Positions 1 to 64,000 of a stretch of 64,000 nucleotides of DNA are shown one piece after another. Within the stretch, counting starts at the first letter, position 1. Each line of letters opens with the position of its first letter. The notes beneath the pieces are model-generated. The model worked only from the letters and a program-made list of their open reading frames with translations, was not told where the DNA came from and did no database searches. This DNA comes from Symbiodinium sp. CCMP2592 (lineage: Eukaryota > Sar > Dinophyceae > Suessiales > Symbiodiniaceae), in assembly GCA_905221615.1 (NCBI GenBank), contig CAJNDT010001013.1, forward strand, positions 372,001-436,000, in the 5' to 3' direction. A program made the translations under genes and the position numbers.

Positions 1-375
1 GTTTATGAACACTCATTGCAACAGTGACGCCGGGACCGTAGTAAATTAGCAGGAAGTAGGTTAGCGCCAACGACTTGTTGCTTGTGCTGCAAGTTAAGGT
101 AGTAAAAAAAAAGAGCCGTTTAAAGGAACCCTTATAGCACCCTTATAGTAACCCTTTAAAGGAACCCTAAAGTAGAATGACCAAGATACCTTAAACAAGA
201 TGAATGTACCATTGCTTGAAGCGTCATATGCCGTTTTTATAGGTACATTGGTTACTCTTGCTACACCCTATATCCTAAAACCTTTGTGGTCCAAGAGCTC
301 AAATTTGCACTTAACTATGGGGTTCTCACACGGCAGTCTTATTCTAAACGTGTGAACTTTTCAACCCATGGGTAG

Positions 376-465
376 TCGGGAAGTACAAACCCGGGATGGA
401 AGGTGCGATTCTCTCCGACGCGCCGGGTGGGACGACAAGCATCTCGGGCAAGGCATCGTTTGGGG
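376..465 (+). CDS. candidate internal exon, unknown protein
   Basis: The open frame follows an AG (374-375) and ends at a GTGATG donor, with 2 nt before and 1 nt after 29 whole codons. It reads GKYKPGMEGAILSDAPGG and then TTSISGKASFG. About 72% of third positions are G or C, against about 53% in the next best frame. The single base left at the end fits the two bases that open the exon at 820, so the two can be joined in frame. No family is recognised. Confidence 0.4.
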
Positions 466-568
466 GTGATGAATCATCGAAATGTTTATAGGATAGGGTT
501 TAGGGTTTGGGGTGTTTGGGGGAGTTATACTGTAGGTTGCGAGTTCATTGTCCTAAATAGAGAGTCGA

Positions 569-772
569 GTGACTAGCATTCACGCGCTTCTGGCCCGAAC
601 TAGCAGCAATAGACTGTCGGGAGCACTTTGCTGCAGTGATGTGCGGTTAATGCGCAGGCGAATCAATCAAGAACTTGACTCTAGACATCTCTCGACTCTT
701 ATGGGAGCTAAACACCAGGATTCGGGTTTAGGGTTCATCGCCCGTCAGGCTTCGACCGCAGAGTTGCCTTGA
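569..772 (+). other. 67-codon ORF, doubtful
   Basis: This 67-codon frame lies in the gap between the two exons above. It has no recognised motif. If those exons belong to one transcript, this region is intron. It is listed only to account for the stretch. Confidence 0.1.
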
Positions 773-819
773 AACATCCGAATTAAAACCGGATGGAGAC
801 ACATAACCGGCTCCTGCAG

Positions 820-880
820 TGGTTCTCAAGTGGCGGTTCGTCGAGGGCTTCGACTGGCATGTTGTGATACTGTTCTTCAG
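820..880 (+). CDS. candidate internal exon with a hydrophobic C-terminal stretch
   Basis: The exon sits between a CTCCTGCAG acceptor and a GTAATT donor. The preferred frame gives VLKWRFVEGFDWHVVILFF, with about 79% G or C at third positions. The aromatic and hydrophobic pattern could be the start of a membrane segment. It resembles nothing I can name with confidence. Phase is compatible with the exon at 376-465; the exon that should follow it was not found. Confidence 0.45.
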
Positions 881-1081
881 GTAATTTTAGAGATTTGGAG
901 TTTAGTGTTTCTGGGTGATGGGCTTCGAGTTATAATTGTTTAGCATGGCGGCACATGCTTACACTCGGGAGCTCTCAAAGCGGCCCTAGGGAGCTATCAA
1001 AGCGGCCCAAGGGGGTGGGTAAAGGAGGAGTAACAAGGTTTTTCGATAAGAAGCATGAGAGCCGCATGATCCTGATGAGAG

Positions 1082-1183
1082 TATAGGGGCCTAAATAATT
1101 ACCAATACTATTTTAGGTGTTCCTGATTATACTTATAGTATAGTGGGCCTCAAAACCCCATTCTAATTGTTCAGGACCCTGTA
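1082..1183. mobile_element. F3 inverted-repeat element
   Basis: One end is TAGGGGCCTAAATAATTACC. The other is the inverted form with ATTCTAATTGTTCAGGACCC. Fifteen or so copies of this family are found in the window, usually 100-115 bp, with TA-rich flanks. Confidence 0.8.
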
Positions 1184-1346
1184 TTAGTCTGCTTGGTGTT
1201 ACGACTCGCAAGATTCAGCATAACAAGGTCAAGCGCCATTATGACTTAAGGCAGTGTTATTGATAGCCGAGTCATCTCAAAGCCGGTGTTCTGCTGGAGA
1301 TCGTAAGACCAGAAAGCCCTGAAATGAACCCAAACATCTACAACAC

Positions 1347-1460
1347 TATTTGGAGGTTCATGGCTAGTTATAAGCGGGGTTCAATGTCCCTTAACATGGG
1401 TTATAACTATAGCTAGCCCAGTTACAACCCCACTTGTAACTTCCCATGAACCTCCAAGTA
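1347..1460. mobile_element. F1 inverted-repeat element
   Basis: The termini are TTGGAGGTTCATGGCTAG and, inverted, CCATGAACCTCCAAGTA. The interior keeps the TTATAAGNGGGGTT/AACCCCACTT arms. At 114 bp it matches full-length copies at 2893 and 43986. Confidence 0.85.
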
Positions 1461-1501
1461 GAGAGAACGAGCGAGTATGCTATGCATGATATCCCCGCCA
1501 G

Positions 1502-1582
1502 CCCATTCCCGTATATAAGTCTACCGGATCGGAGGCTTCCGTGATGCTTCCCTCCGGCTTCGACAGACAGGACCGAACCCCG
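1502..1582 (+). CDS. candidate internal exon
   Basis: 27 codons in phase 0 lie between an AG (1500-1501) and a GTTAAG donor. The peptide starts PIPVYKSTGSEASVMLPSGF and ends DRQDRTP, with about 70% G or C at third positions. The acceptor has a poor pyrimidine tract, so the left boundary is uncertain. It lies 41 bp after the F1 element at 1347-1460. Confidence 0.4.
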
Positions 1583-1589
1583 GTTAAGG

Positions 1590-1690
1590 GCTTGGGGTTT
1601 AGGGTTTAAGGCTTAAGGCTTAGGGTTTAGGGCTTCCAGGGTTCAGGTTTACGGCGTAGGGCCTAGGGTTTAGGGTTCAGGATCAACCCC
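1590..1690. repeat. degenerate TTTAGGG run
   Basis: Interrupted GGGTTTAGGG-type units with single-base changes. This is one of many short telomere-like tracts in non-coding parts of the window. Confidence 0.7.
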
Positions 1691-1912
1691 CTCGGGCCGC
1701 TTCCCAAACCTAAGACTCTCGGCTGATTTGCAGAAGGGCTGCTGAGGTAGTTTACGGGGATCTGCAGGGCTTTGTAAGGGTTTAGGTCTACGCGGGCTTA
1801 CTTACTCCAGAATAAAATGATCTTAGACTTAGATTTGAAAACGGGCCTGGAGTGCAGGATACAGTACAAGTATATAGAGTCTAAGGTGTGTTTATTCTTG
1901 ATTTATTCCAAG

Positions 1913-1984
1913 CGCTACTTCATGTCTACAGAGACAATACTATGCTTTTCAAGCGTTTGAGGAAGTGGAAGGACTACCCTTTCG
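1913..1984 (+). CDS. candidate exon abutting an F11 element
   Basis: The acceptor is TTCTTGATTTATTCCAAG. The favoured frame reads LLHVYRDNTMLFKRLRKW and KDYPF before a GGTACT donor. The first base of the donor coincides with the start of an F11 element (GGTACNGCC...). Third-position G or C is only about 61%. Phase (2 nt in, 1 nt out) fits the exon at 2596. Confidence 0.35.
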
Positions 1985-2115
1985 GTACTGCCACCACTCA
2001 GTAACAGTTGAATAATATGCTAAAACTATTAGGCCCTTAACAATAGCCTTAGTATAGACTACTCGTATTATAGATAAATTAGGCCCTTAATTCATAGCAG
2101 CCCCGTTATAGACTA
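1985..2115. mobile_element. F11 inverted-repeat element, decayed right end
   Basis: The left end GGTACTGCCACCACTCAG, followed by AGTTGAATAATAT, matches the intact copy at 37461-37601. The right arm is only partly recognisable. It starts exactly at the possible splice donor of the preceding exon. Confidence 0.65.
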
Positions 2116-2516
2116 CGGAAAAAATAATGAACCCAGGGACCCCAAGCCTTCAACCCTAAACTCTCCCTGGACCCGAAAAAGTGATCAGAAAAATTGACTT
2201 TTATCGGTATCGGGCCATTGTTTTACCAATTTTTGAGGGTCTAGAAAAATGGACGTGTATAGGTCGTGGGCCATTCTTTTACCTACGTTTCGGGGGTTTA
2301 GGAAAGCCTTAAACCCTCAATTAGGCCGACACCTCAAACACCAGTCCTTAAACCCTAAACCTTACGTTCCGTAGCTTCCTAACTCCTACACCTCATCAAT
2401 CAGTCGCCAGTCAAGGCCCAGCAAAAAACAACCCTGACAGCTCCGGGGAAGCTTTACTGTAGCACAGTATGTAGCACATGGGTTACAAGACGAAGAGCTC
2501 CAATTTGGGCACACAC

Positions 2517-2554
2517 ACATATATATATATATACATACATACATACATATTTGT
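2517..2554. repeat. AT/ATAC microsatellite
   Basis: Alternating AT followed by ATAC units. Confidence 0.9.
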
Positions 2555-2595
2555 ACATGCATACGCATAAATTTCGTTTGTTTTTGTGTTCTCAG

Positions 2596-2699
2596 CGTGC
2601 GAGGATGTAGCTTTTTCAGACGAGTGCTGTCTACGTCAGACGAGGGCCTGGCAGCAGAAAGCTGCGTTTTCCTTGTGTTACAGAGCCTCGGAAGAATAT
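2596..2699 (+). CDS. candidate exon with strong splice sites, frame uncertain
   Basis: The left side is a T-rich tract ending TTCTCAG and the right side is a GTAAGT donor, both near-ideal. Two frames are open with equal third-position G or C (about 50%). One reads CEDVAFSDECCLRQTRAW, the other SFFRRVLSTSDEGLAAESC. The first frame is in phase with the possible exons at 1913 and 2773. The exon itself is more secure than its frame. Confidence 0.45.
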
Positions 2700-2892
2700 G
2701 TAAGTTACAATATTTTTTGTAGGCTTTGGAAACCCCCGTAGCGGTCCTGAATTCTGAACCCTGTATCTCTAGCTTTGCTGCCCCAACCCGGCTGGATTTG
2801 GAGACTTAGGGGTAACCTAACCTAAACCACCCCCTAAACCCTCAACCCCTAACCCTGAATCATATGGAATCTTAAGTTAATGTGCAGTAAGA

Positions 2893-3006
2893 TACTTGGA
2901 GGTTCATGAGTAGTTATAAATGGAGCCAGAAGTCACCTAATATGGATTGTAACTATAGCTACCTTACTTATAACCACACTCATAACTACCCATAAACCTC
3001 CAAGTA
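2893..3006. mobile_element. F1 inverted-repeat element
   Basis: TACTTGGAGGTTCATGAG on the left and CATAAACCTCCAAGTA on the right, 114 bp. The CAG immediately after it (3007-3009) can serve as acceptor for the ORF that follows. Confidence 0.85.
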
Positions 3007-3009
3007 CAG

Positions 3010-3126
3010 AAAGACAGGTCTCAGAGGAGCTGGGGCTTGGCGATCTTTGCCACAAAGTCTCGTCAAGGAGACATGCAGGCACCGGCCATTGAGAGCCATC
3101 CGAAGCCTAAAAGCAGGATCGACTGA
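3010..3126 (+). CDS. possible last exon, frame uncertain
   Basis: It starts at the AG just outside the F1 element at 2893. In phase 0 it reads KDRSQRSWGLAIFATKSRQG and onward to a TGA at 3124-3126, with 63% G or C at third positions. A second frame ends in TGA near 3090, and a third stays open to 3298 (83 codons from an internal ATG). All three look protein-like, so the call is weak. Confidence 0.3.
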   Translation, partial: KDRSQRSWGLAIFATKSRQGDMQAPAIESHPKPKSRID

Positions 3127-3490
3127 AGAGCGACAGTTACTTGTAGTGTCTTTCATTTACCGCGCCATCCGTATTGAACCTCGTAGAGACGGACTTTCTC
3201 GATCTCAGCGTACGCACACACGGATTGCACATGCGCGTCGGGACGCGGAGAAAGACTTGTATGCGTCAGCACCCACACACACAGAGACAGACTCATAGAT
3301 TGGCAGCTTCATTTCGGTTTCAGCATTTCGCCTTTTCGGATTTATGCCGGGATCGAGCTCATACGGCCCTGGACCCAAGCTGAGGTGTCAAAGTTCACAG
3401 CGCAATGTCGAAAATCAAGACCCTGCGCCCTCATTCAATCGTCAGGTCCAAGCTCACGAAATGTTGAGTTTTGAAGCAATGACTTTCCCG

Positions 3491-3570
3491 TAGGCTCCAT
3501 CGTAGTTACTTTTGGGGCTTCATATTTAGAACCCTATCAGGTAATCCCAAAATGGAACTACTATGGAGGT
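3491..3570. mobile_element. F4 inverted-repeat element
   Basis: TAGGCTCCATCGTAGTTAC on the left pairs with GGAACTACTATGGAGGT on the right. The interior has the family string GGTAATCCCAAAA. Confidence 0.8.
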
Positions 3571-3633
3571 CAGGGTCTTCATATCCGGACCCATAAAGAT
3601 GTGTCATGTATCTTGCATACATAGTTTCGTGTG

Positions 3634-3684
3634 TGTATATATATATACATATACATATATATATATATATATATATGTATATGC

Positions 3685-3727
<43 letters not shown>

Positions 3728-3830
3728 ACACACATATATATATATATATATATACACATCTAGATGTAGAATTGATATAGACGTATGTAGCCACGTACGT
3801 ATGTGTGTGTGTGTGTATGTCCGTATGTAT
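3634..3830. repeat. AT/GT microsatellite block
   Basis: Long (AT)n with ATGT and GTGT interruptions. Several apparent Ile/Tyr-rich ORFs on both strands are products of this repeat. Confidence 0.9.
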
Positions 3831-3980
3831 GTGAAAGTATTTATTCACTTACCCATGTACTCAAAGTATTGCAACCACGGGATCCTACACATCCCAACCG
3901 TCTTTGAGCATAGCGACCTCAGAGAGCCCCACAGCTTTCATTACCTAAGGCGCTGTGCCCGGAGCGTCACTAAACCCTAG

Positions 3981-4040
3981 AGCCCGAGAACTCATTTCGA
4001 CGGCGCTAGCTGAGCCGGGTTGCGATTATTGGTCTTCGTG
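3981..4040 (+). CDS. weak candidate exon
   Basis: 19 codons (ARELISTALAEPGCDYWSS) lie between CCCTAG and a GTATGT donor. Third-position bias is weak (11 of 19). Confidence 0.25.
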
Positions 4041-4047
4041 GTATGTA

Positions 4048-4050
4048 TAC

Positions 4051-4088
<38 letters not shown>

Positions 4089-4135
4089 GTATGTATACCT
4101 GCATACATACATACATTCATACATGTATACATGCA
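4048..4135. repeat. AT then ATGT/ATAC microsatellite
   Basis: About 13 AT units followed by ATGT and ATAC units, starting directly after the donor of the weak exon at 3981. Confidence 0.9.
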
Positions 4136-4347
4136 TATCGAAACAGATACCTATATATTCAGACATTGCTATGAGCACTGTGGGTTTTCAGCTTCCAGCG
4201 AAAGCCCCAATGCACTCAACCCTATCCCCTCGAACAAACAGCCCACAAGCCTCCAAACGCCCACAAGCACCCTGAACCCCCAAACCCAAAATCCTTGAAG
4301 CCCAAAGATTTCGAGCCCTGAAGCCCTCTGCTTTCCTGTTCCCGGAG

Positions 4348-4410
4348 GCTCAGCCCACAACCTCAAGCCGTGGCAGCCTAGTGTAGACCTGGGACTGCAA
4401 GCCATGTCCC
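4348..4410 (+). CDS. candidate exon
   Basis: The acceptor is CTTTCCTGTTCCCGGAG and the donor GTAGTAAG. It reads SAHNLKPWQPSVDLGLQAMS with 70% G or C at third positions. The frame stays open through the donor to a TAA at 4467, so it could be a terminal exon instead. Confidence 0.4.
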
Positions 4411-4825
4411 GTAGTAAGGAGTACAAGAGCGATCTTAATGTTAAGCCCTTTACAGGGGAGGTTCATTAACCAGGGGCATACAGGAATCAGACCTTTCGCC
4501 TGAGCACCCTGCCGCAAGTAACGGCGAGAAAGTTGGATCCTATGCCAGTAACATAAGGCTTGCGGGGTTGGCAGGACTGGTCATCCTTAAACCGTGTTCC
4601 GCCTTTCTTGAGTTTACGCTACGTGCAATCCTCAAAACCTTCTAAACTCCTGAAACCTTGCCTGGTTGACCCTGATTCCATCAAAACACCAACAACTCCC
4701 TCAAGCCTGAACCCTTCAAGCGTTTGGTGTTTAGGTGGATTTAGGGCAAAGACTCTAAACCCGAAACCCTGACCCCTCTACCCTTAAATCTTAAACCCCT
4801 CAACCGAGAGCCGGAAGCCTTAAAG

Positions 4826-4899
4826 AACCGGAAGGCTCGGATATGCCCGGCGCCCTGCCTTCGCCGCGGCAGAGTCTGGACGGGGACAGCAGAGGCAGG
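4826..4899 (+). CDS. candidate exon in a GC-rich island
   Basis: The island is about 70% GC between heptamer runs. The best frame (about 80% G or C at third positions) reads PEGSDMPGALPSPRQSLDGD and SRGR before a GTTCAG donor. The ATG at 4843 could instead be a start codon. A second frame is open with weaker bias. Confidence 0.4.
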
Positions 4900-4960
4900 G
4901 TTCAGGGGTTCAAATTCGCTGCTGTGGAAATATATGGGGCAAACCCCGAACCCCGAATCC

Positions 4961-5073
4961 CTAAACCCTAATCCCTAAACCCTAAACCCTAATCCCTAAA
5001 CCCTAAACCCTAAACCCTAAACCCTAATCCCTAAACCCTAAACCCTAAACCCTAAACCCTAAACCCTAAACCC
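4961..5073 (-). repeat. near-perfect CCCTAAA array
   Basis: About 15 consecutive CCCTAAA or CCCTAAT units, C-rich strand on top. This is the cleanest interstitial telomere-type array in the window. Confidence 0.95.
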
Positions 5074-5112
5074 TGACCAGCCCTAGATCCCCCAAATTGC
5101 TAGGGTTTATAG

Positions 5113-5227
5113 CCTAGGACCCAGAGTAGGCCCTTATTCCCTTTTTGGGGGGTTCAGGTTCCTTTATAAGCCCCTTTAAACCAAAAAGGGCACCCTTTTT
5201 ATGCCTAGGTCACTCTTGGGTCTAGTA
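5113..5227. mobile_element. F8 inverted-repeat element
   Basis: TAGGACCCAGAGTAGGCCC on the left pairs with ACTCTTGGGTCTAGTA on the right. A second inner pair, CCCTTTTTGGG/CCAAAAAGGGCACCC, is shared with copies at 20605 and 38254. Confidence 0.85.
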
Positions 5228-5968
5228 GCGTCTAGGGTGTAGGACCCGAAGCCAATCCCCTACCAGCCCGAAACCCTGAGGCTGCAACCTTCAAGCTATA
5301 CTGATTCCGGATAGTACCTCCATCTTCAGTTCAAGAGCCCATGTGGTACCCTTAAAACAACCCTGTTCAAATAATTAAGGTCCCTTTTCCAAAACCCGCG
5401 AAAGCAGCTTGTTTGAAGCCTTATGCAACCCTAACAAAGCCCTAGTTCAATTAAGGAGCATTCAAAACCAGTTTCAACGAAGGCCCCTTGTGGTAAAGGG
5501 CCTAAATCCTAAACTCTAAAATGCTGAGCCTTGTAATCCCGAAAACTTCAAGCCCGAAAAATCCTAAACCCAAAAACCCTAACAGCTCTAAACCCAAATC
5601 CTAGAGGCCCTGATCCCGAGCCTGCGACCCTCAGGTAGCTTCCGTCTTGAGCGACTAAGCGGTCGTCGCACAACGCTGGTGACCCTCGGATTCGCATGGA
5701 GGATTTGGGGTTTACCGTTTAGGGCCGCTTACGGCTTAGGGTTTAGTGTGCCAGTTTAGGCTTTAGAGTTTAGAGTTCGCGTTTAGAGTTAAGAGTTTAG
5801 GGTTTTGCATAGAGGGTACTGGTTAAGGGTACTCACGAGGATGCCTGAAGGGTATTGTCAGGGTATGTTTAAGGCCGTTACAGGGTTCAGGGAGCTACAG
5901 AGGTGATTTAAGAGTTCGGGTTTGATGTTTTAAGTTCAGGGTTTTGGCTTTCGGTTTCATCAGCGTTT

Positions 5969-6247
5969 ATGCCTCAGCGGGAAAAGAACACAAGGATCCC
6001 GTGTTTGTGTCAGTATAGATGCCCAGGGTTTATGTGGTCATCTGCTCCCCAATCGTTCCAGGATGAACTAGACTTCGGGCTTCAGAAGCGCTCCAAGCTT
6101 CTAGAGGGTCTTCGGTGCAGGTCAGCTTCTCGGCTTAGCGTTTCGATTTCGGGTGAATCTGTGTTCCAAGTGGTAGTGCGAGGTCAAGACAATTCCTTCC
6201 TGGCTAGATGTGGGGAGGTGCGGGACAGTCTGCTTTGTCGGGGTTAG
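5969..6247 (+). CDS. 92-codon ORF, possible exon
   Basis: This ORF is of ordinary composition and not microsatellite-derived, beginning MPQREKNTRIPCLCQYRC and ending SLLCRG. It has no recognised domain. The T-rich TTCATCAG just upstream could be an acceptor. Its length is only modestly above chance. Confidence 0.3.
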   Translation: MPQREKNTRIPCLCQYRCPGFMWSSAPQSFQDELDFGLQKRSKLLEGLRCRSASRLSVSISGESVFQVVVRGQDNSFLARCGEVRDSLLCRG

Positions 6248-6287
6248 CAGGGTGGCTTTATTCGGGGACTGAAACGGTTACTGTCTG

Positions 6288-6735
6288 CTACTTCAAGCTT
6301 ACCCTGCTTGAGCAACCGTTGCAGGTGCGTGCTGCGCTCAACACTGCCCATACCACCGTCCTGGCAAGAAAAGACGACGAGAAAGAGTAGAACGAAGATG
6401 CAAGGAAGTGGGCGAGCACATAAGCAGCAGCTGTCAGAACCGCGGCTGTTCCAATGGCCATGACGACGATTTCTATCATCAGCATCGTGTCAGGCAAAGA
6501 TGAAGTTAAGCATGCCTTGACTATCCTCCTCATGGTCGTTGCCTCAACATCTTCGTCACAGTCATCAGCATCATCGTTGTCGTCCCGCTGCAGGTTGGCG
6601 ATGCATGCAACCAACACCCCTGCGCCCTGTGTCACACGCGCAGACACACATCCCAGGAACTTGGACGACATTCCCGAGCTGGCACCCCAGGATGTCATTC
6701 CGAAAGTCAGGGTTCCGGGCATTTTGAAGCTCTGA
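6288..6735. other. overlapping ORFs on both strands over a CAT/GAT-rich tract
   Basis: A 144-codon minus-strand ORF contains a 20-residue hydrophobic run (IEIVVMAIGTAAVLTAAAYV). A 93-codon plus-strand ORF lies opposite it. Both are fed by degenerate CATCAT/GACGAT triplets, which keep all frames open. I do not call a gene. Confidence 0.25.
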
Positions 6736-7314
6736 GGGTTGAGGGAGTTGCAGGAGTGTAGTCGCGGAGCTCAAGTGCGAGTTAATTGATCCAATGTTTG
6801 TTATCTTGATTCCGGGTTACTCTTGACTTCAGAAATTACATTGACCGCATCGTCTCGTAACCTGGCATAAGGAGAGTCAGCCGCCTCTTCCTCCTGCCTC
6901 CAACAATGTGTCATCAGCGTCATCGTATCCACCATCACCTCATCATCGTCATCGCCACTTTCTGTGCGATATTTTGCCTACACTCAGTGAGCCCCAACAG
7001 GCCGTTGCAACTCAAGCTTGAGGCAGATGCTGTTGCAGCCTGAAAGGGCTTTGGGATGTAGGGCTTCAGCCCTCAACCCTACGCGACCATCAAGGAAGTA
7101 CTGCTTAGACCCTCAAATTAGGATCCTACTCTGCAGGTTAGGGTTCCGCTTGTTGCTTTTGATGGATATTGGGGGTTTAGGGTTTAGAGGCTCGGCGTTT
7201 AGGGGGAACTTGGGGAGTGAGTATTTGCTCTTCTGCACATGACTTGCATCTCTCTAATACAGGTCATGGCCGTGAAGCCTTGACCCAGCCCTAAACCCTA
7301 CCTTGAGGCGAGCA

Positions 7315-7410
7315 ATCCTTTTTAGGATTGTTAGGTTTCCGCACTATGGTTTCCAGTTATATCTATCTATATCTATCTATATTTCCTTGAAAAGGTAGGT
7401 TTGTGGGCCA
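7315..7410. mobile_element. F14 inverted-repeat element, diverged
   Basis: The right end CCTTGAAAAGGTAGGTTTG matches the F14 consensus seen at 30973 and 63739. The left arm is eroded and the middle holds four ATCT units. Confidence 0.5.
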
Positions 7411-7452
7411 CAGGTATCCTAACATTTTACCCTTAGCCCTCGAAAACCCAAG

Positions 7453-7524
7453 CTGAGGGCGATGGCACACTTGCAAGATGCGGCAAGCGATGTGTCCTCT
7501 CCCTCCGGACGAGGCCTTGGAAAG
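7453..7524 (+). CDS. candidate exon
   Basis: 24 codons in phase 0 lie between CCCAAG and a GTTTTG donor: LRAMAHLQDAASDVSSPSGR and GLGK. Composition is ordinary and 15 of 24 third positions are G or C. Heptamer-like runs follow directly. Confidence 0.4.
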
Positions 7525-8120
7525 GTTTTGGGGTTAAGGGTTTAGTGTTCAGGGTTTAGGACATAGGGTTCAGGGCTTAAAGTTTAGGATTTGGTGCTTA
7601 GTGTTGAGGGTTTAGGGTTTGGTGATTAGGGAGTAGTGCTTAGGGTTTAGGTTTTAGAGTTAATATAGGGTCCTTGTAATGAATGGAATAGGCCCCCCTG
7701 GCGCGTTTTTTAAACGGTTACTATATTGGTCCTATAACATGGTGGATCTACTTAAGACTAAGAAAAGGGCTTTGGCTGTATATTCTGGCATAGTTATATT
7801 AAGGAACCTTAGGGAATAGTCAGGGTACTTCTTTCGGCTTCGAAAGTGTTGTTCGCTTACGGTCAAGTGTGAATGGTTCTCCTTGAAAAGTCGATGGTCG
7901 CCCTGGCCCTGAACCCCAGGCGGGCTGAATGCAAGTGTGTTTGATTTGATGTTTGGACCTGATCTTCTGACACGTTTTGTTATACTAGGGCAGTTTTGCT
8001 GCCGAGAAGCGTCGACTCATGCTAGGCCTTCGGGCTTCATGTCACCTTGGAATTGGAGCTTCAGAATCTTCGGATGCATCTTGTCTGCAGCTCTTTGAAG
8101 CAAATTCCGAGATGTTAAAA

Positions 8121-8223
8121 TGGGAGTTTCCGAAAATAGGGGACCCCAATATAGTACCTTAAATAGTAGGATCCTGATTATAGGGACCCTTAAATAAGGT
8201 ACCCCTAATTTTCGGAAGCTCCC
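8121..8223. mobile_element. F2 inverted-repeat element
   Basis: TGGGAGTTTCCGAAAATAGG on the left and ATTTTCGGAAGCTCCCA on the right, 103 bp. The interior reads GTACCNTAAATAGTAGGATCC as in the other F2 copies. Confidence 0.9.
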
Positions 8224-8576
8224 AAATCCTGAAGCCTTGAAGTCGAAGCAAACCGAAGCTTGAAGCCCCGAAACCCTGGAAGACTGCGCCCTAAGCCCTG
8301 GTCTTTTGCAGTTTATGGCAGGGCAGAATGATATCATCTGCCCTCCTGAAAATAGAACTGATCTACCACTGGGCCTTCAAGGGTTGAAGCCCTCCTCTTT
8401 TGAATTAGGGCTTGCAGGCTAGAGGTTGGGGCTAGGGGTGGCTTCGGCTTTACATGCCTTCCTTTTCAGGGTCTGGGGCACTTCATCCGACATGAACTGC
8501 AGCCCTCGTTCCTTGACCTTGACAGGCCTTATTCTCTCAACCCCAGATCTCCGAAACGAACGTCTTCATCGCAATA

Positions 8577-8678
8577 CCACTTAATTCAGGAACATACCTT
8601 AAAATTATAGAAGCCTTAATCTTATGGTTTGAGGTATATTCCTTAATTTAGGGGTGCTGGGTTCTCTGGGCCTAAACC
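8577..8678. mobile_element. F13 inverted-repeat element, diverged
   Basis: The right half (ATATTCCTTAATTTAGGGG, then GGTTCTCTGGG) matches the F13 copy at 51438-51557. The left half keeps AATTCAGGAACATACC. Confidence 0.55.
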
Positions 8679-8695
8679 CTAAACCAACTTCCGAG

Positions 8696-8749
8696 CTCGA
8701 GCAGGCGATGAGGGGCAGGATGAAGTTGTACCGGAAGCTGGGCTCTGGA
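8696..8749 (+). CDS. exon with strong codon bias
   Basis: 18 codons (LEQAMRGRMKLYRKLGSG) lie between CTTCCGAG and a GTGCCC donor. Including the two preceding codons, 18 of 20 third positions are G or C, among the strongest biases in the window. The basic, amphipathic sequence is not assigned to a family. It follows the F13 element by about 18 bp. Confidence 0.5.
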
Positions 8750-8775
8750 GTGCCCTACTTTTTTACCATTTTTTT

Positions 8776-8932
8776 GGGGGCGACCTGCTCCTTAAGGGGA
8801 ACCGCAAAATAACATGTTATACTTTTTTATGGACCTGCTACTTAAAGGGAACTGCTAAATATCAGTCTGTACTGTTTTGGGGACCTGTCACTTAAAGTCT
8901 TTAAGGGAACCTGTAAATAGAAATTTATACTG
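8776..8932. repeat. three-unit tandem repeat of about 55-60 bp
   Basis: The unit GACCTGCTNCTTAANGGGAA, followed by an AAATA and TACTGTTTT stretch, occurs three times with growing divergence. Confidence 0.75.
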
Positions 8933-9072
8933 TTTTCTCTCTGGCTACTGCAAAGCCCAGGAAGTGTCCTTCGTCCACCTCTGTGTGCAGGTCCGGTCTT
9001 GAAGGGGATGTTGTAGGGTTCAGGGTTTAGGGTTAGAGGTTTAGAGTTTAGGGGTTTAGGGTTCAGGGTTTA

Positions 9073-9168
9073 CCTGAACCCCCCAAAACACTACCTTTTA
9101 AGGACTTTTTTAAAGAAATTATCGTAGGGAACCCTTAAAACATAGGTTATTTTGGTTCCAGGCTGGGT
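9073..9168. mobile_element. F14-like inverted-repeat element
   Basis: CCCCCCAAAACACTACC on the left pairs loosely with CATAGGTTATTTTGG on the right. It is a diverged member related to 20344 and 56271. Confidence 0.5.
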
Positions 9169-9463
9169 TTAGAGGTTCGGGCTTTAGGGTTTAGGGGAGT
9201 CAGAGGTAAGTTGCGCAATGTTTCGGGGTATGAATAAAGTAACTATAATAGTTAGTCATCACTATATGTACATCCTAAAATTTTAAAACCATGTTCTAAC
9301 TATCTAGGCCCCTGTACCAACGATCAGTGTTTCGATTTTGGGAGTTAGGGAGTTGGGATTTGTGGTTCTTGAATGATCGGAAATGTGTCGTCTAGTTATT
9401 CCAGTCTACAACCTCGCAATCAGGCCATGACTCGAGTATAGGTTGAGGGTTTTAGGGTTTATG

Positions 9464-9567
9464 TGGGAATTTCCGAAAATTAGGGGTACCTTGTTTGGGG
9501 GTCTTTATAATAGGGATCCTACTATTTAGGGTGCCACATTAGGGTCCCCTATTTTCGGAAACTCCCA
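9464..9567. mobile_element. F2 inverted-repeat element, reverse orientation
   Basis: TGGGAATTTCCGAAAATTAG on the left, TATTTTCGGAAACTCCCA on the right. Its last bases run into an ATG (CTCCCATG) that opens the next ORF. Confidence 0.9.
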
Positions 9568-9966
9568 TGTCTCTTTTTCTGAAGCTGTTTGGAATGGTCT
9601 CATCTACCCTTGCTAGAAGGATTGCTTACCATGTTCCTACTCGGGCTTATCATTCCCACCCATCATGTAGAGTCAATGTAGAGTCCAGCAGAGTCGTGCC
9701 CAATCAAGGCGAATTCGAGGAGTCGTCTATGCTGCACTTCTCTCTGGCTTGTTCTCGACATGAACGATGCTTTCTGGGATGTGATGTTCCGTAGCTGGCA
9801 TTGCCAAACTGCAGTGGCATCCACTTGCTGTTCTACCTATACACTGACTTTTGCAGTGGCACCCGTGTGCTGTCCTGCCACAGAACGGACAGTTTTTGAG
9901 AAGCACTATGACTTCAGCAACTGCCCTTGTGACAAGGCTATTGTAATTGGTTCGGATCAGGCGTAG
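9567..9966 (+). CDS. two overlapping ORFs, possible exon region
   Basis: A 75-codon ORF (MSLFLKLFGMVSSTLARRIA...) starts at the ATG formed by the end of the F2 element. It overlaps a 68-codon ORF (9760-9966) ending HYDFSNCPCDKAIVIGSDQA. The second contains a duplicated unit, AVASTCCST and AVAPVCCPA. Composition looks protein-like, but no splice model links the two and no family is recognised. Confidence 0.35.
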
Positions 9967-10143
9967 TCAGAAATTCCGGCGTGAAGCAAGCCAAACGACC
10001 CCACCCTTGACCCTGAAAGCCAGTATGCTTAGTGCAAGCACTGCTGCTTTGATTGTTTCCTTAATTACGCTAAACCGGCTAAATGCTGATACAATAAACA
10101 AACGACCCAACAACATTCATTGACATAAACCCGCCCCACGCGG

Positions 10144-10163
10144 ACACACACACACACACACAC
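10144..10163. repeat. AC microsatellite
   Basis: About 10 AC units immediately left of the first copy of the 190-bp direct repeat. Confidence 0.9.
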
Positions 10164-10170
10164 TTGCAAA

Positions 10171-10184
10171 CTCTCTGGCGAGAG
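10171..10184 (+). other. small hairpin inside the 190-bp repeat
   Basis: CTCTC and GAGAG pair around a TGGC loop. The same hairpin occurs in copy 2. Confidence 0.6.
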
Positions 10185-10258
10185 TAGCTAGACAGGGGTT
10201 ACCATCACTTGGAACAATTAAACAATTCATGATTGCTGCAGGTACGTTTACACGAGCA

Positions 10259-10295
10259 CCGAGTGAGGGTCTTCGTTGGCCCGGACCTCACTCGG
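10259..10295 (+). other. 10-bp stem hairpin
   Basis: CCGAGTGAGG pairs perfectly with CCTCACTCGG across a 17-nt loop. Present again in copy 2. Confidence 0.85.
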
Positions 10296-10317
10296 GCTCT
10301 CCGGGCCCCCTGCTTGT

Positions 10318-10372
10318 ACCCTTTGTTATCAGGGTGTCACACACACAGCTACTCCCCAGTTTTGGGGAGTAG
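10318..10372 (+). other. pair of hairpins (loops TTGTTATC and GTTT)
   Basis: First stem ACCCT/AGGGT around TTGTTATC, then stem CTACTCCCCA/TGGGGAGTAG around a 4-nt loop. A related pair with altered but still pairing stems is at 11378-11432. Confidence 0.8.
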
Positions 10373-10397
10373 TGGAAACATGTGGAAACATGAAGGT

Positions 10398-10439
10398 CAT
10401 CAGATGGTTCGCAGGTCAATGCCGCAGCCCCATCTGATG
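10398..10439 (+). other. R2 hairpin 1 (conserved loop TTCGCAGGTC...GCAGCC)
   Basis: Stem CATCAGATGG/CCATCTGATG, 10 bp and perfect, closes a 22-nt loop that starts TTCGCAGGTC and ends GCCGCAGCC. Four more R2 copies with other stems are at 10457, 11078, 11144 and 11455. Confidence 0.85.
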
Positions 10440-10456
10440 CCTGCTTGGTTTGGGCT

Positions 10457-10500
10457 CACCATGACGTTTCGCAGGTCAAAGCCGCAGCCAGCACATGGTG
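10457..10500 (+). other. R2 hairpin 2
   Basis: Outer stem CACCATG/CATGGTG around the same R2 loop. The inner four pairs seen in the copy at 11455 are lost here. Confidence 0.75.
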
Positions 10501-10521
10501 CCCTTGAAAAAAAGGTCATCG

Positions 10522-10753
10522 GGGGTACGGGTCCTGCCCCATTGAGGCTTGGGTCCTGGCGTCTCGTACTGTCGTCAGGGGTAAGGGTCCTGCCCCTTGT
10601 TTTGTCGTTATGGCTAGGGTCCTGGCCTTGTTGTGTCGTCAGGGGTACGGGTCCTGCCCCATTGAGGCTTGGGTCCTGGCCTCACGTGCTGTCGTCAGGG
10701 GTACGGGTCCTGCCCCCCATTTTTTTTTTGTTAAGGCTTGGGTCCTGGCCTTA
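10522..10753 (+). other. cluster of eight R3 hairpins (loop ...GGGTCCTG)
   Basis: The loop TNNGGGTCCTG recurs eight times. Stems are GGGG/CCCC (10522, 10642, 10698), AGGGG/CCCCT (10577), GAGGC/GCCTC (10664), TAAGGC/GCCTTA (10732), a short GGC/GCC (10612) and an imperfect GAGGC copy (10544). Stem sequence changes while pairing is mostly kept. Two more are at 11521-11562. Confidence 0.8.
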
Positions 10754-10924
10754 TGCCGATACAGATGCATCGAATCATTCAAGTAATACATGCTTTCATG
10801 CTCGGCCCTTGCTTTGCATTAGGGAAGCGGAAAAAGAAAAAGGAAAAGACAAAGGCTTTGCAGGAAGGCGGGCGGTTGGCTGCGTAGCCTTAAAGCGTAA
10901 CAGCAACGTAAACGAAAAGTAAAG

Positions 10925-11030
10925 GAGCTGCAGCTGGAGGCAGCCTTTTTGGCTTGGAAAAGCCTCTGGCTTCGAGCATTGAAAAAGAAAAGAACTGTGA
11001 CTGCGAAACGACACATGCGGGAAAAGAAAA
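10925..11030 (+). CDS. possible Lys/Arg-rich exon
   Basis: The frame reads KELQLEAAFLAWKSLWLRAL and then KKKRTVTAKRHMREKKR up to a GTAAGG donor. The first eleven codons almost all end in G or C; the later part is A-rich. No start or acceptor is clear. Alternative frames are also open. Confidence 0.3.
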
Positions 11031-11077
11031 GGTAAGGGGTGGCCCACATTGGGCACTTCAAACCCCGTTAGAGGGCT

Positions 11078-11124
11078 GCGCTCGCAGTTCGCAGGTCTTA
11101 CAGAATGCCGCAGCCCTGCAGCGC
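11078..11124 (+). other. R2 hairpin 3
   Basis: GCGCTCGCAG pairs with CTGCAGCGC with one bulged base. The loop is 28 nt, again starting TTCGCAGGTC and ending GCCGCAGCC. Confidence 0.75.
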
Positions 11125-11143
11125 ATGTCCTATTAATACGGTC

Positions 11144-11195
11144 AAGCATCCACAGTTCGCAGGTCTTACCGAAATGCCGCAGCCCTGCGGTGCTT
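11144..11195 (+). other. R2 hairpin 4
   Basis: AAGCATCCACAG pairs with CTGCGGTGCTT with one bulge and one mismatch around a 29-nt R2 loop. Confidence 0.65.
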
Positions 11196-11358
11196 GCCGA
11201 CCGACAGCTGAAATTCGTTGCACTGGTCGAAGATATACTCACAAAACTGCCGCATTTTGGCACTTTTGTTTTCGTTAGCATCAATCTTGATGCCTTGTTG
11301 ATCGCAATATACAGAGGCATACTGATCCAGGTCCGCTTTGCTTTCCCGGAACTTCTGC
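11174..11358 (-). CDS. possible minus-strand exon
   Basis: On the minus strand about 60 codons are open, beginning near KFRESKADLDQYASVYCDQQ and containing SAKMRQFCEYIFDQCNEFQL. The frame runs into the R2 hairpin at 11144-11195 and meets a GTAAGA there. The charge pattern looks like a real protein. The plus strand is also open over the same stretch (137 codons, mostly hydrophobic), so strand is not settled. No family recognised. Confidence 0.35.
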
Positions 11359-11377
11359 ATCCCCCTGCGGATTTGGT

Positions 11378-11432
11378 CCCTTTGCTATCAGGGCTGTACA
11401 CACACAGCTACTTCCCAATTTCGGGAAGTAGC
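11378..11432 (+). other. second hairpin pair
   Basis: CCCT/AGGG around TTGCTATC, then GCTACTTCCC/GGGAAGTAGC (10 bp). Compared with 10318-10372, two opposed stem bases have changed together (CCCC/GGGG to TCCC/GGGA). Confidence 0.8.
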
Positions 11433-11454
11433 ATGCAATTCGTCGTCTGGGGGT

Positions 11455-11498
11455 CACCATGACGTTTCGCAGGTCAACGCTGCAGCCACGTCATGGTG
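11455..11498 (+). other. R2 hairpin 5
   Basis: Stem CACCATGACGT/ACGTCATGGTG, 11 bp and perfect, around the 22-nt R2 loop. Confidence 0.85.
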
Positions 11499-11520
11499 CC
11501 CTGGAAAAAATGCGTCGTCT

Positions 11521-11562
11521 GGGGTAAGGGTCCTGCCCCATTGAGGCTTGGGTCCTGGCCTC
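11521..11562 (+). other. two R3 hairpins
   Basis: GGGG/CCCC around TAAGGGTCCTG, then GAGGC/GCCTC around TTGGGTCCTG. Same order and spacing as at 10642-10683. Confidence 0.8.
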
Positions 11563-11564
11563 TT

Positions 11565-11874
11565 GCAATGCGTCGATCAAGGAATCATTCAAGAAATCAT
11601 TCAAGAAGTCATTCAAGAAGTCAATCAAGTGGAAAAGAATCAAGAAGTCATTCAATTTATCAGCAGCATTCGAGGATTTGTCGAATCAAGAAGCTGCGAA
11701 TCAAGAAGCGGCGTTCAATGTCTTGAACAGTTGTATCAAGAAGTCAAGCAGTTGCTACGCCCGGCCCTTTGACAGAATGCCGGTCGAGAACACACTTGCA
11801 AACTCTCTGGCGAGAGTAGCTAGACAGGGGTTACCATCACTTGGAACAATTAAACAATTCATGATTGCTGCAGG
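11565..11874 (+). CDS. possible exon, Lys/Ser repeats then a globular-looking tail
   Basis: One frame is open for about 100 codons up to a GTACGT donor inside copy 2 of the 190-bp repeat. It starts with repeated KKSF units, continues SAAFEDLSNQEAANQEAAFN and ends RQGLPSLGTIKQFMIAAG. The last 27 codons are also present in copy 1. Two other frames are open for more than 70 codons, partly because of the AAGAAGTCATTC repeat, so the frame is a judgement on composition. Confidence 0.4.
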
Positions 11875-11979
11875 TACGTTTACACGAGCACCGAGTGAGG
11901 GTCTTCGTTGGCCCGGACCTCACTCGGGCTCTCCGGGCCCCCTGCTTGTACCCTTTGTTATCAGGGTGTCACACACACA
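11790..11979 (+). repeat. 190-bp direct repeat, copy 2
   Basis: Identical by eye to 10158-10347, exactly 1,632 bp downstream. It ends in an AC tract that leads into the GACA array. Confidence 0.95.
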
Positions 11980-11982
11980 CAC

Positions 11983-12033
<51 letters not shown>

Positions 12034-12092
12034 CACAGACACACAGACACACAGACAGACAGACACACAGACAGACAGACACACAGACAGAC

Positions 12093-12183
<91 letters not shown>

Positions 12184-12236
12184 CACACACACACACAGAG
12201 ACACACAGACACACAGACACACACACACACAGACAG
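11971..12236. repeat. AC and GACA microsatellite array
   Basis: About 50 GACA units with AC interruptions. The many Asp-Arg-Gln-Thr or Cys-Leu-Ser-Val ORFs across it are frames of the repeat, not genes. Confidence 0.98.
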
Positions 12237-12248
12237 ATATGTATCGTA

Positions 12249-12255
<7 letters not shown>

Positions 12256-12279
<24 letters not shown>

Positions 12280-12280
12280 G
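12256..12280. repeat. AT microsatellite
   Basis: Twelve AT units. Confidence 0.9.
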
Positions 12281-12587
12281 TACGTGTGTATATGTACATG
12301 TAGATGTGTAGATTCACACACACACACACACACAGACAAACACAAACACAAACCACCAGCCTTAAGCCCATAACACCCCCAAAAGCCGCATACACCCGAC
12401 ACAAACCCCAAAAACCGTACATGTAAGGCCCCTTCCCCTTGAACCCAACGAGCAACTTAGTTTTCCAAACAAGAACCGAATCGTTCTGTGCACTGGTTTT
12501 TTTCTGAACAGGGCTTTGGGGTTTAGGGGTTTAGGGTATAGGGGTTTATGGGTTTAGGGCTTTGGGGTTTAGGGTTTAGGGGTTTAG

Positions 12588-12691
12588 GAGAAACCTGGCT
12601 GAGAGGCTCCGGCGGCTCCCCGATGCCTTGCCCGGCCACCTCGGTACCGGAGACTGGAAGGCTCGAGTCCGGCGTGTTGGTCATGCGGAGG
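12588..12691 (+). CDS. GC-rich exon
   Basis: It follows a heptamer-type GTTTAG acceptor and ends at GTATGT. The best frame has about 85% G or C at third positions: ETWLRGSGGSPMPCPATSVP and ETGRLESGVLVMRR. A second frame (LAERLRRLPDALPGHLGTGD) is also open with about 69%. The preferred frame ends in phase 0, matching the exon at 13013. Confidence 0.5.
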
Positions 12692-12837
12692 GTATGTCCC
12701 AAGTCTGAACTTGAGGCTTCGAGCTTGCTGGTCGTGTGTCTGCAGACGAGTTGTGTACGCGTTGAGTGTGCCTTTGCTGCAAATGTCTCACGCAGCCCAC
12801 CTAGTCCCCGAAGATGTCAACATACTTGTGATAATGC

Positions 12838-12968
12838 TACTTGGAGGTTCATGGGTAGACAGAACTAATAACTGGGGTCATAAGGCCCTTAGTATGGGTT
12901 GTAACAATAATCGTTACCCTACTTATAACTTATAACCCCACTTATAACTGCACATGAACCTCCAAGTA
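12838..12968. mobile_element. F1 inverted-repeat element, 131 bp
   Basis: TACTTGGAGGTTCATGGGTAG and CATGAACCTCCAAGTA termini with a duplicated CTTATAA segment in the right arm. It lies within the proposed intron 12692-13012. Confidence 0.85.
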
Positions 12969-13012
12969 TGCAAGCAGGGTGTTAAGAATCCCAAACCCGT
13001 TCGAGCTTGCAG

Positions 13013-13081
13013 GCGATGGCTCTGAGGCTACAGATGACGCGCCTCCCACTGCGAAGGCCGGGCGCAAGACTCTTGCTTTAG
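13013..13081 (+). CDS. possible last exon
   Basis: After the acceptor CGAGCTTGCAG, phase 0 reads AMALRLQMTRLPLRRPGARL, LL and TAG, with 77% G or C at third positions. Phase agrees with the exon at 12588. Another frame (DGSEATDDAPPTAKAGRK) runs to a GTAATG donor seven bases further on. The F3 element at 13088 starts just beyond. Confidence 0.4.
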   Translation, partial: AMALRLQMTRLPLRRPGARLLL

Positions 13082-13087
13082 GGTAAT

Positions 13088-13180
13088 GTAGGGGCCTGAA
13101 TAATTCGAATCGGGTTTTGCGGGTTCCTTATCAATCACAAATATAGCCAAAATCTCAAAACTTTGTTGAATTTATTAAGA
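13088..13180. mobile_element. F3 element, right arm decayed
   Basis: GTAGGGGCCTGAATAATTCG at the left; only AAAACTTTGTTGAATTTATTAAG remains of the right. Confidence 0.6.
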
Positions 13181-13513
13181 TTATGGACATGGCTCCATGG
13201 GTGTAGCACACAGGCCCGTCCTTCCTTTTCGGCTCCTCACTGCCAGCTGATGGATCTTAGCTCTTCTGGTTTATGGCCATATACCAGCATAGTGGTTTCG
13301 GACTTCCGTCTCCCGCGCTCTGGAGATCTGTTCCAGCCCGTGGTTTTTCGGATCTACTTACGGCGAAAATTCCACAAGACCTATCACCGCATAATGTCCT
13401 GGTGGCCACCCGACCGCAACTTAGAAGACGCCCTCAAAGCCATGAAGCCCTACATCACAAATGATGTCGGAGTACCTTACAGTACATTGCCCCGCAGCAT
13501 TCAAATTGCCTAA
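13163..13513 (+). CDS. 116-codon ORF, unknown
   Basis: An uninterrupted frame of normal composition and no low complexity. The C-terminal half is the most protein-like: FRIYLRRKFHKTYHRIMSWW, PPDRNLEDALKAMKPYITND. The start codon lies in element debris, so the true start may be further in (possible acceptor at CCAGCATAG, 13284-13292). No family recognised. Confidence 0.4.
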   Translation: MLNLLRLWTWLHGCSTQARPSFSAPHCQLMDLSSSGLWPYTSIVVSDFRLPRSGDLFQPVVFRIYLRRKFHKTYHRIMSWWPPDRNLEDALKAMKPYITNDVGVPYSTLPRSIQIA

Positions 13514-13569
13514 TGTAGGAACCCGACTAGGAACCCTGGCCCTATAACCCTAACATAGCCGGGTTCATA

Positions 13570-13673
13570 TGGGAGTTTCCGAATATAGGGGACCCTAATA
13601 TAGTACCCTAACTACTAAGATCCTTATCATAAGGACTCCAAAATAAGGTACCCCTAATTTTCGGAAACTCCCA
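13570..13673. mobile_element. F2 inverted-repeat element
   Basis: TGGGAGTTTCCGAATATAGG and TTTTCGGAAACTCCCA ends, 104 bp. A second F2 copy in the opposite internal orientation lies 60 bp on. Confidence 0.9.
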
Positions 13674-13732
13674 TATCAGGAACCCTGATGCAGGCCCAAG
13701 GTTTCTTAATCAGGTTCCTACATGGCAGTTTC

Positions 13733-13825
13733 CGAAAATTTGGGGTACCTTATTTTGGGCCCTTATAATAAGGATCCTACTATTTAGGGAACCATATGGG
13801 GGTCCCCTATATTCGGAAACTCCCA
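13733..13825. mobile_element. F2 inverted-repeat element
   Basis: TGGCAGTTTCCGAAAATTTG and TATTCGGAAACTCCCA ends. It lacks about ten bases of the interior. Confidence 0.85.
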
Positions 13826-14247
13826 CATGAGAGTCTGGACCTAGAGCCCCCCCTGTTTTTTTACACTGCAGAAGCCTTGAACCCCACAACAAACCAAGCC
13901 CTATGCCGTACGAGCCCTGAACCCTCAAGCAAGAAGACACCCTGAACTACTCCCAAATGTCTTGGAGGCCCTGGACACCGAACAAGCCTCATAGAAATCT
14001 CATTATGGACAACCTCATATACAAAGCAAACAGAAGTAGAACCCTTGTAGAAGCCTCGTAGCATAGAAAGTCGAGAAAGCCGTTCTAGACAGCTTGTAAG
14101 TAAAGCCGTAGAGGAGCCCTTGTAGAATCTGTCTAGAACCCTTGTATAAAAACTCCCAAACCCTAAACCCCGAAACCCCGAAACCCCTGAACCCCCAAGC
14201 TCTTACACCCGAAACCCGTAAACCCCCTAGACACTTAACCCTAAGCC

Positions 14248-14341
14248 CTACCCACAGGCTCCGCAGTAGTTCCGTTTTGGGGTTGATTTTTTCCTACAAG
14301 GTAATCCCAAAAAGGAACTACTATGGAGCCTATGGGTAAAC
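14248..14341. mobile_element. F4 inverted-repeat element
   Basis: TACCCACAGGCTCCGCAGTAG on the left and CTACTATGGAGCCTATGGGTA on the right. The CCCTAAG directly after it is the acceptor of the next exon. Confidence 0.85.
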
Positions 14342-14347
14342 CCTAAG

Positions 14348-14443
14348 AGAACTCTGCCGAAGCCGCCGTCCTTCCAGGCCTCTGCGAAACCCCAGGGCCG
14401 GCCCAAGCCGAAGACGCAGCCGAAGCGTCTCTCGGCCCTGAGG
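14348..14443 (+). CDS. GC-rich Pro/Lys-rich exon next to an F4 element
   Basis: 32 codons in phase 0 from CCCTAAG to a GTTCCT donor. The chosen frame has about 84% G or C at third positions: RTLPKPPSFQASAKPQGRPK and PKTQPKRLSALR. Another frame (ENSAEAAVLPGLCETPGPAQ) is open to a TAG with weaker bias. The exon begins six bases after the F4 terminus, so the element end or its flank supplies the acceptor. Confidence 0.5.
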
Positions 14444-14633
14444 GTTCCTAGGGTTTTGGGTTTTGGGAGTAGGGTTTTTAGGGTTTGAGGATTAGCTGTT
14501 TATAGGGTTTAGGGTTAAGGGATTAGGGTTCAGAGTTTGGGATTATAGGGTTCAGGGATGCGGGTCTAGGATTCTTAGGGTGTAGGATTTAGGGTTCAGG
14601 GCTCGGGCTTGGGGAATCAGGGGCACCATATGC

Positions 14634-14759
14634 AGGGGTCCTTATATGACGAGAGTCCTATGACTTAGGGTTTTTTTTGGTTCTTATATGACAAGAGCCC
14701 TATGATTTAGGATTTATAGGGGTTCTTATATGACAAGAGTGCTATGACTTAGGGTTTAC
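14634..14759. repeat. three-unit tandem repeat of about 43 bp
   Basis: The unit GGTNCTTATATGACAAGAG, followed by NCTATGANTTAGGNTTT, is repeated three times. Confidence 0.85.
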
Positions 14760-15297
14760 AATTCCGGCTCAATGAGTTTTAGTTGCCCAGCGCGTCTCGT
14801 GTCTGTACGTAGAGGTTTAGGACCCAATGGCATGCCACGAAGGTACCGGATTTTTACCATACCCTGTGTAAACCCTAAGCCCCTTGCCCTTACTCCGCAA
14901 ACCCGGCCCTCAGAAACCCTGATCCAACAACGTCAAACCCCTGTAACTTATAACCCAATTCAAAACCACTGAATCCCCAACCCCGCCTCCTTCCTTGATG
15001 GAGGGCTAGTTATCTAAATTAGAGTCCCTTTCCGGGCCCTCCTCTTTATACGCTACCCTTATAGAAACCCTTATAGATCTCTTTAAGGAACCCTAAAGAG
15101 GAGCCCGTATAGCACCCTTTTCGCAACCCCATAGAAACCCTCATAGATCCCTTTCAGCGGCCCTAGAAAGGAATGCTAATTTTGGAGCTCTTCCCGTATG
15201 CTTGGAAGACCAGGCAGCGGATCGCCAAATCGCAGGGTCATCGCCAAGGACAAGCCCCGGGCCGCCGATGGGTTTCAAGGTGTTGCCTGTAGGTACT

Positions 15298-15405
15298 CGG
15301 GGGTTTCCGAAAATTGGGGGCCCTAATATAGTAGCCTAAATAGAAGGATCCTTATTATTATTATGACCCGCAAATAAGGTACCCAGCTATTTTCGGAAAC
15401 TCCCA
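15298..15405. mobile_element. F2 inverted-repeat element
   Basis: GGGGGTTTCCGAAAATTGGG left end and TTTTCGGAAACTCCCA right end, with a short ATT expansion inside. Confidence 0.8.
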
Positions 15406-15715
15406 CTTCGAGAGTACTATAAAGGTACATAGAGGTATGCTACTCTGAGGGTACTGTACAGCTACTTAGAGATTTGATAAGGGCTAAGGCTAAGGCTTTT
15501 GGGTTCAAGTTTTAGTTTCTGTAGGGGTGCTATAAAGGTACTACGTGGGCTGAGGCTTTGGGGTTTTAGGGTTGAGGGCTTCGTTCACAGTCTTAGGTGA
15601 TAGCTTCACTATCTGTAGGGGTTAAGGGTGCAGGGTGGCTAAATTGGGGCTTGGGTTTACATTTACAGTCGCTTGCGACGCAACGCTAAGCTTGCCAATC
15701 TGGTCTCATTGCTAG

Positions 15716-16108
15716 TTGAAGCTTTTCCCGGGCCGGCAGTGGACATTGGAACTGTCGGCTTCCAATTGGAATTGCAATAAGCGACGTTTTCTGGGCTACA
15801 ACAATCATGGCTTTCCTCCGGCGAGCCCCCGCCCAAAACCAAACCTTGCTGGCTTCTTGCCAAGAAGTGGAGCTTGGGCAACGTTGCCTGTCTTCAGCGA
15901 CACCCGCCCGTGCACTCTACTGTGCCACAGCGAGGAAGCAGAGCTTGGAAACCTTACACGGAGGCCCTCGAACCGAGCCAGCCGCGAGCCAAGCCTGTTG
16001 CTTCTGGAATTTGAAAATGGCTTCATGTTAAGTTCCAGAGGACAGGTTCGGGCAAGTTTGGGGTCACAGGGGTGGGGTTCTGTAAGCAGCAGGCCTTGCC
16101 CGCCCTAA
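15716..16108 (+). other. ORF-dense region, strand and frame unresolved
   Basis: A 130-codon frame (MKLFPGRQWTLELSASNW...) overlaps a 74-codon frame starting MAFLRRAPAQNQTLLASCQE at 15807. A 73-codon minus-strand ORF lies opposite. GC is about 55%. None shows a decisive bias or known motif, but the density of long frames suggests some coding sequence. Confidence 0.3.
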
Positions 16109-16350
16109 GGCCGCAACTGTGGGATGCTTGTTTCGTCTGAAGAATCAACGGGTTGACGCTGATAAGCATTAGAGTTTGAAATTTGTCGATGCTGCCAGTC
16201 AGAGCCATTGGCTTTGTCTTCGAAGACACTTGTTTGATTTCTTGTCTGTCATGCAAGTAGTTGGTCGGTGTATTTACAGTAGCTGTTGAAAAGCTGATGC
16301 AGCGCACCGAGGCTAGCTATATAAAGAGTGCAGAGTGCTTGCATACAGAG

Positions 16351-16600
16351 GTGTGTGTATGTATGTGTGTGTGTGTGTGTGTCCGTTCGAGCCGGTATAC
16401 AGAATATGCACCTGCATGCCACACTACGGCACGTGCATACAAATGTGCACAATAAGTGCATATGTAGGTATGTACATACGTTCCTACCTGACGAGCGGCA
16501 ATGCCTACCTGCCTTACCTACCGACCTCCCTACCTACATACTTCCCTCCATACAGACATACATACATGCATGCGTACATACATGCACGGACGAAGTGTGG
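16351..16600. repeat. GT, CTAC and ACAT microsatellites
   Basis: A GT tract at 16351-16383 and CTAC/CATA-rich sequence at 16440-16590. Confidence 0.85.
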
Positions 16601-16978
16601 TTTCATTTGAGGTCTTTCGCCACCCCGACGAGTCACCGTGCCGCTGGTGGGCTCCTGCAAGGGTTCATGACTTTGTTTCTTTCGGGATTCGATGGGATTT
16701 AAGGTTTAAGGTTTCATGGGGTTTAGAGCTTTATGGTTTAGAACCTTTGATGGTTTAATGGCGGCGATGGTCTAGAGAGTTTGCACGGGGCTTAAAGGTC
16801 AATGTTGACCTCTGGTTAGTGCGGGATCCTCCCCGACGATGGCACATTCTGATTTCTGCTTTACTCTGTTCCGGCGTCTTGTTGTGGCAACCCCAAACAT
16901 GGCAAGCTTTTCATCTGTGGAGAATTTGACTCGCTGGGTTTGCGATTTAGGGGTTGGGCTTTTTTTAGTTTCTTGCAG

Positions 16979-17014
16979 GATGAGGATCTGCCGTGCTGGA
17001 GATATGCAAAGTGT
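16979..17014 (+). CDS. small candidate exon with strong acceptor
   Basis: The acceptor GGGCTTTTTTTAGTTTCTTGCAG is among the best in the window. Twelve codons (DEDLPCWRYAKC) end at GTAGCT. It is too short for codon bias to decide. Confidence 0.35.
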
Positions 17015-17207
17015 GTAGCTCGCAGCCGCACAGAACTATTCTCGGGAAAGGCATAAGATGTCTAATTAAGTCAGATGGTGGGATTGAACTGGGGACGAGA
17101 TTGCCGCACGGACAGCGACGTGCAAAATGTGGCGGAGCACAGCTTCGCCTACGCATGTAACGCCTTGAGTTGCAGCATCTCGCAGGATCTCAGCTCTAGG
17201 ATTCTAC

Positions 17208-17306
17208 TATAGGGGCCTAAATAATTTCTTATTTGGGGGGTCCTTATTGAAAAGATCCTTCTATTTAGGGTACTATACTAGGGCCCCCTATTTTTGGAAA
17301 CTCCCG
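17208..17306. mobile_element. chimeric F3/F2 element
   Basis: The left end is F3 (TATAGGGGCCTAAATAATTT) and the right end is F2 (CTATTTTTGGAAACTCCC). The interior follows F2. Confidence 0.8.
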
Positions 17307-17408
17307 TGTTGCAAGGACCGGCTGAACTATTTGGGCCCTTCTACTAAACCCAGAAAACACCGATTATAGTAACCCAAACAGAACTCCTTAAACTAAAGTA
17401 CCCCTAAG

Positions 17409-17522
17409 CACAAAGACGAGCAGGTGGTGGCCACGAAGCCCTCCAAGTGCAAGCCATCCTTCGGCGAAGGCCATCCCACAAATCTATGCTGGCACTGTCA
17501 CGCTTGTGGATGTTTGGGATAG
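17409..17522 (+). CDS. last exon, cysteine-clustered C-terminus
   Basis: After CCCTAAG, phase 0 reads HKDEQVVATKPSKCKPSFGE, then GHPTNLCWHCHACGCLG and TAG. The first 19 codons have about 80% G or C at third positions. The end has a C-x2-C-x2-C-x-C cluster that could bind a metal, though it matches no zinc-finger class I can name. A 123-codon minus-strand ORF opposite is rich in Ile/Thr/Ala from a GAT-like tract and is less convincing. Confidence 0.5.
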   Translation, partial: HKDEQVVATKPSKCKPSFGEGHPTNLCWHCHACGCLG

Positions 17523-18332
17523 GGCTTGTTAAGGTTTCTAGGAGTATTGACGGAATCATGACTTTGTCTTGGTGGCGGCGGTTGACTGCTGCTGGCGGTG
17601 ATGTTAAGGTGATGATAGCGATAGCGACGGCAGCTGTGATGATAGTTAGGGCAAATGGGACTGCAGGTTTAACGCGTGGCTCTACAAAACCGTTCCGATG
17701 ACAGAAATGCGCCGTCCCCGCTCCCATAGATATGCAGCTATGGTTGACCCAGAGGCTTGCACTACTTCTAGACAACAGTGCCAGTCGTTCCTTCTCTCAT
17801 CATGTTTGCGGCTTAAGTCCAAAATCCCTAGGACACAAAATCGAATCCCTGATTCCTATCACCCGAAATCCTGAATCTCTAAACCCTCTAATCCTTACTA
17901 GCCCAGTTTGAAGGCCTGAAACATACCCCACAAACACCAACTCCAAACGCCCTAAGCCCTCTCAACCCTTAGACCTAAATCTTCGAAATCCTGAACCTCA
18001 AGAGCTTTGGTCCGGTAAGTTCTGCCTTCACGCATACACTCCTGTATAAGACTCATCTTCCTCAGGATCAAGCCGGGAAACCCAACAGCAATGTAGGGAT
18101 CTTCAAACGCTGAAGCATCCTAAAGCTCCGAAAATCTCACCCTATCCCCAAGTGTTCAAGTACTTGTACCATATTGTATGTACTTACGCCGTTAAGGGGT
18201 TCCTGTATAAGTGGTTGAATGCCTAAGTATATATACAGTGTTGTAAGATACTATAATATATGAGAATATTCTATTATTTAGTACATCATAATACACATAC
18301 AACAATAGGGCATGAACCCCAAAACGCGGTAG

Positions 18333-18415
18333 CCGTAGGCTACGCTGCCGGGCGTCGCTCTGCGAGCTTTGGTCGCTCCCCGAGCTCTGCGCACAAGTCG
18401 CCGAGAAAGGACAGG
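18333..18415 (+). CDS. GC-rich candidate exon, frame unresolved
   Basis: The island is about 65% GC, from GCGGTAG to a GTGAAG donor, followed by heptamer-like sequence. Two frames show 70-72% G or C at third positions. One is GYAAGRRSASFGRSPSSAHK, basic and Ser-rich. The other is LRCRASLCELWSLPELCAQV, which needs the acceptor six bases later. Confidence 0.45.
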
Positions 18416-18693
18416 GTGAAGGATTTAGGGCTGAGGGTGGTTTAGGGTTAAGGTGGGGTTTACCTGTTTACATGAACCCCTCCAAACCCTAATTACCAAA
18501 TCGAAGGTTATTTATGACCCTTATAGACAGCTGAAACAAATAAGCTTTCGGATCTCCAGTTAGAGCTTAAGTGTGGATTTGTGGCAGACTTGAGGTTTGG
18601 GGTTGAAATCGCAGGATTCAGGGTAGTTTCGGAGTTTCGTGGGTGTAGCGTTTCTGGGTCCAGTCGTCGAGTCTAGGAAATTATGGTATGGTG

Positions 18694-18789
18694 TTACCCG
18701 AAGGCTGCATAGTAGTTCCTGTTTGGGGTTCATATTTAGAATCCTATAAGGTAATCCCAAAAAGGAACTACTATGGAGCCTTAGGGTAA
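18694..18789. mobile_element. F4 inverted-repeat element
   Basis: TTACCCGAAGGCTGCATAG and CTATGGAGCCTTAGGGTAA termini. Confidence 0.85.
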
Positions 18790-19010
18790 AGGCTTACCTC
18801 AGAACTCGTTAGTCTGAACCTCACTACCGGTGAACTTCCTATGTAGGCTTCCCTGCATGAACCCTCTCCCCGAGCCCTAAGCACTCAGCACCTGGCTGAT
18901 TCTCCGTTTGGAAAATCAGAGTAGCCGTGTGTAGGGCTACGAGATGCTATGACGGTTGCAAGTATTGCTACATCTCGGACCAAAGCACCTAAACTAAACC
19001 TTATCTACAA

Positions 19011-19110
19011 TAACCTTAGGGGTACTTAGAAATAGTTTTAAATGTTTGGTTCTTATAGCCCCTAAGAAACAGCTAAAATTACAATTTTTGCTAGGGTTCT
19101 AAGTTCAGTA
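19011..19110. mobile_element. F12 repeat, copy 1
   Basis: A 100-bp family (CTTAGGGGTACTTAGAAATAG ... GCTAGGGTTCTAAGTTCAG) without clear inverted ends. Also at 36391 and 37681, all in the same orientation. Confidence 0.75.
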
Positions 19111-19144
19111 AAGTAAAAAGTAACATGAAACTGCAAAAGTGCAG

Positions 19145-19198
19145 GAGTCGAGCTCGAAGGGCGCGCAAAGACCATCGCGCTACCGAGGCACTGCAATG
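19145..19198 (+). CDS. candidate exon
   Basis: From AAAGTGCAG to a GTTGCC donor, the frame VELEGRAKTIALPRHCN has about 75% G or C at third positions. The donor region GCAATGGTTGCCTA is duplicated 32 bp downstream. Confidence 0.35.
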
Positions 19199-19806
19199 GT
19201 TGCCTACACCTCGGAAAACCCCCGCAATGGTTGCCTAAACCTTGGAATCCTTGGAAAACCCCATGCTCCTCCTATGCTTTGTAGGCTTATGTAGATAGCT
19301 CAGAGCTGAACTTAGTTGCAAGTATTGAAGGACCTCAGAATAGATGTGGGCTAGCTGCCCCAGAATCAGAGTAGGCCCATGGGACCTCGAGCCCTAGAAA
19401 GCTTCTTAGCCGTAAGATTCAGAAGCCTTTCATCCCTAAGCGTAACCTTCAACACCTAGCAGATTATTTAACCCTTCGAAAGCCGCCTAAACCCTGAAGC
19501 CTACAGCCTAGGCCTTGCTTAGCCCACAACCTTGGGAGACTGCTCTTGAGAAACTTTGAATCCAGCCTTGTGGCGGCTTTGTTGAGAGTTCTACCACGGG
19601 AGATGAAGTCCGCAGCACAGGCATCAGATCAGACTCAGATTTCATCTTTGGCCCTCCTTGAACGAGGTGGCCACCATTTGACCTGCGCGCAACCCTAAAC
19701 CCCAAAGCTTAAGCCCCCAAAGCAGTCAGCAAGTGCAGCTCGGGAAGCATTGGAGGATAGGAGAACGGGAAGATGGCATGGGGTTCCTTTAAGAGGGTCC
19801 TATACA

Positions 19807-19917
19807 ATATAGGGCCAGAATAAATACCAAAACTCTTCTGGGAGTTCCTTATTATTATAATGATAGTATAGTATACCACCAAACTCTTTTCTAATTAAGT
19901 ATTAAGGCCCTACATTA
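19807..19917. mobile_element. F3 inverted-repeat element
   Basis: TATAGGGCCAGAATAAATACC left and AATTAAGTATTAAGGCCCTACA right. Confidence 0.75.
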
Positions 19918-20059
19918 CCTATGGCATCAAGTGAGGCCTTGAATTCGTTGGCATCGCTTGCGCGAGTCCTGGAATGTATAAGCACTATGCTTCGAGAACC
20001 CGTTTGCGCAGTTAAATCCCAATACCCAAAAGCCCTGTTGGATCTTAACTACTACAACC

Positions 20060-20145
20060 GAAAACCCTAAACGCTAAAACCCTAAAACCCTAAGCCCTAA
20101 AACCCCAAACCCTAAAACCCTACACCCTAAAACCCTAAACCCCCA
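20060..20145 (-). repeat. CCCTAAAA-type array
   Basis: Ten units of CCCTAAA or CCCTAAAA. The eight-base variant predominates here, unlike 4961-5073. Confidence 0.9.
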
Positions 20146-20604
20146 CATGTTTCTGAAGTTCTCATCTTCTTGTTCGTGCGGTTACTCAGAGCTTTACGTT
20201 GAAGTTTCACTGGTTACACCTTCCAACTTGCTGATGGTCGCCAACTGCAAACCTATAACCCGAGCCTTGCTAGGTACGGCCCCTGAGCCCGGCGGCGAGG
20301 AAGCGAGGTGCAATCGAGAGCTTAGGGATGTAGGGTTTACCTTGAACCAGCAGTAACTTTTTTTGTAGGATACCTTTTATATTCTATTGTTAGGGCTTAT
20401 AGGAAGAACCTACGAAACATAGGTTATGGTAGCTTAAAGTCGATTCTTCTTGGGTTGCGGGCTTTCAGGCTTTGAGATCCTACAGCGTCCAGCTTTGGGC
20501 AAGTTGTTGTGGGACTCAGAGTTTAGGGTTTAGGGGTTTCGGGTTAAGGGGCTTGGTTTCTTAGGCGCAGTAGGGCTTTCGAGTTCAGGGATTAGAGTTT
20601 AGTT

Positions 20605-20721
20605 TTCCAGGACCCAGGAGGGGAAGCCCTTCTTCCCTTTTGTAGGGTTCAGGTTCCCTTTTGCCACCCTTTAAACCAAAAAGGGCACCCCGTTTTATTC
20701 CTAGGTTACTGTTAGGTCTGG
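20605..20721. mobile_element. F8 inverted-repeat element, diverged
   Basis: CCAGGACCCAGGAGGGGAAG and TTACTGTTAGGTCTGG ends with the inner CCAAAAAGGGCACCCC. Confidence 0.75.
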
Positions 20722-20746
20722 TTTTGCTTTTTGGGTGAGGGTGCAG

Positions 20747-20836
20747 ACCGCGAAGTTTCGAGTTGGCTGTTTAGTTGGTAGAGCTTCAGCCCATTCTGTC
20801 GATTTGCGAGAATCCCAAACTGTAGACAGCTCTACT
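20747..20836 (+). CDS. candidate exon with strong splice sites after an F8 element
   Basis: The acceptor lies 26 bp after the F8 end, behind a T-rich tract. The donor is GTAAGT. Phase 0 reads TAKFRVGCLVGRASAHSVDL, RESQTVDSST. Third-position bias is low (about 40%), so splice quality is the main support. Confidence 0.4.
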
Positions 20837-21107
20837 GTAAGTTTTGCTAGGCTAGAGGGGCTTTGCACACAGGGTTTGAGGGCTACCGTAGCCAACTGGC
20901 CCCTGCGGCCCCTGCTGATTAACCCCGTCGGCCCAACCCCCGCAAACCCTAACCCCTACACCCAAAACTTAAACTTTAAATCCTAGCCTTAAACCCAAAT
21001 CGCCAGCCCTCAGCCCCGAACCTTTGAGTTGAATCATTGAGGGTCTGTGTGGGGGTTTAGGGTTCAGCTCTGCGTGGAAATACAGGAGTCGGAGTGTTTA
21101 AGCTTAG

Positions 21108-21109
<2 letters not shown>

Positions 21110-21137
<28 letters not shown>
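21110..21137. repeat. AT microsatellite
   Basis: Thirteen AT units. Confidence 0.9.
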
Positions 21138-21141
<4 letters not shown>

Positions 21142-21530
21142 TAGCCGCCCCTTGTACCGGTAATTCCTCATTTGTTTATGGACTAACATACCCCCAAACC
21201 CTATACAAAGTATCAAGGCCCTTACCTTAGGGTAAGAAACATCTATAGTACAGATTCATAAGGCCCTTGATAGCAGAGTATGGGACCAGCGCCGGCCAGA
21301 TACAACCCTAAACCCACCTACTCACCCTAAATCCCAAACCCACACCCTAAACCCTGCAAGCCCCAAACCCCAAACCCCAATCCCAGTCCCTAAACCTCTT
21401 AAACAGGCTCCTCTCGGAGATTGCCTCGCTCAATGTCTTGCTCGAAGAGTTGCAGCAGCGGACTGCTCTGATCCCGGGCGAGGAAAAAGCCTACAGGGTT
21501 CAGGGTTGAAGGGTATCGGTTCATTGGGTT

Positions 21531-21635
21531 TGGGAGTTCCCGAAAATAGGGGACCCTAATATAGTACCCTAAATAGTAGTATCCTGATGATAGGGACCCC
21601 CAAAATAAGGTACCCCCAATTTTCTGAAACTCCCA
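21531..21635. mobile_element. F2 inverted-repeat element
   Basis: TGGGAGTTCCCGAAAATAGG and ATTTTCTGAAACTCCCA ends. Confidence 0.85.
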
Positions 21636-22255
21636 TTTTGGCTTGAGGGTTGAGCTTCGGAGAGGTTTGGTGGGATTTCAGGTTGCGGGTTTTGGGGTGG
21701 TTGACGGGTACGGGTTGCTGGGATTTCGGTTCGAGGGCTTTGGGGGTGTGGTTTTGAGTTTTTAGGATGCGGGTTTGCGTGGAGTGATGAGCTTGGGCTA
21801 GCGCTCAGCTTTTTTGCGGTTTGTAGTCGTCCACCCTGAACCCTATACCTCGGAGTTACAGGACGTGGGCGGTTTGCGCTGATGTTTACGTCGATTTGCC
21901 TTGCGACCTTCAAATGAGTGAAAGAGCCAGTGCTGCTTAGTTAACTTAAAGACACGACTTAGCAGCGTAGAGGGCAGTCAGCCGAGCCTCAATCCTGAAG
22001 CGAATCACGAGCCCCCAAACTGAAATCCGAACCCTAAACCTACTTAATGAGTGTCACGACGCTGATTCCCAAAGCCTTAACCCGACATCCCACAGCAGAA
22101 AGGCTTGAATCTCTGCCAAGGTTATTCCTTGCGGCTCTTACCATAACTATGCTAAAAAATGTACGTCAAAACCACCATTCCAATCATCAAGGCCAGATAT
22201 ACAAGAACCCTCCAAAAAGCCCTAGAAGGAGCACTCTCCTGTCTTCTTTGAATTA

Positions 22256-22576
22256 TTGAGGCCCTTTTTATTAACCTGCTTCCCATGTCAGCCTTCAGGG
22301 GGACACGCAAGACCCAAAGTCCCCCAAAAACCTGACAAAAGTATGCAAAGCAGGAACACACATGTTTCTGATTGTAACAATGGTACGACTCATCATGATG
22401 ATGAGGTGTTTTCAGGTGTGACTGCATTATCCTGCAAGAAGACAAAATACATGCAGTATGCTTGGACAAGAGTGTATGGCCTGATGCTAGTGTTCGATCG
22501 CAGACGTGTCCTCCTCTGTGTTGGCTCAGCCTCGAAGCAGGCCAAGGCGAGTGTAGGATTGATCCTTATGGTTTAG
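22256..22576 (+). other. 106-codon ORF opposed by a 105-codon ORF
   Basis: The plus-strand frame (MRPFLLTCFPCQPSGGHARP...) and the minus-strand frame over 22152-22469 are both of normal composition. Neither has a motif I recognise, so no strand is preferred. Confidence 0.25.
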
Positions 22577-23273
22577 AGTAGAGCTTAAGGTTCGGGTAAA
22601 GCATGCTTAGAGGCCGGAGGCTCCGCTCCACGATCTCAGAGTGTTTAGGGTTTGTGTTGAGGGTTCACTGCCAAGAACGGCCTGCCTCCCGACTAGGGCA
22701 TCAAGCCTTTAGTTTTGCTGAAGCAAGTTGGGGCAGCTGTAGGAACATAACAACAAGCATACTCCAATGAGAGCTCGTGAGAACAAGAGACCGTCACAGA
22801 TCCTACAAGTGTGCGACGTCACAGATTCCGCGCACGGTTTTGGCCTTGCCTGAAGGTTCCACAGTGTTTTCCAGAGCCCCGAGCTGACGTCATTGATTGC
22901 TGCCGCCAGTCTGAAGAGTGGCCATGGCGCAGGCGGGGTAGATGTTTGCAAGGTGCCTTGCGGCTTTTTATCCACTTACTCTAGAAGTTTGGAAGTCTGG
23001 AAGCCTAGAAAGCTACGGCTAGTGTTCCCTAGAGGGTTCCGTTTTATTTACAATTTTGTATACTCTGCGCCAAGAACTACTCAGCAAGTTTATTCGGGCC
23101 CCTACATAGGCCCTACATCATGAAACCCTCAGAAAGCATATCTGGAGTAATCAAATTCATGCGATGATCAGAAACTGTCAGAACCAGTCGCCCATAAGAC
23201 TATGTGCAAACAACAGTCTAACACCCCTTTGAACCCAACCTTGCGAAACCCGCTCCCCACGTCTGGGATTCAG

Positions 23274-23312
23274 GGCCCTCCCTGCAGCTCCCTGCCGGCG
23301 CCCTCGACGGAG
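23274..23312 (+). CDS. small GC-rich exon
   Basis: The acceptor GTCTGGGATTCAG and donor GTGCAA enclose 13 codons in phase 0 (GPPCSSLPAPSTE). Over 80% of third positions are G or C. It may extend left, as the frame stays open. Confidence 0.4.
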
Positions 23313-23619
23313 GTGCAAAGCAGTGGGAGGTTGAAGGGTTCGGTTTTCTGAGGCTTATAGGGCTTGAATCAGGATCAGTGTTTAGGGTGCAGGTTTTTCA
23401 GGAGGGCGGTGCAAAGGTTTAGGCTAGGCTTTCGGATTGACTCCAAAGCGCGTCAGAGGGAGCGCGTGGCTGGCTACTGCTGATGTCTTCTTCGCAAAAT
23501 GATTGTCCATATCATCTTGACCATCCACATCCTCGTCATCCGGCCCTCAGCATCATCCGTAGCACTATCATCTCCGACGCCCTCATCTAATTATCGCCAT
23601 CATGACGACTATCATTATC

Positions 23620-23692
23620 ACCACCACCACCACCACCACCACCACCACCACCACCACCACCACCACCACCACCACCACCACCACCACCACCA
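23620..23692. repeat. CCA/ACC triplet array
   Basis: About 24 CCA units. The 91-codon His-rich ORF across it is a product of the repeat. Confidence 0.95.
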
Positions 23693-23827
23693 TCTTGGTA
23701 TTGAAATCTCCTGGTTCATCACCGCCACCATCATCAAACAAGCAAAGCCTCTAAAGCTTAAACTCCTACCGTGATAAGGGGCCAGTGTTGTGCAGGCCTA
23801 GAGCCTCAGCTGCCCAGAACAAGCGAA

Positions 23828-23888
23828 ACCCTAAACCCTCAAACCCTAAACCCTACCCTAAACCCTAAAACCCCAAAACCCTAAAGCC
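23828..23888 (-). repeat. CCCTAAA array
   Basis: Eight units with A-run variants. Confidence 0.85.
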
Positions 23889-23966
23889 CTAATCTCACTG
23901 TGCTGGCTGAAGAGGCGCTGACGCCGCGCACACCCCCGGGCTCGGTCAGGCTGCTGGGCCATTGGG

Positions 23967-24071
23967 CATTACTATATAATTCTTGCCTGTACTATTTTGG
24001 GGTTTCTTTATTATAGTTATAGCATAATAAATATACCCCAAAACCCTATTCTAAGTATTCATGCCGCTTTA
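23967..24071. mobile_element. F3 inverted-repeat element, diverged
   Basis: Left end eroded; right arm CCCTATTCTAAGTATTCATG. Confidence 0.6.
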
Positions 24072-24783
24072 TTGGGACTGACCGGTTTCGCCTGGGTTGA
24101 GTTCGCCCTTCAAAGATCAGGGTGTTAGGGTTTTCAGGGCGGAACGACAGTTTGGTGTTGTTTGTCCTTCCGGATTTCGATTGTAGGACAGGAGGTTTTT
24201 GAAGGTGAAACTCTGAAGTTGAGCGGCGTTGACACTGATTTGATGTCTCTTACTACAGCTACTGCTCTACAAAACCAAGTACCCTTTTTTGGTGGGTCTG
24301 GTGGGAACCTAGAAAGTGCTGGGTAGAGGTTTCGGATCGCGCAAAGTATGCCTCCCTCATCATGCGGCCGGAACTTGGACGCTCGTGTGGGGAAACCTCT
24401 CGGACTTTCAGCTTAAAGAGAAAACCCTGAACTCTGAACCTGTAAAGGAACCCCCAAAGGAACCCCTGAAGGAACCCACCCCTAAATTTAAAGGAACTCT
24501 TAAAGGGCGCAGACAGGGCCCCATTAGGCATACTTAGTATCATTATCTTGGTTTGAAAAGTGTTGTGTCGTATGAGACAGGGAATACACAGCAATACTTG
24601 GTGTCTTTATCTTGGCTTGAACGGTTTTGTGTGATCGCAGACAGGACCTAAGCAATACTTACTTAGTATCATTATCTTTGTTTGAACGGTTGTGGGATGC
24701 AGGACTTGTGTTCGGAGTAGAGTTGTAACGTAGTCTAGAAAGCACAACACGGGGCCTTGAGGTAGGTTTGGGGGTAGCGTATT

Positions 24784-24786
<3 letters not shown>

Positions 24787-24814
<28 letters not shown>
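24787..24814. repeat. AT microsatellite
   Basis: Fourteen AT units, followed by ACAC and GATA short tracts to about 24915. Confidence 0.9.
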
Positions 24815-24818
<4 letters not shown>

Positions 24819-26216
24819 TATGTACGCATACACACATTCAGTAATACACACGTGCACACAAGCATACACGCACACACATAGATAGATAGATTGACAGATA
24901 GATCGATACATACATACTTCCGTAAGATATATTGTGATATGATCCTTCTTGAACTTCCGAAGGACCCGCGCCCAGACCGAGCCATCCTATCGACACCTCG
25001 AAGGTCAGGGGCGGCCTATGATTTCACGGGGATTAGGATTTCAATCAGTCATATGATGACTGATAATGGATCCCGAACAGATACGATGTAAGAACTCGTG
25101 TTTTGTGGCATGCGCGCAGACCGCGAGGGAATACTATTAATAGCTGTGAGCGGCTCGAGGGGGAGATGGAAGTGTTGCAGGCTTTTGTGTTCACGGGCTC
25201 CTAACCCCTCAGTTGTGATCACTAACTTTGTAGGGTTTATTGACTAGCTTGGGGCTTTATCTCACTACCTGCGTAGACCCCAGCCCATACAACAAAGGCT
25301 TCCACCACCGGGTTCCTGTTTGGGGAGGTTGGGGTGAGCTTTGGTGGATTGGGACTGGCTGGGCAGCCTGTGAAAGGGTGCATGCGCACGTCGGATTGCG
25401 GTTTGAAGTTGGGGGTTTTCCCTAAACCGTATGTCTACATATTTCCCATCCGTCGGGTACTGTTTTGGGGTTTGGGTCTTTCGGGTTTGAGTGGTTCAAT
25501 AGGCTGAGCCAGGTATTCGGGGCTGGTTCTTCTCGGATTGGGGCATCATCGAGCGTCCCGGCAGACCATTTACGAAGTTCCTGGGCTCCAATGCCAGCCG
25601 CGATATTAGGCTTTTGGGTTTGTGATGTTGAAGGTTTCAAGACATGCTCGGCCATGTTTGAAGGCAGCTAGCAGAGTCATACGTGATCCCTCCCCATTAG
25701 GCAAGACAACCTACACCCTTATAACCCCTACACCCTAAACCCTTAAGTTGGTTTTTATCTCATCCCCGAAGGACAGTGCTCAGTCGACAATTTCCCATAA
25801 TCGGGATGGTGGATGTGGAAGTTTATGCATGAAGTCGGAGACGTGAGCTGAAGCACTTGCACAGCCTGCATAGCTGCGCGTTGTTCTGTTTTGGGGAATC
25901 CTTTTTTCGACCCCGCTGCTTTTGACCATGCTTTTATCGGATGACTGACTGTGCTGAATGCCAAATGTCCTGAAATGTGACTCGGACAAGACTTGAAGCG
26001 TGCCAAGACGAACCACAGCACCCCACACCTACAAAGCCCTCACAGACCACAAAGATCAGCTGCAAACCGACGAGAGGCGCAAGCCGCTTGCGGCTGTGTG
26101 CGAGGGGCCCAGAGGCCTTCTGTGCAGGTTTCGTTCAGGCATCCGGGTGGTCCGGAGCCTTGATGGCTGATAGTAACAAGAGTCCTTGAGTCCTATCCAT
26201 GTAACAACCCCTGGAC

Positions 26217-26327
26217 CTTACAGTAGACTCCATAAAGTTGGAAACCGGATTAAGGCCAAATAGTGCTGGGATTACTCTTAAGGATCGAGGCTATTGGGTT
26301 TCCAACTTTTTGGCTTCTACTGTAACC
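26217..26327. mobile_element. F7 inverted-repeat element
   Basis: TTACAGTAGACTCCATAAAG ... left and TCCAACTTTTTGGCTTCTAC right; matches 36158-36270. Confidence 0.8.
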
Positions 26328-26339
26328 TATTCTGCATAA

Positions 26340-26816
26340 TAGTTGTCAGGTTTAAGTTGTGGGCCAAGCTGCACTGGATTGGGGAAGGGAGCGCAGGGAC
26401 ACGACCATGGCCGAGCCCGACTTGTGCAGACCAACACGGTGGCCGAGACGCGCGCGATGGACAGCCACCTCCATGTCGTGACTTTGGTTCGCCTGACCCC
26501 CCAATATGCCCTATTCCGTGGTCTACAATGCCAGGAAGAAGTGCGGCTTCGATACCTGGAGGGAATTTCTGCCACGTCTACAAGCCACAGAACGCGAAGA
26601 GCAACATGAGGCTGCTCAGGCGGATTCTAATCCAGCCGAGGGCTTCGGTAGGATCCCTTCGGGCAGCTATCGACTGCTGGGCGGCTGACATGGCAGAGTA
26701 TGTGTCCGGGGCAACAAGGACTTGGACGATGCCCAGAGGGTGACCATCCTCTGTAACATCGTGCCGGAGCCATATTCTAAAAACTTTTTTCTAATTATTA
26801 TAGGGCCCTACACTAG
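26340..26816 (+). pseudogene. gag-like retroelement remnant, frameshifted
   Basis: A GC-richer block in which three plus-strand frames each carry a piece that reads like the core of a Copia-type gag (UBN2/DUF4219-like) region, in the expected order. These are YNARKKCGFDTWREFLPRLQ, then NMRLLRRILIQPRASVGSLR with AAIDCWAADMAEYV, then RGNKDLDDAQRVTILCNIVP. The pattern W-x2-F/L ... I-x2-W ... L-x-D-x4-V-x2-L-x3-P is typical. Frame changes between pieces and internal stops indicate a dead copy. The F3 right end (26765-26815) is fused to its tail. Family assignment is by motif memory only. Confidence 0.4.
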
Positions 26817-27909
26817 ATGAGGCTTGCCTTGTGGTACATGCGTTGCGTAGACAGCAGCTAGGGTTTTGGGCTGAGCGGCTTTGTCTGACAGAAGCTTCAA
26901 CTAGCAACAACCCTATAGTGCCTAAGCTGAAGAGCATTCAAGCGTGACTTGTCTTCATTTTGCATTAGTCAGATGCTATGCTTTGGCGGCTTACTTTACG
27001 TGAAGGATGTGGGGACCCAGGAAGTAGTGTATGAGCAGGGTTATAAGTAGGCTATGGCTACTTCCATATTTCTTCAGCCTTCTTACGAAGACCCCAAATC
27101 CTGTAAGTATGGCGCCGGGCTTTTGGGTTGGAGTCGTAGCAATCGTAGCAGTAATGGTTGAGGTTTGGACAGGGGGGAGTCGGGGCATTGGGGTTCAGGT
27201 TCTGCGATGGTTCGTGACATAGGCCTTTGAGGCATGACGTCTTTGAGTTGGGAGCCCAAGTAACCTCCTATAAGGCTGTATGAAACCCTACAAAGCCCCT
27301 GCAAGACCCTACAGAACCCTCGTCGACCTTGTATTCGTATCGATCCTTGCAAACAGCCCTTCTGACTTAAACTTAAACTACACCTTAAAGAAGCAAGGCT
27401 ACTGAAGCACCCGCTGGGCAACCAAGGACATCGCCGAGCATCGAGTCTGCACCCTCAGCAGATCTGATGCGCCGGGGTTGGGGTGTTTAGCCGCCTGGCC
27501 CACGTGCAAGGGAGAGTAGAAGTTAAGGCCTACGTGGTGGATAATATACATACATTCATACAGATGCATACATACAAACATAGTTAAGTTGAAGTACATA
27601 CATACAATTCAATGAAGCAGGCCTGATCAAATCCGGTTTATATGCTAGCTTGTATGTGAGCCAGCAAGCTTCGGGTGGTCTCTTTCGATAATAGTTGGTT
27701 CTTGGATCCACGAGCACCCCCTCATCATAAACTCCGAAAACCCTCAAGCGTAAGCTGTAAACCCATACACCTGCAAGCGCTTTAACCGCCATCTGAACGC
27801 CCTGCCACCCCTTCGAAGTGCCACCTGTCTAACCCCTTGCCCTCAAAGATCCCAGCGCCACTGGTGAACCCTGAACCGCTAAACCCTAAAACCCCAAAGC
27901 CCTGGTAAG

Positions 27910-27976
27910 GTCGTGCGCTACGGCATACGGCACCTAAGGGAGGAGCTGGCGCCCGAGGCCCCCTTGAATTGCAGGG
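27910..27976 (+). CDS. exon with strong codon bias
   Basis: From CTGGTAAG to a GTTACA donor the frame reads VVRYGIRHLREELAPEAPLN, then CR. 18 of 21 third positions are G or C. It directly follows a CCCTAAA-type run (27875-27900), which is the usual setting of exons here. A 96-codon minus-strand ORF overlaps but has weaker bias. Function unknown. Confidence 0.5.
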
Positions 27977-28526
27977 GTTACATAAGGGGTTGTATGGCCT
28001 TGCGAGTTCTTTGGTAAAGGGTTCGTGTATGTTTCTTAGAGGGACCTCTGGAATGTTAACAGAAAGCAACACAATTTTGTTTTACAGTGCTACACCTCAA
28101 AGTCTAGAGTGATTCCATAAGTGGCAGGTAGCTACTCTGCTCCCAAGAGAGCCTTACAAGTGGATTCATTATGAAGAAGCCCTAAGTTTAAGCATGCTTG
28201 TAGTTCCAGCAGACCCTTAGTTAAGGAACCCGCATGAACGAAGCAAAAGCATAAAATTCCGGGAGAGGCTCCAAATTCCTTGCGTCAAGATCCCTTATTA
28301 GCAGTACTAACCACGACAAGTAAGAAGACAAATGAAGACAATCGGGAGTTCAGGACAGACTGAGCAGGTAAGAACTTATCAAATTTAACGGCTCTAACAT
28401 AAGCAGAAAGCCTTTGCAGGGGACGCCACAACTTTCAAGAATTATTAACTGCTTCCATCAGGGGGCCTGCTTTCTGAGCCGTGCGTCATGTATCATGGAA
28501 GTGCGAAGCCTTGCGTTTCAGTGTAC

Positions 28527-28668
28527 ACTAGGCGCCTAAATAATTACCAACACCATCCTGGGGGTTCCGTATTATTATTATTATTATTATGATTATTAGT
28601 ATTATTCTTATTAATATTGTATAATGGGCCCGAAGACCCCATTCTACTTATTCAGGCCGCTATATTAG
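28527..28668. mobile_element. F3 element with ATT expansion
   Basis: TAGGCGCCTAAATAATTACC left and CATTCTACTTATTCAGGCCGC right. An ATT microsatellite (28569-28617) has grown in the middle. Confidence 0.85.
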
Positions 28669-29121
28669 AGCAATGCTCACTGATGAGGAGTTGGGCTTCC
28701 AGCTAACTGCACCTTGACATCCTACAGCTCCACACTGTAGGGATGCGTGTCCTCTTTGGAACGCAGAGGAGCAGTAGCGACAGCTATTGAACCTCAGGGC
28801 TCAGAGGCTTCGTTGGGCTAAAGAGTTTCAGGTTTCGGCGTCTATCATGATGAAAAAACCCCAACCGTGATAGCCATGATACGATCTTATCAGCTACCCA
28901 CTAAAGGGCTCGACCTTGAAAGCCGCTTCTGCTGCAGCCAAAAGCACTGCACGGGCTGAAAGCTCAGAGTTTCAAGTTTCGAGCCCCTACACCGCTACCC
29001 CTATGATCACTAAACCGTCAACCCCATAAACCCCAAACCCGACACCCTACACTACACCCACAGCCCCTAACTAACCGCTTTAGCCGGCAAACGTGGGTTC
29101 CTTTTGCTGTTTCTTTCCGCC

Positions 29122-29187
29122 ATGGAGCACCGACAAGCCCTCCTTCCGCTGCTCGGCGTTTGCGCGCTGAGCCTCCACGGCTGTGAG
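29122..29187 (+). CDS. first coding exon, signal-peptide-like
   Basis: GCCATGG context after a C/T-rich leader (TTTGCTGTTTCTTTCCGCC). 22 codons (MEHRQALLPLLGVCALSLHG, CE) end at a GTGAGT donor. The peptide has the N-basic, hydrophobic-core shape of a secretory signal, with LPLLGVCALSL as core. 16 of 21 codons after ATG end in G or C. The next exon was not identified; heptamer-like intron sequence follows. Mature protein unknown. Confidence 0.55.
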
Positions 29188-29535
29188 GTGAGTTGCAGGC
29201 AGGCTTAGCGCTTGGGGTTCAGGGTTTAGGAGTTTGGGGTTTCGGGCTTCCTTATAGGGTTTAGGAGGTACGGGCTTACGGCTTCGGGTTACGGAGCTTT
29301 TGGTTTTTGGGGCTTTGGGCTAAGGGTTTAGGGCTTAAGTTTGTGTTTGTTTTGTTTCTCAGGTTGTGGTGCTAGTGTTGCCTGCCAGAAGTGTTGCTGC
29401 CATACCTTTGTAAAATTCATGAACTATAACCAATACACGTAGATGTATAGGCATGATAATGTCTATCTGTATGTATGACTGCATGACATATACACCATAT
29501 ACTCGACATACTCATGAGTGCTAATGTATGTAGAC

Positions 29536-29553
29536 ACACATTATGTATATGTG

Positions 29554-29585
<32 letters not shown>

Positions 29586-29622
29586 TACATGTTACATATA
29601 TATATATATATATAGATATATG
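29536..29622. repeat. AT microsatellite block
   Basis: Interrupted (AT)n. Confidence 0.9.
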
Positions 29623-29846
29623 TTGTGCCAGCCTGTTGTTGTTATCAGTCCTATTCTTGCTGATTCGCTCTTGTTGTGGTAGCTCCACGCCTGCGTTTCA
29701 TGATTGCTAATGCCACTGTTCGTGCTTTGGGTTAGGAAGGATTAGTAGTGTTGGAGTTGCCAGTGTTGCTAGACCGGTTTGTTCTAGCTTGATCGAAACA
29801 CCAAGTGGCAACAACGCTGCCCTTGCATACTCCTTGAAGGCTTTAA

Positions 29847-29953
29847 TGCAGGGCCCTAAATAATTACCTTTACTACTTACGGGGTTCCTTACAGTAAGTA
29901 TAGTATACTATACCCCCAAATCGAATTTTCTCATTATTAAGGCCCCTACATTA
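29847..29953. mobile_element. F3 inverted-repeat element
   Basis: TGCAGGGCCCTAAATAATTAC left and CATTATTAAGGCCCCTACA right. Confidence 0.85.
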
Positions 29954-30142
29954 GGAGGTTGATGGCTGGAGCTTAGGGATTTTGGGCTTTGGGCTTTAAG
30001 GGCTTCTCGTTTAGGACGGACTTTGGCTCTCGGGTCCCACTGCTCCAGTGACTTACTACAAGGGGCCTTAGTAACTAGAATGCGGGTTCCCTTTAAGGGG
30101 TCCTTTAAAGGGTTCTATAAGGGATCTACAGGGGTTCCATAC

Positions 30143-30247
30143 TATAGGGGCCTTAATAATTAGAACAGGGTTTGGGGGGTATTTTATATTACAATTCTAA
30201 GAAGGAAACCCCAAAACAGTTTTCGTTGTTGTCAAGGCCCCTGCATT
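30143..30247. mobile_element. F3 inverted-repeat element
   Basis: TATAGGGGCCTTAATAATTAG left and GTTGTCAAGGCCCCTGCA right. The next ORF starts within it. Confidence 0.8.
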
Positions 30248-30372
30248 ACACCGCATCCGAAGATCTTGTGCCGATGGTTGACAGCTGTGCACCAACCAAG
30301 GTTGACAAAACACACGTCGGTCGTCCTAATCCGTGTGCGTTATACCTGAAACTCGAATCCTATGTGCCCTAG
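30248..30372 (+). CDS. possible exon after F3 element
   Basis: The frame from the F3 edge reads EDLVPMVDSCAPTKVDKTHV and GRPNPCALYLKLESYVP before TAG. Composition is protein-like and third-position bias moderate. The ORF proper starts inside the element, so the left edge is uncertain. Confidence 0.35.
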
Positions 30373-30415
30373 ACCTTAAGCTCATACCCTGGATCGGTGC
30401 ACCAGGTTTGGGGAG

Positions 30416-30466
30416 GAGCTGCGCTGCTACAGCGATGGGCTCGTTGCTGCCAAGGTCCGTCGCTAA
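30416..30466 (+). CDS. possible last exon
   Basis: From GGTTTGGGGAG the frame gives ELRCYSDGLVAAKVRR and TAA; 12 of 16 third positions are G or C. Confidence 0.35.
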   Translation, partial: ELRCYSDGLVAAKVRR

Positions 30467-30654
30467 GGAATTAGAAGCGTACAGAGCGCACAGAGGCTTT
30501 CTCTTCTGTTAGAAAGGGTGAGAAAGTCTGTCGAGCAACAGCACGACTAAGTTGGAGCTTGATTGGGAGCGTTGCCCCCAAACTCCGAACTAGCTAGCGC
30601 ACACAAGCAAGTGGCGACGGCACACCATCAACACGCCTTGACTTGACTCCCTTC

Positions 30655-30758
30655 CCAAAGGGTCCAAGTATCACTATGGTGTATATACATATATATATAT
30701 ATATATATCCCAAAACTACTATAAGTATGTACCCTAATGATACTTGGACCCTTTTGGC
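30655..30758. mobile_element. F6 inverted-repeat element
   Basis: CCAAAGGGTCCAAGTATCAC and TGATACTTGGACCCTTTTGG ends around an AT tract. Confidence 0.9.
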
Positions 30759-30972
30759 TTGTTCTGAAACCCGGAGCCCCAAGCGCTGACAGGTAGAGTG
30801 TGGCAAGCTGGGCGAGCAGAACAGAACCACGCTCAAAGACTCTTATGCGAAAGGCTACGAGGCAGGGGTCTAGTGAAGGGCTTAGGGTTTAGGGTCTATC
30901 CTAGCTCATCTCACACCGAAGCTCTCTTAAAGCCCGAAGTTACAACCCTAAACCATAAACCGCAATAGACCC

Positions 30973-31070
30973 TACCTGGACCCCAAATAAAATACCTTTT
31001 CTAGCGTTCCCTAATATGATTTCTTCACATAAGTCCTTGAAAAGGTAGGTTCTTTGGGGTTATATAAGGA
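30973..31070. mobile_element. F14 inverted-repeat element
   Basis: CCCCAAATAAAATACCTTTT left and GAAAAGGTAGGTTCTTTGGGG right. Confidence 0.8.
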
Positions 31071-31349
31071 AATGATTGAGCCTTACCGTTCAGGTTCATT
31101 GTTGCGGCAGGGCCGCGCTTCTTGATTTGAGAACTTGCAGTCGGGTCTGGGGTTGACGGTTCCGGGGTCCATGATTCAGGATTTAGGTGTGGGTAGGGTT
31201 TCGGGTTTTGGGTTTGGGGGTTTAGGGTTTAGGGTTTGGGGCAGGGGCGTAAGTAGTAAGGGAGTCGCGCCATGCCCCGGCTTAAGCGGCTTAAGGCTTT
31301 AGGGCCTCAGACGTTGCAAGCGCAGTCTGCCTGACGGCTTTCTGGCCTA

Positions 31350-31460
31350 CCCTAAGGCTCCATGTACCCATATAGTATATACTTGGGCCTTAAACTACCT
31401 ATATGGGGACCCCGTTAAGCCTTAAGTATCTACTATAAAGGTACATGGAGCCTCTGGGCT
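31350..31460. mobile_element. F5 inverted-repeat element
   Basis: AAGGCTCCATGTACCCATATAG left and AAAGGTACATGGAGCC right. A reverse-complement copy is at 58996. Confidence 0.9.
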
Positions 31461-31630
31461 ATAATATACCCTAAACCCTAAACCCTAAACCAGCAGCTAT
31501 AAGTTGTGGATGAGCGAGGCTCTCCGTGAACCCCCCAAGTAGCGGAACGGAGGTCTCGGACCTTTTTCACTCCAAGGCTTCAAACACAAAGAGTGCTAGC
31601 GTGGAGCATATGTATATGTATGTGACAGTA

Positions 31631-31636
31631 TGTGTA

Positions 31637-31688
<52 letters not shown>

Positions 31689-31751
31689 TATATGTATATG
31701 TATGCATACGTGTATATTATACCATGCATGCATGCATACATACACGCAAGC

Positions 31752-31785
<34 letters not shown>
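31631..31785. repeat. AT/GTAT microsatellite block
   Basis: (AT)n with ATAC and ATGC interruptions; the Tyr/Ile ORFs on both strands come from it. Confidence 0.95.
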
Positions 31786-31795
<10 letters not shown>

Positions 31796-32051
31796 CCATG
31801 TCTGTGTCTTTACCTATGCATCTGCGATTGCTCTGTACATATGCACTGCACTAAAGCCCAAACTTTCAGCCCAAAAGTCTGGACCTATCAACTCCTGCAC
31901 CTCGGAAGCTTCACGGCAGTTTCAGAACGTAGTCGGAAACTTGAGCATAGGACCATGCATAGTAGGATCCGTATTAGACAGCTCGACAGGCAGTCAAAAG
32001 CCTGGAAACCCTAAGAGCCTTGAACGCCTGGACAGATTCTAGAATTCTAGA

Positions 32052-32142
32052 CCCAAAGGGTCCAAGTATCATTATGGTATATACTTAGACCCCCACATTA
32101 CCCTTTTAGTATATACCATCATGATACTTGGACCCTTTGGGC
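32052..32142. mobile_element. F6 inverted-repeat element
   Basis: CCCAAAGGGTCCAAGTATCA and TGATACTTGGACCCTTTGGG, with a near-perfect palindrome inside. Confidence 0.95.
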
Positions 32143-32194
32143 AACGCTCCCCCTTCTCTCCTCTCTCACGGAGCAAGAAGACCTTGTATTTCAG

Positions 32195-32313
32195 TAGAGC
32201 CCCTCAGTCGCGCTGCAAAAAGTTGTGGATTCCTGAGTCTAGATGTGCCACAGGAAGCCAAAGTGGGTGGGGTGCTTCTTGAAATTAGGGGTCAATTTCC
32301 CGGGCTACGTAGG
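32195..32313 (+). CDS. weak candidate exon
   Basis: A good T-rich acceptor (CTTGTATTTCAG) and a GTGTTT donor. The frame EPLSRAAKSCGFLSLDVPQE is open in phase 0, matching the next exon, but third-position bias is poor. It lies inside a 125-codon ORF (32128-32505). Confidence 0.3.
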
Positions 32314-32631
32314 GTGTTTGGGGTAGTTAGTTTGCGGCATCATGGCTCTATGACGAGGCTTCTAACAGGGGTTGCCCACGCTGTTTTGCGAGGTCAAGGG
32401 TTCATGGTTATTGCAGGGTTAATAGGGGTGTTAGCTAACGGGGGACGGCTTCCGCCTGGTATTATGCAAAACGCACCCTCAAAAGGCCATTGTAGTTCGT
32501 CTTAAACCATACACAGTATCAATGTCGCTGACAAACCATATGCACCAACAGCCAAAGCATCCATCCTAGCATCCCCCCAAACCCTAAACCCTAACCCCGC
32601 CCCACCCACCAAAACACAGAGCTGCTTACAG

Positions 32632-32693
32632 GATGGTTTCGAAGAGGCTCTCCTGCACTTCAAGGGACACACGCCGCTCGACGGAGGCTTTAG
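32632..32693 (+). CDS. candidate exon of a small plus-strand gene
   Basis: The acceptor GAGCTGCTTACAG leads into DGFEEALLHFKGHTPLDGGF, ending with two bases before GTCGAA. A second frame begins with an ATG at 32633 (MVSKRLSCTSRDTRRSTEAL), a plausible basic N-terminus, so this could be a first exon. The first reading joins in frame to the exon at 32952. Confidence 0.45.
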
Positions 32694-32705
32694 GTCGAAT
32701 AGGGG

Positions 32706-32810
32706 CCTAGGGTTTCCCTGGGCCTTAAGAAACCTGCCTTGTTAGGGCTCCTCAATGTGATTTCCCTAGAGACGCCCTGAAATGGTAGTTTCTGTGGGGT
32801 TAAGGTGGGT
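32706..32810. mobile_element. F14 element in the proposed intron
   Basis: A diverged F14 copy: CTGCCTTGTTAGGGCTCC and GAAATGGTAGTTTCTGTGGGG. Confidence 0.6.
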
Positions 32811-32951
32811 TTAGGGAGGGTTCCTTGAAGGGGTCCTGTAGCTAGAAGGGCCCCGGGAAGGTCGGTGTTGGGAGTCGTCCAAGTCTTTCAAAAAAACTGC
32901 AACCCCCAAAACCTAGCAATATTTAGGGCTTAACTGCTGCTCTCGCACAGA

Positions 32952-33265
32952 GGTACACCTTGCTCGAGTGGATCCGTGATGTGTGCCACCGCCTTGATTT
33001 TGCACGATTTAGCATGCAGACATTCCTGGCTGATCATCGAAATCCTATTCTAACATGTTGCCATGGGAGTTCTGGCGCTTCAGAATTGAATATCCTGCCC
33101 CTTATTCATGCAGACCGTCGATTGGGGTGTCTAGTCAGAACTGTATCCGGGCAAAACGCGTCATTACTCGGTGTTTCCAGTCAAGCCATGCACGTCCTGG
33201 GTGTGTGCGCGGGTCTGCAAGGTTCGATGGACGAAAACCAAGAGATCCATCATGCGGGTTTATAG
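32952..33265 (+). CDS. exon with a cyclin-box-like start
   Basis: After TGCTCTCGCACAGAG the frame is open for about 104 codons to a TAG at 33263. Its beginning, YTLLEWIRDVCHRLDFARFS, resembles the first helix of a cyclin N-terminal box (LLxWIxxVCxxL). The rest has no match I recognise and the usual downstream aspartate-arginine motif is absent. Splicing within the ORF is possible. The first 14 codons have about 80% G or C at third positions. Assignment to cyclins is tentative. Confidence 0.4.
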
Positions 33266-33458
33266 CCAGCTTGCAAGTTTATACACGTTCCGGCTTGAGG
33301 ATTTTGAGTATTTTGGGCCGGATACTCCAGTTGTAGAGATTCGCTAGCGCTTCGGCGCTTTCTAGGCCCCTAAGCATGCATCCCCTAGCCCAACTCTAAG
33401 CGATTAGACCCCTAAACTTGTCGTAACAGTCGCCGAAGAAATGCCGATTACCTGCCAG

Positions 33459-33513
33459 GATCATAGACCTCATCGCCATCATCACGGCATTGCTTTTGCG
33501 TGGGCCTCGTCTT
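33459..33513 (+). CDS. candidate hydrophobic exon
   Basis: From TTACCTGCCAG to GTAAGG, 18 codons read IIDLIAIITALLLRGPRL, like part of a membrane helix. The CATCATCGCC triplets here recur in other tracts of the window, so it may be repeat-derived. Confidence 0.3.
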
Positions 33514-34535
33514 GTAAGGGTTCTGCAGGGAGGCTTTAAGGGGCTTACTACAAGGGTGCTACACGGGTTGCCATGACAGTTCTAACTTATGATGTCGGTG
33601 TCAAGGTTTCGGTATTTGGGTTCAGTACTTTAGGGTTGGGTTTAGGGTTGAGGGATCACACAGCCAGTCAGTGGGTTGAACTTTAGTTCTTGGGTTCTCT
33701 ATTTGGTGTACACACACACACACACGCACGCTTCTTGAACTTGTTTCTGACGTGGGTCTTGACACAGATATTATTAGTGCGATCAGTACTGTTGCGGTGC
33801 CTGCTTTTACTGCCGAGGTTGCTGTCCTTGTCATTGCCGCCGTTGCGATGATGTATGCCATGATGTCGCATTCTACATGTTTGCCGACACTGCAAGGTTT
33901 CGCTGTGTTTGGAGCATGGTTTTGGGCGTGTGAGTTCAGTCGGTGGCCTGAGGTGCACCGGCTTGAGGGCTTCTGGTCTGGTGTAAGGGTGAGGTTTAGC
34001 CTGCGAAGCAGCAAGCCGATGCCGATGATCCTAAGCGTGTAACCCTGACCTGCAAAAGACGACAAAACCCAACACTAACCGAACGAAACCTTACACCACC
34101 ACTATATGGGGAGTTCTCTAAACTAGTGTCCCTTGTTAGGTGCCCAAACTAGTACGGCACCCTTATCAAGAAGGACTTGAGACAGGACCCTAATTTGAAG
34201 AGCTACCCTTATATGGTACATACTTTATAATAGGAGCCCTATAGAAATCCTCATAATTCATTATACATCCCGCTAAGGGACATTGAAAGGGACCTCAATT
34301 GAGAGAAGCACTTCTTATTATCGTCTCCAGTAATTCCTCTTCTCTGCTCCTTGGGCTCAGGGTTGAAACGACTGCAGTCAGTTAGAGCAGCTTTTGGGAC
34401 GTTCTGCGCCCCACAGAGCCCAACAACCGAATATCCTCCAAAATGATGATGAACAGCTCCGGGAGACGATTTACCCCACACTGTAACAAGCCGTGTGCTA
34501 AACTAAAGGTTGGCAATCCTGCTTTAAACTCGCAG

Positions 34536-34605
34536 GACCTGCAAGCCAGGGTTTCAGAAGTTTCGGGATCGATTATAGGGATCTGTCGGGAACCCTTACT
34601 AAACG
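34536..34605 (+). CDS. exon upstream of an F17 element
   Basis: The acceptor TTTAAACTCGCAG precedes a frame ending FGIDYRDLSGTLTK with two extra bases before GTTGAT, which is the F17 terminus. Joined across the element to the next exon, the split codon is CGC (Arg) and the frame stays open. Confidence 0.45.
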
Positions 34606-34722
34606 GTTGATGGTATAAATCCTGCATTACCCATAATAAGGAGTTTACCACAATTCCCATACTTTAGGTTCCTGATATAAGGTAATGCAGGATTTATATT
34701 TATATCATCAACTAAACTAAAG
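34596..34722. mobile_element. F17 element acting as an intron
   Basis: AAACGGTTGATGGTATAAATC on the left; GATTTATATTTATATCATC then AACTAAACTAAAG on the right. Interior arms CTGCATTAC/GTAATGCAG pair perfectly. Splicing from the GTTGAT inside its left end to the AAG at its right end would remove it almost exactly. Confidence 0.75.
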
Positions 34723-34828
34723 CACCCACTTCAACGATGCCCCCAGCCGAACCAGGATTGGCTTCACAGTTGGGCACTTCAAGATGCAGCATGAGCCCGA
34801 GACCGCCGCGGGCTTCGGATTCTGCTGT
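34723..34828 (+). CDS. well-supported exon between F17 and F6b elements
   Basis: It begins at the AAG closing the F17 element and ends at GTAGAC, 21 bp before an F6b element. The frame THFNDAPSRTRIGFTVGHFK, MQHEPETAAGFGFCC has about 81% G or C at third positions, against 50% in the alternative. It has no recognised domain. It is the clearest example of an exon bounded on both sides by mobile elements. Confidence 0.6.
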
Positions 34829-34849
34829 GTAGACCCTGGGTCTGGGGTT

Positions 34850-34962
34850 ATCCCCAAGGGTCCAAAGGACCCAATTATTAGGTACTCGGTTTTCGGATAG
34901 TAGTTATGTAGGTTAGGATTTTGGAGAGTACATGATTATTGGGTACTTGGACCCTTGGGGCG
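34850..34962. mobile_element. F6b inverted-repeat element
   Basis: TATCCCCAAGGGTCCAAAGG and GTACTTGGACCCTTGGGG ends; interior GTAGGTTAGGATTTTGGAGAG is shared with 44216-44285. Confidence 0.85.
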
Positions 34963-35179
34963 ATAGCCTTGTAACTCGAACTTCGTATAAGCACTTGATA
35001 TATTCTTCATGTCACTTCCCTGACGGCTGCTTTCAGGGTGTGGGGTTCTCGTTGCATACGCTTTAGGAATTCATGTTTACGGTTTGACCCCGGGAAGGAC
35101 GTTTGCCACGACCTCGAATCGTCCGAAGTTGGCCATGCGAAGGACAGAGAGGGATTTGCAACTGTTTACTTGAGCATTA

Positions 35180-35290
35180 CTATAGGGGCCTGAATGATTA
35201 CCTATACTATTTGGGGGGGGAGTGGTCCTTATTATAATGATAGTATAATGGGCCCCAAAACCCTATTCTAATTATTAAGGCGCCTACATT
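35180..35290. mobile_element. F3 inverted-repeat element
   Basis: TATAGGGGCCTGAATGATTAC and CTAATTATTAAGGCGCCTACA ends. Confidence 0.85.
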
Positions 35291-35472
35291 AATCCTGTGT
35301 GCCTGCATGTGTATGTGTGCATGTGTGTTTATGTTTGTGTTGTGTAGCGCACACAGAAACACACCACATGGCCGTGATGAGGTTGAGCTGGAAGCTTACC
35401 CTAAACGAAGGAAAGGTGAATGGTGTCGCCACTGAGCGGGTGTAGGTATTGCACCCACACCGCTCTTCTTCC

Positions 35473-35571
35473 TAGTAGTAGAGTAGGTAACCTTGAACCT
35501 TTTTTGGACTATATAATCCCTATACAACCAAAAAGGTTAACCTTTAGTTCCCCATGATCCCCGACAAGTAG
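35473..35571. mobile_element. F10 element
   Basis: TAGTAGAGTAGGTAACCTTG ... AAAAAGGTTAACCTTTAG, then CCCCATGATCCCCGACAAGTAG. The same unit is nested inside F9 at 63446-63550. Confidence 0.8.
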
Positions 35572-35586
35572 GTCTTGCGGTCGCAG

Positions 35587-35665
35587 GAGCATCATTGGTT
35601 TGCAGCACATCGGCGTGCTGAAGGGTGCCGAAGCCTGCCACAACGCACAACAAGCGGACTGTTAG
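35587..35665 (+). CDS. possible last exon after F10 element
   Basis: From GGTCTTGCGGTCGCAG the frame gives SIIGLQHIGVLKGAEACHNA, QQADC and TAG. The first 17 codons have about 80% G or C at third positions. The acceptor lies 15 bp outside the F10 end. Confidence 0.45.
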
Positions 35666-36002
35666 GGTTCTATCAGGGCCAAAAGGGGTTTTAGCCTATG
35701 GGGGTTTAGTAGGGATTAGGATTAGGGCTTCCATCATAGGGGGTTTCAAAGTTGAATGCTGTGGTGTTAGAGTTTTTTCCGGTTGTCCTACCTGCAAACC
35801 ACTTTCCCCATTACTAGTTCCTCATCGTCAGGGTGGTTCGAAGCAATTACCGGACTGGCCTTGTGCACCTTAAGGCTTTAGGGTTCCAAGAGGGTTCATT
35901 TGGAGAATGGGTTCAATTTGGAAGCCAGGGTTGAATATGGTGTAGGCAAGTAGGGTTTATTCTGAGGATGTGTTCATGTGTATTCGTCGCGACCCTCAGA
36001 AA

Positions 36003-36130
36003 AGTAGGGGGAGGGAGGGTAAGGGGCCATAATGTTCATAATAAGGCCTCAATAAGGCCTATTTAAGGATGTATAGTGATGTGATGTATAGTCCCCTACC
36101 CCTCCCCCTCTCCCCCCCTCCCCCCTACCC
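36003..36130. mobile_element. G-rich/C-rich inverted element (F19)
   Basis: GTAGGGGGAGGGAGGGTAAG on the left, a C-rich partner (CCCCTACCCCTCCCCCTC...) on the right, around GGCCTCAATAAGGCC. The G-rich arm has four runs of at least three G. Confidence 0.65.
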
Positions 36131-36157
36131 GCCTAAGAGCCTAAGAGTCCCAATGAT

Positions 36158-36270
36158 TTACAGTAGAAGCCAGAAAGTTGGAATATCATTATCGTAACCC
36201 CTTTACGGTAAATTATAGCGGATCCTACCATTAATCCATATTCCAACTTTCTGGAGTTCCCTGTATAGAC
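36158..36270. mobile_element. F7 inverted-repeat element
   Basis: TTTACAGTAGAAGCCAGAAAG and CTTTCTGGAGTTCCCTGTA ends. Confidence 0.85.
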
Positions 36271-36390
36271 GTAGAAAATTCAGAGCTAAACAGCAGAGCA
36301 TCATTTCCAACAGAGCCCCAGCCCTGATCCCGGCTTCGGGGGAGTTTAGTGGCGCTGCTTCTGGGTTCCCGTTTTTCTAGGGTTTAGGGT

Positions 36391-36488
36391 TTACTTAGGG
36401 GTACTTAAATAATTTCCAATTTTTGGTTATTACAATCCCTAAGAAACAGCTAAAATTACAATTTGTGCTAGGGTTCTAAGTGCAGTAT
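36391..36488. mobile_element. F12 repeat, copy 2
   Basis: TTACTTAGGGGTACTTAAAT ... CTAGGGTTCTAAGTGCAGTA. Confidence 0.75.
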
Positions 36489-36759
36489 AGTTCAGGGTCT
36501 AGGGTCAGGAGTCATAAGTGGAGTCGGTTTAGGGTTTAGGGCTTCGCTGTGATTGCAGAATTCTGAGTCCAGCGCTACTACTAGTTTGGCCATTTGGCCA
36601 TTCGCAGAACTATTCTTCTTTCGACTTCATATCTTGCCAGCATCGAGGAATAGTCGCAGGAAGCAGTACTAGGAGCAAAAAGTCCTAAACATAAACTTTA
36701 AGCATATCCTGGATTCCTGAAGTCCTGAAGGTACGGGATGCCTTCACTGCATAATGCAA

Positions 36760-36865
36760 GGGTCTTAAACATTACCAACTCATTTTATTTTTGAGTGGGG
36801 GTCCTTATTACCATTACCCTAAAACCCTATTCTAAGTGTTAAGGTTGTGAAGGCCCCTTTGACAG
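36760..36865. mobile_element. F3 element, diverged
   Basis: Keeps CTTAAACATTACCAACTC left and CCTATTCTAAGTGTTAAGG right. Confidence 0.55.
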
Positions 36866-37218
36866 GCCCCTGATGATGCCCCAATGTCTGAAATCGCTAC
36901 TTGGAGGGTTTAGCATTTCGCGAGCATGTGCGGACATCATATAATCAGAGGCCTGAACAGCTAGACTAGAGTTTCGGGGTTGTTGTCGGTGCATGTGCCA
37001 GGACTCCCGAAAGAACAACTACTATCGAGCCTTTGGAGGCTTCGTTTTCAGCCAGGGGTAAGCAGTTTGAGGTGCTGCTGTGGCCGAGACTAGGATGACG
37101 TTTGCTTACTAAGTGAGTCCTGAAGCCTTGAGTTCTTAAACTTCGAAACCACGAAGCCTGATCCCAAGTCCCAAACTTCTTCCCTAGACCCGAAACCCTA
37201 AACCCTGTATACTAACAG

Positions 37219-37256
37219 CAGGAGCACCACCGGCCGCTCCTTGATGCTCTGGCCTC
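37219..37256 (+). CDS. small exon with canonical branch site and donor
   Basis: TATACTAACAG combines a TACTAAC branch-like motif with the acceptor. 12 codons (QEHHRPLLDALA) end at GTGAGT; 9 of 12 third positions are G or C. The branch motif only 3-4 bases from the AG is unusually close, so the real acceptor may be the next CAG. Confidence 0.4.
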
Positions 37257-37305
37257 GTGAGTCTGCGGTTGCGGGGGGCGGCGGCGAAAAGGGCCGCAGG
37301 GTTCT

Positions 37306-37628
37306 CTAAGGCTCCACGTAGTATTTCAAAGTCTATTACAGTATGTTGTAGTGTATTATGGGATACCTAGAGGGTCATGCCCTACGAATTGTTGGGTACG
37401 TAAGTTTAGTGTTATGATCTGCTTTTGTTAAGTAGTCAAGTGGATGCCCTAAAACGGCAGTAGGGTATGACTTGGGTACGGCCCCCACTCAGCAATAATA
37501 GTTGAATAATATTGATAATATAGATATAGTAGGACCTTAATTAATAGTAGCCCTATTATAGACTCTTACTGTATGGGGGCCGTACCTAAGGTATGTCCCT
37601 ACAGGTAGTATATACGTCCGCCTTAGAG
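37306..37628. mobile_element. nested element: F11 inside an F5-like element
   Basis: The outer ends CTAAGGCTCCACGTAGTAT and ACAGGTAGTATATACGTCC...CTTAG are inverted. The inner F11 copy (37461-37601) has AGGGTATGACTTGGGTACGG and CCGTACCTAAGGTATGTCCCT ends. Confidence 0.7.
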
Positions 37629-37680
37629 AACCTCTCCAGGAACCCCGTTAGGGCTTACGTGTATACCATATAGGTGCCTT

Positions 37681-37780
37681 AACTTAGGTGTACTTAGATT
37701 TAGTTTTTATTTTTTGGTTCTTGCAATCCCTAAGAAGCAGCTGAAATCAGAATTTTTGCTAGGGTTCTAAGTTCAGTATA
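37681..37780. mobile_element. F12 repeat, copy 3
   Basis: AACTTAGGTGTACTTAGAT ... TTGCTAGGGTTCTAAGTTCAG. Confidence 0.75.
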
Positions 37781-37867
37781 GTTAAGGGTGGAAGGGGTTT
37801 GGCATTTCAAGCACAACCTAGACCTTCTGAACCTCATGTAAATCCTGATCCCGTGTTCTCCCGAAAC

Positions 37868-38165
37868 TAGGCCCAAAACCCTAAACCCTACCCTTAAACC
37901 CTAAGCCCTTAAACCTAACCCCTAAACCCTAAACGTGCCCTTAGCCTTAAACTCAAACCTTAAACCTTAGCTGAAACCTTAATTAAGCCTTAAGCCTAAT
38001 CCCTAAACCTTAAACTCAAATCCTAAACCCTACCCCTAAACAATAAACCGTAAACCTAGCCCCTAAACCCTAAGCTCCCTAAACCCTTAAACCTAATCCC
38101 CAAACCCTAAACCCTTAAATTTAAACCCGAATCTCTAAACCTTAAACTCAAAACCTAAACCCGAT
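37868..38165 (-). repeat. degenerate CCCTAAA array
   Basis: About 35 diverged units such as CCTAAACCTT and CCCTTAAA over 300 bp. Confidence 0.85.
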
Positions 38166-38230
38166 CTCCCAAAGCCAGGGGCCGAACCGAAGGCAACCCC
38201 AATCGCGGAGCAGTCGATCTAGCCCAGGAA

Positions 38231-38390
38231 TTGGGGGTTCATGGGTCGTTATACTAGGACCCAGAGTAGGCCCTTATGCCCTTTTTTAAGGTTTAGGTTC
38301 TCTTATAGCCCCCTTTAACTCAAAAAGGGCACCCTTTTTATTCCTAGGTTACTCTTGGGTCTAGTATAAATGGAGCTATAGGTAAGGCCA
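38231..38390. mobile_element. nested element: F8 inside F1
   Basis: The F1 left end (GGGGGTTCATGGGTCGTTATA) is interrupted at TA by a complete F8 copy (38254-38366). F1-like TATAAATGGAGC resumes after it. Confidence 0.75.
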
Positions 38391-38767
38391 CTTTATTCTA
38401 TAGCGTTTAAGGTTTAGGGTAGTCAGTCGGGGATGTTGGGTGTCCGTGGCCTCGCGTTTACGGCTTGGGCGTCAGGTTATGGGTGTTTGGCAATAGTGTC
38501 AAGAGTAATAGCTGTTAATAGCTGTTAAGGCAGCTAGAATAGAGCATTGAAAACTTCTGGGAAGTACCAATCCACTGGAGATTAGAAGCATTTCAAGCAA
38601 CTCTGCGACTGACAGAACATGAAGGCATGTACCAGAAAAGGGTGCCAGCGTAGTTTGGTGTTGCGTTCTAGAATATAGATTGCGTTGGTATCCCGTAGTA
38701 GAAGGCCCTATTCAACTTGCTTAACCTAAACCCGAGGCCATGAACCCTAAACCCACGGCCCTACTGT

Positions 38768-38850
38768 TGTCAGGGATCGGAGCTACCGGCGCTCCCACGT
38801 CGGCCATTGCCTCATGGAGCGCTCTTGCGAACCCTACTTGGAGGTTTATG
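38768..38850 (+). CDS. possible exon ending in an F1 fragment
   Basis: After CTACTGTTGTCAG the frame IGATGAPTSAIASWSALANP runs into the F1 left end (TACTTGGAGGTTTATGG). There the element's GTAGTT can act as donor. It is part of a 90-codon ORF from 38740. Bias is moderate (14 of 23). Confidence 0.35.
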
Positions 38851-39137
38851 GGTAGTTTTCGGATTTTAGGGTTTCAAGGCTTTGGGATTGGTTTTGTACG
38901 AGAGATTCCTGGAGTGGAATCCGGTGGAAGAAGGATTTTTGAGGGTGGGGGTTCCGGAGCCGTGATGATGGGTCGGAAGGGCTGGGGAGTTGTGCTGGTC
39001 TTTGGGCAGTGACATGGTTTAGGGTTCAGGCAGTAGGACATATTCTAGTATTAAAAAAGGTGGCCGTAAAGCTAGATACATAGGATTTAAGGGTGCCTGT
39101 AAGGAAGTGCATGCACGTAGTGGCGCCGGAACTGAAG

Positions 39138-39198
39138 CACAAAGCAGCGCTCGACTGAAGTGGGCAGATCCGCACAGAAGCTCTGCCTGCGCTGCAGC
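39138..39198 (+). CDS. candidate exon
   Basis: From GGAACTGAAG the frame TKQRSTEVGRSAQKLCLRCS has 76% G or C at third positions and ends at GTGATC. It also stays open to a TAG at 39217 inside a TTTAGGG run. Minus-strand ORFs of 73-74 codons overlap. Confidence 0.4.
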
Positions 39199-39523
39199 GT
39201 GATCTTTGCATCGGGGGTTTAGGGTTTGTAATGTTTTGGGCAATCAATGATCAGCGGCGATGGCCGGGCAGCTCTTGTAACTCGTTGTTTGTTCAACCCT
39301 ACATAAACTCCTTGAGCCACGAACCCTGAAGCTCTCAACTGTAATTGGAAGAGCGGTGCTTGACTCTGTTGCTTAATGGATGGAAGGGTGGATGCTTGAA
39401 ATGCCATTCACGCGATGCACCTGGCAGACTCTTGAAAACCCCATGCCCAAAAGACTCAGCTCCTACTAGTAAGCCCTAGACCCCATGTCCGAATTTACTG
39501 AGCTGCTGGACTCTATGCCTCTA

Positions 39524-39628
39524 ATATAAGGGCCTAAATGATTAACTATACTATTATTGGGGCTCCTCATTATAGTGAGAGTATAATAGGCCCCAAAACC
39601 CTATTCTGATTATTAAGGCCCCGATATT
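39524..39628. mobile_element. F3 inverted-repeat element
   Basis: TATAAGGGCCTAAATGATTAA and CTGATTATTAAGGCCCCGATA ends. Confidence 0.8.
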
Positions 39629-40000
39629 AAGCCCATGATCCCCCAAATCCTAAACCCTGCAAGAACTTCAGAGATCCTTTCGGAAACCATTTTGGCCAAA
39701 CAGAGCCCAAAACAATCCACATATGTTGGAGCAACACTCCAAGGCCTATCAGAGCTGGCCAAAGTTGTTAAAGACTTCTTGCAATGAATACTCTGGGGGT
39801 TAGGGTTTAGGGACCCTTATACAACCCGACCTTTTTTCAAGCGCTCATCCCTTGCAGAACGCGTGTCAACAATTAAACGTATAGAACCCGTACAGAACCC
39901 TTACAGCACCCACTACGGTCATAGAACCTCCAAGTTCAACCCCAAGCCTAGAGCTTATAGACTCTGAAGCCGAAACCAAAACAAGATGAACCCCACCCCT

Positions 40001-40117
40001 GAGGCCCCATGTGCCTTGCTAGTGTACACGTAGGCCTTCAAACAGCTACGTTTTAGGAACCCCTTTCAGGCCTGAGTACATGCTGACAGGCTATACAGTA
40101 CATGGAGCCTTACGCCT
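40001..40117. mobile_element. F5 element, diverged
   Basis: GAGGCCCCATGTGCCTTGC left and TACAGTACATGGAGCCTTACG right. Confidence 0.65.
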
Positions 40118-40154
40118 TACGTCTACGGCTGCAATTCCTCAATCCGGCACCCAG

Positions 40155-40249
40155 GCCGAACGGCACGTCGCGGCTACTCCAGCGCTCTTTCTTTGAGCGG
40201 CTCTTATCGGAGCAGGCCGGACCTCATCCAAGAACGAAGTGCTCTAAGG
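40155..40249 (+). CDS. well-supported internal exon
   Basis: The acceptor ATTCCTCAATCCGGCACCCAG lies about 35 bp after an F5 element; the donor is GTGTAT. The frame PNGTSRLLQRSFFERLLSEQ has 17 of 21 third positions G or C before bias fades over the last ten codons (AGPHPRTKCSK). It has the look of an amphipathic helix. No family recognised. Confidence 0.5.
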
Positions 40250-40668
40250 GTGTATAGGGAAGCAGAGTTTGGGTGTGATTTGTGGTGATACCCGGATGTC
40301 CTTGGAGGTTTTGCTGGTCAGATCAAGAGCTTTATCCTATGCGAATATTTATATAGATCTAAAAGGCTTTTAATGTCTCACAGCTGGCCTCAGCAGCATC
40401 AACGCAACTACATAGAATGTTTGAATTCGCAGAGAATTCGATTCCAAGGACAATATGACACGACAGCAATTCTCACGAACGACCAAGCCCTCCAGCTGAA
40501 TTTTTCTAACGCTAAACCGTTAAGTCTTTGTCCACCCCAAAAAGCACCAAACCCTTTCATAGGACCCTTTCCTTTATAAGCCCTGTAAAAAGCTGATACA
40601 AGCTTTACACTACGCCTGTAGTGCCCTGTCACCCTGAACCCATGTACGCCCTAACTAAACCCCTAAAC

Positions 40669-40780
40669 CCAAAGGGTCCTATGTACTGTTATGGGGAAGA
40701 CTTCCCCAAATTACAATAGTAATAGTTCCTAATATAAAAACCCTACATTCTACTATATCGGTCTTTGGACCCTTTGGGAA
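40669..40780. mobile_element. F6 inverted-repeat element
   Basis: CCCAAAGGGTCCTATGTACTG and TCGGTCTTTGGACCCTTTGGG ends. Confidence 0.85.
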
Positions 40781-40899
40781 ACCCTAAACCCCACGCAGCA
40801 CCCTGTCAGATTGAGCTGCAAAGCAGCCTGCCTTCCGATGTGGCCGCGGCACAACCCGACCTGAAGTCTCGGGTCCCGGACAGTTTCGACTTGTGGCCT

Positions 40900-41002
40900 A
40901 CTATGATATAGCATGAAACAATAGATCCCAGTATAGCATAGTATAATATCGTATAGTATAACATAGTAATGTAGTATGATGCCGTATAGTATATCGGGTT
41001 TC
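40900..41002. repeat. AT-rich TATAGTATA-type tract
   Basis: Irregular repeats of TATAGTATA and GTATAACATAG. Confidence 0.7.
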
Positions 41003-41210
41003 AATGGGTGGTCCGGGACTTTGTGGTCTCCTCATAGTTGAGTATGGGTTTGGGATTTAGACGTTAGGCGTGGTGGTTGAGCTGTTTTGTCGGTGTGCTA
41101 GACGTGTTTGTCCAGTGCTGTTCCAGTTGTTGCAAGTTTTGGCATGTGACTACTGTGCTACAATGGCTGCGACCGCTTGGGTTTAAAGCCATGTTGCTTG
41201 GCTGAGGCTG

Positions 41211-41423
41211 TTGGGCTTGGAGCATTTGCTGACCATCCGGGACGGTCGCGGCCTTGATTGTCTTGTCAGATTGTGTAGAGGTGCACGAAAGTTGAATAGA
41301 TCTCAGGCGGCAGCCAAGTCAGTCGTTGATCCCGATGTGGCTCGCTTTGAGCCGATTTCGCTTTGTGTTCACATCTTCTTTCTGCAAAGGCATGATCAAG
41401 TCCACCGCATTGCACATGTTTAG
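41211..41423 (+). other. 70-codon ORF, strand unresolved
   Basis: Plus-strand frame MGLEHLLTIRDGRGLDCLVR... of normal composition. The minus strand over 41325-41421 also has a neat ORF starting MCNAVDLIMPLQKEDVNTKR. Neither can be assigned. Confidence 0.25.
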
Positions 41424-41962
41424 TGCAAACTTCCGCTTACCGCTCTCGTGAAGCATTCTGGAAGACTAGCCCGCGTGCACATGAGGAAAGGCTAGTCCCA
41501 CGCCCTTGGGAAATGCAGTCATGCAGACGGACATGAGCTGTTTCAATGAAACTGGCTAGTATAGGAGTTGGGCATCCCGGGCGCTTTGGAGTCTCCGAAA
41601 AATTTAGGACCCTTTAATCTAGACCCTTGCAGATAGGATCTTCGCTAAAGCATAAGGTGCTCCAAGCGCAAAACATCCGCAAAAGGAGGGTACGTATATG
41701 GGCTCCACTGTCTTAAGAAGCTTTGGCAGTCTCTAGCCTCCTACACTTGGGATTCGCGGCTTATTGTTTTTAAGGCCTTGGGATTGCATGAGGGTTTGTG
41801 GTTCAGGGTTGAGGGTTGCGCTTTTTCTTGCATGCATCCTAAAAGTGAAGGCCGAAAGCAATCCTGTTCCTCAACAATGAAACCCTGTTATATCACGCTG
41901 TGCCTATGTCCTACGAGCGGTTGTTTCAGAACAAGAACACCGGTTTCTACTCTAACTAGTAG

Positions 41963-42073
41963 AAGCCTCATATCCCAGGATACAGCCCCGCGAAAGCCGT
42001 TATGGCCTTGTGCAGGAAAGCTTTAAAACGCAACCCCGTAGGGACCCGGAGAAAGGGATCTCAACAATTGAAA
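41963..42073 (+). CDS. exon ending at an F2 element
   Basis: From TCTACTCTAACTAGTAG the phase-compatible frame reads ASYPRIQPRESRYGLVQESF, KTQPRRDPEKGISTIE and ends with one base. The donor GTGGGA is a G followed by the first bases of the F2 element. A second frame (KPHIPGYSPAKAVMALCRKA) is also open, but does not join to the next exon. Confidence 0.45.
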
Positions 42074-42074
42074 G

Positions 42075-42210
42075 TGGGAATCTCCGAAAAAAGGGGACCC
42101 TAATACAGTACCTAAAATAGTAGGATCCATATTATAAGGACTCCTAGAAATAGTATGATCCATATTATAAGGACCCCAAGATAAGGCAGCCCCCAATTTC
42201 CCGAAACTCT
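42075..42210. mobile_element. F2 element with internal duplication
   Basis: TGGGAATCTCCGAAAAAAGG left; CAATTTCCCGAAACTCT right; the ATAGTANGATCCATATTATAAG segment is doubled. Another F2 right end lies at 42281-42305. Confidence 0.8.
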
Positions 42211-42389
42211 AAACCCTTATAGTAGCCCTTTAAAGAAGCCCTCATAGTGCCCTTGTAGTATCCCGTTAATGGAACCCTGAGGTACCCCCAATTTTCGGAA
42301 ACTCTAAACCCTAAACCCTCTATAGAACCCTTATAGAGCCCTTTAAGGACCCCTTTAAGGATCCCTTTAAAGGTACCCCCCAAATCTAG

Positions 42390-42456
42390 AAGGCTGCTCC
42401 GATTTCAACACCGACTCCAAGAGCTACGAGGCCACCGTTTTTTTGTACAACCAGGG
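42390..42456 (+). CDS. well-supported exon ending at an F1 element
   Basis: After CCAAATCTAG the frame GCSDFNTDSKSYEATVFLYN, Q has 18 of 21 third positions G or C, far above the other frames. The donor GTACTT is formed by a G plus the first bases of an F1 element (TACTTGGAGG). One base carried from the exon at 41963 completes an AAA codon. Function unknown; the alternation of polar and beta-prone residues suggests a globular domain. Confidence 0.6.
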
Positions 42457-42457
42457 G

Positions 42458-42667
42458 TACTTGGAGGTTCATGGGTAGTTATAAGGGTTCCTTCAAGGGT
42501 CCCTTTACAGGGACCTATAGGGATTCCATAAGGGTATAGGGTTAAGGGTCCACGTGGAGGTTCATGGGGGGTAGTTATAAGTGGGGTTTTAAGTAGGGTA
42601 ACTATAGTTATCACCCATATGAGGGGAGTTCTAACCCCACTTATAACTGCCCATGAACCTCCAAGTA
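42458..42667. mobile_element. F1 double element
   Basis: A left F1 half (TACTTGGAGGTTCATGGGTAG) is followed by a complete F1 copy beginning GTGGAGGTTCATGG at about 42554 and ending CATGAACCTCCAAGTA. Confidence 0.85.
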
Positions 42668-42718
42668 TACATACACATGTATGCAAGGCTAAGTACTAAT
42701 TTTGCCTAAGGCCCTAAG

Positions 42719-42758
42719 GTGTGCGAGGCTCTCATACGGCTTCCATAAAGGCGTTTAG
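42719..42758 (+). CDS. possible last exon of the same gene
   Basis: A TACTAAT branch-like motif lies 30 bp upstream. In the phase left by 42456 it reads CARLSYGFHKGV and TAG. Too short for strong support. Confidence 0.3.
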
Positions 42759-43438
42759 GGGTTTAGGGTTTTGGCCTTAAGGATAAGAGCTTAGAACTGT
42801 ATGCGCATTTGCCTTGAGTTTGCAAGCTTGACTGCAGGTTTTCGCGGGGAGTGCAATTTAGGGTTGTTGAGTCTACGTGTAGAGTCTGGGGTGCTGAATT
42901 ATGTCCCTATATTGACTACACAGTTGGGCCGTCTGCTTGTTTCCGATTTAGCATGCAGGCTCTTTGTTAAGGCTACATATTCTGATATATAAACCCTAAA
43001 CCTTTATAAACCCTTAACCCACACCCAAAACCTATATAAGCTCTTGTTAAGGATGGATATCGTCAACGAACTTCGGCGAAGTGTAGGCTCTCGCCATCAT
43101 GGAATTGGTGGTTTCGAGTATGATGTTCGAAACATCCTAGAGGGTTCAGGGGGTTTAGGGGTTTAGGGTTATATACCATTGTTTTGGAAGAGCGCGACAT
43201 ATGCTCTGATCTCTTGTCTTTCTAGTAGCCGCCTCCATTCATGAATACGGACCCTAAGAAGATCCCGAACTGTAAGGTCCTTATCATAAAGTCAGGCACG
43301 CAGCATGCTTGCGCGAGGCGTCCTTGAACCCCATAGACCATTGATGTCTTTGTATGTTGTTTCGATTCTTTGGCTGCCAGCGGGAATGCCGGCCGGTAAG
43401 TGCAGAGCCTGTCCTAAGTCGTCTTGGAAGCATAAACG

Positions 43439-43462
43439 CCCCCCCCCCCCCCCCCGCCCCCC
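43439..43462. repeat. poly-C run
   Basis: About 17 consecutive C followed by GCCCCCC. Confidence 0.95.
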
Positions 43463-43985
43463 ATTGCAGAAACCTTAAACCCAACCCTAGACACTTTTAC
43501 ATCCCCCGCCCCAAGCCTTAAGAGCTGTAACTCAAAATTCTATAAGCTCTTATCGAATCCCTGTAACAAAGGAGCGCCCGAAAAGGATCCCCCCAAAGCC
43601 ATCCTAAACTCTGCATTGTGACATTGGAGGTGCACCAGGCCTTTCTTGAGCAGCCCGGAACTCATCGCATAGCCACTGAAGAAGCCCCCAGCGGATGTGA
43701 ATTTCTAGGATTAGGTTTGTTTTCTGGAAGTTTTAGGTTTGGGGTTTGGAAGGGTTGAGTTTTAGGTTAAGGGTTGCATGTCTAGAGCTGCAGGCTGTTG
43801 TAAGTTCCTACTCCCTTTGTGTCAAGCTGTTGCTTTTGTTGTAATGCTGGTGGTGACGGTGATGTACAAGGATCTGACGATGCTCTTGGCACGGCCGTGC
43901 GAGGTCTTCTAGACATTTCAGTCCCTGCGTGCAGTACAGAGGTGTGCCGCTACTATAATCCCACTATCGTCCCTACATACTTGCA

Positions 43986-44099
43986 TACTTGAAGGTTCAT
44001 GGGTAGTTATACGTGCGGTTATAAGTAGGGTAACTATAAGTATCATCCATATTAGGCGACTTAGAACTCCGTTTATAACTACCCATGAACCTCCAAGTA
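43986..44099. mobile_element. F1 inverted-repeat element
   Basis: TACTTGAAGGTTCATGGGTAG and CTACCCATGAACCTCCAAGTA ends. A solo right end follows at 44167-44200. Confidence 0.9.
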
Positions 44100-44215
44100 G
44101 ACCTTACACCCTGTACACTTTAATAGAATCCCTATAGATAGATCCCTTTAAAGGGACCCTTAAAGGGTCCCTTATAACTACCTATGAACCTCCATAAGCA
44201 GTATTATGCCCTGGT

Positions 44216-44285
44216 TCTAGGATAATAGGTATGTAGGTTAGGATTTTGGAGAGTATATGATTAGCAGGTACTTGGACCCTTGGGG
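44216..44285. mobile_element. F6b element, left-truncated
   Basis: Interior and right end of F6b (GGATTTTGGAGAGTATATG ... GGTACTTGGACCCTTGGGG). Confidence 0.8.
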
Positions 44286-44559
44286 TATAAGCCCCTCTGG
44301 GCCGCTAGGCGTTCGGGCTGAGGGGTCAAGGGATACCCAGCATAACCATTTAGGTTCCCCAGTTGTTCCCTTGTACCCTTTTTTGGGGTTCCCAGATTAC
44401 AGCCAAATCGTAAGAAAAAGCGTAGCCTTTCTCTATTCGGGGGCTACTTTGAGCAAATGCTGTTTGATTGCGAGCAGTTCGCGGCCCAATAAAACGCTCA
44501 TTGAAGATTACCACTTGCAACTGGGTTTAGGGGTTTCGGGATTTGGGAATTTGGAATGA
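44257..44559 (+). CDS. 100-codon ORF starting in an F6b end
   Basis: The frame begins in the element and continues GISPSGPLGVRAEGSRDTQH ... YSQIVRKSVAFLYSGATLSK ... NKTLIEDYHLQLGLG before running into heptamer-like sequence. Composition is protein-like and bias moderate. An acceptor at TATAAG (44286-44291) is possible. No family recognised. Confidence 0.4.
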   Translation: MISRYLDPWGISPSGPLGVRAEGSRDTQHNHLGSPVVPLYPFLGFPDYSQIVRKSVAFLYSGATLSKCCLIASSSRPNKTLIEDYHLQLGLGVSGFGNLE

Positions 44560-45133
44560 GCCCGAAACTCGAGCATGGAATCCTATACCCCAGACTCAGG
44601 GATTCTTTGCCCTCGAAGCCTGAGCCCTATAAGCCCTTCACCACCAAGCCCCACACCCGGAAACCTCCAAAACCCGACGCCCCAATTTTTTCAACTTACG
44701 AGCCCCGTGAAATCCACCCCTACAGAGATGGCTCCTATTCAACCAAGCACCGTGACGCCCTGAAGCCTCATAGACCATGAAAGTCCATGAGACCTGAAAT
44801 ACAAAACCGATATCAAAACCTTATACAAACTTTTCAGATCAACAGAATAGCAAATCACACGGCGAGCTGCTAGAGTCCAAATGTCCGGGTCTCTTACATA
44901 CTGTTAAGCGAGGCAGAAGGGGTGCACTGGGCTACCTGGGAGACACTAAACCGTAACCACGCTTCAGTTCTTGAAGAAATCCTTGTAAGCGCCAGACAGC
45001 AACCTTTAGAAGCTCTTGTAGAATCCCTGTATGTAAAGGGTTTCCTGGGAAACCCACGCCCACAACCCCACGAAGCCCAGAAGCCCGAATCCAAAACCCT
45101 GCAAAACTGCAAAACCAGTATGAAAAAAAAGCG

Positions 45134-45205
45134 CACACACACACACACACACACACACACCCGCGCGCGCGCGCGCAAGCGCACAGAGACACACACACAC
45201 ACAAC
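45134..45205. repeat. AC/GC microsatellite
   Basis: (AC)n then (CG)n then (AC)n; the (CG) tract is a Z-DNA type sequence. Cys/Val/Arg-rich ORFs on both strands derive from it. Confidence 0.95.
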
Positions 45206-45364
45206 ACCGATGATGAGACAGTTTCAATATCGACTTCTATGATCCGTAAAGCTCGCACAGAGCCCTGTAGTACTATGTATAGTACCTCGAAAGGAACTCA
45301 TGAAGGAACCCCCACAGAGCTATCTAAATCCCGGAAGCACCTTTTGATCCCTATAACTCGCACA

Positions 45365-46030
45365 GGAACCCAGGCCCAAAACTCTGATCCCTAAACCCAA
45401 AGCCCCTAAACCGTAATCCCTCATCCCCAAACCCTAACGTCGAATCCACCCTAAACCCTAATTCCTAACCTCCAAACCGTAAACTTTTATAATCCCCAAA
45501 CCCCTAAACCCTAAACTAGAATCCCAAAACCCAAAACCTCTATATAACCACCCAAATCCTAAACCCTAAACCCTAACCCACCCTCAACCCTAAACCCTAA
45601 TCCCTAACCCCCAAACCGTAAACCCTGATCCCAAAACCCCTAAACCCCAAACCTTAAACCCTTAAACCCTTCAACCCTAACCCACCCTAAACCCTAAACC
45701 CCCAAACCCTAAACCCTAAACAATAAAATCTAACCCCCAAACCCTAACCCTAAACCCTAACCCACCCTAAATCTTAATCCCGAACCCCCTAACCCACCCT
45801 AAACCCCCACCCGTAAGCCCTAAACCCTAACCCCTAAACCCCTAAACCCTAGTCCCCCAAACCCCTAAACCCCTAATTCCCAAACCCCCAAGCTCCTAAT
45901 CCCCTGAACCCTAAACCCCTAAACCCCAAACCCCTAAAGCCCACAAACCCCAAACCCCTAAACCCTAACCCACCCTAAACCCTAACCCTAATCCCTAAAC
46001 CCTAAACCCTAATTAGTCCCCCAAACCCCT
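45365..46030 (-). repeat. long CCCTAAA-type array
   Basis: More than 70 variant units with the C-rich strand on top. It is the longest such tract here and ends at a GC-rich exon island. Confidence 0.95.
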
Positions 46031-46067
46031 AATCCCCGCAAGGAAGAGTAAACCCGAAGAGACCAAG

Positions 46068-46132
46068 GCTGGAGCGGCGCCTGCAGGAGCTGCTGGCCGA
46101 GAGGCACCTCGATCCCCAAGAGGCGCCCAGGG
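46068..46132 (+). CDS. exon with extreme codon bias between opposite telomere-like arrays
   Basis: From AAGAGACCAAG, 21 codons (LERRLQELLAERHLDPQEAP, R) carry G or C at all but two third positions. The donor GTTTAG is the first heptamer of the TTTAGGG run that follows. The peptide is a charged amphipathic helix. Eighteen bases of it (CTCGATCCCCAAGAGGC region) recur at 46256-46273. Confidence 0.5.
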
Positions 46133-46560
46133 GTTTAGGGCTTAGGATTTAGGGTTTAGGGTTTAGGATTTAGGGTTTAGGGTTTAGGAGTTTAGGACTT
46201 ATAGGGTTTAGGATTTAGGAGTTTAGGACGTAGGGTTTAGGATTTAGGGTTTAACCTCGATCCCCAAGAGGCCCCCCTTGTTGAATGCGCAGGGTTTAGG
46301 GGTTTAGGGTTCTGAATTTAGAGTTTAGGGTTTAGTGTTTTAGAGTTTAGGGTTTTGGGTTTAGGAGTTTAGAGTTTAGGGTTTAGGGTTTAGAGTTTAG
46401 GGTTTAGTTGAATGAGTAGGGTTTAGGAAGCGGCCCTAAAACCTACAACTATCCTAAACCGAAAACCTTAAGCCCTCCTAAACTCTAGGGTTTAGGGGTT
46501 TTGGATTTAGGGCTTAGGAGTTTAGGGTTTAGGGTTTAAGGTTCAGGGCGTAGGAAATTT
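46133..46560 (+). repeat. TTTAGGG-type array
   Basis: About 35 variant units, G-rich strand on top, broken by the exon-like fragment at 46254-46293. Confidence 0.95.
46254..46293 (+). pseudogene. duplicated exon fragment
   Basis: ACCTCGATCCCCAAGAGGC is the same as in the exon at 46068, then continues CCCCTTGTTGAATGCGCAG instead. It reads LDPQEAPLVECA. It is flanked on both sides by TTTAGGG units. Confidence 0.6.
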
Positions 46561-46678
46561 AGCTTTTAGATGGGGCAACTTAGGTTTTGGAGTTGAGGAT
46601 GGCGTGGTGTTGTGTATGGAATGAGCTTGTTACCAGTGTCTTTCTGCTGAGGCTACAAGGATCTTCTCTCTTTTTCAG

Positions 46679-46762
46679 TTTCCGTCGCAGATATGGCACA
46701 TCTCAATCCTGCAAAGCCCCACTCAACAAAGCAGGCAGATGCTCATACAGGAGCTTACATAA
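46679..46762 (+). CDS. possible last exon with very strong acceptor
   Basis: The acceptor GGATCTTCTCTCTTTTTCAG is followed by FPSQIWHISILQSPTQQSRQ, MLIQELT and TAA, with 68% G or C at third positions. The stop lies within the left end of an F3 element (46754-46846), so the element may have truncated or supplied the end. Confidence 0.45.
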   Translation, partial: FPSQIWHISILQSPTQQSRQMLIQELT

Positions 46763-46846
46763 TTACCAATGCCACTTTGGGGGCTCCTGTTTATAGTTAT
46801 AGATATAATTTTACATGTTCTAATTATTCAGGCCGCTAACATACCC
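46754..46846. mobile_element. F3 element
   Basis: CTTACATAATTACCAATGCC and CTAATTATTCAGGCCGCTAACA ends. Confidence 0.8.
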
Positions 46847-46974
46847 ACAAAAATATGCAAGACTAAGGGCCTTGAAGCATCCGTTTTCCACAAGCCGGCA
46901 TTGTCTTCGAAACCGGTGACTGTCACGAGCACTCTCAGGCTAGTTTCCGACAAGCTTGAGAGAAGACAGCGAGG

Positions 46975-47030
46975 GAGGGAGGGAGAGAGAGAGAGAGAGA
47001 GATAGGTAGGTAGAGATTGATAGACGCAGA

Positions 47031-47066
<36 letters not shown>

Positions 47067-47185
47067 GATATGCACGCACACACATATAGGGTGAGAAAAA
47101 TATATGTTTGTTAAACATAAATACAAATAATATACATATATATATATATATGGATTAGAAGTGTGTGTATATATATATATATACA
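46975..47185. repeat. GA, GT and AT microsatellites
   Basis: (GA)n 46977-47003, (GT)n 47031-47048, (AT)n 47049-47067, 47135-47151 and 47163-47183. Confidence 0.9.
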
Positions 47186-47310
47186 CAGAGTACATCGTGT
47201 TTCAAGTTTCTAGACCATTCAAGCAAAACCTGGACCCGAACCCCGCCTGAGTAAGGAAGCTAACAGCGGCCTTGATCAGATCCCTGTTTGGAACTCTCTG
47301 CCTGGAGTCT

Positions 47311-47439
47311 GTAGGTAATTTAATTAGAATAGGGTTTTGGGGCCGGAGAAATTAGAATAGGGTTTTGGGGTATATTATGCTATGCCAGCAATAAGGACCC
47401 CCAAACCAGTATTGGTAATTATTCAGGCTCCTATATTAC
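47311..47439. mobile_element. F3 element with duplicated arm
   Basis: The segment AATTAGAATAGGGTTTTGGGG occurs twice in the left arm; the right end is GGTAATTATTCAGGCTCCTATA. Confidence 0.8.
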
Positions 47440-47907
47440 CCACCCACAACAACCTTACCTCCCCACACCCTGGATGCGAAGCCCCCTCCGTAACCTCCCG
47501 AAATCGCCAAAACAAGCAGGTGATGGCAGTGTCCAAACTGAAATTACCAATCGGGAGGATGACTGTGCGCCGGTCTAAGTTGTCTCTGCTCAGCTCGGCT
47601 TTGGGGTTTCGGGGTTCAGGGTTCCTGGTTTTTGTGGTGTTGGGAATTGAGTTGTATCGGGGCCGAGGCTTCACCGTGCCTGCCAGGAGAAGAAGTTAGT
47701 GAGGCTAGGATGTGGAACCCAAATGCAAGACTCGAAATGAGGGTTTCAAGCAGTTCCTCCAGGGCGGCTTTAAATGGTCATGCAGTCCTTCCCGCGACGT
47801 GTATGTTTACTAATCGTTTGACGTCGCAGTATGAAGGCTTCGACGCCTTGTGTGATCCTTGCCTACGGCTCAGAATTGAAGCCAGACATAAGCGGCCCCG
47901 TCTTTGA
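47382..47907 (+). other. two consecutive ORFs (105 and 91 codons), possible coding region
   Basis: The first contains QVMAVSKLKLPIGRMTVRRS. The second, in another frame from 47632, runs MWNPNARLEMRVSSSSSRAA ... TSQYEGFDALCDPCLRLRIE and stops at 47905. Normal composition, weak codon bias. A C-x2-C pair (CDPC) is present. No family recognised. Confidence 0.35.
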
Positions 47908-47921
47908 GGACTCGACTCCCC

Positions 47922-48064
47922 GTAAGGCTCCACGTATGCCTCAGAGTACCTCGACCCTTTAAAGCTTAAGTATATATATATATATGTATATATACATATA
48001 TTTTTATAGACATATATGCATATAATAATACACGAAAAGATACAGGCACATGGAGCTTCAGGGT
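47922..48064. mobile_element. F5 element with AT expansion
   Basis: TAAGGCTCCACGTATGCC left, CAGGCACATGGAGCTTCAGG right, AT microsatellite in the middle. Confidence 0.75.
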
Positions 48065-48646
48065 TCGGATTAAACCCTGAACCCTGAGCCGTACACCCTG
48101 TGCCATGTGACATGGTCATGAGGCTTGCCAAGGGCGTGGCGGCATTGCTGACTGGGCAGGCACAAGACGGTAGAACCTTCGCTGTTTATGTGTACTAACC
48201 CATATCGGAATTGTTTTGGACATACATAAATACGCTGTTACCAGTTGTTACTTACCCACCCACCTACCTACCTGCAAGCCTGCCCGCCTACCTTCATACC
48301 CCCCTACAGACATACATATGTACATGCACATCTCATGTATTTGCCGATGTATTTTGCACGTGGCATCAGCCTTTAGTACTTAAGGTTCTCTAGCCCGGCA
48401 GCTAGGCTCGGAAAGTTTAAATTGCAGAGATGAGCACTAGCAACGCGTCGACATCGGAGTTATAGAATGACTAAACCGCAGATCCTCAATCCCGCAAGCC
48501 GAACATGGGGCCTCAATAGTGTCCAGCAAGTGGACTCTTTGAGGATGTGATGCCCTCTCTGTAGGGACTGTGTGTTAGTCGCGGTCTGTCCAGTTGGTTA
48601 GCCTTTAGTAAGAACTTTACTCTCTACCTTTTTTGTTTTTGTGCAG

Positions 48647-48758
48647 ACATGCAGCTTCATTTTGGTGGCGAGAGCTCAGTAGCTGGGAGCACGGCAGCTA
48701 ATTCGGCTAATTCCCTCCCAATGACATTGAGTTGCTCGACGCTACGCCACTGCACCTG
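48647..48758 (+). CDS. possible first coding exon with strong acceptor
   Basis: ACCTTTTTTGTTTTTGTGCAG precedes an ATG two bases later. The frame MQLHFGGESSVAGSTAANSA, NSLPMTLSCSTLRHCT ends at GTATGA. An AG two bases before the start codon suits a trans-splice or 5-prime intron acceptor. Bias is moderate (20 of 36). Confidence 0.45.
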
Positions 48759-48764
48759 GTATGA

Positions 48765-49015
48765 ACATCCTCGTCCTCATCACCGTCACTGCCATCGCCA
48801 TCACGAAGAATCACTGCTGCCAGCAACATCCCCATTTCGTCAACATCCTTAATTCAGTCAGCAACCGCGCGTGATGACCAACGCCGCCAAAATTACCACA
48901 GCGACCCCTTGCATCTTAATCTGTATCTGTCCATATTCATACGTATTGGCTATTCCGTACCATCAGAACTAATCATCACCATCAGGCATCACCATGACCT
49001 TGATGACGACTGTCA
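48765..49015. repeat. degenerate CAT/CAC triplet tract
   Basis: Repeated ATCACC, CATCGCC and ATCATC words without a strict unit. Confidence 0.6.
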
Positions 49016-49334
49016 CTTTTATGTGCCACTGCTGCTGTTTGCAGGCTTAGGGTTTAGGGTTTAGGGCTTAGTCTAACTTTGAGGCACCTGGGGCAGAGGG
49101 CTTTGCCGCTGCCGAGGGGCCCAGCGCAGGACTGCCTCTTAAGTCTTAGTACGGCCGCGGTTTGGGTATAGGGCTGTAATAGCTATAAAAGGGATCCTAT
49201 ACAGGATATAAGGGTTGAGGCTTTAGGGTTTGTGTTTAGGGGATTTAGGGTTTGGGGGTTTAGGATCTTCGGATACCCTCAGGACACTAAACCACAACCT
49301 AAATAAAAGCAAATGTCTGAGTATGACTTGCAGC

Positions 49335-49508
49335 TTTCTTAAACGAGAGATATGCGAATCTACGATCGTCGCGAGGCATCAGGTAGGGCTTCCGTTCCGG
49401 AGTTGCAACATTAAGTCTCCGCAGCACGGCAGTGCTGAGAGGTTTCCGTCTGAAGGGCTCCAGTGGAAAGTCCCGTCTGTCGGAAACACGCGACGCCATG
49501 ACCCATGA
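49335..49508 (+). CDS. possible last exon
   Basis: The C-terminal part of a 92-codon ORF: ESTIVARHQVGLPFRSCNIK, SPQHGSAERFPSEGLQWKVP, then SVGNTRRHDP and TGA. Third-position G or C is about 60%. The upstream half is heptamer-derived, so an acceptor near GACTTGCAG (49325-49333) or later is assumed. Confidence 0.35.
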   Translation, partial: FLKREICESTIVARHQVGLPFRSCNIKSPQHGSAERFPSEGLQWKVPSVGNTRRHDP

Positions 49509-50017
49509 CGCCTAGAGCTTACTTTCATGATCCTGTCAGCCACCTCAAAAGCAAGACCACATTCAACAGCAGCGTTCCTGATGAATCAAAGCCCGGCCTG
49601 CAGTACCTTCGCTTTGGCTGCTGCCGCTTTCCGCGGATGCTTTTCCAGACCATTCGGCGCTATTGATCTGCGTCGGGCAGGCTCATGAAGCAGTCAGCGT
49701 TGAATTTGCGAATATTGTTTCGGGTAGTCGGGTGGTGGAGTAGTCGTCGTTGTCGTCGTCGACGTCTTCGTTGTCGTCGTCATGAGTCGCAGTATTGGGA
49801 GCAGGAGGCAGGGACAGGAATCAGAGCAAGAGCAGCAGTGGAAAAAGCTGTTATAGAAATAGCCGTACCGCAGCCGTAGCGGCAGTAGCAGCAGCAAGTG
49901 CAGCAATCGTAGGAGTAGCAGGGCAGGAGCAGGCGTGGGAGTAGGTGTGTCGGTCACCCTATTCCTGAGTAGTGGCATTATCAGCATGGAGCGCTAACGC
50001 AGATCTTGAATCTTTCC

Positions 50018-50147
50018 AAGGGTAAAAGGAGGGACCCTTAATAAGGACCCCTAGGTATATACCCTTAATATAGCTATTTTATACCCATCATATAGCCCAT
50101 TATAGGGTAGAGGTCCCCATTAAGGGTGCCTCCTTTTCCCCTTTGAA
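50018..50147. mobile_element. F18 palindromic element
   Basis: CTTTCCAAGGGTAAAAGGAGG, then GACCCTTAATAAGGACC on the left, with the inverted order ending CCTCCTTTTCCCCTTTG on the right. Single copy in the window. Confidence 0.8.
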
Positions 50148-50869
50148 TCTTTGAAGCTCCTGCACACGGTAGTTCGGCCATGCACTCGTGTTTGCGAGCC
50201 TCAGTTCTAGACCTTCATGGCATACAATTTCTTCTATTTACCCTGTCTTGAGGGTTTAGGGTTTAGGGATTATAGAAGTTAAGGTGTGTAGAAGTCTTAA
50301 ATCCAAAACCGGACGCGAGCGATATTGCATGGAAGAGCCGGATTGCTATGCTCGGCAGGCACACTTGAAGTTAGGAGTCCTAAACCCTGAACCCTAAACC
50401 CCTAAGTTAGGAGATTGAATAGCCGTTGCCAGGAACAGAAGCTGCCCATGCCTGCCACTGGCGGGTACATGTCACGGGGCCGCGTTTTGGAGGGTTAGGG
50501 CTTAGGAGTCTAGGCAGACGGATTTAGGATGTCAAGTGCTTAGAGTCCTGAACGTTGGATTCCGGGATTTTCCGGGTTTGGAACACCTTATATAAACCCT
50601 AAACATTCACGGAGCAAACTCAGTACCACGGAGATAATACTGACTCCGTTGTGATGTGTTGCGGCCTATAGTGCCCAAACTCGTAAACCCTAAAACTCTA
50701 TGCCACCAGACGCTGAACTTAGGTCAGCGACCCCTAGTACAGCACCATCCAGCAGCGAATCGTCGCCGAAGACGCGGAATCTCGGCTGTATCCAGAGTGC
50801 TGTTTCTGTTCAGAACTTGCAGCAGGGGTTCATACGGGCTCACAGTAGGGCTTAGGCAATTGGCATGTT

Positions 50870-51311
50870 TCATGAACATGGTGCGTCACCTTGGTTGGAA
50901 GTAATTGGAAGTACTTCAAACCTTTTATTGAACATCCGCACATCTTCCGTTTTCACAGGGTAAAACAACGCACAAAAAAGCCAATAGTAGGTTTGGGATA
51001 TGGTGCAGGGTTGAGGGCCATGGGTTCCAAGTGCAACGTACTTTCCAGTTTTCGTGCGACACCTAGAACCATAGCTCGGTGCTCTGAAAGTGACAGGAAC
51101 TTGTTTTCTGCTTATGGAGAAAGCTGGCTCTCCGGCATCCCCATCAGGAGACCGCTGTCTTTTGTACATTCCGGAACTGCGGCTTTTAGCGCTAGCCTGT
51201 AACACTGTACCAGTTCCAAAAGTAGGAAGAGAAGTCCCGGGTTTAAATGCTGTGGTTCTGATTGTTTCGGGTGCTACCAAGGACCCGAAAGGACGACGAC
51301 AGGCCAGCTAG
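50870..51311. other. ORF-dense region on both strands
   Basis: Plus-strand ORFs of 103 and 73 codons (the latter LLMEKAGSPASPSGDRCLLY, IPELRLLALACNTVPVPKVG) and a minus-strand ORF of 136 codons share about 440 bp of normal composition without repeats. The plus-strand frame ending at 51309 looks best, but codon bias is not decisive. Confidence 0.35.
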
Positions 51312-51437
51312 CCGCGCCGACACGCGGGGTGTTTGTGATAGAATATCCATAGAGGTGCCTGCATAACGGAGGGTTTCTATTGGAGGTAGCATTGCTCTAC
51401 AAGAGAGTCCAACACCCCGTAAGTGGGGCGAATATCT

Positions 51438-51557
51438 ACCCAGAGAGCCCAATACCCCTTAATTAAGGAATATGGCTTAAACTGAAACTATATAGGGCTT
51501 CATATTATGATTTAAGCTATATTCCTGGATTAAGGGGTATTGGGCTCTCTGGGTAAG
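51438..51557. mobile_element. F13 inverted-repeat element
   Basis: ACCCAGAGAGCCCAATACCC, then CTTAATTAAGGAATAT; the right end is the perfect inversion. Confidence 0.95.
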
Positions 51558-52137
51558 ACTAAAACTCAGACTAAAGACCTCTCCACCTGCCCTCTTTACT
51601 GAAGGGGCAGTGAGCTCTCTCGGGGAAAGCTGAAGATGACGTGTGCCGAAAGAAAGAGGGGAGTTTAGGGGATCAGGGTCTGGGGCTTTGGGGGTTACGG
51701 CTTTGGGGGTTTGGTCAGGGTTGGCAGGCATGAGGATCGACTTACGAAGCATCATCGGGAGATACCCGTGTTACAGCTCCCTGAATTAAAGAAGGGCTTG
51801 TGGGCTTTGTGCTTCAAGTCATTCTAGTAGGAAGCCCGAGCCCTAAGCCGTCAAACCTCTAACCGGAAGCTCTATTAGCCCTGAACCTTCAAACTCCGCA
51901 CCCCTAAACCGCAAATACTAAACCCTTCAAACAAGCCTGAACCCTGACCGCAAAAAAAAAGGCCCACACAGCTGCCATCGCCCACGGCACTGGCACGGCA
52001 AGCAGACGCGAAGCCGGCAGGCCCTTCAGAAGCAAAACTGCAAAAACACATTAGGTTTTATCAGGTTCTATGTCATCGTATGTAGTCTCTAAAGATTGAT
52101 TCAAAAGACATGCGTGTGTACATGTATATATATATAT

Positions 52138-52140
<3 letters not shown>

Positions 52141-52221
<81 letters not shown>
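52141..52221. repeat. GA microsatellite
   Basis: About 40 GA units with a single AA break. Confidence 0.98.
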
Positions 52222-52554
52222 TTGCCCTTGGCCGTATAAGTATAACATCTGTACGTAGCGCTTCAAAACCTAACAAACAGACGAACAGAGCCTACAAGGC
52301 TCTTGGCAGCCTTCAACCCAGCTACTTTGTAAATCTAGAATCACCCAGCAGGATGGGCTATAAGTTACCCATCAAGTCCTCCTAAAAGCTTCAAACCCCT
52401 AAACGCTTGGCAAGCAAACAACAAGCAAAGAAAGCCACAATCAGAACAAGGTTGAACAAGGCTAAGCTCAAAAGGCCATGACACAACGGAATTCATTGCA
52501 CACAAGTCCACCCAACACGGTAAACATCCCTAGAAAGCCTCATCCCTGAACACT

Positions 52555-52840
52555 ATAAACCCTAAATCCCAGACTCCTAAACCCCAAACCCTAAACCCCT
52601 AAACCCCTAAACCCCCTAAACCCCCAAACCCTAAACCCTATTCCCTTAAACCCTAAACCCCAACCCTAAACCCCTAAACTCTAAACCCCTAAACCCCCAA
52701 ACCCTAAACCCCAAACCCTAAACCCCCTAAACCCTAAACCCCTAAACCCTAAACCCTTAAACCCTAACCTTAAACCCCCAAACCTAAACCCCCAAACCCC
52801 AAACCCTGAACCCTACACCCTAAACCCCTAAACCCCAAAA
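52555..52840 (-). repeat. CCCTAAA-type array
   Basis: About 38 units, C-rich strand on top, ending at the next exon. Confidence 0.95.
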
Positions 52841-52842
52841 AG

Positions 52843-52933
52843 GCGGCCCAAAGCTAGCGCTGCTGGGCCGACCTCCAGCAGTTGCCGACCTCGAGGCCAC
52901 CCAGGGCTTTCAAATCTACCGAGCTTGTTTAAG
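52843..52933 (+). CDS. GC-rich exon between opposite telomere-like runs
   Basis: From CCCCAAAAAG to a GTGAAG donor. Two frames are open: RPKASAAGPTSSSCRPRGHP and GGPKLALLGRPPAVADLEAT (continuing QGFQIYRACL), with 53-57% G or C at third positions. The island is 61% GC. The donor and the setting support an exon; the frame is open to question. Confidence 0.4.
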
Positions 52934-53010
52934 GTGAAGGTTTAGGGGTTTAGGGTTTCAGTTTAGGGAATAGGGTGGAAGTTTGGGGTTTAGGGGTTTT
53001 TGTGATGGTC
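52934..53010 (+). repeat. TTTAGGG-type run
   Basis: Seven diverged units, G-rich strand on top, right after the exon. Confidence 0.8.
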
Positions 53011-54082
53011 ATTATTATGGACTAAGGTGTGCATTTTGTTGGCTGCTTGTGGCTTCTAGTTTAAGGCTTTCAGGCGTTCATAAGGTTGCAGCGTCACTTG
53101 CGGTCAGGAGCCCGAGCTTTAGACTCGTCGATCTTTCGCAAATCGTCCTCACATTCTGAAAGACTGAAGTTTAAGGTTTTTACAATAACATATTCAGGGA
53201 AAGTATGTTTTCCTCCATTTTCTAGAAATTATTTCAGACAGGGTCAGGCCAAGTGGATGTGAACCCTGCTATCGCCCTCACAACTGCATAGTTTCTGAGC
53301 CGCACAAGCCGAAAACCAGAAGCCCGGCAAGACCACTCAATGAGAACCACCGAAAACCCGGAGACATGCAAACCCAGAGCAACAAAACCGTACTTGATTC
53401 AGGCGTACAAGCCTCGTTTCAAGTTTCATGGGTAGTTTTAAGTCAGGTTGCCGGTGTCGGAATCGGGATGGTGGCTGCAGCAACAGTACTTCAACCCACC
53501 AAACCCCTAACGCTCAGGTCGTTCTAGACTCCATGGGGGACATGAGCTCTGCCGGGGTGGTTTCGGATCGATCAAGCGGCAGCACGGCAGGAAAGGGGGG
53601 CTGCTGAGCGCTCGTAGGGTTCTTGGGCTCTCTGGAAGCAGTGGTCGCTTTATCTCTGGCAGATATACTCTTTGGTCTCTGTTGTGATTCTGCAGACGCA
53701 ATGCCTGGTTTTTGTGGTGTTGGGCTTCACAGGGTTTGTGGTTATGAGTTATGGTTTTTGTAGAATGGCATTCGGAACCATGGAGTTCAAGTTGGGCATT
53801 CATGCTGAGGTTGAGATGCGAGACAAGGGTGTCGCGTTGAAGCTGTAGAATTTCAGGGGTGTTGTCGTGTACTGGAGCATGCTTGGCTTTGTGCCAGGAT
53901 TTGCGGTTGTGAAAAGGTTTACGGATTGGGCATTGAAGATGTCAGGCTAATGGGGTTAAGAGAGATGGCTCCTTCCTAGCAGGTCCCTTTTAACATGCGG
54001 GTGCCTACGTGGTTGAGAGCTATCTATGGAGATGTGGACCCTGCATGACTCTGTGGCCGAGGGCTAAGGGTGACCGTAGCCG

Positions 54083-54250
54083 TCACAGCGACAGGACAAG
54101 GCGAAGCGGAGGTAGAGGCAGAAGTAGAAGTAGCAGTAGCCTTCGTCGTAGTTGCAGGGTACCCGTAGTCGAATTGGAAGTCGTAGCCGTAGTCGTGGTC
54201 GCAGTGGTAATGGTACGGGCAGTGGTGCCCATCGTCGTCCTCATCGGGCT
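54083..54250. repeat. degenerate GTA/GCA triplet tract
   Basis: Repeated GTAGTNGTA and AGTAGAAGT words; Val/Arg or Thr/Ala ORFs on both strands result. Confidence 0.6.
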
Positions 54251-54272
54251 CGTGCAGCACACGGGGTGAAGC

Positions 54273-54358
54273 CTACGAGAGCCTGAATAATTATCAATCT
54301 TATTCTGGGAGTAGAATATGCCCCCCCAAGCCCTATTCTTAGTAAGGCCCCTATACTC
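54273..54358. mobile_element. F3 element, short
   Basis: GAGAGCCTGAATAATTATC and CCTATTCTTAGTAAGGCCCC ends. Confidence 0.75.
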
Positions 54359-54509
54359 GCTGCTCCACCTGAGGATCTGGCAAAACCCGTCGTGTCTGCT
54401 GGGAGGCACGTGCTGGAATTGGAAGCACGGATTGGGAGAGTCACGGCTTGGGGTTTAGGGCTGGGTGGAATAGTTCTTCCGATTGCCTTCGCAGTTGCTA
54501 CCATATATG

Positions 54510-54562
54510 CGTAGTTGTCAAAACTATGGTCCCTTTTTGGGTACCCTAAATATTAGGTGCCG
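54510..54562. mobile_element. F9 element end
   Basis: GTTGTCAAAACTATGGTCCC, then TTTTTGGGTACCCTAAATATT; the same end as at 63550-63612, inverted. Confidence 0.65.
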
Positions 54563-54579
54563 CATTATATTAAGGACCC

Positions 54580-54599
54580 ATATATATATATATATATAC

Positions 54600-54673
<74 letters not shown>

Positions 54674-54676
54674 ATG

Positions 54677-54707
<31 letters not shown>

Positions 54708-54708
54708 T
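54580..54708. repeat. AT, ATAC and GTAT microsatellites
   Basis: Several (AT)n tracts joined by ATAC, GT and GTAT tracts. Confidence 0.95.
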
Positions 54709-54800
54709 AGATACGACCATGAGGATTCCTTCAACTCTGTTGTGCATGAGGCCCAGTCAATTTTTGCAACTAGATACCGAAGTTCAGACCGTTCCGATAG

Positions 54801-55043
54801 ATGCTCAAAATGCGACGTCAGACCAAAAGCGTTGAAGATGAAGTGTCCGCAGTTTCTCAAATTCAGTGGCCTGTGCTTTTTTTGGTGGGTGGTCAAATAA
54901 ATCCTATGGAGCTCAAACCTTCTCGCCCTGAAACTTTAAGCCCTGAAGCCCTAAACCCTAAATCTACCCACCAATCCTGGTGGTTCGTAGCCAAGATTGA
55001 TGCAGCACTTGGACCTTCGACGCTGGACCTCCCAAGCCGATAG
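54801..55043 (+). CDS. 80-codon ORF, possible exon
   Basis: MLKMRRQTKSVEDEVSAVSQ, IQWPVLFLVGGQ, then a heptamer-derived middle (about 54945-54962), then STHQSWWFVAKIDAALGPST, LDLPSR and TAG. The heptamer stretch inside a still open frame suggests it is either coding or an intron that keeps frame. Confidence 0.35.
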   Translation: MLKMRRQTKSVEDEVSAVSQIQWPVLFLVGGQINPMELKPSRPETLSPEALNPKSTHQSWWFVAKIDAALGPSTLDLPSR

Positions 55044-55519
55044 CAATGCGCCGAACTGTTTTAAAGAAACGCGATTACGATTTTGATGGTATATTATAGT
55101 TACACCAGCTACAGTCTTGATGTATAGGGACTATAGGGAAATACTGCGTTATTAGTATTTAGACCAACTCAATCAAGCATCACAAAGCCCAACCAAGCCT
55201 CGTGGGGTTCAGGGCCTGGATTTTAAAATCAAGGTACCTGTTGCCGGACTAAAGCTGAACGTACTGGAACTGACTGTAGAGCAACCTCTCAATGACAGTC
55301 GCATAGGGTTTAGAACCATGAGGTAGCATTACTATTCTCTGTTTACCTCTTTAAAAACCCCAAGAAGCCTCAGCCCTAAAACGCTAAGTCCTAAACCCTA
55401 AATTCCACCTAAACCTTAATCCCCTAAACCCTAAACCCCCAAAAGCCAATATTACCCTAAACCTTAATCCTCTAAACCCTGAACCCCCAAAAGCCCCTAT
55501 ATCAGAACCTGATGGTCAG

Positions 55520-55628
55520 GTGGCGGTACTCCGCGGGGCTCACTGCTCGCCGGAACGGATCCTCGCTGAGCTGGCGACCGCAGCAGACGTCTCAGGGAAA
55601 GCTTCTTCAATATTATATAAGTGTATAA
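55520..55628 (+). CDS. exon with strong codon bias, possibly last
   Basis: From GAACCTGATGGTCAG the frame WRYSAGLTARRNGSSLSWRP, QQTSQGK has 20 of 25 third positions G or C. It then runs LLQYYISV into a TAA at 55626, where sequence becomes AT-rich. A GTGTAT at 55621 may be the real donor. No family recognised. Confidence 0.5.
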
Positions 55629-55719
55629 TTGAAATTAATAATTATTAACATTGCATTATCTTACATTACAACCTAAGACAATTTAGCTATATTTGATTGT
55701 CTTATATCTCTCTATATAA

Positions 55720-55870
55720 CATTGTTATATGTACATACCTATATTTATACATACATATATACATACCAAGTTTGTGTGTATATATATATGTTTCATTTGT
55801 ATATGTACATAAATAGAAAGATGTATATATGTATGTATACATATATGTACATACACGTATATGCATGTAC
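55720..55870. repeat. ATAC/ATGT-rich tract
   Basis: Irregular ATAC, GTAT and ATGT units. Confidence 0.8.
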
Positions 55871-56155
55871 GGATTTATTTGGACCCTACGCCGTCGTATT
55901 GCCCTACTGTAGCTGTATACCTTCAAGGAAACATCCGCGGAGATCAGTTATCCCACATTGTGTGGCGACGCTGCTGTTCCTAAAGCCCTATAGAACCAAG
56001 CCTCATAATTAGTTTCCATATCTTACGTTATGTTTCATGCAAAAACCCTGACTTAGTAAGCCACCTTTCTTTAAAGGCGAATACCAGGATCCCTACGGAA
56101 ATCCTTGTTAAGGGGTGAGGGCTTTCTCATTCGGTGCTTCTTCTTCTCACATTAG

Positions 56156-56224
56156 GTGCGAGGGGCTGCCATCTCCACAGCCGGCATCGGCGGCTCCGCT
56201 TCGTTGAACAGCCCTCTGGGCAAG
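56156..56224 (+). CDS. well-supported internal exon
   Basis: The acceptor GGTGCTTCTTCTTCTCACATTAG has a long pyrimidine tract. 23 codons in phase 0 (VRGAAISTAGIGGSASLNSP, LGK) end at GTCGGG; 18 of 23 third positions are G or C. The small-residue-rich sequence suggests a loop or linker in a conserved protein. A second AG (56179-56180) could be used instead. Neighbouring exons not found. Confidence 0.55.
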
Positions 56225-56270
56225 GTCGGGCTCAGGGTTCAGTTTAGTGTCCAAAGGGTATAGGGTTCAG

Positions 56271-56362
56271 GGTTTTACCTTTTCTCGTTTTCAGGACTTG
56301 TATCAGGAAATCATAGTAAGGAACCCGAGAAACAAGTGGGTTCTGTAGTTTTGGGGGGACAG
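56271..56362. mobile_element. F14-like element
   Basis: ACCTTTTCTCGTTTTCAGG and AAGTGGGTTCTGTAGTTTTGG ends. Confidence 0.5.
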
Positions 56363-57046
56363 GGCCATGTGGGTTTCAGGGTTTAGGGGCTTCGATTTCT
56401 TTGTAGTCTTGTTATGTTCTCTTGGCTTCGTGAACGTCGTTTTGGTTTAACAGGGTTCTGATCCCGTGCTTAGGGGTTCTCGTAGGATTTCGTGTCTGGG
56501 GGAGTTTCGTTTTTCAGCTGCACGGGGTTCGGTCGTAAGTTTGAGGGGCGGCGTTGAGCTGGATTTGCGGGTGTGGGCTTACGGCCAGTTAAGATTGGTT
56601 TCTTGGCCGGAAGACGGTGTCGTTATTGCTTCTCCATTGTGTTTCGGGTGTTCTGCGGGGTTCACAACGGGTTTTAAACAGCGGTGTGCAGTTGCGATAA
56701 CAGGTCAGACTTGTTTTCATAAAGCAGACCACAGAGATACACAGAGGGTTGGGCGCAGGTTCTAATTCTGATTCTTTCTGACTTTCGAGTTCGAAATTGA
56801 GCAAGGTTCGGGGCTTTTGAGCATTCATCCTCAAGTCTTTGGGATCGGGGGTTTAGGGTTTAGGGTTTAGGGTTTAAGGGTTTAGGGGCAACCATATACT
56901 GTGAGCCTTTCAACCTAACCCTAAACCCGAAACCCCAAGGCTTACCTAGAGTCCCTGTTGTCTCCCTTGTGGTTCCTTACTGGTTGAACCAGTTTTCATA
57001 CGTAGCATCCTATAAGGTTTCCCGCACGAGCAAATTAACAAAAGGA

Positions 57047-57160
57047 GCTTACGGCTGATGATGTAAACCCTGCATTACGTTAATGACCCTAAGCTGTTGG
57101 AACTATGGTATGTTCCTCATTACGGTTAATGCCGCATTTATATCATCAATCGTAGTAAGT
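57047..57160. mobile_element. F17 inverted-repeat element
   Basis: GCTTACGGCTGATGATGTAAA and TATATCATCAATCGTAGTAAG ends; second copy of the family that forms an intron at 34606-34722. Confidence 0.8.
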
Positions 57161-57222
57161 ATAAAGGAGACTATCGGCAAGCCCTGCACCCATCGCCAGA
57201 AGACTTCTGAAGTCAAAGACTA

Positions 57223-57534
57223 GTGCTTGTCAGGAGCTGGCGGACTCTTGGCCTGGCAAGTACATCTTGCGTTGATTTGGGACTCAGTTTGTCTCATAGT
57301 TCGGGCTGCTTAGGGTTGAGATTCAGGGTGGTGAGCAGGGGCCGGGGAAAGGGTTGTCGAGACAGTGCATTCGCCTTCCCCTTGGCCGCGTCTTGGAACA
57401 TTGAAAAGTCTGAGCTGAGTGAATTGAAAGGTTTAAGGGCGTCGAGTTTACTTGCTGTTGCTAGTTGGAGGTCATCAGCTTTCGCTCTTCGGGGAGATGT
57501 AAATCTACCAAAGGTCTCGCCTGCGGTAGTGTAG
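57223..57534 (+). other. 103-codon ORF
   Basis: Normal composition; the second half (FPLAASWNIEKSELSELKGL...) looks protein-like. No motif or splice model. Confidence 0.25.
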
Positions 57535-57979
57535 ACATCTCAATAGTTCGTATGCGCCAAAGTGCTCCTGGAATCCGTAGTTTCAGGGCTTTTGAGCTTC
57601 GAGCATGCTACAACAACCAAAGTCGAACAAGCCGAAATACCCGGGGAGCGGCGTCCTCTGTAGGAATCTTTGTGCTGAAGGAGGCGTAATATACACCAGC
57701 AGATGAAGATTTGTGTGGCACTGGCCTGGTGCAGGTTCTTCGGCAGAGGACATCGGGTAGCCCAGAAACCCCAAAGCCTAACTCGCGCCGTCACGGCACC
57801 GCAAGACTGGGCCCAAAAACCAAGCCATCCTTAAGGCTCTGCTATGATGCACGCATGAAGCCCGTGGACACGCCTTCGATTTTCGTGACACTACTTATCC
57901 CAGAAAGGGTCTATACATGAAATCCGATACTAGTATGCAAGTAATTAGGTCCCCAAGAAAATAATGTGCATGGGGGGTT

Positions 57980-58267
57980 TTGTCAAAGCCAGCACCCACA
58001 GCCACATTGATCACAAGGAGACGCTGCGCCGACGAGTCACCGCACCCGAGATCCGAAAGATCGTCATTTGAGCCCTTCCAGAAGCTCCTGTTCAGCAGGG
58101 TACATAGGAGCCGAAAAGGTAGGAGGGGTATTCCAGAGTTGAGATTCCCGCCCAATAAGGCAAGAAAAATCAAACTGAGCACATCGCATGCCGAAATGCC
58201 CTCAAGTATGCAGTGCATCAAATGTAGTCGAGAATTTGATGATCTGTACACGAAGTCTTTTACCTAG
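57980..58267 (+). CDS. 95-codon ORF with a C-x2-C pair
   Basis: The part from SSFEPFQKLLFSRVHRSRKG to MQCIKCSREFDDLYTKSFT is charged and balanced, and ends just after a CIKC pair. A 118-codon minus-strand ORF overlaps but is mostly hydrophobic. Cut from genomic DNA it may be one or more exons. No family recognised. Confidence 0.35.
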   Translation: MSKPAPTATLITRRRCADESPHPRSERSSFEPFQKLLFSRVHRSRKGRRGIPELRFPPNKARKIKLSTSHAEMPSSMQCIKCSREFDDLYTKSFT

Positions 58268-58917
58268 ATGCATGCGGCAAGGCAGGAATGCGCAGCCCGA
58301 ATGTGGAACGACACACGGGCTGATGTACGGAGCAACAAGACGGGTGTGTCGATTCCTGGTGCTGGTGCGCACAAGTGCTTCTGGGCCCCGATACGGAGTT
58401 TCTAAAACGACTCATGTGGGAGTTTCAGACCATAAGAACCCTGCAGATGGACAATACAACAAAGAAGGATCCTCAAGCTACGGATCCCTACAACAAGGCT
58501 CGATTGTCAGTACAGTAACTCCCACGTAGCTTGCAGCGATTGGCTGTTACGGGCGAGTCATTGCGGGCTTCTGCCTCCCAGATCGCATGTTCCTTCCGAA
58601 TACGGAAGCTGGTAGCACTAGTAATAGTTGGTGACCATGAAGTATATCATGTAGAACTGGTACTAGAGTTCAGGTCGCGGGTTTAGGGTTCAGGGTTTAG
58701 GTTTGGGCTTGTGAAGGATGTCATGTACAAGCAGGAAGCCGCCCCGATCCCAAGTTTTCACCACGGCCAAGCCCTAAACCCAAAGCATTGTCCCGACATG
58801 CGAAGCCCAGACAACAGTAAATAGGGTTTAGGGTTTAAGGTTTAGCGTTTAGAATTTAGGGTTTTGGAAAGGACCTTGATCTTGATGCGAAGCCTCCCGT
58901 GTAGATGCGTTAATGAG

Positions 58918-58983
58918 CTGTGCTGCCAGAAGGATGCGTCCGACCCTGCTGCAAGCGCCACATGCCCGTTGGGGCTTTGCTAG
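58918..58983 (+). CDS. possible last exon
   Basis: After TGCGTTAATGAG the frame LCCQKDASDPAASATCPLGL, C and TAG has 73% G or C at third positions. Confidence 0.35.
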   Translation: MCCQKDASDPAASATCPLGLC

Positions 58984-58995
58984 TGCTTATGAATT

Positions 58996-59108
58996 ACCCA
59001 GAGGCTCCATGTACCGTTATAGTAGATACCTAAGCTTTAAAGGGGTCTCCATATAGGTACGTTAAGGCCCAAGTATATACTATATGGGTACATGGAGCCT
59101 TAGGGTTA
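58996..59108. mobile_element. F5 inverted-repeat element
   Basis: TACCCAGAGGCTCCATGTACC and GGTACATGGAGCCTTAGGGTTA ends; reverse complement of 31350. Confidence 0.9.
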
Positions 59109-59163
59109 CCAAACTCTATAAACTCGAAGCCCTAAACCCTATACCCAAACCCTAAACTCTCAG

Positions 59164-59222
59164 CACTTTCTTCGCTGTTCGACGCCATGGTGCAGGGGGA
59201 TGATCGCCGCAGCGACAGTTAG
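59164..59222 (+). CDS. possible last exon
   Basis: CCTAAACTCTCAG then LSSLFDAMVQGDDRRSDS and TAG; 13 of 17 scored third positions are G or C. It follows the F5 element and a short CCCTAAA run. Confidence 0.45.
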
Positions 59223-59353
59223 ATTCGTAGCAATTCTTTAATGTGGGCAGAAGTCAGATAGACGAGGTTTCAGTTCATCCCGAGTTCTGTGACAAGACTC
59301 ACTTCCCGAATTGGCAAGTTCTAGCTGTGCAGAAGGCAACACACATCCAAACA

Positions 59354-59373
59354 CACGCACGCGCGCGCGCGCC
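59354..59373. repeat. CG dinucleotide tract
   Basis: ACACGCACGCGCGCGCGCGCC. Confidence 0.9.
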
Positions 59374-59609
59374 TAAGGACACACAAACCAACAACCATTT
59401 CTCGTGAAGGGATACACTCTTTCGGCATGAAGCACGCGAGACACACCCAACTTACCATCGGAGTTGACAGAATACCCACTCTACACGGCCCTAGGCATTT
59501 CTGGCTCCGTCTAGAAGCTATAACCTACTTATGAAATGGAGCCCCTATGAATGGGAAATTGAGTAAGAAAGGGCATATAAGTAATTGCCAATATTGGCGC
59601 AATTGAGTA

Positions 59610-59716
59610 CTATAGGGGCATATAAATAATTGCCAATACTGGCGCTTGCTATACATAATTACAGTATGCTATACTCCAAGCCCGAGCCCCTGTTCTACTC
59701 AACAAGGCCCCTACAT
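59610..59716. mobile_element. F3 element with partial duplication
   Basis: TATAGGGGCATATAAATAATTG and CAACAAGGCCCCTACA ends. A second partial left end lies at 59563-59609. Confidence 0.85.
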
Positions 59717-60569
59717 CACTAACAAGAGCAGTGCACTTTGGAGTCGAATCCCGAACCCCCAAAACCCCACATCCCCCCCTCCCCCCCCCTCCCCCTCCCT
59801 TAGGATTTAGGGTTTAGGATTTAGGGTTTAGGGTTTAGGGAGCATGCATTGTATGATACTGCATGCCTTTTGCTGCCCGCTTCGCGAACCGCCTGCATTC
59901 ACTCCGATAACGTGTATTCCGAAGGCTCCCAGCAGGGTTCTGCATGGGTTGTAGGGGAGTAAGTGTAAGGAGTCTGTATAAGGTTCTACAAGGCTGCTGC
60001 AGGGGTGTAAGCACTGCAGGGTTAAACTATCGGGTTAGACTTGATTCACGTCACCAGCAAGGTTTTTTGTGAGGGCCTCGAAGTAACACTTGTAGGTACT
60101 ACAGGTTCCAAGGTTAGCTTCTGTCTCATGGAAAACGTTACTTCGAAGAGCAAATTTGATCATGATGCTTTTAGATAGTACGACAGGCAAGAGAAAGTGA
60201 AGTTCCATGGCTTGTGAAGGATCATGTTTTTGCGACTCCAAGTCTGTGACACATTCATGCCAACGCAACGGTTTGAGAGCTGTGGAGCAATGCCAACGAA
60301 AACTCAAGCATGAATCCCAAACCCCCAGGCCCCCACCCAACCCCGCAACCCCTCAGCCCCAACGCCAGATCCCAAGCAGGAACTCCCGACGCCTTACCCA
60401 ACAAGCACAGAATCCCCAAGGGCAAAACCCCAAGCGTGAACACAAACGCCCTAAACCCTCAATCCTAAACCGAAATCCTGCAGCCTGAAACCCTCTGGCC
60501 CTTCGCCACCCTCGTAGAGCCCTTGGAATTTGAACCCTTGCGAAAGCGCTCCTAGAAGCAAATCCCGAG

Positions 60570-60627
60570 ACCCACTGGGGAGCCTGAGTGGTTGAGTCAG
60601 CCAGCTGTGGAGAGCGTCTGGGTTGAG
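60570..60627 (+). CDS. candidate internal exon
   Basis: From AAATCCCGAG the frame PTGEPEWLSQPAVESVWVE (12 of 17 scored third positions G or C) ends in phase 0 at GTTGGA. That phase matches the exon at 60796. Confidence 0.4.
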
Positions 60628-60795
60628 GTTGGAGGTTTTAAGCTTTTCCAAGGGTTCGTTTCGGGTGTCGTATCCTCTAAATCCTAAACCCTAAGTTGGG
60701 ACCCGAAAGTCTAAGCCCTAAATAGTGAGTTGAGGGTGTTAGGGTGTGGGGTTTGGGGCGCAGAGTTACTAACCCAGAGGCTTCTTCGGTTGCAG

Positions 60796-60837
60796 GGCTT
60801 GGGCCCTGCGCTCAGTCAAACCCTGCGAGCGAGCGGC
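60796..60837 (+). CDS. candidate internal exon with strong splice sites
   Basis: The acceptor GGCTTCTTCGGTTGCAG and donor GTGAGG enclose GLGPALSQTLRASG, 12 of 14 third positions G or C. The frame stays open to a second possible donor, GTTGCC at 60859, which is the edge of an F4-related element. Confidence 0.5.
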
Positions 60838-60858
60838 GTGAGGACAAAGGGATTTAGG

Positions 60859-60985
60859 GTTGCCTAAAGTCTCCATTCTATAGCTTCTTCCCTTTTTGGT
60901 GACCGTATAAGTCTCAAAAACATACTCGGTCAAACATAAAACTGGTTAACCCAAAGAAGGAACTAGAATGGAGACTGTTGGTAGG
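60859..60985. mobile_element. F4-related inverted element
   Basis: TTGCCTAAAGTCTCCATTCTA and TAGAATGGAGACTGTTGGTAG ends. The interior differs from classic F4. Confidence 0.7.
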
Positions 60986-61197
60986 TGACTCTCGCAAGTC
61001 CGCAAGTTTGCTTTGCACTTCCACGCGCGACCCAAGTCTCTACAGCTTGAAGTATTCGTTGGAGGCTGAGGCGACTTCAGTACGTAAGATAAGTGTGAAG
61101 CCTTGCAATGTAGCCGATTGAGAACCATCCAGCTTTAATACAATTAGTGCTTGCCAACTTACTGACTCAGTGTCCTGATCCTTCCAGCCGCAAGCCG

Positions 61198-61472
61198 ATG
61201 GCAGCTGTGCCACATGCAGCACTCGACGGGACCATGGCTGCGACGAGTGAGAGCTCCGACTCCCTGCGTTTCCGCGTCAGCAAGCTGGGTGGTGAGGAGC
61301 AGGACGTTCAGGTTGAGAGAAACTGCAGCCTCGGGGAGTTTAAGAGCATGCTGGTTGGGCGGGGCCTCGCAAAAGAGGGGCTGGCAGTGGATTTCATCGC
61401 GGAGGGGGTGCTCATGAACTTGAGTCGCTCTGGTACAACGATTGGTGAGCTCAACTTGGCAGAGGACTTTTA
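61198..61472 (+). CDS. ubiquitin-like domain protein, N-terminal exon
   Basis: The clearest protein in the window. Reading from ATG 61198 (or ATG 61234), about residues 23-91 form a ubiquitin-like beta-grasp pattern. This is LRFRVSKLGGEEQDVQVERN (first hairpin), CSLGEFKSMLVGRGLA (helix), VDFIAEGVLMNLSRSGTTIG and ELNLAEDF. The order and spacing match ubiquitin, including the LxDxRTL-like LSRSGTTIGEL turn; no C-terminal diglycine is seen. Third-position G or C is about 75%. TGATCCTTCCAG ends 10 bp before the ATG, a good trans-splice or intron acceptor. A TAG follows at 61471-61473 unless the next intron is removed. It could be a fusion or scaffold protein rather than a modifier. Confidence 0.75.
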
Positions 61473-61505
61473 GTCTAAGAGCCGAGCCCCCTTCCCCCCC
61501 CCCAG
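61473..61505 (+). other. possible 33-nt intron
   Basis: GTCTAAG at the start and CCCCCTTCCCCCCCCCCAG at the end, with a 17-nt pyrimidine tract. Removing it restores an open frame over the TAG: AEDF joins YYKLLLKGAW. A single stop mutation plus read-through context is the alternative. Confidence 0.4.
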
Positions 61506-61740
61506 TTATAAGCTTCTGCTCAAAGGAGCATGGACCTGCAGCATGGAAGATATCAATCGTTTAGCTATGCAGGATTCCCATCTGGTGGTTATCACTCGGA
61601 GATCGCATGACTACGGGCAAATTCGCGAAGTACAGTGCATGGTGAAATCCCACCAGTGGCCGCAGGGTGTGCTGACAACGACAGAGGGCCATTTGTACGT
61701 TTGCCACTGGGGCGGCCAGCTTCAGGCCGGGCCGAAATGA
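61506..61740 (+). CDS. C-terminal exon with an NHL-like repeat
   Basis: In the frame joined from 61472 it reads YYKLLLKGAWTCSMEDINRL, AMQDSHLVVITRRSHDYGQI, REVQCMVKSHQWPQGVLTTT, then EGHLYVCHWGGQLQAGPK and TGA. The stretch WPQGVLTTTEGHLYVCHWGG fits an NHL-type beta-propeller blade (P-x-G-V-x4-x-G-x-L/I-Y-V). One blade alone cannot make a propeller, so this may be a truncated copy. An F3-like remnant follows at 61743-61813. Read from its own ATG (61543) it is 65 codons. Confidence 0.6.
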
Positions 61741-61955
61741 GAGTAGGGTTATGGGGTATATTATACTGTACTTGTAGTCAGGAACCCACCCCAAAAATTC
61801 TATTCGGCCTATGCTAGCCGAAGACCATCCCTAAGTTATTCAATTGTTGTAGATGGGCGCTTGATGAGGATGAGGACTGCGAACATGTTGTTCCTGCAGC
61901 TGACGGTGCGTGTCAATGGTGATGCTGGCAATGATGAGTGTGTTGCCAGAAGGAG

Positions 61956-62043
61956 AAGGAGGAGGAGGAGGAGGAGGAGGAGGAGGAGGAGGAGGAGGAG
62001 GAGGAGGCTCGGGAGGAGGAGGAGGAGGAGGAGGAGGAGGAGG
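61956..62043. repeat. GAG/AGG triplet array
   Basis: About 28 AGG units with one CTCGGG break. Poly-Arg, poly-Gly and poly-Leu ORFs are frames of it. Confidence 0.98.
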
Positions 62044-62111
62044 CGGGTCACGGATGATGCCGATGCAGACAAGAACGAGGACGTCACACGTGAGCGCAGT
62101 TCATAAGGGTG

Positions 62112-62470
62112 CCAGACACGATCATGATGATGATGGTGATGGTGATGGTGAGGATAGGATGAGGATTGTGATGGTCATGGTGATGATAACGATGCTGGTG
62201 GTGTGAGGATGGTCAGAGAGATGGTAATTGTGATGATGAGGATAGTGATGATGGTGATGATGATGTTGATGATGATGATGGTTGATGATGATAATGATGC
62301 TGATGATGTTGAAGCTGTTGTTGTTGATGATGATGGTGATGGTGATGGTGATGATGGTGGTGATGGTGATGGTGGTGGTGATGGTAATGGTGTTGATGAC
62401 GATGATGGTGACGCTGATGACGATGGTTATCGTTTTGGTTGTGGTGTTGGTGGCGGTGCTGGTGCTGGAA
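62112..62470. repeat. GAT/GGT triplet tract
   Basis: GATGATGGT, GATGGTGAT and similar words over 350 bp without a fixed unit. All six frames are nearly stop-free in parts. Confidence 0.95.
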
Positions 62471-62685
62471 GTGGTGGTGTCGGTGCAAGTTGCGTCATGG
62501 CGCCACGATTCAGGTATACGACCTTGAGCTCAAGCTGCTGCGGGAGACGGTCTTGAAATCTCCTCCAGTGGTGCACCCAAGCCAGATGGCCACCAGACTC
62601 CTACTGTAGTTCTTGAGGCCATAAGCAAGCTATATAACGATGCCATATAGCTGCGAGCAGCAGGGGGCAGAGTAGACAACGCAGT

Positions 62686-62988
62686 ATGCCTGGGAACTAC
62701 ACATACACCGGACATGCTCGCCCTACATCGATAAGTGCGAAACACTTCAGAAAGGCCCTAAACCCGAGGCTATGGCGCCAAATGGGGAATTGCTCATGGC
62801 CTGCTATGATGGCAGTGCTGCTGTGGTCGACTCAGGCCCCTTCGTGTTCGCACAGGCAAGCTTTATTGTTGGTTCTGTGTATGACATTGGTTATGCATCA
62901 GGCCTTTTCAAGAATTTGGTTTGCGTATATCAAGAGCCCCCCTAGACTTATTCATGAGTTTCCTGCTGGTTTCAAACGGGGAACATAA
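62686..62988 (+). other. 100-codon ORF
   Basis: MPGNYTYTGHARPTSISAKH... with hydrophobic stretches (MMAVLLWSTQAPSCS, ALLLVLCMTLVMH). No family or splice signals; an F1 element follows at 63036. Confidence 0.25.
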
Positions 62989-63035
62989 TGCTAGACGAAC
63001 CGACAGCAGGCGACTACTTCTGGGCGAAAGAATTC

Positions 63036-63184
63036 AGCTTGGAGGTTCATGGGTAGTTAGAAGTGGGGTTAACGGTTATAAGTCCCCTAATATGGGTTAT
63101 ATCTATAGTTACCCTACTTCTAACCCCTAACTATAGTTACCTTACTTATAGCCCCACTTATAACTACCCATGTGCCTCCAAGTT
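63036..63184. mobile_element. F1 element with duplicated right arm
   Basis: CTTGGAGGTTCATGGGTAG left; CTATAGTTACC repeated before CCCATGTGCCTCCAAG. Confidence 0.85.
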
Positions 63185-63269
63185 GACCCTTACTGCAGCT
63201 GAGGCACGCTCGAGCTGGTAAGGATGATTCCTACAACGCAGCGAAACAAAAGCACAGGTGGCCTCGCTG

Positions 63270-63612
63270 GATGGTTGTCAGAATTAGGGTCCCTTTTCGG
63301 GTCCTTATTAGGGTCGTGTTTTTGGTCATTATTAGGGTTCTTTTTTTGGGTCCTTATTCGGGTCCCTTATTAGGGTCCCTTTTGAAATTTCTTGCTATAG
63401 TACGGCACCCAATGTTTAGAGTGCCCCAAAAGGGTCCATCCTAGTAGTAGCGTAGGTAACCTTTGATTTTTTTGGTAGTACAGTCCCTATAGAATCCCTA
63501 CATAACCAAAAAGGGTAACCTTTAGTTCCCCATGATACCCGACAAGTAGGTTATAGTACAGCACCCCATATTTAGGGTACCCCGAAAGGGACCATGATTT
63601 TGACAACCACCC
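63270..63612. mobile_element. nested element: F10 inside F9
   Basis: Outer ends GGTTGTCAGAATTAGGGTCCC and GGGACCATGATTTTGACAACC. Inside are a four-unit AGGGTCCCTTTTNGGGTCCTTATT tandem repeat (63285-63385) and a full F10 copy (63446-63550). Confidence 0.8.
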
Positions 63613-63738
63613 AGCTGGATTCCAAGAAGATTGTTCCCTACATAGCCCGAAGGCGAGTAAGCGTTACCCTACTACGCAAAGTAGCACTCAGACGGTCATT
63701 ATACCATCTAGGGAGAGAAGTAGCAAACTTTTGGAATA

Positions 63739-63858
63739 CCTGGACCCCAAATACCCTACCTTTGTTAGGGTTCCCTAGTATGATTTCTTTATATAACTCC
63801 TCAAAAAGTTAGGTTGTATAAGTCTTCCAAAAGGTAGGTTATTTGGGGTTAAGGTAAG
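63739..63858. mobile_element. F14 inverted-repeat element
   Basis: GGACCCCAAATACCCTACC left and CCAAAAGGTAGGTTATTTGGGG right, with an extra AAAAAGTTAGGTTGTATAAG in the right arm. Confidence 0.8.
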
Positions 63859-63950
63859 TCACTAAGGAATATACCTTAAATTATGGCGGGCTTAATATTA
63901 CGATTTAAACAATTTGGGGATATTGGGCATTGGGCTCTCTGAGAGTGATG
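63851..63950. mobile_element. F13-like element
   Basis: CTAAGGAATATACCTTAAAT left and GGGCATTGGGCTCTCTGAGAG right. Confidence 0.55.
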
Positions 63951-64000
63951 GTCCCACCAGGTCTCGCCATCCAGGAAGAGGAGCTGTTCGTGTCGCACCT

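Follow-up and report, generated by a model that had tools for sequence, protein, structure and literature searches.

The window analysed here, a stretch of 64,000 nucleotides from Symbiodinium sp. CCMP2592, contains at positions 10158-11979 an apparently noncoding repeat of 1.82 kb that is set in a CA microsatellite. Its ends are direct repeats (10158-10347 and 11790-11979) of 190 bp and 100% identity, the exact borders of the element being ambiguous within the CA run, and the GC content of the region is about 51%. Five reading frames were scanned without finding a Pfam family above cut-off, and no convincing similarity to the endonuclease-reverse transcriptase (EN-RT) proteins described below was found in the window copy. 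As the copy thus appears to encode no EN-RT, it is most likely a non-autonomous member of its family with an RNA of minus-strand polarity; the minus strand is taken as sense because all eight protein homologies detected in related elements lie on that side. Its features, with the terminal repeats designated pseudo-LTRs (pLTRs), are the following:

10144-10163, no strand assigned: (CA)n flank on the sense 3' side (sequence).
10158-11979, minus strand (presumed sense): whole element, terminal repeat - interior - terminal repeat, in (CA)n (direct repeats; copies ending in CA).
10158-10347, minus strand: 3' pLTR in sense orientation (190-bp direct repeat).
10169-10184, minus strand: hairpin ACTCTC-GCCA-GAGAGT, shortly before the 3'-end (TG)n (ACTCC/GGAGT in relatives L003 and L008).
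10259-10313, minus strand: pseudoknot-like module of the 3' pLTR (covariation, genome count).
10300-10307 with 10278-10285, minus strand: helix P1 of this module (covariation).
10286-10295 with 10259-10268, minus strand: helix P2 of this module (covariation).
10271-10277, minus strand: loop AACGAAG of this module (fixed block).
10319-10334, minus strand: hairpin CCCTGATAACAAAGGG at the start (sense) of the 3' pLTR (stem CCTCT/AGAGG in the gene-bearing relative L063).
10348-10372, no strand assigned: hairpin H1a, CTACTCCCC/GGGGAGTAG (comparison with H1b, hairpin prediction).
10398-10439, no strand assigned: hairpin R2a (predicted hairpin, duplex energy).
10457-10500, no strand assigned: hairpin R2b, right arm damaged here (hairpin prediction, comparison with relatives).
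10519-10753, no strand assigned: R3 array of eight hairpins of alternating types (motif count, hairpin prediction, pairing energy).
11074-11128, no strand assigned: hairpin R2c (G-C to A-T double change in subfamily L039).
11144-11195, no strand assigned: hairpin R2d (predicted hairpin, duplex energy).
11361-11406, minus strand: truncated internal start of a second pLTR subfamily, ending at GCAGGGGG in sense (sequence).
11407-11431, no strand assigned: hairpin H1b, CTACTTCCC/GGGAAGTAG (compensatory change relative to H1a).
11455-11498, no strand assigned: hairpin R2e, with a perfect stem of 11 bp (predicted hairpin, duplex energy).
11518-11562, no strand assigned: two R3 hairpins (motif count, hairpin prediction, pairing energy).
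11790-11979, minus strand: 5' pLTR in sense orientation (190-bp direct repeat).
11891-11945, minus strand: second copy of the module, at +1632, in the 5' pLTR (direct repeat).
11951-11966, minus strand: start hairpin CCCTGATAACAAAGGG, 5' pLTR copy (sequence comparison of ends).
11971-12237, no strand assigned: (CA)n/(CAGA)n flank on the sense 5' side (sequence).

A preliminary description of this DNA had drawn attention to three hairpin families; the observation is confirmed, and its interpretation as a whole is partly supported. The five R2 copies reported there were recovered, the core TTCGCAGGTC occurring five times in the window, always at 10408-11475 (0.08 expected). R2 is a hairpin with a variable outer stem and a constant inner TTCGCAGGTC...GCCGCAGCC; all five copies fall within predicted hairpins, in keeping with the pairing stems that had been claimed, but the right arm of the copy at 10468 is damaged when compared with its relatives. 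The R3 motif GGGTCCTG occurs 14 times in the window, 10 of them at 10529-11557 (2.7 expected over the whole window). The count of ten copies therefore stands, but the loop as originally written fits just five of them, since two types alternate, five copies being of the form GGGG-TNNGGGTCCTG-CCCC and five of the GAGGC/AAGGC/ATGGC-TNGGGTCCTG type; the stems of the copies at 10551 and 10617 are imperfect. In the third pair (H1, 10348-10372 and 11407-11431) the exchange of C-G for T-A is indeed compensatory, and one relative carries a further stem variant, CTACTCCTC/GAGGAGTAG.

A pattern search of the whole genome (1.098 Gb in 5383 contigs) gave 107 matches to the R2 core and 111 to one R3 form, compared with 0 for either pattern read backwards. 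Because R2 and R3 copies lie on many contigs, an origin of all copies in one recent tandem duplication, the objection foreseen at the time, is excluded. Searching with the window element as a whole yielded at least 72 matches on at least 40 contigs (40 of 123 candidates scored). These copies adjoin CA repeats, some of them short: in a scripted count of sense-3' flanks, 17 of 21 had at least 12 of 23 CA/AC steps, as against 0.9% of random 24-mers from the window, and the remaining four comprise two internal junctions, one chance 10-mer and one real end (L019) with a short CACAC. Relatives with diverged ends (L003, L008 and L036) keep the same layout. In L003 and L011 the elements are arranged in tandem (end-interior-end-interior-end), and L003-type elements carry the stretch at 11361-11406 of the window again at their far end.

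The proposal that these are folded RNAs with kept loops and covarying stems is supported by shuffle and swapped-partner tests of R2, R3 and the pLTR module. In a set of 15 R2 sequences, one of which (L047), next to exons, probably matched by chance, pairing is seen in 80.4% of cells and the covariation score is 0.364 versus 0.148, neither value being reached in any of 500 shuffles; the number of changed pairs was reached by 46 of 500 shuffles and that of pair types by 86 of 500, so that two of the five measures are not clearly above shuffles, and with the partners slid by +3 pairing still amounts to 61.7% and the score to 0.233. L047, the neighbours of which look by eye like gene exons, was rejected as an R2 member and dropped from the energy test, in which the duplex energy of 11 R2 classes was -12.7 compared with -6.7 for swapped partners (none of 500 swaps did as well), pairing being poor in three of the 11 classes (L001 and both L007 copies). 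For R3 (17 copies from two repeat families) the corresponding values were -8.6 and -6.1, with 0 of 1000 as good. By eye, pair-breaking changes occur in several single copies within one subfamily, as expected of dead copies, and pairing is kept between subfamilies.

Both terminal repeats carry a further structure, a module resembling an H-type pseudoknot, which the preliminary description had overlooked. Two helices that vary in sequence between lineages and yet still pair surround fixed GCAGGG and CCAACGAAG blocks; in the ends of L003/L008/L036-type relatives, TTCGTTGG and CCCCCTGC are constant and the two helices that surround them differ entirely in sequence. Read along the sense strand, the module runs GCAGGG, P1 arm, P2 arm, P1 arm, AACGAAG, P2 arm, the arrangement of H-type pseudoknots. 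A genome search with the pattern CTTCGTTGGN{14,40}CCCCCTGC returned 1515 matches, as against 6 in the reversed control. P1 was tested on 49 distinct sequences from 100 listed of the 1515 matches, 36 of which pair at all eight positions with G-U allowed. Over the six variable positions of these 49 sequences, 5.65 of 6 are paired, versus 2.80 with swapped partners and 3.45 in the best of 2000 shuffles, and the 39 distinct pairs include all four Watson-Crick pair types at each of the six positions. For P2 (11 sequences, including three from the window family) the mean longest helix is 9.5 versus 5.7, the best of 1000 shuffles reaching 7.7. In some lineages (L003 and L008) an arm of P1 directly adjoins one of P2, which may keep the two helices from forming in full simultaneously, and the module may instead alternate between two hairpins.

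The preliminary description knew of no named family with these loops, and our database searches agree. With Rfam 15, the window and 10 loci (L063, L003, L008 and L036 including their pLTRs, the others by their interiors) gave no match at gathering level, either to the module or to a canonical hammerhead ribozyme; sub-threshold matches were to models of miRNAs, snoRNAs and lncRNAs, with scores well short of the cut-offs. When collections of viral and prokaryotic sequences were searched with the module pattern, all six positions were paired in 0 of 77 viral and 1 of 119 prokaryotic matches among the matches listed, and by this measure (1 of 196 among those listed) the occurrences outside the host genome look like chance and were rejected. 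In the open-licence literature, covered mostly as titles and abstracts and including PMC10085705, we found no report of a pseudoknot in the pLTR of a Penelope-like element, nor of Penelope-like elements of such kind in a dinoflagellate, and the fold is seemingly undescribed.

R2 and R3 are also present in repeats where no pLTR module was found: R3 arrays with new stems occur in L070 and R2 in L007 and L048, none of which showed such pLTR ends. They are thus shared modules rather than private features of the window element, and may also spread as single modules. No R2 match was found in the gene-bearing elements L063-L069, among which only L063 was covered to both ends.

These gene-bearing elements came to light through the spacing of the module. 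Among the 100 matches listed, a count by eye gave 15 pairs of identical modules on the same strand at a spacing of 8.0-11.1 kb, and 8 same-strand pairs at 0.8-1.6 kb, of which 6 consist of identical and 2 of nearly identical modules; other pairs are separated by 5-6 kb, 14.6 kb or over 20 kb. Seven of the 15 long pairs (L063-L069) and a 7.8-kb pair carrying the window's 24-mer (L071) were opened. In each of the eight, the strand opposite to that of the module pattern shows homology to one and the same protein; stop-to-stop frames of 906-949 amino acids are found in L063, L065, L067, L068 and L069, and the frame is broken in L064, L066 and L071. The exact module 24-mer of the window thus flanks, at both ends, a 7.8-kb element on contig C5133 with pieces of a broken EN-RT gene, and modules with other stems surround EN-RT genes in seven more elements, five of these intact. 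L063 (8.2 kb) has 415-bp ends that are 99.8% identical and is set in CA repeats, and its pLTR has 88-90 bp in common, at 100% identity, with the gene-less L003. Between the window and the gene-bearing elements opened, a match was found for the module, and none for a full pLTR.

Six proteins from five lineages were aligned; they are 24-27% identical to that of L065, except for its 96% identical relative from L067. All six contain, judged by motif only, the GIY-YIG signature (V/I)Y..Y(I/V)GS..R..E..N.P upstream of the RT, the RT motifs K.KK..GR.I, N.DL.GFF and G...G...SP, and a CxC pair (C395/C397 of L065) between EN and RT, and RYVDNR is kept in all five that reach that point. A CxC motif in this position is a criterion for N-terminal EN+ Penelope-like elements, and at the level of motifs the order GIY-YIG - CxC - RT matches their gene layout. 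Library profiles hardly register these proteins. Pfam RVT_1 matched two of the six at E values of 1.2e-4 and 7.1e-5, below the curated cut-off, and did not match those of L063, L064, L068 or L069; Pfam GIY-YIG gave no match in the EN-RT proteins. In NCBIfam, L063 matched a group II RT at E 0.12, a PDB sequence search returned a single unrelated-looking match at E 0.025, profile searches of the PDB gave none, and a PHROGs search gave nothing of use. A structure model of the EN-RT, computed from a single sequence without alignment, had a pLDDT of 37.5.

The closest known counterparts are N-terminal-endonuclease Penelope-like elements of the Naiad/Chlamys type, reportedly described by Craig et al. 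in 2021. The likenesses are GIY-YIG motifs before the RT, a CxC motif between them, pseudo-LTRs and tandem copies (both present in this element group), insertion into microsatellites, a bias that we saw for gene-less copies and for L063, the sole gene-bearing copy with flanks examined, and the lack of a detected hammerhead. The present elements differ in their size (7.8-11 kb), in extra ORFs, in YVDN instead of the usual YxDD, in proteins that library profiles barely detect, and in having a covarying pseudoknot-like pLTR module and gene-less derivatives that carry arrays of hairpins. Canonical Penelope/Poseidon elements (PMC11167929, PMC3846280) are alike in that they possess pLTRs, occur in tandem copies, have a structured RNA within or beside the pLTR and show pLTR-driven mobilisation of other DNA, the last being presumed for the window element; in those with hammerheads, however, the endonuclease follows the RT, whereas here it precedes it, and the RNA structure differs.

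We therefore favour, at a probability of roughly 0.82, the reading that 10158-11979 is a non-autonomous, tandem-forming Penelope-like retroelement with a minus-strand RNA, mobilised in trans by an EN-RT partner, in which R2 and R3 would serve as recognition or packaging sites. It appears to be part of a large CA-repeat-targeting Penelope-type family with a common knotted RNA fold at its ends, and the hairpins and pseudoknot are probably recognition sites. In the mechanism that we propose, the partner enzyme would recognise the pLTR RNA (pseudoknot plus end hairpins) in trans and nick a CA/TG microsatellite; the nicked target would anneal with the (UG)n tail of the element RNA, and copying by target-primed reverse transcription would generate single, partial-tandem and tandem copies. 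The interior R2 and R3 hairpins would be repeated RNA recognition or packaging sites, helping the gene-less RNA to compete for the enzyme, an element-coded accessory protein or a host factor; the loops would be kept because a protein reads them, and the stems would need only to pair. The reader could as possibly be a host protein as the RT. There are reported precedents for parts of this scheme: the pLTRs of a rotifer Penelope suffice to mobilise foreign DNA (PMC3846280), and a Penelope-like enzyme begins copying in an AC-rich stem-loop of its own RNA (PMC11167929).

Another reading, which we regard as unlikely, likens the element to retrozymes or viroids: the module would be a self-cleaving ribozyme of a new type, and tandem arrays would arise by reverse transcription of circular RNA. 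Retrozymes are described as non-autonomous plant elements with hammerheads in their LTRs (PMC9695139), and share with the window element a short noncoding body and direct terminal repeats in which an RNA fold is conserved. The two-helix covarying module with its fixed single-stranded blocks inside terminal repeats fits this reading, as do the tandem multimers and the hammerhead reported where pLTR and ORF meet in another Penelope-like element (PMC11167929). Against it, Rfam gave no match to a known ribozyme and no hammerhead in the terminal repeat, and the partner here is Penelope-like; moreover, the abutting P1 and P2 arms of some lineages strain a full-length pseudoknot.

It is quite improbable that the conserved structures act as DNA, in the form of cruciforms that a nuclease or a replication protein would recognise. 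The inverted repeats are long and perfect, and wobble pairs have no clear strand preference (4 versus 6, beside 213 Watson-Crick and 11 other pairs), but the pseudoknot order and kept loops would have no obvious use in DNA and the partner is a retroelement. Similarly improbable is a miniature LTR retrotransposon (TRIM) with a Ty1/Ty3-type partner: the noncoding interior between identical direct terminal repeats would suit one, and L020 could conceivably carry a 5-bp CACAC duplication, but by eye there is neither a tRNA primer site (TGG) after the repeat nor a polypurine tract before it, and all eight opened module-sharing elements of 7.8-11 kb hold an EN-RT gene of GIY-YIG layout or its remains.

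Double-hairpin elements occur in algal and fungal mitochondria, and the likeness to them that the preliminary description had suggested extends to adjacent short GC-rich hairpins with conserved loops (the R3 pairs) but finds little support beyond that, as the present hairpins sit inside a terminal-repeat element tied to Penelope-like retrotransposons, and the contigs that carry the 38 loci listed are 136 kb to 2.9 Mb long. Nuclear copies of organelle DNA bearing such elements are a scarcely credible source: dinoflagellate mitochondrial DNA is reported to be rich in GC-rich inverted repeats (PMC2151934), but the GC content of about 51%, the CA-repeat context and the retroelement-like ends speak against it, as does the AT-rich mitochondrial genome of Symbiodinium minutum, described as free of highly repetitive sequence (PMC4558855).

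Returning to the Penelope-like reading, what seems new is the structured pLTR RNA, the kind of element being already known. To our knowledge, little has been established about the RNA features that Penelope-like RTs recognise, and these RTs are regarded as the closest relatives of telomerase, the RNA of which contains a pseudoknot. Like that pseudoknot, the present module has an H-type order and is associated with an RT presumed to be of this telomerase-related group; no template-like element was identified in it. More tentatively, and with rather less than even expectation, the pLTR pseudoknot might represent a functional RNA class of a new kind, exploited by gene-less RNAs with R2/R3 arrays: it would be either a docking site, comparable to that of telomerase RNA, to which a Penelope-type RT has to bind before copying begins, or a small self-cleaving ribozyme replacing the hammerhead in this branch. 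As compensatory changes have preserved the module across dozens of lineages, at the ends of gene-bearing and gene-less elements alike, it makes RNA recognition directly testable; it bears on how an RT came to use a dedicated structured RNA, and offers a handle on a large class of dinoflagellate repeats. A shared ancestor of Penelope and telomerase RTs is stated in PMC3846280.

Three further candidates, attC-like sites and hammerhead and HDV-like ribozymes, were rejected, the fixed blocks being a misfit and Rfam giving no match at gathering level. Introner elements were likewise set aside, those described being 8-20-nt inverted repeats at intron ends (PMC7789003), unlike the hairpins of the window. 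In the same genome, the dinoflagellate spliced-leader motif had 429 exact matches, compared with 0 in the control, in keeping with a dinoflagellate host.

Hairpins of the R2 type are clustered, together with R2-like hairpins (GAGCTTCGCA...AAGCCGCAG), at two genomic loci, L048 (1280-1600) and L007 (1470-1830), and the 3-kb stretches around these clusters contained no match to the pattern of the pseudoknot-like module carried by the terminal repeats (pLTRs) of the window element. The R2-like hairpins are likely to represent a wider family. R3 hairpins form an array of seven at positions 690-930 of L070 (C202:1194700-1196500), where they are preceded by GTCGTCGTC words and display new, covarying stems (GGAAGGA/TCCTTCC and AGAGGA/TCCTCT); neither the pLTR module nor a CA run was seen in the stretch holding this array. 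Among the matches listed, the GGGGTTT form of R3 was detected on further contigs of the same genome (C779, C802, C1112, C1225, C2024, C2057, C2502 and C2813).

Identical pseudoknot modules also occur in pairs spaced 14.6 kb apart, at 220333/234931 on contig C55 and 294392/308981 on C67, possibly reflecting a longer family or nested insertions.

The interior of the window element includes an open frame:

11166-11384, minus strand, open frame of 72 aa

Its QQGIKID string is also present in the gene-bearing element L066 (2525-2551), a putative similarity at E about 0.2, and the frame is possibly what remains of a Penelope-like ORF.

Extra ORFs are present in the gene-bearing element L063:

2220-4157, minus strand, extra ORF
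6975-7958, minus strand, extra ORF

Long frames likewise adjoin the EN-RT gene in L064, L065, L067, L068 and L069. No Pfam family scored above the cut-off in those extra ORFs of L063-L065 and L067-L069 that were scanned; such ORFs are unusual for Penelope-like elements. All five aligned reverse transcriptases that reach motif C (L063, L065, L067, L068 and L069) read RYVDNR, with N standing where the usual YxDD has its second D.

Many interstitial telomere-like tracts (CCCTAAA/TTTAGGG) are scattered in both orientations through the window, among others:

4945-5074, telomere-like tract
37872-38162, telomere-like tract
45389-46569, telomere-like tract
52556-52840, telomere-like tract
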